Source of the DNA: Acinetobacter sp. UBA801
GTDB lineage: Bacteria > Pseudomonadota > Gammaproteobacteria > Pseudomonadales > Moraxellaceae
Assembly: GCA_002296655.1 (NCBI GenBank)
Contig: DBIN01000007.1
Coordinates: forward strand, 1 to 41,889
Reading direction: 5' to 3'
Length of the DNA stretch: 41,889 nucleotides
Shown here: in pieces, positions 1-41,889 of the stretch
Numbering within the stretch: position 1 is the stretch's first letter
Layout of the letters: each line of letters starts with the position of its first letter
Program-made: the position numbers and the translations under genes
Notes under the pieces: model-generated
The model's database searches: none
Told to the model about the DNA's origin: nothing
What the model saw: only the letters and a program-made list of their open reading frames with translations

Positions 1-36
1 TTGCAAAACGCTCAGCTAAACTTTCTACAGGGATTC
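1..36. repeat. 36-bp inverted repeat, left copy (partner at 510-545)
   Basis: The first 36 bases of the window are the exact reverse complement of bases 510-545, which lie inside the transglycosylase gene just after its lipobox. Read on the plus strand, this copy encodes the same AKRSAKLSTGI stretch, then diverges and reaches a stop after about eight more codons. The match may extend left beyond the window. It could be a truncated inverted second copy of the gene, or an assembly fold-back at a contig end. Confidence 0.85.
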
Positions 37-96
37 AGCGGACGCTTACGTTATTTTGAAGTGAATTGATTACTTTATTAAGCTAATAATTCAAAA

Positions 97-648
97 TCAA
101 AGCGCATCTTTTAAGTTTTTTTGGTGTTGTTTGACTTGTTTTGCGTAGCGTTTACCTTGTTTTTTCATTTTTCGATTATTATTGTAACCAGTAGGTCCTA
201 CATTGTAATAGGCCAAAGCTTTAGACCATTTCCCAGACTGATTTTTATAATGATTTAAAATATATGAACCACAGTTGATGTTGATATGTTCATGGAATAA
301 ATCGCCAGGACACGTCTGCTCCCAATAACGTGGGATAATTTGTGTGAACCCAATTGCGCCTGAGGGTGAAACAGCATAGGCACGATAATTCGATTCTTGT
401 CGAATAACTGCGGCGACAAGTAGAGGGTCAACATTATGTTGTTCTGCGCTTTTTACAATGATTGGTGCTACACGATTTGCTGTATCAGGATGCACAGTAT
501 AGGCCTTTTGAATCCCTGTAGAAAGTTTAGCTGAGCGTTTTGCAAGAGAACCACCTCCTAGTGGAGAACAGGCTGCTAAGGTTAAAACAGTGTAACCAAT
601 ACTGAATATTTTTATATATGGATATTTTCTAAATGTATTAAAAATCAT
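97..648 (-). CDS. Lytic transglycosylase lipoprotein, SLT domain
   Basis: This protein probably cleaves the MurNAc-GlcNAc bond of peptidoglycan at the inner face of the outer membrane. A basic N-terminus and hydrophobic stretch end in a lipobox (LTLAAC), so it should be a lipoprotein. The Slt70-type domain follows: the catalytic Glu is in RQESNY, then SPSGAIGFTQIIP (the GxxGxxQ motif), then the AYYNVGP motif near the C-terminus. It is short (about 180 residues), as in minimal transglycosylases. The reading frame is open up to a TTG at 720, but an ATG at 648 (or 669) gives a better signal peptide; no strong ribosome site decides. It stands alone, and a 36-bp piece of it recurs inverted at the window edge. 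Confidence 0.85.
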   Translation of the reverse strand: MIFNTFRKYPYIKIFSIGYTVLTLAACSPLGGGSLAKRSAKLSTGIQKAYTVHPDTANRVAPIIVKSAEQHNVDPLLVAAVIRQESNYRAYAVSPSGAIGFTQIIPRYWEQTCPGDLFHEHININCGSYILNHYKNQSGKWSKALAYYNVGPTGYNNNRKMKKQGKRYAKQVKQHQKNLKDAL

Positions 649-975
649 ATTAAAACTATGCCTATTCATTCTAGCGTATGTGGGTATATATGCTGATTTT
701 GATGTGAGCGATTGACTCAATTAAGTTATTCATACATTTGAATTGTATCGTATCAGCATAATTCAGCGATTTAATTTTTGACTTTATCGAATGATTGAAT
801 AAATTAATGGAGTCTGATCTATCTTCAGGTTTTAATGATATATCAAATTAATGACAAGTTTTTTATTTAATATAAACTATTTGAATAGAACAAATAAACT
901 GCAATTTTAAGATGAAAGTATGTGCAATATCGGTTTTTTAGCACTTTGAAAATTGCTTATGCAGAGGGAGTAAGT

Positions 976-2568
976 GTGTTAGATGTCTTTGTACAATTAT
1001 GTGGTGGTATTGGTCTATTTTTGATTGGTATGACCATGATGACGGACAGCTTAAAAGATATGGCAGGGGAAACTTTGCGTATTTGGTTGTCTAAATTTAC
1101 AGGTTCACCCATTAAATCTGTGCTTTCAGGCATTTGTTTAACCTTAATTGTACAGTCTTCTACAGCAACGACTTTAGCCACGATTGGTTTTGTTAGTGCG
1201 GGTATTCTTACTTTTGCTCAGGCAATTGGTGTCATTATTGGCGCGAATATTGGCACAACTAGTACGGGGTGGATGGTGGCATTTTTAGGTGTTAAATTTT
1301 CCATCACTAGTTTTGCATTACCTTTGCTTGGTTTGGGTGCAATGCTTAAATTATTTAGTCAGGGGCGAGTGGCACTATTTGGCATGACTCTGGCAGGTTT
1401 TAGCCTGATTTTCCTTGGTATTGATATGTTGCAAGTTGCCATGTCAGGTTTTGCTGAACGTGTTGATTTATCTGTATTTTCAAGTCGATCTATGATTGCG
1501 CAATTCAGTTTGGTTTTGGTCGGTATTATCATGACTATTCTGTTGCAATCTTCGAGTGCTGCAATTACCGCAACCTTAGCAGCCTTGGCCAGTGGTGCAA
1601 TCGATTTGCAACAAGCTTTAGGCTTAGTGATTGGACAGAATGTTGGTACTGTCGCTACGGCTATTATTGCTGCAATTGCTTCAACTGCAAATGCCAAACG
1701 TACTGCAGCAGTTCATGTGATTTTTAACATCATTTCAGCCATTTTTGCTTTTATTATTTTAAAACCGCTATTTCTTGAACTAACACAAAATCAACGTCTT
1801 ATGGCAACATGGGACAATGTGGTGATAGTTGCTGCATTCCATACAGCGTTCAGTATTTGCGGTACTTTGATTATTTTGCCATTTATTCGTCAGTTTGAAA
1901 AACTGATTATGAAAATCATTCCAGATCAAACTCAATCGATTTTATGTTATCTCGATCAAGCGAGTTTATCTGTGCCCGCCTTGGCCATTCATGCTGCATC
2001 AAAGGTGATTTACCATAGTTTGTATGACGTTTTAGTGATGCTAAAACTTGCGATTCAAGAGGGGAGATTGCCTTCAAAAGTACGTTTGTTGCAGCTCGAT
2101 GAGGTGCTCATTCAAGTGCAACGCTATTTGGAAGAAATGTCAATTTCAGAAAATGAAGCCGATCAACAGCGTTTGATGGCGATGCTACGTTTGATGGTGT
2201 ATTTACGTGTTTTACGAAGTGATTTGGAAAATATTACGTTGGCAAACGTGATACGCACCCAACCAGCGATTTATCAAGTTGGTTTAGATTTTGTGCAAAT
2301 TCTCGATGAACATTTAAAAGAAATGGATGATTTTGACGTGCATAGTCACGTGCTAAGTTTACATACTGAATTATCTAATTTGAAAAAGTGGACAGAAGAT
2401 CAACGTGCCGAAAATCGTGAAAAAGTGTTGCAATATACTGCTGTGAATCAACTTAATGCTGCGGCAGGTTTAGAATTGTTGGCGGCGCAGCGTTGGTTGG
2501 ATCGCGTGATTGCGCATGCACAGCGCTTAGCCAACGTATTGGTCGATAATTCGCGTAAACCAAGTTAA
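976..2568 (+). CDS. Na+/phosphate symporter family protein with PhoU-like C-terminal domain
   Basis: This is an inner-membrane PNaS-family transporter, expected to take up phosphate with sodium. Two inverted Na/Pi-cotransporter repeats are visible, each with the QSS signature (QSSTATTLATIGFVSAG and QSSSAAITATLAALASG). About eight hydrophobic segments fill the first 310 residues. The C-terminal 200 residues are soluble and helical, as in PhoU-like tails. The frame is open from a GTG at 922, but a GTG at 976 is preceded by GAGGGAG at good spacing and begins directly at LDVFVQLCGGIGLFLIGM, the usual family N-terminus, so 976 is preferred. Substrate is inferred from family; no phosphate-regulon genes adjoin it. 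Confidence 0.85.
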   Translation: MLDVFVQLCGGIGLFLIGMTMMTDSLKDMAGETLRIWLSKFTGSPIKSVLSGICLTLIVQSSTATTLATIGFVSAGILTFAQAIGVIIGANIGTTSTGWMVAFLGVKFSITSFALPLLGLGAMLKLFSQGRVALFGMTLAGFSLIFLGIDMLQVAMSGFAERVDLSVFSSRSMIAQFSLVLVGIIMTILLQSSSAAITATLAALASGAIDLQQALGLVIGQNVGTVATAIIAAIASTANAKRTAAVHVIFNIISAIFAFIILKPLFLELTQNQRLMATWDNVVIVAAFHTAFSICGTLIILPFIRQFEKLIMKIIPDQTQSILCYLDQASLSVPALAIHAASKVIYHSLYDVLVMLKLAIQEGRLPSKVRLLQLDEVLIQVQRYLEEMSISENEADQQRLMAMLRLMVYLRVLRSDLENITLANVIRTQPAIYQVGLDFVQILDEHLKEMDDFDVHSHVLSLHTELSNLKKWTEDQRAENREKVLQYTAVNQLNAAAGLELLAAQRWLDRVIAHAQRLANVLVDNSRKPS

Positions 2569-2691
2569 TTATTTTAAGCTTTCCGTTGTTTTGATGGTTA
2601 CTTTAATATCCAAGAAATAGCCTAAGCAAATTCACTTTTTAATCTTAATCAAGTGTATAATTTTAGCATCGTTTTTTTCAATATTTTTTCA

Positions 2692-3159
2692 ATGACACCA
2701 GCAGCTAAACTTTTAAAAGCCAAAAAAATTCAATTTTCTATGCATGAATATGAACATGATCATAATGCTAAGAGTTTTGGTTTGGAAGCTGCGGATAAGC
2801 TAGGCTTAGATGTCACAGAAGTATTTAAAACATTATTGGTCAGTGATGATAAACATTTCTTTGTGGCGATATTACCTGTCCATCACCAATTAAATCTGAA
2901 AAAAGTTGCGGCTGCTTTTCAGTGTAAAAAAATGCACATGGCTGATCCTAAGGATGCTGAGCGTTTGACAGGCTATTTGGTTGGAGGCATAAGTCCAATC
3001 GGGCAGAAGAAACAACTGAAAACGGTCATTGACGCATCCGCTCAACAGCTTACAATTATGTATGTGAGTGGAGGGAAGCGTGGATTGGATATTGGTTTAG
3101 CTCCAAGTGATTTGGCAAAAGTTTTAAATGCCAGTTTTGTCGATATTGTAGATGTATGA
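2692..3159 (+). CDS. ybaK: YbaK/EbsC-type Cys-tRNA(Pro) deacylase
   Basis: This is a trans-editing hydrolase of the YbaK branch, which removes cysteine mischarged on tRNA(Pro) and is cytosolic. The sequence shows the family opening [22 protein letters not shown], the VFKTLLV strand with its conserved lysine, and [10 protein letters not shown] near residue 105, which forms the active-site loop. The length (155 residues) is normal. The frame is open from a GTG at 2653, but the ATG at 2692 matches the family N-terminus. No clear ribosome site precedes it. It is a single gene with no operon partner. Confidence 0.88.
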
Positions 3160-3303
3160 TAAATAGAATTTTATATTGCATTGACTCACTCAGATTCAAA
3201 ATGCAATGTACAAGAAGATCAAATTTACAAAACTCACAAGAGAGTAGTTGAATAAAAATCATAATAATATATTATAAAAACATATATTCTTTGGGTGTTA
3301 AAA
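3160..3303. promoter_or_regulatory. Promoter region of the sulfur operon with an AT-rich dyad
   Basis: This gap precedes the YeeE/YedE pair. It contains a 12-bp perfect palindrome, ATAATATATTAT (3264-3275), about 30 bases before the start codon. Related persulfide dioxygenase operons are often repressed by the ArsR-type regulator BigR through AT-rich palindromes. No such regulator is encoded in the window, so the operator role is a guess; the AT-rich stretch could also simply be the -10 region. Confidence 0.3.
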
Positions 3304-3720
3304 ATGCATGATTATCTTCTAGCATTAATCGGTGGTGGATTACTTGGTCTTGCCGTCGTGGGCTACTTATATGTTCATGGTCGTATTGCAGGCATTAGTG
3401 GCTTACTGGCTCAAGTTTTAAATCCGCAAACGCTGTTCAAAACGCCTGCGTTGTGGTTTGTGTTAGGTATTTTCATTGTGCCTTTTTTCTACAGCATCGT
3501 GGCTCAACCTAAAGTTGAATTGAATGCAAGCCCATTGATGATGATTGTGGCGGGATTATTGGTGGGCTTCGGTACTCGTTTAGGCTCGGGTTGTACTAGT
3601 GGTCATGGTATATGTGGCATGAGTCGTTTATCTAAGCGCTCAATTGTAGCAACAGGGACCTTTATGCTAGCTGGCTTTATAACCGTTTATATCATCCGTC
3701 ATATCACAGGAGCATTCTAA
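3304..3720 (+). CDS. YeeE/YedE family sulfur transporter, N-terminal half protein
   Basis: This is a small inner-membrane protein with four hydrophobic segments, of the YeeE/YedE (TsuA) family that imports thiosulfate or related sulfur compounds. The conserved cysteine block GSGCTSGHGICG is near residue 95. In larger members two such repeats form one chain; here the second half is the next gene, which starts on the base after this stop. The ATG at 3304 is chosen over a GTG at 3295 because MHDYLLALIGGG matches family N-termini. Its position before a persulfide dioxygenase suggests handling of sulfane sulfur. Confidence 0.85.
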   Translation: MHDYLLALIGGGLLGLAVVGYLYVHGRIAGISGLLAQVLNPQTLFKTPALWFVLGIFIVPFFYSIVAQPKVELNASPLMMIVAGLLVGFGTRLGSGCTSGHGICGMSRLSKRSIVATGTFMLAGFITVYIIRHITGAF

Positions 3721-4137
3721 ATGAAAAATTTCTTAGCCTTTATTTTTGGTGGTATTTTTTCAGTTGGATTGATTCTTTCTGGTATGTCGAATCCTGAAAA
3801 AGTTTTAAATTTTCTCGATCTTTTTGGTACATGGGATGCAAGTCTAGCGTTTGTAATGATGGGTGCAATTGCGGTTGCCTTTATTCCATTTCAAAGAGCT
3901 ATGCGTCAAGCTGAACCAAAAACCATTTTAAATGAACCAATTGATTTGCCTAAACAAACTCAAATTGATTCCAAACTGATCACTGGTAGTTTTATTTTTG
4001 GTATCGGTTGGGGTATTGCAGGAATTTGTCCTGCGCCAAGTCTCACTTTGATTGGTTTAGGTTATTATCAAGCAATCTATTTTATTGTTGCGATGTTGGT
4101 GGGGATCCTCTTTCATCGTAAGGTTGCAGGAGCATAA
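3721..4137 (+). CDS. YeeE/YedE family sulfur transporter, C-terminal half protein (DUF6691-like)
   Basis: This is the second half-size YeeE/YedE protein, directly abutting the first. It has four hydrophobic segments, a SGMSNPEKVLNFLDLFGTWD motif near the N-terminus, and a conserved cysteine in GWGIAGICPAPSLT. The pair probably assembles into one sulfur-compound channel. Its stop codon is one base away from the dioxygenase start, so the three genes are almost certainly cotranscribed. Confidence 0.85.
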   Translation: MKNFLAFIFGGIFSVGLILSGMSNPEKVLNFLDLFGTWDASLAFVMMGAIAVAFIPFQRAMRQAEPKTILNEPIDLPKQTQIDSKLITGSFIFGIGWGIAGICPAPSLTLIGLGYYQAIYFIVAMLVGILFHRKVAGA

Positions 4138-4138
4138 G

Positions 4139-5005
4139 ATGCACGCAGACATTCAGCATTTTTTTGATGAAAATACCAATACATTCAGTTATGTGGTGAG
4201 TGATCCTGTAACACTTCAATGTGCCATCATTGACAGCGTGTTGGATTATGACCCTGCATCTGCGACAACTACAACAACTCATGCTGATGAAATCATTGCT
4301 TACATCAATAAAAATGAATTAACGGTTGAATGGATTTTAGAAACGCATGTGCATGCCGACCACCTAACAGCTTCTCAATATTTGAAATCGCAGCTGGGTG
4401 GTAAAATTGCCATGAGCCATAAAATTTCGATTGTGCAAGAAACATTCAGTGCCATCTATAACTTGGATATTAAGTATTTCAATTCACATCAATCGTTTGA
4501 TTATCTGTTTGCAGATCATGAAACTTTTACGATTGGTGAATTACAAGCCTATAACATCCCTACACCAGGACATACGCCTGCTTGTTTAAGCTATGTGATC
4601 GGTGATGCTGTATTTGTAGGTGATACCTTGTTTATGCCTGATTATGGTACGGCACGTTGTGATTTCCCGAAAGGCAGTGCAGGGCAGTTGTACGATTCGG
4701 TGCAATCATTATATGAGTTGCCTGAAGAAACACGTGTGTTTTTATGCCATGATTATTTACCAGAATCACGTGAACGATATGAACATGAAACACTGCTTAA
4801 AACTCAAAAAGAACAGAATATTCATATTCATACAGGGGTAAGCAAAGCTGAATTCATTGAGATGCGAACCCAACGTGATGCCACTTTAACGATGCCTAAA
4901 TTGATTTTGCCATCTATTCAAATCAATATGGATGCAGGTAAGTTTCCACAACCTGAGGCCAATGGTATTCGTTATTTGAAGTTGCCTTTGAATTACTTTA
5001 AATAA
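4139..5005 (+). CDS. ETHE1/Blh-type persulfide dioxygenase (metallo-beta-lactamase fold)
   Basis: This enzyme is predicted to oxidise glutathione persulfide to sulfite with a mononuclear iron, detoxifying sulfide. Metal-ligand motifs are intact: THVHADHLTAS (HxHxDH), the His of PTPGHTPACLSY, the Asp of GDTLFMPDYG, and the His of FLCHDY. The TARCDFPKGSA loop is typical of the Blh/ETHE1 group rather than glyoxalase II. It has 288 residues from the ATG at 4139; an in-frame start at 4085 would overlap the previous gene. Its place behind two YeeE/YedE genes supports a sulfide or thiosulfate role. No rhodanese or BigR gene accompanies it. Confidence 0.88.
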   Translation: MHADIQHFFDENTNTFSYVVSDPVTLQCAIIDSVLDYDPASATTTTTHADEIIAYINKNELTVEWILETHVHADHLTASQYLKSQLGGKIAMSHKISIVQETFSAIYNLDIKYFNSHQSFDYLFADHETFTIGELQAYNIPTPGHTPACLSYVIGDAVFVGDTLFMPDYGTARCDFPKGSAGQLYDSVQSLYELPEETRVFLCHDYLPESRERYEHETLLKTQKEQNIHIHTGVSKAEFIEMRTQRDATLTMPKLILPSIQINMDAGKFPQPEANGIRYLKLPLNYFK

Positions 5006-5028
5006 AATTTTAAGAAAGGTTCATCTTG

Positions 5029-5073
5029 TATAATATTGCTTTGGCTTATACGAATAGCCTAAGCAATATTATA
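5029..5073. terminator. Long hairpin after the sulfur operon
   Basis: TATAATATTGCTT (5029-5041) pairs perfectly with AAGCAATATTATA (5061-5073). After one T-T mismatch, GGCT pairs with AGCC around a nine-base loop. The T run after it is weak, so it may be an inefficient terminator or an mRNA-stabilising hairpin. Confidence 0.55.
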
Positions 5074-5168
5074 AGTTTATCAATGAAAAGCACATTTAAA
5101 GTTTGATTTATAAACACAAAACTCATTAAATAGATCAATCATTTGTATACAAGTTTAGAGTTTATTTT

Positions 5169-5930
5169 ATGTTGTTAAATTATCAAATCACGCAAAATGA
5201 GCCTGAATCTAACTTGCCACCTTTGGTTTTTATTCATGGTTTATTTGGTAGTTTGAGTAATTTAGGCATGATCGCACGTGCATTTCAAGAACAGCGTACC
5301 GTGATTCAATTAGATGTACGTAATCATGGTAAATCTGCACACCGTGATGACATGAATTATGCAGTAATGGCCCAAGATGTTTTAGAAACGCTGAACAGTT
5401 TGAATATCGAACAGTTTTCTGTAGTTGGGCATTCAATGGGGGGCAAGGTTGCAATGACTTTAGCACCTCTAGCAGCCGAGCGTTTACAACAATTGGTTTT
5501 ATTGGATATTTGTCCTTTTGCTTATTCTGAAAATCGTCACGATCAAATTTTTACCGCTTTGTTTGCTGTGCAAGAAGCACAAATTGAAAGCCGCCAAGTG
5601 GGGATGGAAATAATGCGTGAGCATCTTCAAGAAGAAATGGTTGTGCAATTTTTAATGAAGTCATTTAGCAAAGGGCAATGGCTATTTAACTTAAATGCGT
5701 TACATGAACATTATGCAGAAATTTTGTCATGGCAGACGATGCATAGTGATGTCGATACTTTATTTATTCGTGGTGGTAATTCGCCTTATATTGAGAAGCC
5801 TGAGCATTATGCTGCCATTCAAGCACAGTTTCCGCATGCAAAAGTTGAAACTGTCGCGCACGCAGGGCATTGGCTACATGCTGAAAAAACCGAAGAAGTC
5901 CTTGCATTAATGACTGAGTTTTTAGATTAA
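5169..5930 (+). CDS. Alpha/beta-fold hydrolase, YbfF-like esterase
   Basis: This is a cytosolic alpha/beta hydrolase of the YbfF group (acyl-CoA or short-chain esterases). It carries the oxyanion motif HGLFGSLSNLG near residue 22, DVRNHGKS, the nucleophile elbow GHSMGG near residue 95, and the catalytic His in AHAGHWLHAEKTEEV at the end. Length (253 residues) is standard. It lies alone between a hairpin and a terminator shared with the convergent accC gene. Natural substrate cannot be told from sequence. Confidence 0.82.
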   Translation: MLLNYQITQNEPESNLPPLVFIHGLFGSLSNLGMIARAFQEQRTVIQLDVRNHGKSAHRDDMNYAVMAQDVLETLNSLNIEQFSVVGHSMGGKVAMTLAPLAAERLQQLVLLDICPFAYSENRHDQIFTALFAVQEAQIESRQVGMEIMREHLQEEMVVQFLMKSFSKGQWLFNLNALHEHYAEILSWQTMHSDVDTLFIRGGNSPYIEKPEHYAAIQAQFPHAKVETVAHAGHWLHAEKTEEVLALMTEFLD

Positions 5931-6078
5931 TCTTGTCCTGCAGTTTTTGCTACTCAATGATCTAAGATCCCGATTTTTTTAAATCAATTTTAAGCAACTA
6001 CTGCATTTGGAGTATTGGTTTTTTATTCACACTGATCTGTATAGATAAACGGTTTAGCTTTTATCTTTAGCAATAAAA

Positions 6079-6106
6079 AAGAGCTGATGTTGAGTCATCA
6101 GCTCTT
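6079..6106. terminator. Bidirectional terminator between hydrolase and accC
   Basis: AAGAGCTGATG (6079-6089) pairs perfectly with CATCAGCTCTT (6096-6106) around a six-base loop. An A run on the left gives a U run for the minus-strand accC transcript, and T-rich sequence follows on the right. It sits between convergent genes. Confidence 0.85.
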
Positions 6107-6135
6107 CATTTTAAACATGAGCAAACTTAAATTGC

Positions 6136-7503
6136 TTATGCTTTTTCTTCTTCATTACCAGCAATTTGCTTGAGTAAATGCTTTTCAAGATAGTGAATAT
6201 CCATTGCTTGTTTGCAGAATTTTTCATCTTGCAGAATCAAGTCCTTGTGCAAAGGAATGTTGGTTTTAATCCCTGTTAAGATAGTTTCATCCAAGGCTTG
6301 ACGCATACGCGCAATACTGGTTTCACGATCTTTACCATGCGCAATCAGTTTAGCAATCATTGAGTCGTAATACGGCGGAATGCTATAACCCTCGTAGATG
6401 TGTGAATCTACACGAATACCTGCACCACCTGGCGCATAGAAGTGTTCAATTTTCCCCGGTGAAGGTAAGAAGGTGGTTGGGTCTTCTGCATTAATACGAC
6501 ATTCGATTGCGTGACCACGAATCTCAACCTGATCTTGCTCAATGTTTAAACCTAGACCTGCAGCAATACGCAATTGTTGTTCAATGATATCAATACCTGT
6601 CACCATTTCAGTTACAGGGTGCTCAACCTGAACACGTGTATTCATTTCAATGAAGAAGTATTCGTCATCTTCAAATAAGAATTCAAAAGTACCTGCACCA
6701 CGGTATTGCATTAACTTACATGCATTAACACAAGCTTCTAAAATATCGGCACGTGCTTGTTCTGGTAAATTAGGTGCTGGCGCTTCTTCAAGTACTTTTT
6801 GGTGACGGCGTTGTAAAGAACAGTCGCGGTCATAAAGGTGAATCGCGTGACCGTTACCATCACCCAATACTTGTACTTCTACGTGGCGTGGCTTTTGTAA
6901 GAAACGCTCCATATAGACTGTGTCATCACCAAACCACATTTCTGCATCACGTTGAGCTGCTTGAACTGATTCAAGCAAGGTGTCTACGCGCTCTACAATA
7001 CGCATACCACGACCACCACCACCAGCAGCAGCTTTTACAATGAGCGGGAAACCAATTTCTTTGGCTTCAGCTAAAGCATTGTGCGGTGTAACGGCGTGTG
7101 CTGAACCTGGTACAGTTGGTACGCCAGCTTTACGCATTGCAGTAATTGCAGAAACTTTGTTACCCATTAAGCGAATATGCTCAGGGCGTGGACCAATGAA
7201 AATGAAACCTGAACTTTCTACAATTTCAGCAAATTCGGCATTTTCAGCAAGGAAACCATAACCAGGGTGAATGGCGTCTGCACCTGTAATTTCTGCTGCA
7301 GTAATAATTGCAGGAATATTCAGGTAACTTTCACTGCTCGCACCCGGACCAATACACACGGCTTCATCACAAAAGCGTAAGTGCATTAGGTCTTTATCGG
7401 CATCTGAGTAGATACCTACGGTTTTGATCCCTAAAGTTTTGCAAGCTCGGGTGATGCGCAGGGCAATCTCACCACGGTTTGCAATTAAAACTTTTTGCAA
7501 CAT
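6136..7503 (-). CDS. accC: Acetyl-CoA carboxylase, biotin carboxylase subunit
   Basis: This is the ATP-dependent carboxylation subunit that loads CO2 onto biotin of AccB, the first step of fatty acid synthesis. The ATP-grasp enzyme has the family start [17 protein letters not shown], the glycine-rich loop [20 protein letters not shown], and the [18 protein letters not shown] active-site block. It is full length (455 residues). It follows accB by 17 bases in the order aroQ-accB-accC and ends before a strong terminator. Confidence 0.98.
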
Positions 7504-7520
7504 TGTGAATCCCCGAGGTC

Positions 7521-7943
7521 TTAAGCGCGGTAGCGGAAGAGTGGTTGACCAAATTGAATCACTTCGCCATTTTTAACTAGAATTTCTTCAATCACGCCAC
7601 TTTGAGTTGCTTCAATTGGGTTCATGATTTTCATTGCTTCGATAATACCAAGCGTTTCACCAGCAGAAACAGTTTGACCCACTTTAATAAATGGTGCTTC
7701 ACCAGGGCTTGGTGCTGCATAGAACACGCCAACCATTGGCGAAGTTTCAACCGCGCCACGTGGTGAAGATTTAGGTGCAGATGGTACTTCTGCAGAAGGT
7801 GCAGGCATTGCAGGAACTGCTGCCGCCACTACTGGACTGCGACGAGTTAATGCAATCGACTGATCGCCTTCTTTAACTTCAATCGCTTGTAAGTCAGATT
7901 CAATCATCAAGTCGATGAGTTTCTTGATTTTACGAATATCCAT
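7521..7943 (-). CDS. accB: Acetyl-CoA carboxylase biotin carboxyl carrier protein
   Basis: This is the biotin carrier of acetyl-CoA carboxylase. The N-terminal part ([23 protein letters not shown]) is followed by an Ala/Pro-rich linker. The biotinyl domain holds the EAMKIMN motif, in which the lysine is biotinylated. The frame is open further upstream, but the ATG at 7943 gives the standard 140-residue protein and sits 16 bases after the aroQ stop. It is cotranscribed with aroQ and accC. Confidence 0.97.
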
Positions 7944-7959
7944 GGACAGTATTCCTAGT

Positions 7960-8415
7960 TTAAGATTGTGTAGTAGGTTGAATTTTTTCAAGAACAAAGT
8001 CGAGTGCTGCGGCATAGCCTTTTGCGCCTAAACCGCAAATCACACCAATGGCTTTGTCTGATAAATATGAATGATGTCTAAACGCCTCACGTGCATGCAC
8101 ATTCGACAAATGGACTTCAAGAAATGGAATAGCGACCCCTAACAAGGCATCACGTACCGCAACAGAGGTATGCGTTAATGCAGCAGGGTTAATAATGATA
8201 TATTGTGTGCCATCTAACGCGGCTTGATGAATTCGGTCTACAATTGCGCCTTCCCAATTACTTTGGAAAGTATCTATAGAAATTGATGCTTTTTGCGCTT
8301 GTGAAATGAGCTGTTGATTTATATCCTCAAGAGTGAGGTAACCATAAACTTCGGGTTCACGCTTTCCTAGCAAATTTAGATTCGGTCCATGAATAACCAA
8401 AATGGTCGAACTCAT
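7960..8415 (-). CDS. aroQ: 3-dehydroquinate dehydratase, type II
   Basis: This enzyme converts 3-dehydroquinate to 3-dehydroshikimate in the shikimate pathway. Type II features are present: [21 protein letters not shown] with the catalytic Tyr, the Glu of [30 protein letters not shown], and [17 protein letters not shown]. It has 151 residues from the ATG at 8415, where the family N-terminus begins; the open frame up to 8466 lacks similarity. It is the first gene of the aroQ-accB-accC operon, an arrangement common in gammaproteobacteria. Confidence 0.96.
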
Positions 8416-8446
8416 TCCGCTTGCTCCAATAAATAATTGCAATAAT

Positions 8447-8485
8447 ACTTTGCAAGATGTCTGCAAAGTTTGCTAATTATGGCAT
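8447..8485 (-). promoter_or_regulatory. aroQ-accBC promoter with a dyad at the transcript start
   Basis: On the minus strand an extended -10 element, TGCCATAAT, lies around 8477-8485. Just downstream is an 8-bp inverted repeat, ACTTTGCA and TGCAAAGT (8447-8454 and 8462-8469), with a 7-base spacer. It sits where transcription should begin, about 35 bases before the aroQ start. It could be an operator or a 5' mRNA hairpin. No clear -35 box is visible. Confidence 0.4.
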
Positions 8486-8580
8486 AAAATTCCACATTTT
8501 TTTTGTAATTTGTTTAATTTGACGTAGAAAGCGTGTGCCAAAATGAGGCTCTATAATGAAAACTTTGCAGGGAATTCGCA

Positions 8581-8779
8581 ATGTTAAAAAATTACATTTT
8601 TAGTTTTTTTTGCTGATTTTTATATTATAAAACAACTGACCAAATCTATTCATTTGTTTTCTGTAACGACTGATCAAGCGAGTGACTTGAACTGGTTTGA
8701 TTCGGAATGTCAAAGCCAGAAAACAACCAACATCAATATCGCATTTCTTTATAGCATGATATTTCGTTGCTGTTTATAA
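8581..8779 (+). pseudogene. Small frame-broken reading frame with an 8-T tract
   Basis: An ATG at 8581, preceded by AGGGA, opens a frame that stops after 11 codons at 8614. If one T is removed from the run of eight at 8604-8611, the frame stays open to a TAA at 8777-8779, giving about 65 residues that start with a hydrophobic stretch (NYIFSFF) and contain LNWFDSECQSQ. No family is recognised. It may be a remnant, a slippage-dependent small gene, or chance. Confidence 0.25.
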
Positions 8780-9382
8780 AAAATGGCGATTCCATTTTTT
8801 CAGTTCATTCAAAGTAGATGACCACACAAACTGCAGTGGATCATCTAATACGTTTTGTGATCATCGTTCAAGTGGTTATGGATTCGATAGAAGGATCATT
8901 TCGATAATAAGATATTTTAAAAATTCAACTTTATTTAAATAAAACATGAGCTTAAATGGAATGCTTTGATTGATATATTTATCTATATTTTAGTCTGGAA
9001 TAGATGCTCCTACGCTGCGTATTATATTTTGAGTGGGGTGCTGTTGGTTTTATGTACACTTTAATTAAGTTGTAGATTGATCACAAGACCAAGCACATGC
9101 ACGATCTGCACGGATATCTACCTCATTTAAAAATATGACGTGGTATCGAACAAAAAAACGGTGATGAAAGTTTCAGCAATTTTTTTCTAGCCAATGTTCT
9201 TCTACTCAATAGCCCGCAGCATCTACATCATAGATAAAATTTTAGAACGCATTGACCTTTTATTTCAAAAATCACCTTAAAAATGGCGTTATCGTAAAGT
9301 AGAGCAATATGTTCGGTATTGGCAAAAGTTAAGTGATCTTGTTCTGAATCTTGCTTTATTTGCTGTTAAAGCTCAGAAAAGC
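8780..9382. other. Gene-poor stretch with decayed coding remnants
   Basis: No intact gene is seen between the small broken frame and the histidine kinase. In one plus-strand frame beginning at the ATG at 9164, a readable peptide (IYIIDKILERIDLLFQKSP, then WRYRKVEQYVRYWQKL and LALFAVKAQKSLI) is interrupted by a TAG at 9188 and a TAA at 9278 and runs into the kinase 3' end. This suggests an eroded gene of unknown family. The rest is AT-rich and featureless. Confidence 0.35.
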
Positions 9383-10789
9383 TTAATCCGTCTGTTGTTT
9401 CTCTGTTGCAGAAGGTGCTGCATCAAAACTGACAATCACTTTTAAACCTTGCGGTTGGTTAGCCTGAAATTGAAGTAGGTAGCCATATTGCTCTAATAAT
9501 ACTTTGACTAGAGTTAGACCTAAGCCATAGCCTTGTTTATGCGCAGATTTACGCCAAAAACGCTGAGTCAGAATGGTAAAATCATCTTCATTCAGGCTTT
9601 TGCCTTGGTCTGCAATGATCAATTGCAGGTCTTGCATATGAATTTGAATGTTTGGCGCATCCTCTGCATGCAAATAAGCATTTTGAATCAAGTTTTTCAG
9701 TACCATGTGCAACGCAGGCGCTGGAATATTAATGTGTTGTGCTACCAAACTCGCCCAATCAATCTGTAATTTCGCTGATAGATTGGGATATTCCACAGTC
9801 AGTTCCGACAAGACTGTTTCTAATACGCTACGCATATCTGCATGGCTATGTGCCGCTTGAATACCTGCTTCAGTTTGACTGAGCAATAACAGTTGTTCCA
9901 AAAGTTGTTGATAACGTTGGATGCTGCGTTCTGCGTGTTTTAAATTGTCGATGACTTTGGCTGTATCTTGGGCAGATGCGGTTTGATTCAACATCAATTG
10001 GCTCAGTTGCACATGCGTTTTAATAGCCGTTAACGGCGTGCGCAGTTCATGCGCAGCAAATGCACTAAAGTTTTTTTCGTGTTCCAGACTTTTATGTAGG
10101 CGTTCAATCAGCATCAATAAGTTATCGACAAAAGGCTGAATTTCTTTAGGAATTTTTTGTGATCTCAGTTCAATTAAATAACGAGAAGCTTCATCTAAAG
10201 ATTGTTTTTTCTGAATTAAGTGGCGGGTGATGTGATCGAGCGGTAAAAACTCCAGACGGATAATCCACAAAATTAGCAAAATACAAATAATCAAAGTAAG
10301 CAGTAAAGGAATCAGTACCGACTGTAAAATTTGTTTAAGTAGGTTTTGCCGTAACTGAATTTTTTCAGCCACCACCACCTGAACTTCACCTTCACGCAGT
10401 ACATAACTACGCCATTGCAGTCCATTTTCTGTCCATGTGCTGAAACCGACTTGTTGGTTTTTTAAATTTTTCGGTGCGCCTTGAGTGCGTGCAATCACAT
10501 GCTGTGGTAATGAAACATCGGCACGGAAAATAGAGACTTCACAAGCAATTAAACTATGTAGCAAGGCATTTTCTGATTCGGCATGCAAACTTTCTGTGAG
10601 TTGTTCTAGGGGCAGTTGCTGAATCAGGCGGGCGACCATACGGGCTGAGGTAGAAAGTCGTTCATCCAGCGTATTTTGTAAGCGTTGTTCCAAGTCATGG
10701 TAGAGCCATGCAAAGACAATCACCCACAGCAAAATAAATGCACAGCTGATGGTCGATACCAAACGCCATTTCAGACTGTAGTTTTTCAT
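9383..10789 (-). CDS. Sensor histidine kinase, QseC/PmrB-like
   Basis: This inner-membrane sensor kinase has one membrane segment near residues 12-30, a periplasmic domain of about 125 residues, a second segment near residues 155-180, a HAMP-like linker, and a dimerisation box FAAHELRTPLTAIKTH carrying the phospho-accepting His. The ATPase part shows N-box NLIQNAYLHA, the DQGKSL G1 box and GYGLGLTLVK. It has 468 residues. It overlaps the upstream response regulator gene by four bases (ATGA), so the two are translationally coupled. The signal is unknown; the divergent thiol-redox operon suggests an envelope or oxidative cue. Confidence 0.9.
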   Translation of the reverse strand: MKNYSLKWRLVSTISCAFILLWVIVFAWLYHDLEQRLQNTLDERLSTSARMVARLIQQLPLEQLTESLHAESENALLHSLIACEVSIFRADVSLPQHVIARTQGAPKNLKNQQVGFSTWTENGLQWRSYVLREGEVQVVVAEKIQLRQNLLKQILQSVLIPLLLTLIICILLILWIIRLEFLPLDHITRHLIQKKQSLDEASRYLIELRSQKIPKEIQPFVDNLLMLIERLHKSLEHEKNFSAFAAHELRTPLTAIKTHVQLSQLMLNQTASAQDTAKVIDNLKHAERSIQRYQQLLEQLLLLSQTEAGIQAAHSHADMRSVLETVLSELTVEYPNLSAKLQIDWASLVAQHINIPAPALHMVLKNLIQNAYLHAEDAPNIQIHMQDLQLIIADQGKSLNEDDFTILTQRFWRKSAHKQGYGLGLTLVKVLLEQYGYLLQFQANQPQGLKVIVSFDAAPSATEKQQTD

Positions 10790-11454
10790 GTCAGCAGCTC
10801 AGGTTTAAAGATGTAGCCGACACCACGCACCGTTTGAATAAAATCGGGGTGGATTTTATGCCGTAAATGGTAGATATGCACATTTAAGGCATTGCTTTCG
10901 ATACTGTCTTGAAAGCCATACACTTTATCTATCAGTTCTTCATTTTTTAAGATTTGGTTCGGATGCCGTAAAAAGGTTTCCAATAGGCTATATTCACGGC
11001 GTGAAAGCTGAATGTTTTGTGAATGCCAACTGACTTCTTGTGTATCGAGGTTCATGTGTAACTGACCACTTTGCAGTTGGTTCGATGAATAACCACGATG
11101 ACGGCGGCTTAATGCATATACACGGGCAATCAGTTCATTTAATTCAAAAGGTTTAGTTAGGTAGTCATCTGCTCCTAAGTTGAGCGCCTGTACGCAGTCT
11201 TGAGTATGATTCCGCGCGGTTAATACCAATACTGGAATATGAATGGCATCTTTACGCCAGTTTTCGAGTAACTGTAAACCATCTTGGTCAGGCAGACCTA
11301 AATCGAGCAGGCACAGATCTACCGCACTATGACGTATGAAGTAATCGGCATCGCGCGCGTTATTCACGTGTTCGACTGAAATACTTAAAAATTCGAGTGC
11401 TGCCACAATACTTTGGGCAATATAAGGATCATCTTCCACCAAAACGACGAACAT
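10786..11454 (-). CDS. OmpR-family response regulator, QseB/PmrA-like
   Basis: This is a DNA-binding response regulator. The receiver domain has the acidic pair D8-D9, phosphoacceptor D51 in LLDLGLPDQDG, Thr in VLTARN, and the conserved Lys in TKPFEL. The C-terminal winged helix contains LSRREYSLLETFLRHPNQIL and ends with VRGVGYIFKPE. Length (222 residues) is standard. It is the first gene of the pair with the histidine kinase and is divergent from dsbD. Three direct half sites with 11-base steps in the shared upstream region fit this regulator class. Confidence 0.93.
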   Translation of the reverse strand: MFVVLVEDDPYIAQSIVAALEFLSISVEHVNNARDADYFIRHSAVDLCLLDLGLPDQDGLQLLENWRKDAIHIPVLVLTARNHTQDCVQALNLGADDYLTKPFELNELIARVYALSRRHRGYSSNQLQSGQLHMNLDTQEVSWHSQNIQLSRREYSLLETFLRHPNQILKNEELIDKVYGFQDSIESNALNVHIYHLRHKIHPDFIQTVRGVGYIFKPELLT

Positions 11455-11558
11455 ATTTGCTCCTATACCACAGTCAGCCCAATATATGACACATCTCGAT
11501 CACGCCACAAATTTAGATTAGGCACCTACAATGCTCAAGTTTACAAAGAAAAATCTTT

Positions 11559-11586
11559 ATTAATGTTCTCTTAATCTACACTTACC
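11559..11586 (+). promoter_or_regulatory. Tandem PmrA/QseB-type half sites upstream of dsbD
   Basis: ATTAAT (11559-11564), CTTAAT (11570-11575) and CTTACC (11581-11586) are spaced by five bases each, an 11-base step. This matches the CTTAAT-N5-CTTAAT box known for PmrA/QseB-type regulators. It lies about 40-65 bases before the dsbD start, in the region shared with the divergent regulator gene. Binding is inferred. Confidence 0.6.
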
Positions 11587-11624
11587 GATAATACAGTCAG
11601 TTTTTTAATTTTTAGTATAAATAC

Positions 11625-13688
11625 ATGATTTTTATTCGCGTCATTGCTTATTTTGTGTTGAGTCTGTGTGCGGTGTGGGTCAATGCTGCCAATGAATTTT
11701 TAGCGTCCGATCAAGCTTTTAAGTTTCAGGCGACGTCATTGTCTGAACAAACGGTTGAACTGAAATGGGATGTCGCACCGCATTACTATTTATATCACGA
11801 TCAATTCAAAGTCAGTCAGGCTCAAAAGCCGCTTGCTTTTAAATTGCCTGCAGGGCAGGAAAAAGATGATCCGACTTTCGGGCTGACACGTGTGCATTAT
11901 GGGCAAGTGACAACACAGATTCAGGTGAAGCCTAATCAGCAATATCAAATTACTTGGCAAGGCTGCGCTGAAGATGGTTTGTGTTATCCCGTACAGCGTA
12001 AAACGATTCAAACCGATGCCGATGGTTTATTGCCACAGCATAATTTAAGTGCGGGCAAAGGTAATTTACTTCAGCAACTCAATCAGAATAATCAGGCTGC
12101 TTTAAACACTAACTTAAATGATGCAGATAAGCATCAAGCCAATGGTTCTAGTACACAAAAACAAGTTACGACAACTGCAAATACTGTAACGACAAAAGAA
12201 CTCAAACTTGAACAGCAAACGCTAGAAAACAAAGCACAGCTTGCTGAAAATGCGGTTGCTGTAACACAAGCTGATCCTAAACTTACCCCTGAATCAGTAG
12301 AAAACGTTGATTTAGCAAATTCCTTAGAGATTGAAAATACAGATACGGCGTTGACAGACAATACATTCGCTGCATCAGCCAATTCAAGCAATACGGAAAC
12401 AGCCAGTAGTACGAGTCTGAATCAGCAATGGAACAATGATCAATTTTTCCTGAATTTATTGTCTGGGCAAGGGTTGTTACTGAATGCGTTTATCTTTTTA
12501 GGTTTTGGGGTATTACTGGCTTTTTTACCGTGTTCATTGCCGCTGATTCCAATTCTTTCTGGCATTTTGGTGCAGCGCAATACAGGCTATAAAGCGGCAG
12601 CAATTGCGATCACCTTTATCGTCAGTATGGCGCTAGTCTATGGCTTGATGGGCGTTGTTGCGTCACACATTGGTTATAGCGTACAGCGTTGGTTCCAAAA
12701 TCCCGTAGTGATTGCAGTTTTTGCTATGTTGTTTGTGCTCTTTGCTTTAAACCTGTTTGGACTGTATCAGTTGTCATTACCACAAGCAGTGTTACAGCGT
12801 TTAGATCGTATTCAGCAATATCAAAAAGGCGGTACTTTATTGGGTGCGGGCGTTATGGGGGTGATTTCTGCACTGATTGTCGGGCCATGTATGAGTGCGC
12901 CTTTAGCGGGAGCATTGCTGTACGTCTCACATTTGGATCAAGCAGCATTGGGTGGTTTATATTTGTTCCTGCTCGGTTTAGGTATGGGAATTCCTTTACT
13001 TATTGCCAGCGTGTTTGGCGCGAAATATTTGCCAAAGCCAGGTTTGTGGATGGAACGGCTAAAATTTAGCTTTGGTTTTATCATGTTGGCAATGGCTTTG
13101 TATTTTGCTCGTCCGCTATTTTCTGTGACTTGGTACTATGTTGCTTTTGCTGTGGTGTTATTTGCCTTCGCTGCATATTTAATTGCAATTTTGCGCCACG
13201 TGTTACATCGTCCACAGCGTTTTTCGTTATTGGCTTTGGCGGCAGTAATCGCTAGTAGTGGAATTTGGCATGTCAATCAGAGTATTGCCAGTGTCAATGC
13301 GCAGGTACAAGCAGACCAATTACAGCCATGGATCAAAGTACGCACAGAACAAGAGTTGAATGCAGCTTTGGCCGCAAATGCTCATCAAAAGATTGTGATT
13401 GATGTCTATGCCGATTGGTGTGTGGCGTGTCAGCCGATTGAGCGTGATGTGATTCCTCGTACCGATGTGCAAGATGCTTTAAAGCATGTGGTGCGGATTA
13501 AACTCGACTTAACCGAACAGCATCCTTCACAAGATGCCTTATTGAAAAAATGGCAGATTTTAGGGCCGCCAACGTTGTTATTTTTGGCAGATCCACAACG
13601 GGAACAACGTGAATTGCGTCTAACAGGTGCTTATAACGCAGCGCAATTGATTCAAAATATTCATCAACTGCAAGAGGCTGCGCCATGA
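11625..13688 (+). CDS. dsbD: Thiol:disulfide interchange protein DsbD
   Basis: This transmembrane reductase carries electrons from cytosolic thioredoxin to periplasmic DsbC/DsbG and related proteins. A signal peptide leads into the alpha domain with its cysteine pair C114 and C120. The membrane domain has about eight segments with cysteines in FLPCSLPLIPIL and VGPCMSAPLAGA. The C-terminal thioredoxin domain carries C599-VA-C602. At 687 residues it is about 120 longer than E. coli DsbD. The excess is a Gln/Asn/Thr/Ala-rich linker (about residues 145-270) between the alpha and membrane domains. It overlaps the next gene by four bases and heads a redox operon. Confidence 0.95.
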   Translation: MIFIRVIAYFVLSLCAVWVNAANEFLASDQAFKFQATSLSEQTVELKWDVAPHYYLYHDQFKVSQAQKPLAFKLPAGQEKDDPTFGLTRVHYGQVTTQIQVKPNQQYQITWQGCAEDGLCYPVQRKTIQTDADGLLPQHNLSAGKGNLLQQLNQNNQAALNTNLNDADKHQANGSSTQKQVTTTANTVTTKELKLEQQTLENKAQLAENAVAVTQADPKLTPESVENVDLANSLEIENTDTALTDNTFAASANSSNTETASSTSLNQQWNNDQFFLNLLSGQGLLLNAFIFLGFGVLLAFLPCSLPLIPILSGILVQRNTGYKAAAIAITFIVSMALVYGLMGVVASHIGYSVQRWFQNPVVIAVFAMLFVLFALNLFGLYQLSLPQAVLQRLDRIQQYQKGGTLLGAGVMGVISALIVGPCMSAPLAGALLYVSHLDQAALGGLYLFLLGLGMGIPLLIASVFGAKYLPKPGLWMERLKFSFGFIMLAMALYFARPLFSVTWYYVAFAVVLFAFAAYLIAILRHVLHRPQRFSLLALAAVIASSGIWHVNQSIASVNAQVQADQLQPWIKVRTEQELNAALAANAHQKIVIDVYADWCVACQPIERDVIPRTDVQDALKHVVRIKLDLTEQHPSQDALLKKWQILGPPTLLFLADPQREQRELRLTGAYNAAQLIQNIHQLQEAAP

Positions 13689-14515
13689 TTCAATCCGCAG
13701 TCTTGCAGTTAGGCATGTTGATGATTCCATGGCCATTGGTGTTTTTATTGCTAGGACTGATTGTCGTCTTTGCAATGGGTAAATTTTTTCAGCGTCGTTA
13801 TACATGGAATGCACAGACTTGGACAGGTTATCAGGATGCATTATGGAATGCGCTGTGGATTGGTGCTTTAGTTGGGCGGGCAGTTTTTGTGTTGCAGCAT
13901 TATGAGCTGTACTTTGCCAACCCGATTGATATTTTAAAAATTCAGGACAAAGGCTTTCATCTGATTGCCGCAGTTATGGCAGGTGTGGCGTGGTTTGTCT
14001 GGAAAAATCGCGCTATTCAACGTGTTGTTCTGGCATGGGCAGTTGCGCTCTTTATTACAGTACAAGTTGTAGGTTGGAGTCTTATCCAACCTTTGCAGAC
14101 GCAGCATGCCTATCCCAATCTAGTATTGCACAACCTAGCGCAACAACCTCAAGATTTAGCTCAATTTTCAGGGCAGCCCACGGTGATTAATCTCTGGGCG
14201 ACTTGGTGTCCAGTTTGTCATCGTGAAATGCCTGTTATGCAACAAGCACAGCAAGATTTCCCTGAGGTCAATTTTGTATTTGCCAATCAAGGCGAATTTG
14301 CAGCAGAGATTCAAGCCTATTTACAGAAACATCGATTTCAGTTTGAACACGTGTTATTAGACCCTGCAGCTCGTTTAGGACAACACTTCAATATGTTCGG
14401 TTTGCCAAGTACTTTGTTTTTTAATGCACAAGGAGAATTGGTCGATCATCACATGGGTGAATTGACCAAGCCGATGCTGCAGCATTATCTGAAAAAAATA
14501 CAAGCGAATCCATAA
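13685..14515 (+). CDS. Lgt-like membrane domain fused to a TlpA-type thioredoxin
   Basis: The N-terminal 140 residues hold about four membrane segments. They contain GALVGRAVFVLQHYELYFANPIDI followed by a KGFHLIAAV stretch, which resembles the GR...F..P...F..W.GG region of prolipoprotein diacylglyceryl transferase; the Lgt glycine/histidine catalytic motif is not conserved, so transferase activity is unlikely. The C-terminal part (about 145-276) is a TlpA/ResA-like thioredoxin with WATWCPVCHREMP (C175, C178) and the cis-proline in GLPSTLFF. It should face the periplasm and accept electrons from DsbD, whose gene it overlaps by four bases. Target substrates are unknown. Confidence 0.85.
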   Translation: MIQSAVLQLGMLMIPWPLVFLLLGLIVVFAMGKFFQRRYTWNAQTWTGYQDALWNALWIGALVGRAVFVLQHYELYFANPIDILKIQDKGFHLIAAVMAGVAWFVWKNRAIQRVVLAWAVALFITVQVVGWSLIQPLQTQHAYPNLVLHNLAQQPQDLAQFSGQPTVINLWATWCPVCHREMPVMQQAQQDFPEVNFVFANQGEFAAEIQAYLQKHRFQFEHVLLDPAARLGQHFNMFGLPSTLFFNAQGELVDHHMGELTKPMLQHYLKKIQANP

Positions 14516-14575
14516 ACGCGCTCTTAACGATTTGAAAGAAAACCCGCCGTGAAGCCAAAATTAAGGACAATCAAT

Positions 14576-15334
14576 ATGACATCAAACATCAAAAATAACA
14601 TGCTGAAACTGGCGATAGGTATGAGTCTTGCCAGTAGTGTGAGTATGCTGCAAGCACAGGACAACCTCAAACAGCACATTGAAAAAGAAGGTTTTAAGTT
14701 TGTGCAACAAATTCAAGCACCTGCACAAATGACAGGTTGGGCAGGGCATATTGAACAAAGTCCTGCGACAGTGTTTATTTCCAATGATCAGAAATACTAT
14801 ATTGTAGGCACTTTGTTTGATGCACAAGGCAATAATTTAACCGTCGATGCTTTAGACCGTTATGTGAAAAAGTCGGTACTTGAAGATGTGTGGCAAAGTC
14901 TGGAACACGCTACTTGGATTCAGGATGGGCAAACCAGTGCTGAAAAAATTGTCTACGTGTTTTCAGACCCGAATTGTCCGTATTGCCATACCTTTTGGAA
15001 GCAGGCACGTCCGTGGGTAGAATCTGGCAAAGTTCAGTTAAGACATATTATTGTGGCGGTGATCCGACCTGAAAGCAAAGGGCAGGCCGCGACTTTATTA
15101 ATGGCGAAAAACCCACAGCAGACCTTTAATGCGTTCCATCGTCAATACGGACAAAAAAAGCTGATCGAGCAAAAAACTGTGCCTGTACATGTAGAAAAAA
15201 CCTTAGAACAGAATCAGGCACTGATGGATAAATACGAGTTCTTTGCCACACCTGTTGTGCTTTGGAAAAATAAACAGGGCGAATTACAGTCGGTACAAGG
15301 AATGCCAAAATCTATGAAAGATGTGTTTGAGTGA
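14576..15334 (+). CDS. dsbG: DsbG/DsbC-like periplasmic thiol-disulfide protein
   Basis: This periplasmic thioredoxin-fold protein probably protects or repairs cysteines in exported proteins and is kept reduced by DsbD. A signal peptide ends near MLQAQD. An N-terminal dimerisation-like region is followed by the thioredoxin domain with SDPNCPYCHTF (C134, C137) and the cis-proline in FFATPVVLWK. The CPYC motif and 252-residue size fit DsbG better than DsbC (CGYC). The ATG at 14576 follows AAGGAC at good spacing, so it is preferred to a GTG at 14549. It is the third gene of the dsbD operon. Confidence 0.85.
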   Translation: MTSNIKNNMLKLAIGMSLASSVSMLQAQDNLKQHIEKEGFKFVQQIQAPAQMTGWAGHIEQSPATVFISNDQKYYIVGTLFDAQGNNLTVDALDRYVKKSVLEDVWQSLEHATWIQDGQTSAEKIVYVFSDPNCPYCHTFWKQARPWVESGKVQLRHIIVAVIRPESKGQAATLLMAKNPQQTFNAFHRQYGQKKLIEQKTVPVHVEKTLEQNQALMDKYEFFATPVVLWKNKQGELQSVQGMPKSMKDVFE

Positions 15335-15386
15335 TTTTAAAAATTTCCGAGCAAATATCTAACTGAATATTCAAATCTAAAGCGCA

Positions 15387-15423
15387 AAAAAGCTTGCTCT
15401 AATTGCATTGGAGCAAGCTTTTT
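15387..15423. terminator. Bidirectional terminator after the dsb operon
   Basis: AAAAAGCTTGCTC (15387-15399) pairs perfectly with GAGCAAGCTTTTT (15411-15423) around an 11-base loop. A and T tracts on the two sides serve both the plus-strand dsb operon and the convergent methyltransferase gene. Confidence 0.88.
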
Positions 15424-15443
15424 GATGTAAAAGATTCAGTCTT

Positions 15444-16073
15444 TTATTTCTGAATACGAATCGCAAATTGAATGACGTGGGATTTGCCCTGATGCAGTTT
15501 GCCTTCTGAGCGTTCTACATCGCCCACAAAGAAATGAATCAGATGATCGTGTTTAAAATGGCTTAAAAACTCGATAGGATCGTACAGCATTTCTACTGCA
15601 CGTGGGCCGCCCGTTTTATATTCTAGCTGACGAGTAGAATACAGCTCACCAACAAATAAACCGCCGTTGACCAAAGTTTCGCGCACGCCATTTAACACTT
15701 TTTGCTGTGTTTCAGGGTTAAAGTGACCAAATACGCAAATCACGTTGTCATATTGATTCGCTGGCCAATTCACCTGACTTAAATCTTGCTTTCGTGTATT
15801 TAGACTTAAACCACGTTGCTGTGCATAGCCTTGGGCCTTATCTAAAGCAACTTGCGAGTAGTCCCACAAATCTGCTTCAAATGCTTGCCGATTGGCTTGT
15901 GCCAAAGCGGCCAAATATAACAAGTTACGACCTTCACCTTCGGCCAAGCCCAAAGTTTTGCCGTGAATAGACAGTTTTTGCGTAATGTCCTGAATGAACG
16001 CATTGGCTTGTTCACCATAAATATGGTCATGTTGGCTGTAGCGTTCATCCCATTCATTATGGATATTTAACAT
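15444..16073 (-). CDS. Class I SAM-dependent methyltransferase, TehB-like
   Basis: This is a small cytosolic methyltransferase. SAM-binding motif I is read as LGLAEGEGRNLLYLA near residue 42. The acidic motif II is in FEADLWDYS, and QYDNVICVFGHF forms motif IV. The N-terminal WDERYSQHDHIYGEQANAF resembles TehB/thiopurine-type enzymes acting on metalloids or thiols. Substrate is unknown. It lies 30 bases downstream of a CxxC peroxiredoxin-like gene on the same strand, which hints at a shared stress role. It has 209 residues. Confidence 0.8.
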   Translation of the reverse strand: MLNIHNEWDERYSQHDHIYGEQANAFIQDITQKLSIHGKTLGLAEGEGRNLLYLAALAQANRQAFEADLWDYSQVALDKAQGYAQQRGLSLNTRKQDLSQVNWPANQYDNVICVFGHFNPETQQKVLNGVRETLVNGGLFVGELYSTRQLEYKTGGPRAVEMLYDPIEFLSHFKHDHLIHFFVGDVERSEGKLHQGKSHVIQFAIRIQK

Positions 16074-16103
16074 AGTTTCGACTCGGTAAATAATTTGATG
16101 CTG

Positions 16104-16451
16104 TTATTCGGCTGTAGATGGAGAAAACTCTTTAAATGCTGCCACGGCGTTTGCGGCATACATGAGTGATGGGCCACCGCCCATATAAACAGCAATACCT
16201 AAAATTTCATTCAATTCTTCAAAAGTCATGCCCATTTTGACCAAAGTTCTGACGTGAAAACCGATACAACCATCACAGCGTTGTGCCACACCAATTGCAA
16301 GCGCAATAAACTCTTTGGTTTTGGCATCAATTACGCCGTCTTTCATCGCAACTTGTGATAGGGCATTAAAGCTTTTAAGTAAATCGGGAGATTGTTCTTT
16401 AATGGATTTGATATTAGACGAAATTTCAGCAGTGAGTTCGGTATATTTCAT
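16104..16451 (-). CDS. Carboxymuconolactone decarboxylase/AhpD-family protein
   Basis: This is a 115-residue helical protein of the CMD/AhpD superfamily. The motif CDGCIGFHV near residue 60 gives the CxxC and downstream His that make AhpD-type members peroxidase reductants. The surrounding FIALAIGVAQR and MGMTFEELNEILGIAVYMGGGPSLMYA are typical. It is therefore more likely redox-active than a true decarboxylase. It is the first gene of a pair with the methyltransferase. Confidence 0.85.
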   Translation of the reverse strand: MKYTELTAEISSNIKSIKEQSPDLLKSFNALSQVAMKDGVIDAKTKEFIALAIGVAQRCDGCIGFHVRTLVKMGMTFEELNEILGIAVYMGGGPSLMYAANAVAAFKEFSPSTAE

Positions 16452-16745
16452 GTTGTTTCACCATCAAGCAGATTAGAACCTAAAGACAATATACCATACA
16501 TTTAAATATATTATGTTTGTATATATTAATTAGCAACTTTGCTTAAATTCAGTAAATCTGTATTTATAGCATTATCAATTCACCCAAATCACTTTATAAT
16601 GTTGCCGCATATTCTGGAGTCGCTGTTAAATAGTTGCGATGACTTCAAACCTTATTTTTTAAGTCTAATTCTCCTCCTTGATTCGGCTTATAAATCAATA
16701 TTCTAATTTTTTGTGTCTGAGTAGGCACAGACAATAGGTGCCTAC
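16452..16745. other. Divergent intergenic region with an imperfect AT dyad
   Basis: No gene is seen here. Around 16489-16528 an imperfect dyad pairs AATATACCATACA with TGTTTGTATATATT, near the start of the minus-strand AhpD-like gene. It could be an operator, but AT-rich sequence makes chance matches easy. The rest holds the presumed promoter of the OsmC-YcaO gene. Confidence 0.3.
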
Positions 16746-18953
16746 ATGGAAATTAAAGTCAATTATTTAGACAACTTGCGTCTTGAAGCTAAATTTGACG
16801 ATTTTACTGTCATTGCCGATCAGCCCATCCGTTATAAAGGTGATGGCTCTGCACCAGGCCCATTTGATTATTTCCTTGCGTCATCTGCATTGTGTGCTGC
16901 ATATTTCGTGAAGGTTTATTGCCAGTCACGTGATATTCCGACTGATAACATTCGTTTATCACAAAACAATATTGTCGATCCTGAAAACCGTTATAAACAA
17001 ATTTTTAAAATTCAGGTGGAATTACCTGCAGATATTTCTGAAAAAGACCGTCAGGGTATTTTACGTTCCATTGATCGTTGTACTGTTAAAAAAGTGGTAC
17101 AGACTGGCCCTGAGTTTGTGATTGAGCAAGTCGAAAGTATTGATGCCGATGCGCAAGCTTTGCTGATGCCAAACTTGACTTCATCTCATGCGACTTTTAT
17201 TGAGGGTAAAGATTTACCGCTTGAAGAAACCATTGCCAATATGTCGGGTATTTTGGCAGATTTGGGCATGAAAATTGAGATTGCCTCATGGCGTAATATC
17301 GTACCAAATGTCTGGTCATTGCATATTCGTGATGCGCAATCGCCAATGTGTTTTACCAATGGTAAAGGTGCGACCAAAGAAAGTGCGTTGGCATCTGCTT
17401 TAGGTGAATTCATTGAGCGTTTGAACTGTAACTTCTTCTATAACGATCAGTTTTGGGGCGAAGAAATTGCCAATGCCGAGTTTGTGCATTATCCAAATGA
17501 AAAATGGTTTAAGCCTGGCCCAAATGGTGAATTGCCTAAAGAAATTTTAGATGAATATTGCCTAGAAATTTATGACCATGAAGATGAATTGCTTGGTACA
17601 CATCTATATGACACTAACTCAGGCAATACTGAGCGTGGTATTTGTTCATTGCCATTTGTACGTCAATCCGATGGTGAAACGGTATATTTTCCATCAAATT
17701 TAATTGAAAATTTATATTTAAGTAATGGGATGAGTGCAGGCAACACGCTTGCAGAAGCTCAAGTGCAGTGTTTATCTGAAATTTTTGAACGTGCAGTCAA
17801 GCGCGAAATTATTCAGGAAGAAATCTGCCTACCTGATGTGCCGCAAGAAGTTTTGGCGAAATATCCAAGTATTGTGGCAGGTATTCAGGCTTTAGAAGAG
17901 CAAGGCTTCCCCGTATTGGTGAAAGACGCATCTTTAGGCGGTCAATTCCCTGTCATGTGTGTGACCTTAATGAACCCACGTACAGGCGGTGTATTTGCTT
18001 CGTTTGGTGCACATCCTAATTTTAAAGTGGCTTTAGAGCGTAGCTTGACCGAGTTATTGCAAGGGCGCAGTTTTGAAGGTCTGAATGACTTGCCACAACC
18101 AACGTTTAGCAGCAATGCAGTTACAGAGCCAAATAACTACGTTGAACATTTCATTGATTCTAGTGGTGTAGTGTCTTGGCGTTTCTTTAGTGCGCAGGCA
18201 GATTTTGAGTTTGTAGAGTGGGATTTCACCAACAATGGTCAATATAGCAATGTAGAAGAAGCCGAGGCTTTATTTACGATTCTGGAAGATTTGGGCAAAG
18301 AATCCTATATGGCGGTATATGAACACTTAGGTGCAACTGCTTGCCGAATTTTAGTGCCCGATTATTCAGAAGTGTATTTGGTGGAGGACTTGATTTGGGA
18401 TAATACCAATAAAGCCTTGCTTTACCGTGAAGATATTTTGAATTTACACCGTTTGGATGACGCCCAACTTGAAGCCTTGGTTGAGCGTTTGGAAGAATGT
18501 GAGCTGGATGACTATACCGAAATTAAAACCCTGATTGGTATTGAGTTTGATGACAATACAGTTTGGGGACAACTGACCATCCTTGAATTAAAGCTATTGA
18601 TTTATCTGGCATTAGAACAGTTTGAAGAAGCTAAAGATTTGGTCGAAGCATTTTTACAATACAACACTAATACCGTAGAACGTGGCTTGTTCTATCAGTG
18701 TATGAATGTTGTGCTTGAAGTTATTTTAGATGATGAAATGGATATTGCCGATTATGCAGTCAATTTCCGCCGTATGTTTGGCAATGAACGGATGGATGCG
18801 GTCATGGGTTCTGTTGAAGGCAGCGTACGTTTCTATGGACTCACCGAAACCAATATGCAGCTTGAAGGTTTAGATCGTCACTTACGTTTAATCGACAGCT
18901 ACAAAAAACTGCATAAAGCACGTGCTAAGTTTGTCGGACTAAATGAAGGTTGA
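16746..18953 (+). CDS. ycaO: OsmC domain-YcaO domain fusion protein
   Basis: The protein has three parts. Residues 1-130 form an OsmC/Ohr-like domain (YKGDGSAPGPFDYFLASSALCAAYFVKVYC, with a second conserved Cys in SIDRCTVKKVV). Residues about 140-580 form a YcaO ATP-dependent cyclodehydratase-type domain with the ATP-binding glutamate blocks SALGEFIERLNC and QCLSEIFERAVKREI. The last 150 residues are helical, as in E. coli YcaO. Cytosolic YcaO of E. coli is linked to beta-methylthiolation of ribosomal protein S12. The added OsmC domain suggests peroxide or thiol chemistry. No peptide precursor or RimO gene is adjacent. The length is 735 residues. Confidence 0.9.
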   Translation: MEIKVNYLDNLRLEAKFDDFTVIADQPIRYKGDGSAPGPFDYFLASSALCAAYFVKVYCQSRDIPTDNIRLSQNNIVDPENRYKQIFKIQVELPADISEKDRQGILRSIDRCTVKKVVQTGPEFVIEQVESIDADAQALLMPNLTSSHATFIEGKDLPLEETIANMSGILADLGMKIEIASWRNIVPNVWSLHIRDAQSPMCFTNGKGATKESALASALGEFIERLNCNFFYNDQFWGEEIANAEFVHYPNEKWFKPGPNGELPKEILDEYCLEIYDHEDELLGTHLYDTNSGNTERGICSLPFVRQSDGETVYFPSNLIENLYLSNGMSAGNTLAEAQVQCLSEIFERAVKREIIQEEICLPDVPQEVLAKYPSIVAGIQALEEQGFPVLVKDASLGGQFPVMCVTLMNPRTGGVFASFGAHPNFKVALERSLTELLQGRSFEGLNDLPQPTFSSNAVTEPNNYVEHFIDSSGVVSWRFFSAQADFEFVEWDFTNNGQYSNVEEAEALFTILEDLGKESYMAVYEHLGATACRILVPDYSEVYLVEDLIWDNTNKALLYREDILNLHRLDDAQLEALVERLEECELDDYTEIKTLIGIEFDDNTVWGQLTILELKLLIYLALEQFEEAKDLVEAFLQYNTNTVERGLFYQCMNVVLEVILDDEMDIADYAVNFRRMFGNERMDAVMGSVEGSVRFYGLTETNMQLEGLDRHLRLIDSYKKLHKARAKFVGLNEG

Positions 18954-18973
18954 TCTTGCTTAAATCAGATCAT

Positions 18974-19018
18974 GTTCATCCAAATAATCATCACAAGAAG
19001 ATGGTTGTTTGGATGAAC
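18974..19018. terminator. Long hairpin terminator between ycaO and umuC
   Basis: GTTCATCCAAA at 18974 pairs with TTTGGATGAAC ending at 19018. The stem continues inward to 19 pairs with two G-T wobbles, closing a seven-base loop. It is followed by GGTTTTATA. It lies between convergent genes and probably terminates both. Confidence 0.75.
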
Positions 19019-19101
19019 GGTTTTATAAATATCCTTTCTTGATGTAACTGAAGTATATAGAAGCGCAATCAAAGACGAATCAGATCACAACTAAAAAAGC
19101 A

Positions 19102-20397
19102 CTAATCGCCAAGTGCCAATAAGCCTTCCCAGCTAAAATAATTAGGGCTTAAATGGCTGCGCTGCATTGCCCACGTGCGGTCTTGTAATTTACATGCGCC
19201 AATAGCAAGTTTTTGCATACCATATTTATTTTTCACGGTATCTAATACCTGCTGTAATTGTTCCTGTTTTTCAATGACGTGCGTATCTGCAAGTAGGTCG
19301 GGAATATAGCCTTGCTTTGGCTCAAGTCCTGTTAAAATCACACCACATTTTTTAAAGACAATGCCTTCTTGAAATAGGGTAGAGATATGCTTCATGATGG
19401 CTTTGTTCATGATTAATGCAGAATCTGTTGGTTCATTAAAGGCAATAGTCACCGATTGATTGTAAAAAGCTTGGCGCTGATCAAAACGACTGGATTGCGC
19501 AAAAATAATCATACAGGAACATAAACTTTTTTCTTTTCTAAGCCTTTGCACCGCAGATTGTAAATAATCGCTCAGTGCTTCCGAAAGTGCATGAATGTCG
19601 GTGACTCGTTGTCCAAAAGAACGTGAGCTGATGATTTGCTGTTTACTCGCTGTGGTTTGTTCTAGTTCAATACACGGCGTACCTGTTAGTTCCAATATGG
19701 TTTTTTTCATTAAAATTGAAAATTTACGTTGCATTTGCTCAGGATCACTGATCGCTAAATCAAATACAGAATGAATCTTTAAAGCTTGCAATTTTTTTGC
19801 AAGTTTTCGGCCCACCCCCCAGACTTCAGCGACATCAATGTGTTGAAATAAGGCTTCTTTGCTACATAAGTCCATATGGAGTAAATTACACACGCCGTTG
19901 AAATAACTATTTTTCTTGGCGAGATGATTGGCCAGTTTGGCTTCAGTTTTACTGTGACCGATACCGACACAGACAGGGAGAGCCAGCCATTGCCATAAAG
20001 TTGCTTTAATTTCTTGCGCCCATTCATTTAAGTCGGTCTGAGAATATGAACTCAGTTCAATAAAGGTTTCATCAATTGAATAAATTTCAATGTCTTTTGC
20101 ACTAACAAATTGTTGAATCGTATTATTAAAACGTCTAGACATTTCCGCATAGAGTGCATAGTTACTTGAAAAGACAGCAACATCATGTTGTTGAATCAAT
20201 TCTTGAACTTGGTAAAAGGGCACAGCCATTTTAATGCCAAGTTGTTTGGCCTCTTCGGAACGTGATACCACGCAACCATCGTTATTGGAGAGCACCACCA
20301 CAGGACGATGATTCAAATGTGGTTGAAACAACCGCTCACAGCTCACATAACAATTATTGATGTCAATCAGCGCAAAAATTTGCTTTAAAGGTTTCAT
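19102..20397 (-). CDS. umuC: Translesion DNA polymerase V catalytic subunit UmuC
   Basis: This is a Y-family error-prone DNA polymerase. The N-terminal FALIDINNCYVSCERLF carries the first catalytic Asp, and EIYSIDETFIEL carries the second acidic pair. The helix-hairpin-helix region (VWGVGRKLAKKLQAL) and little-finger domain follow. Length (431 residues) matches intact UmuC, with no frameshift. It lies 40 bases downstream of umuD on the same strand. Acinetobacter regulates such genes without LexA; no operator could be named here. Confidence 0.95.
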   Translation of the reverse strand: MKPLKQIFALIDINNCYVSCERLFQPHLNHRPVVVLSNNDGCVVSRSEEAKQLGIKMAVPFYQVQELIQQHDVAVFSSNYALYAEMSRRFNNTIQQFVSAKDIEIYSIDETFIELSSYSQTDLNEWAQEIKATLWQWLALPVCVGIGHSKTEAKLANHLAKKNSYFNGVCNLLHMDLCSKEALFQHIDVAEVWGVGRKLAKKLQALKIHSVFDLAISDPEQMQRKFSILMKKTILELTGTPCIELEQTTASKQQIISSRSFGQRVTDIHALSEALSDYLQSAVQRLRKEKSLCSCMIIFAQSSRFDQRQAFYNQSVTIAFNEPTDSALIMNKAIMKHISTLFQEGIVFKKCGVILTGLEPKQGYIPDLLADTHVIEKQEQLQQVLDTVKNKYGMQKLAIGACKLQDRTWAMQRSHLSPNYFSWEGLLALGD

Positions 20398-20437
20398 GTA
20401 TATTCTGCTTATTTGACTTTTATTATGGTGTGCTGGT

Positions 20438-21052
20438 TTAAGCCATCAAGTTTTTTAAGTTCCACGTCACCACCGCAAAGACTTCAAACGTTTGCCCATC
20501 TTTCAGGTAAATGCTGTCATAGTCGGGGCTTTCTGCTTTGAGCCAAGCTTCAGGCAAAGTGGCAGGGTCGTAGTCTTCACCAAAATGTTCAGCCAATTCA
20601 CTTTTGGACATTTTGGCTGTAATCATCAGGCGTTTAATAGTCAGGTCTTTTTGGTCGATTAATGCAACCACAATGCTGCGGTGTTTGGCTTCTTTGCTAC
20701 GATCTACCAATACAATATCGCCGTATTCAAGCCCTGCGTTTACCATAGAGGTGGTGCGTACCACATTTAAAAAGGTCGCATTTTCATTGGAAATGAGATA
20801 TTCATTCAAATCAATATTTTTATCAATATAGTCTTGAGCAGGTGAAGGAAAACCTGCAGGAATGGATTCGACAGCAACTGGAAGCGGTAAAACGGTACGT
20901 TTGCAAACAGGCTGAAAGTCATATTCTTTCAGCAATTCTATCTGTTCTAGAATGGCATTCAAGGTTGGGCTAGGCTTACCATCCATACCCATGATTTTTT
21001 GTAATGACGCCCAAGCAGCATCAGAGAAGTAAATAGGTAACTTCTTAGACAT
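20438..21052 (-). CDS. umuD: UmuD-like S24 autoprotease with N-terminal extension
   Basis: This self-cleaving partner of UmuC belongs to the LexA/UmuD S24 family. The Ala66-Gly67 cleavage bond lies in SIPAGFPSPAQDYID, the nucleophile is S102 in RTTSMVNAG, and the general base is probably K140 in LTIKRL. All are intact. It has 204 residues against about 139 for E. coli UmuD: roughly 40 extra N-terminal residues and a longer C-terminal part. Extended UmuD proteins in Acinetobacter (UmuDAb) act as SOS repressors, but no DNA-binding motif is obvious here. The ATG at 21052 follows AGGAGTAA; longer frames upstream lack a ribosome site. Confidence 0.88.
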   Translation of the reverse strand: MSKKLPIYFSDAAWASLQKIMGMDGKPSPTLNAILEQIELLKEYDFQPVCKRTVLPLPVAVESIPAGFPSPAQDYIDKNIDLNEYLISNENATFLNVVRTTSMVNAGLEYGDIVLVDRSKEAKHRSIVVALIDQKDLTIKRLMITAKMSKSELAEHFGEDYDPATLPEAWLKAESPDYDSIYLKDGQTFEVFAVVTWNLKNLMA

Positions 21053-21214
21053 GAGATTACTCCTACGCAACGAGGCGTGTTTGAAGTGAAATTTGATGTG
21101 TTGATAGCATAGCTGAAAATGTGAATAAGATTCAATCTGCCTGCATGCTTGATTGCTAGATATAGATAACACTCTACGATTGCATAGCTATACAAACACA
21201 ATCCTTTAGGTTAG

Positions 21215-21838
21215 GATTTTTCTATTGCAGCAGCATATTTAAAGATTGGCGTGCATGTTGTTGAAGATATTTATTTATCGAATGAAAAAGTTGAATCTTT
21301 GCTGTTGGAATTCATCAATGCACAACTTGAACCTGAGTTTTTAATGCAGGATTTCATTAAACATCAGGGCTGGTCTTTGGCTGAATGTTTTAAGCAAAAT
21401 ACTGAACATGAAATTGACTTTGCGCAAATCAGTTGCCCGATTAAAGTCAAAGCAGAATATCAAAATCATCGTTTAAACGTCATTTTCTGGTTGAATTTCA
21501 TCTGACCACGACGCTTTTTTTAATTATGAGCCAGAAGAAAATAGCGTGACTTATTTTCCTACATGATAAAAGATTTCATCTGACCGATAATATTTTTTAT
21601 GATGCCTATATAGGTGAAAATTTGCAGGCTTGGTTGCAAAAAGATTCGTGATTTTACAAGCTAAACGTGAAATACAAGTGAACTCATTATCATGGTATGC
21701 AGATTATAATTTGCCTCAAATCACACAAAATATTGTGTCTTTTGTGAGTGAGGCTGCTTATTACACTGGTTTAGGGTTTAGATCAGATTGAAGATAAAGT
21801 GAATTTACATTTGCGACAAGCTAAGACCGTTAATTAAA
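21215..21838 (+). pseudogene. Decayed gene of unknown family
   Basis: A coding-like stretch runs without a start codon from 21215 (DFSIAAAYLKIGVHVVEDIY) through an 84-codon open frame (GTG at 21251) to a TGA at 21503. Similar-looking protein text then continues in other frames: DHDAFFNYEPEENSVTYFPT, NIFYDAYIGENLQAWLQKDS, and LSWYADYNLPQITQNIVSF, ending near HLRQAKTVN. At least three frameshifts or stops break it, and the 5' end is missing. It is best read as one eroded gene of about 200 residues. The 84-codon piece alone could be mistaken for a small gene. Confidence 0.65.
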
Positions 21839-21895
21839 TAGCTCTGCATCCATCTAAAAATAATTGTTGGAGATGGATGACGGGGAATATATGAC

Positions 21896-21932
21896 TACAC
21901 AATGCTGATTAGATTTACACAATGCTGATTAG
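21896..21932 (+). repeat. 17-bp direct repeat before the phosphotransferase gene
   Basis: TACACAATGCTGATTAG occurs twice, at 21896-21912 and 21916-21932, a period of 20 bases. It lies just upstream of the start at 21950. It may be a simple duplication in the 5' leader. Confidence 0.8.
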
Positions 21933-21949
21933 GTTAAGGAATATTGAAA

Positions 21950-23137
21950 ATGACCACAATCACACCTAATTTAGGTCATGGCATGGGCAATGACTGGGAA
22001 AATAAAGATTGGGTTCATATTACAGTTCCAGAATTACACCACCTGCAACCTTATTATCCATGTTTGCAAGGGAGTGTTCAGATTCTGTGGTGTAGTCCAC
22101 GCCCATTTTCTTCGGCAGTGTTGGTTGAAGTCATGCAGGCTTTAGCCAGTACAGGCCAAACAAATCTTTACCCCTATTTTATTAAGCGTAGCCATCGTTC
22201 ATTTCGTCGTGCCCAAGATATTTTACAAGAGCATGCTGTTTTACAACATTTAGCCAGTAAAAACATTCCTGTTGCGACATTAATTAGCTCTAATTGCGGA
22301 CAAACCGCTTTAGAACTGGGTGATTGGACTTATGAGGTTTATGAAAAAGCAGCTGGCTTTGATCTATATGTCGATCAGCAATCGTGGACGCCTTTTTTCT
22401 ATACGGAACATGCCGCTAAAGTGGGTAGTTTACTTGCGAAACTGCATACCGCCATGCAGGATTTTCCTGAGTTACACGGCAGATCGACTCGTTATTTGGT
22501 CTCGAATCAGCAGCTTTTAGAAAGTGAAAATATTGTAACGGCTATTCAGCAACGTATTGATAATAGCCCTGAATTGAATCGTTATTTTGCCGATAAAAAC
22601 TTAGATGCTGTTTTTTTAGAGCGCATATTCCAGACGCATCGTAAAATTAAGCATGTATTGCAGCAGGCGACTAAAATTTGGACGCATAATGATTTGCATG
22701 CTTCCAATTTGTTTTGGTCTACGCAAAGTGCCGATGCCAATATTACAGCGGTGATTGATTTTGGCTTATCGGATCGAAATTCAGCGCTGTATGACCTTGC
22801 GATAACGATTGAGCGTAACTTTATAGATTGGCTGGCTTTAGAACATACGTCACAAATTAGTATTGATGAAGCGGGTTTAAGCGCGTTTTTACAAGCGTAT
22901 TGTGCAGAAATACACTCACAACAAGACTTTAGTATTCTGCCAGAACTGCTAAAAATTGTGCATTTGGATTTCGCATTTTCAGAACTTGAATATTTTGTCG
23001 GGATTACCCAAAACCTGAAACATGCCGATGCTGCTTATTATGATTGGATTGTTGGACATGTAAATTGGTTTTTTACAGAGCAAGGACAGAAATTTACCCA
23101 GACTTTTACTCGATTACTTCAACGCGAATTGTCATAA
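21950..23137 (+). CDS. Phosphotransferase-fold (APH/choline kinase-like) protein
   Basis: This is a kinase-like protein of the aminoglycoside phosphotransferase superfamily. The nucleotide-anchoring region is near YPYFIKRSHRSFRRAQDILQEH, the catalytic loop is THNDLHASNLFW (Brenner motif with catalytic Asp), and the metal-binding Asp is in AVIDFGLSDRNSALYDLA. It has 395 residues. Most chromosomal members phosphorylate small metabolites or are of unknown role, so a resistance function should not be assumed. The ATG at 21950 has AGGAA at suitable spacing, and a TTG two codons earlier is less likely. It has no operon partner. Confidence 0.8.
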   Translation: MTTITPNLGHGMGNDWENKDWVHITVPELHHLQPYYPCLQGSVQILWCSPRPFSSAVLVEVMQALASTGQTNLYPYFIKRSHRSFRRAQDILQEHAVLQHLASKNIPVATLISSNCGQTALELGDWTYEVYEKAAGFDLYVDQQSWTPFFYTEHAAKVGSLLAKLHTAMQDFPELHGRSTRYLVSNQQLLESENIVTAIQQRIDNSPELNRYFADKNLDAVFLERIFQTHRKIKHVLQQATKIWTHNDLHASNLFWSTQSADANITAVIDFGLSDRNSALYDLAITIERNFIDWLALEHTSQISIDEAGLSAFLQAYCAEIHSQQDFSILPELLKIVHLDFAFSELEYFVGITQNLKHADAAYYDWIVGHVNWFFTEQGQKFTQTFTRLLQRELS

Positions 23138-23720
23138 TCTGTACAACTAAATGCCTCAAGCATCACCACTTTTTTAATGCAAGATTTTGTATGTACAATT
23201 GTAAATTCAAACAGAATATATTCACTGCGCCTTTAAAAATCTTCATTCTGTCAGCGCTGTGTTGAGAACCTTGGGTTGATGCAGAAAATGGTATTCAATA
23301 ATTTGATACGATTGTCATCACAGCCAATGAAACCACGCCGTATTTTAGTTTTACAGTAAAGACTGAGGGTTTGCGTACAGATTGTTTACAAAAAGCGCCT
23401 GCCTCTATTTCTGTTATTACTGCAGATGCGATTGTCGATCAATTTAATTTATGGTTTGAATGTACAGCATAGCTCTGCTGCTGGAACAGGAGTACATTTA
23501 GAAATATTTCAACTGCCAATCATCACTATAACTGCTGAAAAGCAGGATGAACGTCATTCTTCATCTCAAGCGATTACACAGTTCAACCACAATTGACTAG
23601 GTCTTAATTGAGAAGTGTCCGTTTTAATTGGGGGCTATTACACAACATCAATTCACTGACAACCTACGTGTTAATGCTAACTGAACCTTACTGGGTTTAC
23701 AACAGGCATTGAGCTAAATA
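23138..23720 (+). pseudogene. Shredded TonB-dependent receptor remnants
   Basis: No intact gene is found, but pieces of outer-membrane siderophore receptors are readable. A signal-peptide-like start occurs at 23190 (MYNCKFKQNIF...ILSALC, then stop). A TonB-box/plug piece follows: FDTIVITANETTP, then LQKAPASISVITADAIVDQF, which matches the plug-domain opening. Then comes a second leader-like piece, HSSAAGTGVHLEIFQLPIIT ahead of ITAEKQDERH, like the region before a TonB box. Multiple stops and frame changes separate them. At least one receptor gene, perhaps two, was lost here. Confidence 0.65.
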
Positions 23721-23733
23721 GAACTTTAAATTA

Positions 23734-23767
23734 AAAAGCCCTGGAATTTTCTCGGGTCTTTTTTTAT
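23734..23767 (-). terminator. Terminator of the nasTS operon
   Basis: On the minus strand AAAGACCC and GGGCTTTTT form an imperfect hairpin with one bulge, followed by a T run, just beyond the nasS stop. It resembles a rho-independent terminator, with moderate stem quality. Confidence 0.6.
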
Positions 23768-23783
23768 GGGAATATACAATGTA

Positions 23784-24788
23784 TTAAACAGTGCTAGCTT
23801 CTTGTTGATAAATACAGGATTGTGCAATCTGTAGCTGATCCTCCACCGACAGATCAAGATTTTCCCATTTCTGCATCTGCTGCAGGAGCCAGATAAAATC
23901 ATCGACTTTCGGTTCGGCACTTTCCCCAACAAAATTCCGGATAATATTCTTGATCTTGTAAAAGTCATAGACATGCCGCTGGGCGGAACATTCAAACTGA
24001 ATAATCTGATAGTCCACCAGCATGTTCCATACTTCTGATAAATCACTGCGCTGCTTTAAATCATCCTGCGCTTTTTGTACTGCCTTGATCACTGCCTCTA
24101 CGGTAAATGGATGCTGTTCTGCCCATTCCTGGGTCATGGCCAAGACTTTATCGGCAACTTTTGGAATGACATTCTGGCTCGCAGCGACGATAAAGCTATA
24201 GCCTTCAAGTTTGGCCTGAATATTCCAGGGTTCTCCCACGCAAAAACCATCAAATACCTGTTCTGCGATTCCTTTTACCATGGAAGGCGGTGGAGAGGTC
24301 ATTAGCTGGATATTCTTGGCCAGTTGCGGATCAGTCAGCGCCAACCATTCTTTTAAGCAGTAATGGTGAATCGAATATTTATACACATAGGCCAGATGGA
24401 TGGGATGATTCTGTTGTAAAGCCTGCACCAGTTTCTTTGAGGTACTTTTTTCATCATCCCCTGGCTGGATGCCGAGTTCATAACACAGATCTTGCCGCAG
24501 GCTAATAAAAGCCTGATTCACGCTCAGTACTAGAGGGGTTTGCAAAGCCACCTGTAACTGGTCTGTGCCCAAGGCAGCAGCGGGCAACATGGCGGACAGA
24601 CAATGTGCAGCATCCAGAAAGCCATAGGCCAGACGGTCACGCAAACTTGACCAGGAGGCTTCACGGATTAAATTGATGGTTAATCCTTGCTCGGCAAAAT
24701 AACCCTGTTTTTCGGCCCAGAGAATGGCCACACAATCAAGCAAAGGAATATAGCCAATATTGAGTTCAGTTTTTTCTAATGTGGACAT
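23784..24788 (-). CDS. nasS: Nitrate sensor NasS (NrtA/CmpA-like, cytosolic)
   Basis: This is a periplasmic-binding-protein fold of the NrtA/CmpA nitrate-binding family (LNIGYIPLLDCVAILWAEKQGYFAEQGL, then SWSSLRDRLAYGFLDAAHCLSAML). No signal peptide or lipobox is present. This is the hallmark of NasS, which stays in the cytosol, holds NasT in an inactive complex and releases it when nitrate or nitrite binds. The FCVGEPWNIQA motif is typical. The ATG at 24788 (335 residues) is chosen because the longer frame overlaps the nasT stop without similarity. It follows nasT by 10 bases. No NrtBC-type permease or ATPase gene is nearby, supporting a sensor role. Confidence 0.9.
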   Translation of the reverse strand: MSTLEKTELNIGYIPLLDCVAILWAEKQGYFAEQGLTINLIREASWSSLRDRLAYGFLDAAHCLSAMLPAAALGTDQLQVALQTPLVLSVNQAFISLRQDLCYELGIQPGDDEKSTSKKLVQALQQNHPIHLAYVYKYSIHHYCLKEWLALTDPQLAKNIQLMTSPPPSMVKGIAEQVFDGFCVGEPWNIQAKLEGYSFIVAASQNVIPKVADKVLAMTQEWAEQHPFTVEAVIKAVQKAQDDLKQRSDLSEVWNMLVDYQIIQFECSAQRHVYDFYKIKNIIRNFVGESAEPKVDDFIWLLQQMQKWENLDLSVEDQLQIAQSCIYQQEASTV

Positions 24789-24798
24789 ATGCTTTTCC

Positions 24799-25377
24799 TT
24801 ATTGGCCCAATAACAGCTTCTGTGCATCCAGTAAGCGTCTGGCCATTTCACCAATGGTAATCCGGTGACTCATGGCATTTTTACGCAATAAAGCAAAGGC
24901 TTGTTCTTCCGTTAAGGCATGTAGCTGGATGAGCAGTGCTTTGGCTTTATCAATATCTTTACGATCAATCAGCTTGTCCTGGGTTTCTTTTAAATCGTTC
25001 AGCAGCTTTTTATGCTTGCGAAACTGTTCAATTGAAATTTCCAGAATGCTTTCTAATTTGGTGGGATCAATACCATCGACAATATAGGCCGTGATTCCGG
25101 CATCAATCGCACTTTTGATGGTGTCTTTATTGGAGTTCTGGGTAAACAGCACGGTGGGAAGTTCATATTGGCTGACACAGCTTTCAATAATATCCCGATG
25201 CGGATGATCCATATTCAGCAGGATCACATCTGCATGAATGCCTTTGACATGCACCATATTCAGGTCATTCAGGATTAAACAGGCCACCACCTGAAAATCA
25301 TGTAAAAGCAGGGATTCCTGGATGAATTGGGCACGCTCCAGATCATCATCAATAAGAGCAATTCGTAATTTGGACAT
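24799..25377 (-). CDS. nasT: ANTAR-domain antiterminator NasT with altered receiver
   Basis: This RNA-binding antiterminator acts on nitrate/nitrite assimilation transcripts. The N-terminal pseudo-receiver (IALIDDDLERAQFIQESLL) keeps the acidic pocket residues but has Asn55 in ILLNMDHPHRD, where the phosphoacceptor Asp normally lies. A coiled helix (residues 120-145) leads into a C-terminal ANTAR domain (IDKAKALLIQLHALTEEQAFALLRK and MARRLLDAQKLL). It has 192 residues. It is followed by nasS, and the pair is divergent from nirB. Its likely RNA targets are the twin hairpins in the nirB and narK leaders described below. Confidence 0.93.
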   Translation of the reverse strand: MSKLRIALIDDDLERAQFIQESLLLHDFQVVACLILNDLNMVHVKGIHADVILLNMDHPHRDIIESCVSQYELPTVLFTQNSNKDTIKSAIDAGITAYIVDGIDPTKLESILEISIEQFRKHKKLLNDLKETQDKLIDRKDIDKAKALLIQLHALTEEQAFALLRKNAMSHRITIGEMARRLLDAQKLLLGQ

Positions 25378-25423
25378 GGAATATTTTCAAGTAAGGCCTA
25401 AGGAATATTCAAGCAGGATTAAA

Positions 25424-25437
25424 GCAAAAAACATGCC
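25424..25437 (-). promoter_or_regulatory. Sigma-54-type promoter for nasTS
   Basis: Read on the minus strand, ATGGCATGTTTTTTGCT fits the -24/-12 consensus TTGGCACRNNNNTTGCW at most positions, with GG and GC ten bases apart. Transcription would begin near 25412, about 35 bases before the nasT start. Confidence 0.6.
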
Positions 25438-25483
25438 ATTAAATTGGTGCATAAAATTTCGTTTTTCTGTTCAATTTAGTGCA
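25435..25483 (+). promoter_or_regulatory. NtrC-like half sites between nasT and nirB
   Basis: TGGTGCA (25445-25451) is a perfect right half of the NtrC site TGCACCA-N3-TGGTGCA; its left half is poor. TAGTGCA (25477-25483) is a second half site, 32 bases or about three helical turns away. They lie roughly 120-155 bases upstream of the predicted nirB start, a normal distance for an enhancer-binding protein. The inner site also lies next to the nasT -24 element. Confidence 0.45.
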
Positions 25484-25573
25484 CAGCTTTAGGGATTTCA
25501 GCTGATGGCTGATCAAAATGAAGCGTTTAGGTAGATCATCTGCCTGAAACAAGGCATTTTTCTATTAAAAAAG

Positions 25574-25590
25574 TTGGCACGGTTTCTGCA
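25574..25590 (+). promoter_or_regulatory. Sigma-54 promoter of the nirB operon
   Basis: TTGGCACGGTTTCTGCA matches TTGGCACRNNNNTTGCW at all but one fixed position, with GG (25576-25577) and GC (25588-25589) ten bases apart. Transcription should start near 25601, which places the first ANTAR hairpin at the very 5' end of the RNA. Confidence 0.8.
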
Positions 25591-25601
25591 TTTATTAAAT
25601 C

Positions 25602-25654
25602 GTCAAAGATGACTTTCAATACTAACAACGGCCAACGATGTCCGTTCTGATCGT
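25602..25654 (+). ncRNA. ANTAR-target twin-hairpin leader of nirB
   Basis: Hairpin 1 has a GTC/GAC stem (25602-25604 and 25611-25613) with six-base loop AAAGAT. Hairpin 2 has ACGGCC/GTCCGT (25628-25633 and 25640-25645, one mismatch) with loop AACGAT. Both loops have A at position 1 and G at position 4, the rule for ANTAR protein targets. CTGATCGT follows at once. ACGAT in the second loop can also pair with ATCGT at 25650-25654, giving a structure that excludes hairpin 2. A further AT-rich stem-loop occupies 25655-25679. The closest match is the narK leader at 40304-40357. Confidence 0.75.
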
Positions 25655-25880
25655 AATTGCATTTTCAAAAAATGTGATTGGTATTTCGTTCAGCACAGGA
25701 TAAATGACATGGTCAGTTGTTCAGCAATACAAAACGCACAAGCGTTTCAACCCTTCCTCCAGCATTACAAAGTGCTGGGTCGCGGTATTTACAACATATT
25801 CAATCAGCAGACATATCAATGCCTAGACGTGATATGTGGCTTTTTATCATCTTTAAAAAAACAATAGTTGGAGTGCAGAT
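25655..25880 (+). other. Remaining nirB 5' leader
   Basis: After the ANTAR hairpins the leader continues for about 225 bases. It contains an 11-bp AT-rich stem-loop (25655-25679) and a CCAGCA/TGCTGG hairpin near 25760-25780. Neither is followed by a proper U run, so the exact terminator that NasT would override is not clear. Confidence 0.4.
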
Positions 25881-28427
25881 ATGAAAATTCTCATGATTGG
25901 GCATGGCATGGTGGGGCATAAATTCATCGAATCTGTACTGGAACAGGCCGGTGATGACATTCAGCTGACCATTTTGGCAGAAGAGCCACATTTAGCTTAT
26001 GACCGGGTACATTTGACCGAATATTTCAGCGGCAAGTCGGTCAAGGATCTGAGTCTGTGTCGTAGTGATTTTGCCGATGCTTATGGCATTGATTTGCGAC
26101 TTAATACTAAAGCGGTTGAAATTGATCAGCTCCATAAAACCGTCACCACCAGCCAGGGTGATGTGCTGAGTTTTGACAAGTTGATTCTCGCTACCGGTTC
26201 TTATGCCTTTGTGCCACCAATCCCGGGCAATGACCGTCAGAATTGCTTTGTTTATCGTACCATTGAAGATCTTGATGCCATTCGCGCAGCCAGTCTGAAT
26301 GCCAAAACTGGCGTAGTGATTGGCGGCGGCTTGCTAGGGCTGGAAGCAGCGAAAGCCCTGCGAGATCTGAATCTGGAAACCCATGTCGTAGAATTTGCTC
26401 CGCGTCTGATGGCGGTGCAGATTGATGATCTGGGCGGCCAGATACTGCGCTCTAAAATTGAAGACCTGGGTGTCAAGGTACATACTCAAAAGGCCACCTC
26501 GAGTATTGAAGATGGTGACAGCGCTCAGCATGTAATGAAGTTCGGAGATGGTTCGGTGCTTGAAACCGATATCATCCTGTTCTCGGCCGGCATTCGTCCG
26601 CGTGATGAACTGGCGCGCCAAAGTGGTTTACTGATTGGTGAGCGTGGCGGCATTATCATTAATGATTATTGCCAGACCTCACATCCGGACATTTATGCCA
26701 TTGGTGAATGTGCACTTTGGGACAATAAAATTTATGGTCTGGTTGCACCAGGCTATGACATGGCGCGGATCGCGGCAAAACATGTCCTAGGCCAAGAAAG
26801 TCATGCATTCGCTGGTGCGGACATGAGTACCAAGCTCAAACTGATGGGCGTGGATGTTGCTTCTATTGGTGATGCACATGCCATGTCCCCAGGTGCTTTG
26901 AGCTATTTCTATGCTGATGAAGCCGCGCAGGTTTATAAAAAAATCGTGGTGTCAGCAGATAAGACCAAGCTACTCGGTGCGGTGCTGGTGGGCTGTGCCA
27001 AAGAATATAGCGATCTTTTACAAATGATGCTGAATGGTCTGGCTGTACCGGAGCAACCGGAAAGCCTGATCATGCCGGGCTTTGATCAGTCAACTTCCAA
27101 ATCGGGTGGCAGTGGTGTCGATTTATTGCCTGACAGTGCGACCATCTGTTCATGTAATAACGTTTCCAAAGCGGATATCTGTTCAGCCATTGATGGTGGT
27201 GCAACTTCATTGGGTGCACTGAAAAAATGCACACAGGCTGCAACGGCGTGCGGTGGCTGTGCACCACTGGTAACGCAGGTTCTCAAATCTGAATTACAGC
27301 GTCAGGGTGTCACGGTGAACAATCACCTGTGCGAACACTTTGCCTATTCACGTCAGGAACTGTATCACCTGGTACGCGTGCATGAAATCAAGACATTCTC
27401 TGACCTGATTCAGCAACATGGGCACGGCATGGGTTGTGATATTTGCAAACCGACTGTAGCCAATATTCTGGCATCCTGCTGGAATGATTTTGTTCTGAAA
27501 CCAAGTCATGCCGGTTTGCAGGATAGCAACGACTACTACCTCGGCAATATCCAGAAAGATGGTTCTTATTCGATTGTGCCACGTGTGGCAGGCGGCGAGA
27601 TTACTCCGGATGGCCTGATTACCATCGGTCAGATCGCCAAAGATTATGGTCTATATACCAAAATTACGGGCGGACAACGAATTGACATGTTTGGTGCACA
27701 GGTACATCAGCTGCCTGAAATCTGGGAAAAACTGATCAATGCTGGTTTCGAGTCCGGACATGCCTACGGCAAATCCTTACGTACGGTGAAATCTTGTGTG
27801 GGTAGTACCTGGTGCCGTTTCGGAGTCGATGATTCTGTCGGCTTGGCGATTTTCCTGGAGAATCGTTATAAAGGCCTGCGTTCACCACATAAAACCAAAA
27901 TGGCAGTATCCGGCTGTACCCGTGAATGTGCAGAAGCACAGAGCAAGGATGTCGGTGTCATTGCCACCGAAAAAGGCTGGAATCTATATGTATGCGGCAA
28001 TGGCGGCATGAAACCGCGCCATGCTGAACTGCTCGCCTCGGATCTGGATACTTCCACCCTAATCAAATATATCGACCGCTTCTTTATGTTCTATATCCAG
28101 ACGGCGGACCGTCTGCAGCGCACCAGCGTATGGCGTGACAATATGGAAGGCGGTCTGGACTATCTGAAAGATGTCATTGTGCATGATTCACTAGGCATTG
28201 CTGCTGAACTGGAAAACCGTATGCAGCATGTGATTGGCACTTATCAGGATGAATGGCGCACCGCGATTGAAGATCCTGAAGTACGCAAACGCTTTAAGAC
28301 TTTTATTAATGCCAAAGCAGCCGAGCAGAATGACCCGCATATTCAGTTTGCACCTGTACGTGGCCAGATTCGTCCAAAGACAGAAGCTGAACGTGATTTA
28401 AACCGTATTCCAGTGGTTGAAGCCTAA
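25881..28427 (+). CDS. nirB: Assimilatory nitrite reductase large subunit
   Basis: This cytosolic NAD(P)H-dependent siroheme enzyme reduces nitrite to ammonium. The order is an N-terminal FAD/NAD domain (GHGMVGHKFIE, LATGSYAFVPPIPG, VIGGGLLGLEAAKAL), a BFD-like [2Fe-2S] region (CSCNNVSKADI and ACGGCAPLV), a second CEHF/CDICKP region, then the sulfite/nitrite reductase half domains with siroheme/[4Fe-4S] cysteines C639, C645, C679 and C683. The length of 848 residues is almost identical to E. coli NirB. It is first in the operon and read from a sigma-54 promoter through an ANTAR leader. CTG-rich codon use differs from the left part of the window. Confidence 0.97.
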   Translation: MKILMIGHGMVGHKFIESVLEQAGDDIQLTILAEEPHLAYDRVHLTEYFSGKSVKDLSLCRSDFADAYGIDLRLNTKAVEIDQLHKTVTTSQGDVLSFDKLILATGSYAFVPPIPGNDRQNCFVYRTIEDLDAIRAASLNAKTGVVIGGGLLGLEAAKALRDLNLETHVVEFAPRLMAVQIDDLGGQILRSKIEDLGVKVHTQKATSSIEDGDSAQHVMKFGDGSVLETDIILFSAGIRPRDELARQSGLLIGERGGIIINDYCQTSHPDIYAIGECALWDNKIYGLVAPGYDMARIAAKHVLGQESHAFAGADMSTKLKLMGVDVASIGDAHAMSPGALSYFYADEAAQVYKKIVVSADKTKLLGAVLVGCAKEYSDLLQMMLNGLAVPEQPESLIMPGFDQSTSKSGGSGVDLLPDSATICSCNNVSKADICSAIDGGATSLGALKKCTQAATACGGCAPLVTQVLKSELQRQGVTVNNHLCEHFAYSRQELYHLVRVHEIKTFSDLIQQHGHGMGCDICKPTVANILASCWNDFVLKPSHAGLQDSNDYYLGNIQKDGSYSIVPRVAGGEITPDGLITIGQIAKDYGLYTKITGGQRIDMFGAQVHQLPEIWEKLINAGFESGHAYGKSLRTVKSCVGSTWCRFGVDDSVGLAIFLENRYKGLRSPHKTKMAVSGCTRECAEAQSKDVGVIATEKGWNLYVCGNGGMKPRHAELLASDLDTSTLIKYIDRFFMFYIQTADRLQRTSVWRDNMEGGLDYLKDVIVHDSLGIAAELENRMQHVIGTYQDEWRTAIEDPEVRKRFKTFINAKAAEQNDPHIQFAPVRGQIRPKTEAERDLNRIPVVEA

Positions 28428-28451
28428 ATACCACAGTCAGGGAGAATGAAA

Positions 28452-30062
28452 ATGACAATTTTAAAAGACATGAACGAACTGAACTGGTACGAAGTCTGCA
28501 ATCTGGATGAGATCACTCCGAATACCGGTGTGGCAGCCCTGATTGAAGATCAGCAGATTGCAATTTTTCGCGTGGGTCAGGAACAGCGGGTGTATGCACT
28601 CAGCAATCAAGATCCATTTAGTCTGGCCAATGTCATGGCACGTGGCATTCTGGGTGATCTGCAAGGTGAGCGTGTAGTGGCATCCCCAATTTACAAGCAG
28701 CATTTCAGTCTGGTGACCGGCCGTTGTCTGGAAGAGCAAGACCAGAAATTACTGGTATTTCCAACCCGAATTGAAAATGGCAAAGTTCTGGTGAGTCCGA
28801 CTCCACAAAAGACCTATATTTCCAGTAATGGTCAGAACACAGAGCGTTTAAAACTGGTACTGGTCGGAAATGGGCTGGCGGGTATGCGCTGTCTGGAAGA
28901 CTTGCTGGATATGGCGCCAGATCGTTATGACATTACCGTGATTGGGGAAGAGCCATGGGGCAATTACAACCGGATCATGTTGTCACCGGTATTGTCTGGT
29001 GAGAAAAGCTTTGCAGAAATTATGCTGCATTCAGCCGACTGGTATGCCGAAAAAGGCATTCGATTCATCGCTGGAGATGCTGCCAGCTCTATCGACCGTT
29101 CACGTAAGCAGGTTCATACCGAAAAAGGTGAAATCGTTGCTTATGATCGTCTGATCCTCGCTACTGGTTCCAAACCCTTTATACCACCAATTTCAGGTGC
29201 TGAACTTGAAGGCGTGATTAGCTTCCGGGATATTCAGGATGTTAACCACATGCTGGATTACTGCAAAACCAAGCAAAATGCCGTCGTGATTGGAGGTGGG
29301 TTGCTGGGTCTAGAAGCAGCTTATGGACTGAAGCAGCAGGGGATGAATGTGACTGTGCTGCACCTGATGGATCGTATTATGGATCGTCAGCTGGATATGA
29401 AAGCCAGTCAAATGCTGAAAAAATCAATTGAAGATAAAGGCATCCGAATCATCACTGAAGCCAACACCGAAGAGCTGCTCGGTATAGACGGCCACGTGAC
29501 TCAACTGCGTTTAAAAGACGGGACAGTGCTGGATGCTGATTTGGTAGTTTTTGCCGTCGGGATTCGACCAAATAAAACTCTGGCTGAACAGGCTGGTCTG
29601 CGCTGCAATCGTGGGGTGCTGGTGAATGACACCATGCAAACCTATGACCCGAGTATTTATGCAGTGGGTGAATGTATTGAGCATCGTGGTCAGACTTTTG
29701 GATTGGTTGAACCCTTATGGGGACAAGCCTTTATCTGTGCGACGCATCTGGCTGAACATGGCCGACTGACCTTTAAGGCACCGACTGTTCCGACCCAACT
29801 CAAGGTCAGTGGATGTGATGTCTTCTCGGCCGGAAATTTTGAACCTCAGGATGATTTTGAAGATATCGTGCTGAATGATGAAAAACGTCAAATCTATAAA
29901 CGGATCATTATCCAGCAGGACAAGGTCATTGGTGCTGTGCTATTTGGCGATACCGAAGATGGAGCTTGGTATGCAGAACTGATTGCAGATCAGACACCGA
30001 TTAGTAATATCCGCAGCAAACTGCTTTTTGGTCGGGATTTTGCATTAAAAAAGGCAGGGTAA
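28452..30062 (+). CDS. NirD-FAD oxidoreductase fusion (nitrite reductase small subunit plus NasC-like reductase)
   Basis: Residues 1-115 are a NirD-type Rieske-fold domain (NWYEVCNLDEITPNTGVAAL, ending SPIYKQHFSLVTGRCLE). Like E. coli NirD it lacks the usual iron-sulfur Cys/His ligands. Residues about 130-530 are an FAD- and NAD-binding reductase (VLVGNGLAGMRCLEDL, LATGSKPFIPP, VIGGGLLGLEAAYGL), resembling the NirB N-terminus and the NasC/NasB electron-transfer subunits of assimilatory nitrate reductases. One chain could thus help NirB and pass electrons to NasA downstream. The ATG at 28452 is seven bases after GGGAG; one at 28446 is too close. Confidence 0.85.
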   Translation: MTILKDMNELNWYEVCNLDEITPNTGVAALIEDQQIAIFRVGQEQRVYALSNQDPFSLANVMARGILGDLQGERVVASPIYKQHFSLVTGRCLEEQDQKLLVFPTRIENGKVLVSPTPQKTYISSNGQNTERLKLVLVGNGLAGMRCLEDLLDMAPDRYDITVIGEEPWGNYNRIMLSPVLSGEKSFAEIMLHSADWYAEKGIRFIAGDAASSIDRSRKQVHTEKGEIVAYDRLILATGSKPFIPPISGAELEGVISFRDIQDVNHMLDYCKTKQNAVVIGGGLLGLEAAYGLKQQGMNVTVLHLMDRIMDRQLDMKASQMLKKSIEDKGIRIITEANTEELLGIDGHVTQLRLKDGTVLDADLVVFAVGIRPNKTLAEQAGLRCNRGVLVNDTMQTYDPSIYAVGECIEHRGQTFGLVEPLWGQAFICATHLAEHGRLTFKAPTVPTQLKVSGCDVFSAGNFEPQDDFEDIVLNDEKRQIYKRIIIQQDKVIGAVLFGDTEDGAWYAELIADQTPISNIRSKLLFGRDFALKKAG

Positions 30063-30075
30063 TCGGATCAATCTC

Positions 30076-30130
30076 CCAACCCCTCTTTAAACAAGAGGGG
30101 AACCTCTCTCCTTTATTAAAGGAGGGTTGG
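30076..30130. repeat. Palindromic intergenic repeat-like element
   Basis: CCCCTCTT and AAGAGGGG (30080-30087 and 30093-30100) form a perfect hairpin. TCCTTT and AAAGGA (30109-30114 and 30118-30123) form a second one that extends outward with a G-T pair. Outer CCAACC and GGTTGG arms can pair across both. This nested layout resembles small REP/MITE-like elements. It lies between the NirD fusion and nasA, where it may trim or stabilise the operon mRNA. Confidence 0.7.
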
Positions 30131-30242
30131 TGAGGATTAAAGCTTTTGAGACATAGAAAAAATTTAAATCAAACCTGTAAAAGCTAGATATCAGCGTTTT
30201 GGTGAAACAAGTGAATTTGGATGATTAAGGAGCACAGCAGCA

Positions 30243-33020
30243 ATGAATAGTATTCCGGTTATGGAACTACATAGCTCTACTGAATCCCAAATAAAAACCA
30301 CTCAGACAACCTGTCCTTATTGTGGAGTAGGCTGTGGTGTCATCGCGCACGTAAGCCAAACCTCGATGGGTGAAAAGGTTCAGGTTGAAGGCGATGTTCA
30401 GCATCCTGCGAACTTGGGCAAGTTGTGTATTAAAGGCAGTCATCTTGCCGATACACTTGGCTTAAAAACCCGGCTTCTACATCCGATGACAGGTCGAAAT
30501 GAACAGCGGCAAATAAGTACTTGGGATCATACCATTTCAAGTATTGCCAATAAATTTCAGCAATGTATTGATCAGTATGGGCGCGACAGCATCGCCTTTT
30601 ATGTCTCCGGCCAGCTTTTGACTGAAGACTATTATGTGGTGAACAAGTTTGTAAAAGGCTATCTCGGTACTGCCAATATTGATACCAATTCAAGACTGTG
30701 CATGTCATCTGCTGTGGCAGCGCATAAACGGGCTTTTGGCGAAGATCTGGTACCGGCCAGCTATACAGATTTTGAGCAGACAGAAATGGTGGTTCTGGTC
30801 GGATCCAATACCGCCTGGTGCCATCCGGTGCTTTATCAGCGCATTATGAAAGCCAAAGAAGAGCGGGATTTATTCGTGGTAGTGATTGATCCACGCTTTA
30901 CCGCAACCTGTGAAGCGGCAGACTTACACTTACCCATTTTACCCGGTCAGGATGTCGCGCTGTTTAATGGCTTGTTGCAATATCTTCAGCAAAATGGCTA
31001 TGCTGATCTTGATTTTGTTACGCGACATACGCAAGGTCTGGAGCAGGCGCTTGCCAGCAGCTTGACAGAGTCATCACTTGAAAGCGTGGCAAAACGTACC
31101 GGTATTGCTATTGAAAAATTAACCTTATTTTTTCAGAAATTTGCCCAGACAGAAAAAGTCATGAGCCTGTTTTCCATGGGCGTAAACCAATCCTCTCAAG
31201 GCGTAGACAAGGCCAATAGCATTATCAACTGTCATTTATTGACAGGAAAAATAGGCAAACCCGGTTCGGCACCTTTTTCCATGACCGGACAACCGAATGC
31301 AATGGGCGGACGGGAAGTCGGCGGGCTGGCCAATATGCTGGCTAGTCATCTGGATTTGGATAATCCGCAGCATCAGCAATTGGTGCAGGATTTCTGGCAA
31401 AGCCCAGTCATCGCGCGGCAGCCCGGATTAAAAGCGGTAGATTTATTTCAAGCGGTGGAAAGCGGAAAAATCAAGGCCATCTGGATTATGGCCACCAATC
31501 CGATCGTGAGTTTGCCCGATGCAGATCAGGTTAAACGCGCTCTGGAAAAGTGTGAATTTGTGGTGGTTTCCGATATTTGTCTCGACACCGATACCACGCA
31601 ATATGCCGATGTACTGTTACCGGCACTGGGTTGGGGCGAAAAAGATGGCACAGTCACCAATTCGGAGCGCCGTATTTCCCGGCAAAAGGCTTTTTTGACG
31701 GCTCCGGGTGAAGCCAAAGCAGACTGGTGGGCCATTTCTCGGGTAGCTCAAGCTTTAGGTTTTCGCGGTTTTGACTTTAACAACAGTCATGACATTTTTC
31801 TGGAACATGCCCGTTTATCTGCCTATCAGAATAGTTCGCTTTCGCAACGTGAAGATACACCGAATTTTCGCTATTTCAACCTGCAAGGTTTAACTCATCT
31901 CGGTTTTGCGGAATATCAGAATCTAACACCGATTCAGTGGCCAGTCTGGGATAAGCAAGAAGTTTATCAGGTTGATCAACTATTTAGTCAAGGCCAGTTT
32001 AGCCATGCAGATGGCAAAGCCAGATTGGTGCCAACAGTTGCAGCCGATCCGGTACATGCTATTTCTGCTGAATATCCTCTGATCCTGAATACTGGACGCA
32101 TTCGCGATCAATGGCACACCATGAGCCGTACCGGATTATCTGCCAGTTTGTCCCAGCATCGTGCCGAGCCTTATTGCGAGCTGCATCCGCAAGATGCACT
32201 GAAGTATGGCCTGAAAGATGCCGAGCTGGTCGAGGTGAAATCCGCTTGGGGAAGTTGTGTACTCCGTGTGCAATTTTCACAAAATATACGACGTGGCCAG
32301 ATTTTTGCACCGATTCACTGGAACGACCAGTTTGCATCCGATGCGCGGATTGGCAAAGTGGTGAATCCGGTGGTTGACCCGATTTCCGGCGAGCCAGAAT
32401 TTAAGCATACTCCGGTGATGATCCAGCCATTTTATACCCAGTGGCAGGGCGTGCTGTATGTACGGGAAGGCTTTGAACAACAGATCCAGACCATGATTGA
32501 AAATACGGTGTGGTGGAGCAAAATTCAAACCACTCAGGCCATCCGGTATGAACTGGCAGACCGGCGCCGTTTTTCTGATATCACCGGGCAGATCAAGAGC
32601 CTGTTAGCCTTTGATGATGAAAGCTTTGAATGGCTGAATCTCGAAGATCAAACGGCGCATATCAGTCATAGTGTGGTGCTTCAGGATGGCCAGTTAATTG
32701 CCAGTTTTTATATCGCACCGGCGGCACTATTGCCAGATCGTGACTGGGTGGCAGGCCTGTTTAGACGTGAACGTCTGAGTGCATTACATCGTAAAGCATT
32801 GCTGGCAGGTCAGGCCATGTCGATGGGAAATAGTGAAGGGCCATTAGTCTGTAGCTGTTTTAAGGTCGGTAAGAACCGAATTATTCAAACCATTAAAGAT
32901 AAAAATATCACGCATGAAAAACAGGTAACTGCATGTCTAAAAGCCGGAGGAAATTGTGGTTCATGTTTGCCAGAAATTAGAGGCCTGATTAAAGCCTGCC
33001 AGACGGAGTACATAGAATGA
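30243..33020 (+). CDS. nasA: Assimilatory nitrate reductase catalytic subunit
   Basis: This cytosolic molybdenum enzyme reduces nitrate to nitrite. The N-terminal [4Fe-4S] motif is CPYCGVGC (C24, C27, C31) with C62. Bis-MGD molybdopterin oxidoreductase domains follow (NSRLCMSSAV, MGVNQSSQGVDKANSI, PFSMTGQPNAMGGREVGGLANML). A molydopterin dinucleotide-binding domain holds NTGRIRDQWHTMSRTG. The end (about 865-915) is a BFD-like [2Fe-2S] domain with CSCFKVGKNRI and GGNCGSCLPEI, as in Klebsiella NasA. It has no Tat signal, which fits assimilation. Its stop overlaps the MobA-like start (ATGA). The length is 925 residues. Confidence 0.95.
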   Translation: MNSIPVMELHSSTESQIKTTQTTCPYCGVGCGVIAHVSQTSMGEKVQVEGDVQHPANLGKLCIKGSHLADTLGLKTRLLHPMTGRNEQRQISTWDHTISSIANKFQQCIDQYGRDSIAFYVSGQLLTEDYYVVNKFVKGYLGTANIDTNSRLCMSSAVAAHKRAFGEDLVPASYTDFEQTEMVVLVGSNTAWCHPVLYQRIMKAKEERDLFVVVIDPRFTATCEAADLHLPILPGQDVALFNGLLQYLQQNGYADLDFVTRHTQGLEQALASSLTESSLESVAKRTGIAIEKLTLFFQKFAQTEKVMSLFSMGVNQSSQGVDKANSIINCHLLTGKIGKPGSAPFSMTGQPNAMGGREVGGLANMLASHLDLDNPQHQQLVQDFWQSPVIARQPGLKAVDLFQAVESGKIKAIWIMATNPIVSLPDADQVKRALEKCEFVVVSDICLDTDTTQYADVLLPALGWGEKDGTVTNSERRISRQKAFLTAPGEAKADWWAISRVAQALGFRGFDFNNSHDIFLEHARLSAYQNSSLSQREDTPNFRYFNLQGLTHLGFAEYQNLTPIQWPVWDKQEVYQVDQLFSQGQFSHADGKARLVPTVAADPVHAISAEYPLILNTGRIRDQWHTMSRTGLSASLSQHRAEPYCELHPQDALKYGLKDAELVEVKSAWGSCVLRVQFSQNIRRGQIFAPIHWNDQFASDARIGKVVNPVVDPISGEPEFKHTPVMIQPFYTQWQGVLYVREGFEQQIQTMIENTVWWSKIQTTQAIRYELADRRRFSDITGQIKSLLAFDDESFEWLNLEDQTAHISHSVVLQDGQLIASFYIAPAALLPDRDWVAGLFRRERLSALHRKALLAGQAMSMGNSEGPLVCSCFKVGKNRIIQTIKDKNITHEKQVTACLKAGGNCGSCLPEIRGLIKACQTEYIE

Positions 33021-33643
33021 AAAGAAGAGTGATGAAGACGGTGTCTTATCCGGAAACTGATGTGGTGATCCTGGCCGGAGGTTTAGCGCGGCGCATGAAT
33101 GGCATCAATAAATTGCTGCACAAATTTGATGATGAAATCCAGCTCATTAAAATCCATCAGCAGTTGAAGTCCCGGGCAAGCAAAGTTTGGGTCAATAGTC
33201 ATCGGGATCACTCCATTTATAAACGGATGATTCCTTCGATCGACTTTTATAAGGACGATGAACCCGGTTTTCAGGGACCATTGATGGGCATGAAGAGTGC
33301 TTGGTCACATGTACAATCTGATTATGTGCTGTTCGTACCCTGTGATGTGACCTATATTCCCAAAAAAGTCATTTCACGTTTACATCAGGCCCTGCAACGA
33401 CATCCTTTATCTGAAGTGGCGGTAGTTGAAATCAATGAAAAGGCATTGTTTCCATTCTGTCTGATGAAACGCAGCAGCTTACCCACTCTTATACAACATC
33501 TTGAAAATGATCAGCACAGTTTAAAACTCTGTTTTGCTGACATGCACATGCAGCGGGCAAGCTTTAAAAATCGTGCCCTGTTTTTTCACAGTATTAATTC
33601 ATTTGACGAGCTACAGCAGCATCAACAGCTTAACTTTCTCTAG
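33017..33643 (+). CDS. mobA: MobA-like molybdenum cofactor nucleotidyltransferase
   Basis: This protein probably attaches GMP to molybdopterin to make the MGD cofactor needed by NasA. The nucleotidyltransferase start VVILAGGLARRMNGINKLLHKF fits the LAGG-x3-RM...K pattern, and GPLMGMKSAWSHV and VLFVPCDVTYIP match the next two MobA motifs. It is divergent from E. coli MobA. At 208 residues it is of normal size. It overlaps nasA by four bases, which ties cofactor loading to the enzyme. A later ATG at 33032 is possible. Confidence 0.8.
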   Translation: MKRRVMKTVSYPETDVVILAGGLARRMNGINKLLHKFDDEIQLIKIHQQLKSRASKVWVNSHRDHSIYKRMIPSIDFYKDDEPGFQGPLMGMKSAWSHVQSDYVLFVPCDVTYIPKKVISRLHQALQRHPLSEVAVVEINEKALFPFCLMKRSSLPTLIQHLENDQHSLKLCFADMHMQRASFKNRALFFHSINSFDELQQHQQLNFL

Positions 33644-33873
33644 CGTTTAAAATGCTAAAAGTCGAATTATCATATTCTGGTTCACCAAAATATTGCTTTT
33701 TTTATTTTTCGAGCGAACTTTTGGACTAAAAAAGAACAAATATTACCCATTAATATTCATTAAACATAAATTTGTGCAAAGTTGGAACACTTATTGCTCA
33801 TTCATTGTGAAGAAATAGCGCAGTAAATCAAGACTGTTAAATAACCGTGCAGATCTCATCATGGACCGCAGCA
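33644..33873 (+). promoter_or_regulatory. Sigma-54 promoter and NtrC-like site upstream of moaA
   Basis: TTGGAACACTTATTGCT (33782-33798) matches TTGGCACRNNNNTTGCW except at one fixed base, with GG and GC ten bases apart; the start would be near 33809. TTCACCA-AAA-TATTGCT (33681-33697) fits the NtrC palindrome at 10 of 14 positions and is centred about 120 bases upstream. No ANTAR-type hairpin pair is seen in the short leader. Confidence 0.6.
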
Positions 33874-34899
33874 ATGAATAGCATGACAGCTTTAGCACCT
33901 CGCAGTATCTTTCAGGATCAGTTTGGACGCCAGAAACGTAAGTTGCGGATCTCGGTGACTGACCGTTGTAATTTCAAATGCAGCTATTGCATGCCTGAAC
34001 ATCCGCAATGGATGAATAAAAAAGATTTGCTCAGTTTTGAAGCCCTGTATGCTTTTTGCGAGTTTATGGTGCGACACGGGATTGAGCAGATCCGGGTGAC
34101 GGGGGGCGAACCGTTGATGCGCCAAGGCATCGTTCATTTTATTGCCCGCTTACAGACATTGAAAGCAATTGGCCTGAAACGTATTTCCATGACCAGTAAT
34201 GGCCATTATTTAGCAGATTATGCTCAACCGCTTAAACGCGCAGGACTCGATGATCTGAATATCAGTCTGGATAGTCTTGATCCAAAGCAGTTTCAGCAAC
34301 TGACCCAAAAACAGTTACAGCCTGTACTTCAAGGTATTTCTGCCGCACAGCAGGCAGGTTTGACCGTCAAGATCAATAGTGTGCTCATCAAAGGCATCAA
34401 TGACAATCAGATTATTCCTTTGGTGAAATGGGCACAGCATCAGGCTATAGAACTGCGTTTTATTGAGTTTATGCCCCTCGATGGCGATCAGAAATGGAAT
34501 CCGTCTGATGTCATCAGTGAGCAGGATATCCTGGATCAACTGAAAACTGAATTTGATGTCCAGGTATCTCAAGGACAAGGCGCCAATCCAGCCCGTGGCT
34601 ATTTGGTCAATGGGCAGCCTTTGGGGATTATTTCCACCATTACCCATTCATTTTGCAGTGATTGTGACCGTCTGCGCCTCAATGCCCAAGGTGAATTTTA
34701 TAACTGTTTATTTGCCAGACAAGGCCTGAACCTTAAGGCAGATATCGAACAACTGGCGCTGGATCATTTCGCCACACAGACATTTCAGCACAAGCTCCAC
34801 GCTTATATCTGGCATAAAGAAGCCGGTTTCCATGCGATCCAGCAATCACCAATACAAAAGCCGATCCGAAAAATCAGCATGCACAGCATTGGAGGATAA
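33874..34899 (+). CDS. moaA: GTP 3',8-cyclase MoaA
   Basis: This radical SAM enzyme performs the first step of molybdopterin synthesis, with MoaC. The N-terminal cluster motif is TDRCNFKCSYCM (C32, C36, C39), followed by VTGGEPLMR. The C-terminal second cluster lies in FCSDCDRLRLNAQGEFYNCLF. The protein ends in Gly-Gly, which is needed for activity. Start choice is uncertain: GTG 33847, ATG 33874 and ATG 33883 are in frame and none has a strong ribosome site; 33874 has a weak GGA. It begins a cofactor operon, with moaD two bases after the stop. Confidence 0.94.
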   Translation: MNSMTALAPRSIFQDQFGRQKRKLRISVTDRCNFKCSYCMPEHPQWMNKKDLLSFEALYAFCEFMVRHGIEQIRVTGGEPLMRQGIVHFIARLQTLKAIGLKRISMTSNGHYLADYAQPLKRAGLDDLNISLDSLDPKQFQQLTQKQLQPVLQGISAAQQAGLTVKINSVLIKGINDNQIIPLVKWAQHQAIELRFIEFMPLDGDQKWNPSDVISEQDILDQLKTEFDVQVSQGQGANPARGYLVNGQPLGIISTITHSFCSDCDRLRLNAQGEFYNCLFARQGLNLKADIEQLALDHFATQTFQHKLHAYIWHKEAGFHAIQQSPIQKPIRKISMHSIGG

Positions 34900-34901
34900 A
34901 T

Positions 34902-35168
34902 ATGTCACTCACTCAGCAAAAATTAATTCATATCAGAATAGAAGCCTTCGGTGCGATTGAACGACAAATTCCCACAGATTTAAATTTGCAATGCGAGTCT
35001 GAAATTCAGGTTTCTGAAGTCCTGAACCAGTTGCTATCCCTCTATCCCGATATACAGCCCATGCTGGAACGTTGTGCCTGTGCAATCGGTGAAGACATTA
35101 TTTCCAGACAGAATGTTTTAAATCGTGACAGTACGCTGGTGCTGTTATCGCCAGTAGCAGGAGGCTGA
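34902..35168 (+). CDS. moaD: Molybdopterin synthase sulfur carrier subunit
   Basis: This is the ubiquitin-fold sulfur carrier of molybdopterin synthase. The C-terminal LLSPVAGG ends in the double glycine that is thiocarboxylated. The 88-residue length is standard. It lies two bases after moaA and one base before moaE. MoeB, which activates MoaD, is not encoded in the window. Confidence 0.93.
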   Translation: MSLTQQKLIHIRIEAFGAIERQIPTDLNLQCESEIQVSEVLNQLLSLYPDIQPMLERCACAIGEDIISRQNVLNRDSTLVLLSPVAGG

Positions 35169-35169
35169 G

Positions 35170-35712
35170 ATGCAACTCAAGTCACTAAAACAATTTGCCC
35201 GAATCCAGCAGACTGCTTTTAGTCTGGAGGATTTTGATGGTATCCAGCATTTTCCGGAATGTGGTGGAATCGGCATCTTTGTCGGAACAGTACGTAACCA
35301 TCATCAGGGGAAAGCTGTGCGTGCCCTGAAATATACCGCCTATGCGCCTGTGGCTGAAAAAATGATTCGTGAAATTGAACAGCAGATCCAGATCAAATAC
35401 CAGGTGTCTTATGTGCGGGTAGTGCACCGTATTGGTGAGCTGGAGGTTGGGGAAACAGCCATTATTGCTATGGCTTATGCGGCCCATCGTCGTGAGGCCT
35501 TCGCTGCCTGTGAGGAAGCTGTGGAACGGGTGAAGCATGAGGTTCCGGTCTGGAAAGAAGAGTTTTATCTGGATGGTAGCAGCCAGTATGTGGAAGGCTG
35601 TTGTATTCGAAAAGATCATGGACCTGAAACTAATCACTCTCATCATGCAGAAGAAGCACATTGTCACCATCACCATGTAGCAGAACACGCTTGCCAATCA
35701 CCATCTAATTAA
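35170..35712 (+). CDS. moaE: Molybdopterin synthase catalytic subunit with His-rich tail
   Basis: With MoaD this subunit inserts two sulfurs into cyclic pyranopterin monophosphate. Family motifs are present: GGIGIFVGTVRNHHQGK, ALKYTAYAPVAEKMIREI, AYAAHRREAFAACEEAVERVKHEVPVWKEE with the active-site lysines, and the arginine-containing GCCIRKDHG. The protein runs about 25 residues past the usual end in a tail with nine His and two Cys (about residues 154-176), which could bind metal. It is tightly coupled to moaD. Confidence 0.92.
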   Translation: MQLKSLKQFARIQQTAFSLEDFDGIQHFPECGGIGIFVGTVRNHHQGKAVRALKYTAYAPVAEKMIREIEQQIQIKYQVSYVRVVHRIGELEVGETAIIAMAYAAHRREAFAACEEAVERVKHEVPVWKEEFYLDGSSQYVEGCCIRKDHGPETNHSHHAEEAHCHHHHVAEHACQSPSN

Positions 35713-35782
35713 ATGCGTCCAATGAGGATGCATAAGATGAATCACTTTAAAACAGATTTTAAAAATTAGCCTGGGATGAATC

Positions 35783-36706
35783 ATGAAAAATGTAGGGATG
35801 AAAGCAGAAAGTTACCGTACAGCAATTGCCACTGGAATCCTGCATGCACCGCCACATTGCATTGAGCTGCTACGTAATGGCAATACTGAAAAAGGTGATG
35901 CCCTGAAAACAGCACGCATTGCCGGCATTCTAGGTGCCAAACGGACCGATGAGCTGATTCCATTGTGCCATCCATTACCGATTTATCGTGCCGATGTGGA
36001 ATATGAACTGTGTGATGCACATGTCGAAATTATTGCTACTGTTGAAACCATTGGACCAACTGGTGTGGAAATGGAAGCTTTGACAGCGGTCAGTCTGGCA
36101 GGTCTGACCTTGTATGACATGCTGAAGCCGCATTGTGAACCGGAAGATTTGTCGCTGGATCAATGCAGGTTGCAGCAGAAAAAAGGCGGAAAATCACATT
36201 TTACCCGCATACTTAAAGAGAGTCTGTCCGCTTCGGTTATTGTGCTGTCCGATACGGTTGCAGCAGGCAAAAAGCCGGACACTGCCGGACAAAACGTAAT
36301 GGAAATTTTAAAAGAAGCCAATTTTGATTCTATTAGTTATCAGGTTATTCCCGATAGCCCAGAACAGCTCTTGACCCTGATTGAACAGCAGAAAAATCAG
36401 TATCCGCTGATTCTAACTGTGGGCGGTACTGGCTTAGGTCCTAAAGACCTAACGGTTGAAACCCTGCAACCTTTGCTGCAACGGGAAATTCCCGGCTTGA
36501 TGGAAGCTTCACGTAGTTTTGGGCAAAAACGTACCCCTTATGCGGCATTAAGTCGTGGCGTGGCGGGCTATATTGAGAACAGTCTGGTGATGACCTTGCC
36601 GGGAAGTCGGCAGGGGGCGAAAGAATCCCTGATCGCGGTGCTTCCAGCGTTGGTGCACTTATTTGATGTGCAAAAAAACATTCCACATGCGGGAGGTTAT
36701 CAATGA
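35783..36706 (+). CDS. MoaC-MogA/MoaB fusion, molybdenum cofactor synthesis
   Basis: Residues 1-145 are MoaC (cyclic pyranopterin monophosphate synthase): KGDALKTARIAGILGAKRT, LIPLCHPLPI and TGVEMEALTAVSLAGLTLYDM. Residues about 150-300 are a MogA/MoaB molybdopterin adenylyltransferase domain: VIVLSDTVAAGKKPDTAG, LTVGGTGLGPKDLT and LPGSRQGAKESL. The two halves act at separate steps, so the fusion probably gives fixed stoichiometry. The usual first 10-15 residues of MoaC are missing: an in-frame TGA just before the ATG blocks a longer start. Its stop overlaps moeA by four bases. Confidence 0.9.
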   Translation: MKNVGMKAESYRTAIATGILHAPPHCIELLRNGNTEKGDALKTARIAGILGAKRTDELIPLCHPLPIYRADVEYELCDAHVEIIATVETIGPTGVEMEALTAVSLAGLTLYDMLKPHCEPEDLSLDQCRLQQKKGGKSHFTRILKESLSASVIVLSDTVAAGKKPDTAGQNVMEILKEANFDSISYQVIPDSPEQLLTLIEQQKNQYPLILTVGGTGLGPKDLTVETLQPLLQREIPGLMEASRSFGQKRTPYAALSRGVAGYIENSLVMTLPGSRQGAKESLIAVLPALVHLFDVQKNIPHAGGYQ

Positions 36707-37944
36707 ATCAGGCACTATCACATTCAGCCTGCGGTGCTGAACCGGGACTGATTTCTGTTGATCAGGCACTGCAGATGATACTTGAGCAGACGCATATCCT
36801 GGTAACTGAAAGCCTGCCGCTTGCTCAGGCTCTGAATCGCTATCTGGCAGAAGCGATTGATTCGGCCATTCCATTGCCGCTGTTTTCACAAAGTGCTGTA
36901 GATGGCTATGCGCTTTGCAGTCCAGAAAATCTTAGGACTCACAGCACTTTTGAACTCATTGGAGAAATTCGGGCAGGGCAAAGCACTGAAATTGAACTAC
37001 GACCAGCTCAGGCAGTCCGGATTTTTACCGGTGCCAGGATTCCAGCAGGAACTACAACGGTCGCCCGTCAGGAAATTGTCGAATACCATGCCAATCAAAT
37101 CATTATCACAACAGACCTAAAACCTCATACGGATATACGTGATGCAGGCGAGGAAATCGCACAAGGACAACGTCTGGCAGATGTAGGACAAAAACTGCAT
37201 GTAGGTGCAATTGCAGCTTTAAGTATGGCAGGTGTGAAGCAGGTTTTAGTCTATCGTTATCCTAAAATCGCTATTGTGATTACTGGAGATGAAGTCGCTT
37301 CCAGCATTGAAGACCTGAATTCCGGAAAAATCTTTGACGCCAATGCTCCACTGATTCAGGCCTGGTTTCAGTCACAGGGTCAAAACGTAGATATTCTGCA
37401 TGTGCCCGATTGTGAGCCCGAACTGCAATTATTACTGAACCGACTCAAACACCAATACGATGTCATCTTGACCACAGGCGGGGTTTCGGTGGGTGATTAT
37501 GATTTCATTCGCCCTGTTGCCCTGGAGCAGGGTTTTGAGCAGATTTTCTGGAAAGTGAAGCAGAAGCCCGGAAAACCGATGTTATTTGCCAAGTATCGTC
37601 GAGATGATCAAGGTTACTGTTATCTCTTGGGTCTACCGGGAAATCCGGCTGCCGTGTATGTCGGGATGCAAATCTATACGGCAACTTTACTGAATGCCTT
37701 ACAAGGGCAAAAGCAGTCACCTGCATGGTTGAGTGCGGTAATGACGCATGACTTGAAAGCGGATGCACGTGAACGCTTTTTAAGAATGGCTGCCGAATTT
37801 GATCAGGGCACTTTAAAGCTCAAGAGCCTGGCAAAACAACAGTCGCATATGTTGATTAATCTGATGCAGGCCAACTGTCTGGTCCGTATTCCGGCAGGAA
37901 CAGAAATCCAGGCTGGGCAAGTGGTACAGGGTTTGCTGATTTGA
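36703..37944 (+). CDS. moeA: Molybdopterin molybdenumtransferase MoeA
   Basis: MoeA inserts molybdate into adenylated molybdopterin made by the MogA domain. Motifs include LPLFSQSAVDGYAL, RIFTGARIPAGTTTVARQE, VITGDEV, the MoCF-binding LTTGGVSVGDYDF, and KVKQKPGKPMLFAK followed by LPGNPAAVYVG. Length (413 residues) is standard. It overlaps the MoaC-MogA gene by four bases and is followed closely by modA, linking metal import to insertion. Confidence 0.96.
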   Translation: MNQALSHSACGAEPGLISVDQALQMILEQTHILVTESLPLAQALNRYLAEAIDSAIPLPLFSQSAVDGYALCSPENLRTHSTFELIGEIRAGQSTEIELRPAQAVRIFTGARIPAGTTTVARQEIVEYHANQIIITTDLKPHTDIRDAGEEIAQGQRLADVGQKLHVGAIAALSMAGVKQVLVYRYPKIAIVITGDEVASSIEDLNSGKIFDANAPLIQAWFQSQGQNVDILHVPDCEPELQLLLNRLKHQYDVILTTGGVSVGDYDFIRPVALEQGFEQIFWKVKQKPGKPMLFAKYRRDDQGYCYLLGLPGNPAAVYVGMQIYTATLLNALQGQKQSPAWLSAVMTHDLKADARERFLRMAAEFDQGTLKLKSLAKQQSHMLINLMQANCLVRIPAGTEIQAGQVVQGLLI

Positions 37945-37982
37945 AATGCCTGTCGCAATTTTCAATATTCGAATCACATAGA

Positions 37983-38756
37983 ATGAGAAAGATGGATTTA
38001 TTCAAAGTTCTACTCACTGGCGTGCTGTTGACTAGCCCCATGCTGTATGCCGAAACAGTTAAAATATATGCCGCAGCCAGCCTGACCAATGCGATTACTG
38101 ATATTTCCAGACTATATGAGCAACAGCATCGGGACATCCAGATCGTTCCGGTTTTTGCTGCGTCTTCGGTATTGGCGAAACAAATTGCGGCGGGAGCCAG
38201 CAGTGATCTATTTTTCTCTGCAGACCTGGACTGGATGAATGATCTGATCAAGAAACAAAAAATTCAGATCGGTCAGATTCGACCTATGCTTTTGAATGAA
38301 CTCGTATTGATTAGTTCTATTCAGCAAAAAAATCATTTTAAAATGTCAGCTGACTTTAATTTTGCTAAAGCCTTTCAGGGTTATTTATGTACCGGACAAA
38401 TGGAATCGGTGCCTGCTGGAAAATATGCCAAACAAAGCTTAACCGGGCTGGGCTGGTTGAATCAGCTTCGAGGCAGAATTGTCGGTACGGATAGCGTTCG
38501 TTCAACTCTCGCATTTGTAGAACGTGGCGAATGTCAGGTCGGCATTGTCTATAGAACCGATGCCTTGATGAGTAAAAAAGTCAGAATTTCGGGAGTATTT
38601 CCAGCCAGTACACATCGTCCGATTGTGTATCCGATTGCTTTAACCCGGAAAGGCCAGAAAAATCAGGCAGCAATCCAATTTTCTGAATTTATCCAGACGA
38701 GTCCAAGGGCCAGGCAGATTTTCCAGAAATATGGTTTTAAGCTCAAGGTTCCATAA
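37983..38756 (+). CDS. modA: Molybdate ABC transporter, periplasmic binding protein
   Basis: This is a periplasmic molybdate-binding protein. A signal peptide (RKMDLFKVLLTGVLLTSPMLYAE) precedes KIYAAASLTNAITDI, the classical ModA start with the ligand-binding Ser. FAASSVLAKQIAAGASSDLFFSAD and the later VRSTLAFVERGECQVGIVYRTDA complete the anion pocket. The frame is open from a TTG at 37941, but the ATG at 37983 gives a proper signal peptide. It is followed four bases later by modB. Confidence 0.94.
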   Translation: MRKMDLFKVLLTGVLLTSPMLYAETVKIYAAASLTNAITDISRLYEQQHRDIQIVPVFAASSVLAKQIAAGASSDLFFSADLDWMNDLIKKQKIQIGQIRPMLLNELVLISSIQQKNHFKMSADFNFAKAFQGYLCTGQMESVPAGKYAKQSLTGLGWLNQLRGRIVGTDSVRSTLAFVERGECQVGIVYRTDALMSKKVRISGVFPASTHRPIVYPIALTRKGQKNQAAIQFSEFIQTSPRARQIFQKYGFKLKVP

Positions 38757-38759
38757 CTA

Positions 38760-39446
38760 ATGATGCTTACACCAGAAGAATTGAATGCCTTGATGCTTTC
38801 AGCCAAAGTGGCGGGCTTTGCCACAGCAGTGTGCCTGCCATTTGCCATTACCGTGGCATGGTTGCTGGCACGTTATGAATTCAGGGCCAAATTTCTCGTA
38901 GAGGCAATATTGCAGATGCCTATGGTGCTACCGCCGGTAGTACTGGGCTATCTTCTGCTCCTGCTATTTGGTCATCAGGGTATGCTGGGGCAATATCTAC
39001 ATAAATGGGGAATTCAGCTGATATTTAACTGGAAAGGTGCGGTACTGGCAGCAATGATTGTGGCATTTCCTTTAATGGTTCAACCAATTCGCTTGTCTTT
39101 TCAAATGATCAACCGGCAGTTAGAACAGGTGGCAGGATCTTTGGGCGCCACACCATGGCGGGTATTCTGTAGCATTAGCCTGCCTCTGGCTTTGCCTGGA
39201 ATTTTAATCGGCAGCATTTTATGTTTCAGCCGCAGTCTGGGAGAATTTGGTGCCACGATTACCTTTGTTGGCAATATTCCAGAAGAAACCCGTACCATTC
39301 CCATCGCCATTTATAGCCTGTTACAACAGCCTGATGGAGAAAGTATGGCTATGCGTTTGGTCATTTTATCTTTGATTCTGGCTTTTTCAGCCTTGATTGC
39401 AAATTACTGGATCATGCAGAAGTATCAACGTAAATTGGAGGGCTAA
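38760..39446 (+). CDS. modB: Molybdate ABC transporter permease
   Basis: This inner-membrane permease has about five to six hydrophobic segments. The EAA loop that contacts the ATPase reads LEQVAGSLGATPWRVFCSISLPLALPGI. The family motif LQMPMVLPPVVLGYLLLLLFG lies near residue 60, and SRSLGEFGATITFVGNIPEETRTIPIAIYS near the end is typical of ModB. Two adjacent ATGs at 38760 and 38763 are both possible. The stop is adjacent to modC. Confidence 0.94.
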   Translation: MMLTPEELNALMLSAKVAGFATAVCLPFAITVAWLLARYEFRAKFLVEAILQMPMVLPPVVLGYLLLLLFGHQGMLGQYLHKWGIQLIFNWKGAVLAAMIVAFPLMVQPIRLSFQMINRQLEQVAGSLGATPWRVFCSISLPLALPGILIGSILCFSRSLGEFGATITFVGNIPEETRTIPIAIYSLLQQPDGESMAMRLVILSLILAFSALIANYWIMQKYQRKLEG

Positions 39447-39447
39447 G

Positions 39448-40089
39448 ATGCTGAAGTGTGATTTTCAGTTTAATTACGCAAATTTCCAGCTACAGGCCAG
39501 TCTGGATATGCAGACACAATTGATTGGTATTGTGGGAGCCTCAGGAAGTGGGAAAAGCACCTTTTTAAAAAATATTGCAGGGCTATTAAAACCATCACAA
39601 GGCTTTATTCATTTTCAGCAAAAAATATTATTTGATCATCAGCAGAAACTGAATATTCCTGTTCATCAAAGAAAAATTGCCCTGATTTTTCAGCAAGCCC
39701 TACTGTTTCCGCATCTGAATGTCATGCAGAATTTGAAATATGCAGAACAGCTAAATATAAAAAATAAAGGTCAGCAGAAATTTACGTTTGAAGACATTGT
39801 GGAGCTACTCGAATTAAAGGCTCTGCTTCGGCATCGGGCGCATCAGCTTTCTGGTGGACAGGCACAGCGCGTTTCTATCGGTCGTGCACTTTTATCTTCT
39901 CCCGACCTATTACTTTTGGATGAGCCTTTAAATGGACTGGATCAAAAGCTGAAAAACCAGATTTTACCTTTTCTGAAAATTGTGATTCATCAAACAGATT
40001 TACCCATGATTTATGTGACTCATCATGTAGATGAAGTAGCGTATTTACAGGCGCAGGTGCTGCATTTTGAAAAGGGAAAAATTATTTGA
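39448..40089 (+). CDS. modC: Molybdate ABC transporter ATPase, short form
   Basis: This is the ATPase driving ModAB. Walker A is GASGSGKST, the signature is LSGGQAQRVSIGRALL, Walker B is LLLLDEPLNGLD, and the switch His is in YVTHHVDEVAYL. The protein has 213 residues, ending right after the ATPase domain; E. coli ModC (352) also has a C-terminal molybdate-binding TOBE/Mop domain, which is absent here. Substrate feedback must therefore act otherwise. The ATG at 39448 follows GGAGGG; an upstream in-frame start at 39397 overlaps modB. Confidence 0.92.
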   Translation: MLKCDFQFNYANFQLQASLDMQTQLIGIVGASGSGKSTFLKNIAGLLKPSQGFIHFQQKILFDHQQKLNIPVHQRKIALIFQQALLFPHLNVMQNLKYAEQLNIKNKGQQKFTFEDIVELLELKALLRHRAHQLSGGQAQRVSIGRALLSSPDLLLLDEPLNGLDQKLKNQILPFLKIVIHQTDLPMIYVTHHVDEVAYLQAQVLHFEKGKII

Positions 40090-40097
40090 TCCAGTAC

Positions 40098-40114
40098 TGC
40101 ACCGATTTAAACCA
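40098..40114 (+). promoter_or_regulatory. Possible NtrC-like half site upstream of narK
   Basis: TGCACCG (40098-40104) matches the left half of the NtrC palindrome at six of seven positions; the right half is poor. It lies about 195 bases before the predicted narK start. Confidence 0.3.
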
Positions 40115-40124
40115 GCAATGACTC

Positions 40125-40150
40125 CGAGCAGGTCATCCTCTCGCTTTTTT
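40125..40150 (+). terminator. Terminator of the moa-mod operon
   Basis: CGAG-C-AGG pairs with CCTCTCG (40125-40143) with one bulged C and a four-base loop. CTTTTTT follows. It lies 36 bases after the modC stop. Confidence 0.7.
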
Positions 40151-40273
40151 GCTAATAATGCCTCAGAAGCTATCTATTTTTCTCTCTATTTTTAAAAATG
40201 AAAAGTCTAATTTAAGAGCTTAAATATAAATTATTTTATATAAAACAGTATCTTATTTTATTTTAAAAATAAT

Positions 40274-40290
40274 CTGGCATGACCTATGCA
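40274..40290 (+). promoter_or_regulatory. Sigma-54-type promoter of narK
   Basis: CTGGCATGACCTATGCA has GG (40276-40277) and GC (40288-40289) ten bases apart and matches most of the -24/-12 consensus. The start would be near 40301, immediately before the first ANTAR hairpin, as in the nirB leader. Confidence 0.65.
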
Positions 40291-40303
40291 TATATCTAAT
40301 TAA

Positions 40304-40357
40304 AGTCAAAGAAGACTCTACATTTGTATGACGGCCAATGACGTCCGTTCTGATCGT
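40304..40357 (+). ncRNA. ANTAR-target twin-hairpin leader of narK
   Basis: Hairpin 1 is AGTC/GACT (40304-40307 and 40314-40317) with loop AAAGAA. Hairpin 2 is ACGGCC/GTCCGT (40331-40336 and 40343-40348) with loop AATGAC. Both loops keep A1 and G4. CTGATCGT follows directly, as in the nirB leader. TGACG and CGTTA can form the alternative pairing that excludes hairpin 2. Sequence between the hairpins differs from the nirB copy while stem positions and loops are kept. Confidence 0.75.
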
Positions 40358-40419
40358 TACTGATATGCCTTGTGCATCACAGTGACTTAAATACGTTCAG
40401 TTCTGGTAAGGAAATGGCT

Positions 40420-41769
40420 ATGTCTTCAAATACAAGTCTCAATAAAGCAACAAAAATAAGTCTATTTAACTTCAGTAGTTCAGCGATGCGGGCCTTCCAT
40501 ATGAGTTGGCTCGCTTTTTTTGTCTGTTTCTTTGCATGGTTTGCCTGTGCACCTTTAATGCCTGTCATTGCCGGTGAATTCAGCCTGACCAAAGAGCAGA
40601 TCGCCAATATCAATATTGCCGCAGTCGCCATTACCATTCTGGTGCGTCTGATCGTGGGGCCGCTGTGTGATAAATACGGTCCGCGTAAAACCTATACCGC
40701 CTTATTGATTATTGGCAGTATTCCGGTGTTTGGTGTGGCGTCGGCCAACAGTTATGAATCTTTCTTGTTTTTCCGTTTATTGATTGGCGCCATCGGTGCC
40801 AGTTTTGTCATCACCCAATATCATACCAGCATCATGTTTGCGCCAAATGTGGTGGGAACGGCAAATGCAACTACAGCAGGTTGGGGGAATGCCGGTGGCG
40901 GTGCGACTCAAGCCCTGATGCCTTTAATGCTGGCTGCTTTGGTCATGTTCGGTGTAGAACAGGCGATGGGATGGAGAATTGCGCTTCTGGTGCCGGGCAT
41001 TCTGATGATAATTGTCGGTGTACTGTACTGGAAATTCACCCAAGACTGTCCACAAGGCAATTTTAAAGAACTTCGTGCGCAAGGTATTTCTGTCGGTAGC
41101 GATAAAAAAGGCGGCCTTGCCATCTTGATGCATGCCGCACGTAACTACCGTGTCTGGATTCTATTTGGGGCTTATGCTGCCTGTTTTGGTATTGAAATTT
41201 TTATCCATAATATTATTGCCTTGTACTTTGTCGACAACTTTCAGTTTGGCCTAAAAGAAGCAGGCATGGCAGCCGGGATTTTTGGTTTACTGGCATTGTT
41301 TGCCCGTGCCTTGGGAGGTATTGTTTCAGACAAAGTCGCGATTCAAAAAGGTCTGGATGGTCGAACCAAAGTTCTGTTTGCCTTGATCATGCTGGAAGGT
41401 CTGTTTCTTATTCTGTTTTCGCAAATGAATAGCGCGACCTTGGCTATTATGGCGATGACTATATTTGCCTTGTTTACTCATATGGCATGTGGTGCAACCT
41501 ATGCACTGGTGCCTTTTATCGACCGTGATGCCTTGGGTGGTGTGGCCGGTATTATTGGAGCAGGTGGCAATGTCGGCGCGGTAGCTGCAGGTTTCCTGTT
41601 AAAAGGCATGCTGGATATTCAAACCACCCTGATGGTACTGGGTGGCTTGGTGGTGATTGCTGCAAGTTGTGTGTTGATGATCCGCTTCTCTGTCGAGCAT
41701 AAAGAAAAAGAACAGCGTTTATATGAACAGGCCGTGACTGAACGCCATCTGGCAGAAGCACAGCAATAA
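40420..41769 (+). CDS. narK: Nitrate/nitrite MFS transporter, NarK/NasA type
   Basis: This 12-segment major facilitator permease brings nitrate into the cell for NasA. Both nitrate-signature glycine motifs are present: AGWGNAGGGATQ near residue 155 and IIGAGGNVGAVAAGF near residue 380. The MFS loop LVGPLCDKYGPRKTY... reads VRLIVGPLCDKYGPRKTYT. The ATG at 40420 lies seven bases after AAGGA and is preferred to ATG 40414 or the upstream ATG 40372. It has 450 residues. It has its own sigma-54 promoter and ANTAR leader, so it is coregulated with nirB. Confidence 0.95.
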   Translation: MSSNTSLNKATKISLFNFSSSAMRAFHMSWLAFFVCFFAWFACAPLMPVIAGEFSLTKEQIANINIAAVAITILVRLIVGPLCDKYGPRKTYTALLIIGSIPVFGVASANSYESFLFFRLLIGAIGASFVITQYHTSIMFAPNVVGTANATTAGWGNAGGGATQALMPLMLAALVMFGVEQAMGWRIALLVPGILMIIVGVLYWKFTQDCPQGNFKELRAQGISVGSDKKGGLAILMHAARNYRVWILFGAYAACFGIEIFIHNIIALYFVDNFQFGLKEAGMAAGIFGLLALFARALGGIVSDKVAIQKGLDGRTKVLFALIMLEGLFLILFSQMNSATLAIMAMTIFALFTHMACGATYALVPFIDRDALGGVAGIIGAGGNVGAVAAGFLLKGMLDIQTTLMVLGGLVVIAASCVLMIRFSVEHKEKEQRLYEQAVTERHLAEAQQ

Positions 41770-41789
41770 CACTACATTCCTGATTTAAA

Positions 41790-41888
41790 ATGAATCAACA
41801 AAAAGGAGGCGAATTCAAACATGAGGTGCGACAGTCTGAAAAGTCTTATGATAATCAACAAGCTGAGCAAATTTCTCTAATGGTGTAA
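41790..41888 (+). other. Short open frame at the window end
   Basis: An ATG at 41790 opens a 32-codon frame (MNQQKGGEFKHEVRQSEKSY...) that stops at 41886. A GGAGG inside it precedes another ATG at 41821 that opens a 19-codon frame. Neither resembles a known protein. It may be noise or the edge of another element. Confidence 0.15.
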
Positions 41889-41889
41889 G

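Follow-up and report, generated by a model that had tools for sequence, protein, structure and literature searches.

The leaders of nirB and narK in the window, the stretch of 41,889 nucleotides of Acinetobacter DNA analysed here, are targets of the ANTAR protein NasT and most probably act as switches of translation, a reading to which we assign a probability of roughly 0.6. It draws on features that were computed directly, namely the hairpins of the leaders and their conservation, their co-occurrence with ANTAR proteins, a predicted competing fold and its two-sided coevolution, the leader ORFs and the biased codons of a terminator within narK. The coordinates are collected in Table 1.

Table 1. 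Features of the nasS-nasT, nirB and narK loci, in window positions.
Feature	Position	Strand	Basis or remark
nasS, NMT1-like nitrate sensor partner of NasT	23784..24854	-	name by homology and position
nasT, receiver and ANTAR protein	24799..25377	-	receiver domain below Pfam cut-off
Sigma-54 type -24/-12 site (GG-N10-GC), nirB leader	25574..25589	+	sequence
ANTAR hairpin P1, nirB leader, GTC-AAAGAT-GAC	25602..25613	+	sequence, conservation, covariation
ANTAR hairpin P2, nirB leader, ACGGCC-AACGAT-GTCCGT, C.U mismatch	25628..25645	+	sequence, conservation
Predicted P3 helix with enclosed variable hairpin P4, nirB leader	25647..25693	+	predicted fold
AGGA, likely Shine-Dalgarno (SD) of the leader ORF	25697..25700	+	sequence, by eye
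Leader ORF, 52 aa	25709..25867	+	ORF reading; predicted fold
AU-rich hairpin and five T in the leader ORF, weak terminator candidate	25811..25845	+	fails scan rule
nirB, nitrite reductase large subunit	25881..28427	+	
Sigma-54 type -24/-12 site, narK leader	40274..40289	+	sequence
ANTAR hairpin P1, narK leader, AGTC-AAAGAA-GACT	40304..40317	+	sequence, conservation, covariation
ANTAR hairpin P2, narK leader, ACGGCC-AATGAC-GTCCGT	40331..40348	+	sequence, conservation
Predicted P3 helix (40350-40356 / 40394-40400) around hairpin P4, narK leader	40350..40400	+	
AAGGAA, likely Shine-Dalgarno of narK	40408..40413	+	sequence, by eye
narK, NarK-family nitrate/nitrite transporter	40420..41769	+	
Terminator-like hairpin inside narK	40488..40521	+	7 pairs, loop 13, seven T

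Results

Two leaders of one layout

In both leaders a sigma-54 type site is followed, some 30 nt on, by hexaloop hairpins, the P1 loops lying 29 nt (nirB) and 32 nt (narK) past the start of the site. An earlier note on this DNA had described twin hairpins with A at position 1 and G at position 4 of each loop, and the sequence confirms them (AAAGAT and AACGAT at nirB, AAAGAA and AATGAC at narK). Its observation that the nirB layout recurs 14.7 kb away at narK is likewise correct, given that the first bases of the two P2 hairpins are 14,703 bases apart. Two of its statements hold in part. The common ACGGCC/GTCCGT stem of P2 is present in both leaders, but it is incompletely paired, with a C.U mismatch at the second position from the loop (25632 with 25641 in the nirB leader). 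The identical CTGATCG tail also occurs in both, where CTGATCGT starts at 25647 and at 40350, but it lies outside the ANTAR hairpins and is the 5' strand of the predicted P3 helix, pairing with CGTTCAG (25647-25653 with 25687-25693 in the nirB leader). P1 of the nirB leader has three pairs only. The start codons of the leader ORF and of narK are found 81 nt and 89 nt, respectively, beyond the first base of P2. The NCBIfam score of narK, 302.1, is just below the cut-off of 311.7. A terminator-like hairpin with a T run (25541-25556, + strand) lies a short way ahead of the sigma-54 site of nirB.

NasT is encoded next to the nirB leader, as had been pointed out before; nasT and nasS are adjacent on the same strand, divergently upstream of nirB, and NasT is the sole ANTAR match in this genome (91% complete). 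In other bacteria, NasS holds NasT when nitrate is absent.

The leaders as ANTAR target RNAs

Eighty loci were chosen by nirB homology, 77 of which match the motif pattern. A search of 149 Acinetobacter genomes found the P2 pattern in 123, as against 18 for a reversed control pattern (counted from the listing). Of 149 leader records, three without a sigma-54 site were dropped and 116 unique leaders were kept; comparisons among the leaders were made without a tree, so that the kinship of sequences is only partly controlled. For covariation, 44 diverse leaders were aligned, eight leaders of the pittii/calcoaceticus group with the P1 loop GAAGAC having been excluded beforehand. Double changes occur in four of the five pairs of P1, and the covariation score of P1 and P2 together is 0.246 as against 0.132 in shuffled alignments, none of 500 of which reaches 0.246; when the structure is slid the score is at most 0.100. 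P2 is nearly invariant among the 44 leaders and covariation therefore says little about it. G4 is invariant in the same set, and A1 is invariant in P2 and nearly so in P1, the invariance of the P2 loop being partly built in because its letters were demanded by the search pattern. Pyrimidines face each other at the P2 mismatch in 116 of 116 leaders (C.U 99, U.C 15, C.C 2), a count that is partly forced by the pattern and for which the 77 of 80 nirB-picked loci that match provide the fairer figure. P1 and P2 alone show no unusual folding stability, which is expected of a structure that needs a protein. In the pittii/calcoaceticus group the P1 loop opens with G, not A (GGTC-GAAGAC-GACC), and a shortened narK precedes nirB; G-starting P1 loops are seen at L034-L037, L040, L041, L114, L116, L117, L222 and L224.

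A covariance model, R2, built from 42 leaders with no lwoffii-group sequence among them, was run against the whole genome (91% complete); it finds the two window leaders at E-values of 1.6e-12 and 1.6e-8, the third-best match standing at 0.63. No Rfam family reaches its gathering score anywhere in the window, and at E<=10 five Rfam matches fall in the two leader stretches, none of them to an ANTAR family (Rfam may hold none). Among 19 Acinetobacter genomes searched for both the motif, with model R1, and an ANTAR domain, 15 have both and four have neither, R1 having been built partly from leaders of the genomes later searched with it. Concordance is looser outside Acinetobacter. Motif and ANTAR protein occur together in four of four genomes of g10, a genus of the family, several genera encode an ANTAR protein but give no R1 match, and the reverse, weak R1 matches in genomes with no ANTAR match, is seen in two g9 genomes. 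The g9 loci (L217, L218) were rejected as leaders; an apparent tRNA lies alongside (by eye), an ANTAR match is absent and they look like chance.

The defining features of ANTAR target RNAs, two A1/G4 hexaloops, stems of at least three pairs with covariation and an ANTAR protein encoded in the genome, are all found, and both leaders belong firmly to this class. By analogy with known systems, NasT almost certainly binds both. The claim of the earlier note that these are ANTAR-type target RNAs thus stands, resting on the hexaloops kept in relatives, the covariation of P1 and the concordance of motif and ANTAR protein in 19 of 19 Acinetobacter genomes; the leaders fit a covariance model that was built without them, and loop conservation in relatives together with P1 covariation bears out that both are under selection.

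Distribution of the leaders

At most of the loci chosen by nirB homology, nirB is preceded by the leader at a distance of about 1.5 kb, or one narK length, and in the examples checked narK occupies the gap. In the lwoffii group the operon is split, with narK 14.7 kb away and one leader at each part, and nine other genomes carry paired P2-pattern matches 14.6-14.7 kb apart. On this distribution, the nirB and narK leaders are related. Several species have a second narK paralogue, in most of them 81-83% identical to the window narK, with a leader of its own; examples are L085, L093 and L099. A. baylyi carries the same kind of leader (L033).

A class-wide search with R1 gave matches in 3 of 369 genomes, including the window's own, and no convincing new leader, the two other R1 loci (L166 and L167) being left aside. 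The class-wide P2 pattern occurs in 35 of 274 genomes, and none of the 30 loci read has the twin motif plus a sigma-54 site. A class-wide search with the narK protein found matches in six of 229 genomes, five of them outgroups. Two of the outgroup narK leaders (L200, L202) have an A1/G4 hexaloop hairpin and a strong terminator just before narK, two (L203, L204) have a sigma-54 site and an A1/G4 hexaloop hairpin with no terminator by the strict rule given below, and in L201 no such leader was seen.

Terminators between P2 and the start codon

Under the strict rule (a stem of at least 6 pairs, a loop of up to 110 and six T in eight, between P2 and the start codon) a terminator is found in none of the 116 leaders, both window leaders included; the same rule recovers the outgroup narK leaders L200 and L202. 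Relaxed to five T in eight, it reports a terminator in 15 of 116. The nrtA leader L121 is found only at this relaxed setting and L214, whose stem is bulged, is missed, so that strong terminators are firmly absent and weak or bulged ones less firmly. Scans of both window leaders found no terminator overlapping P2, and an intrinsic terminator in that position is what marks an ANTAR transcription attenuator. The earlier note had read the two leaders as a nitrate-responsive antitermination regulon. A nitrate regulon is supported; antitermination at nirB and narK is not, as the scans find no terminator overlapping P2 there and P2 is predicted to compete with a fold in which the start region is closed.

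When 5-pair stems are allowed, seven of the 116 leaders are flagged (L038, L039, L046, L047, L049, L097, L106). All seven carry one small hairpin, CCGAT-CTG-ATCGG with TTTGTTT after it, and this hairpin overlaps the 3' arm of P2. It may be a classical terminator in the haemolyticus-like group, an informal label. L121 and L214 are operons that start with a nasS-like/NrtA-like gene and are preceded by ANTAR leaders. In both, the strand of P2 is paired to a distal arm close to a U-rich run (in L121, AUGAUGCCC with GGGCGUCAU). Because P2 is here part of a terminator-like stem, NasT probably antiterminates at these nrtA leaders, which would place classical antitermination in the same genus.

A predicted fold that closes the start region

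In the predicted fold of the free leader, the P1-P2 linker and the 5' arm of P2 pair with the start codon and first codons (12 leaders), and the 3' arm of P2 and the tail pair with the SD region and CGTTCAG, P4 forming the tip. The start region of the window leader ORF is likewise predicted to pair with the 5' arm of P2 in this closed fold. The free-fold z values of the window leaders are -2.14 (nirB) and -1.19 (narK). With P1 and P2 forced, opening the start region (-18 to +12) costs 8.8 kcal/mol on average, compared with 13.0 in the free leader, a relief of 4.15 kcal/mol as against 0.35 in position shuffles; 83 of the 116 leaders do better than 95% or more of their own shuffles, which numbered 40 per leader and, like those for the further loci and the unpaired probabilities below, preserve single-base and not dinucleotide composition. 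In the window the relief is 4.4 for the nirB leader and 3.5 for the narK leader, equalled by 0 of 40 shuffles in each case. With group labels set by hand, p<=0.05 is reached by 64 of 77 operon-leading narK leaders (window narK included), eight of eight truncated-narK leaders, three of four lwoffii nirB, six of 18 narK2, one of five Alkanindiges/Solimonas and one of four other leaders; the relief is zero in L006 (A. pseudolwoffii). Sixteen further loci, five of which repeat leaders already used, gave nine at p<=0.05, and seven of the 11 non-repeats did so, four of these 11 being 96-99% identical to used leaders.

The two sides of the closed fold are matched within each leader. Among 25 representatives (<75% identity), the 5' and 3' halves pair more strongly when matched (-22.0) than when swapped (-18.9), a difference attained in 0 of 5000 permutations. 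The start part alone gives p 0.012, and the SD part alone p 0.15 with 25 representatives and p 0.02 with 40. Pairing of the P2 3' arm alone with the SD was discarded as too weak in the swap test. In 40 aligned leaders, drawn from 110 that were left after removing six outgroup or nrtA leaders, the closed fold is paired in 81.2% of cells. Thirteen of its pairs have double changes; shuffled versions have 6.9 and slid versions 7-11. The cells with double changes number 25, a total that one slid version matches with 26. Three results count against this fold. RNAalifold, given the same 40 leaders at full length, predicted P2 alone. With P1 and P2 forced, the unpaired probability of the AUG goes from 0.48 to 0.59, and that of the SD falls from 0.40 to 0.30, which speaks against a switch; the opening energy of the whole start region, given above, speaks for one. 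A synonymous test of the start-region pairing, in which, as in that of the narK terminator below, the codon usage of seven window genes was applied to all species, reached p<=0.05 in 49 of 109 leaders, the window narK standing at p 0.11.

Leader ORFs and a terminator inside narK

Twenty records have a leader before nirB or nasA and no intact narK, and in all of them the aligned start codon opens a short ORF. Its stop lies 8-17 nt ahead of the next gene in 16 of the 20, from four lineages: a 52-aa ORF ending 13 nt before the nirB start in the window and in L001 and L003-L005, an 89-aa ORF, which is an internally shortened NarK, ending 11 nt before nirB in nine pittii/calcoaceticus-group records, one of 105 aa with a 17 nt gap in L068 and one of 81 aa ending 8 nt before nasA in L128. 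The exceptions are L097 (65 aa, 104 nt gap), L006 and L145 (38 aa, 54 nt gap) and L002, where the ORF overlaps nirB. For the ORFs of 81-105 aa, some of which inherit the narK frame, the probability of an open frame under base shuffling is 0.0005-0.0025. It is 0.04-0.05 for the 52-aa ORF, so that the window leader ORF taken alone is weak evidence. By eye, a weak comparison, no similarity was seen between the 52-aa ORF and the ends of NarK.

The terminator-like hairpin inside the window narK has a folding energy of -13.3 kcal/mol and lies 140 nt past P2. Any terminator-like element in the first ORF is found for 60 of the 116 leaders, and within the first 420 nt of these ORFs 54 elements start at nt 60-89 and 11 elsewhere. 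A stricter rule places an intragenic terminator in 39 of 99 narK genes vs 1.6% of their synonymous versions; rare codons, Leu CTC and Arg CGG/CGA/AGA, form it. It is present in the shortened narK of L034-L037, L040, L041, L114 and L097. A terminator scan did not find the narK-type hairpin in the ORFs of L068, a remnant, or L128, and reading of the codons did not find it in the haemolyticus-like group, the brisouii type or narK2. Given that it was not found in several groups, the intragenic terminator is an addition and not the core of the switch.

Discussion

In the mechanism that we propose, we infer the binding of NasT, the direction of its effect, the coupling and the termination. When nitrate is absent, NasS would hold NasT and the arms of P2, by pairing, would close off the start codon and the ribosome-binding region of the first ORF, with P3 and P4 at the tip; the ORF so gated would be narK, or the 52-codon leader ORF ahead of nirB. 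When nitrate is present, freed NasT would bind P1 and P2 and keep P2 closed, leaving the ribosome-binding region open. At nirB the leader ORF may relay the signal, with ribosomes running to 13 nt before the nirB start, and at narK the intragenic terminator would stop transcription only where ribosomes are missing; such coupling of translation to the terminator is plausible. A relay ORF would have been retained at the start site where narK was lost or moved. The broader picture, of an Acinetobacter NasT that is a nitrate-released activator of translation, served by relay ORFs and a first-ORF terminator, and that antiterminates classically at nrtA, is put forward tentatively, at somewhat under even odds.

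Could NasT act at nirB and narK by ordinary antitermination? The site blocked by closed P1 and P2, whether in the leader or the first ORF, would then be one that the scans missed, for instance a weak or bulged intrinsic terminator or a Rho site. Antitermination is the known mode of ANTAR proteins (PMC3369931), the small hairpin with TTTGTTT overlaps the 3' arm of P2 in seven of 116 leaders, and terminators or folds resembling them are present in L121, L214, L200 and L202. We nevertheless regard it as rather unlikely, since the rule that finds L200 and L202 finds a strict terminator in 0 of 116 leaders, the outgroup leaders L203 and L204 are also without one by that rule, and the match of the P2 arms to the start region and the leader ORFs would be left unexplained.

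The clustering of elements at nt 60-89 (54 vs 11) and their excess over the synonymous expectation in narK would also fit an arrangement in which control lies solely at the intragenic terminator, NasT acting through P1 and P2 on the elongating polymerase, with translation constitutive or otherwise set. Such an arrangement is improbable: under the stricter rule no terminator is found in 60 of 99 narK genes, including narK2 paralogues that keep P1 and P2, and in the window the hairpin is as far as 140 nt from P2. Least probable by far is that the hairpins act as DNA, as elements of the sigma-54 promoter, or that they are inverted repeats that arose by chance. They stand at an almost constant distance from the -24/-12 site (the P1 loop is 31 nt away in 61 of 116 leaders), which speaks for this reading, but the RNA-type covariation, the conserved loops, the co-occurrence with ANTAR proteins and the genome-wide E-values argue against it.

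The translational switch that we favor has counterparts elsewhere. Riboswitch-type translational switches form mutually exclusive folds at the start region, and in leader-peptide attenuation a leader ORF is linked to expression of the next gene. Unlike in riboswitches, the ligand here would be an RNA-binding protein freed by a nitrate sensor. NasS-NasT antitermination of leaders is reportedly known from Azotobacter. Paracoccus NasT binds its nasA leader RNA, and interference with a terminator was postulated (PMC3795266); for nosR, terminator interference is stated (PMC6759348). As in the nas and nos systems of Paracoccus and Bradyrhizobium, NasT is encoded beside NasS and a hairpin leader stands ahead of nitrate genes, but no such terminator is seen in the Acinetobacter window leaders. 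ANTAR attenuators consist of P1 and P2 hexaloop hairpins with A at position 1 and G at position 4, and in the published ones an intrinsic terminator overlaps P2 (PMC3369931). The window leaders share P1, P2 and the A1/G4 hexaloops with the EutV, AmiR and NasR RNAs, whereas their P2 overlaps a predicted start-closing helix, not a terminator. Actinobacterial ANTAR RNAs lie at ribosome-binding sites, with repression by the protein in mycobacteria (PMC8164766). The window leaders resemble these in their predicted tie to translation initiation, but the actinobacterial type holds the ribosome-binding site or AUG within the two hairpins, and the window start codons lie outside them, 81 and 89 nt past the start of P2.

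In Ramesh 2012, ANTAR RNA matches without a terminator are said to be possible controls of translation initiation, and in one search a terminator was present in only about 30% of matches in ANTAR-bearing genomes. Most descriptions of ANTAR proteins cast them as antiterminators, and where a natural mode of translational control was found in print (mycobacteria, cited in PMC8164766) it is repression; the open-licence PMC literature yielded nothing on NasT as a translational activator or on these Acinetobacter leaders. If the proposal is true, an ANTAR protein that activates translation in response to nitrate, with replaceable relay ORFs, would broaden the range of the family and would account for ANTAR RNAs without terminators.

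A second ANTAR leader is seen in genus g10 before a porin-like gene, named by eye (L207, L209, L211). In these leaders P2 is followed by a very short leader ORF with a strong SD; the ORF by eye reads MLIFHDNKT in two of the three and is shorter in L211.
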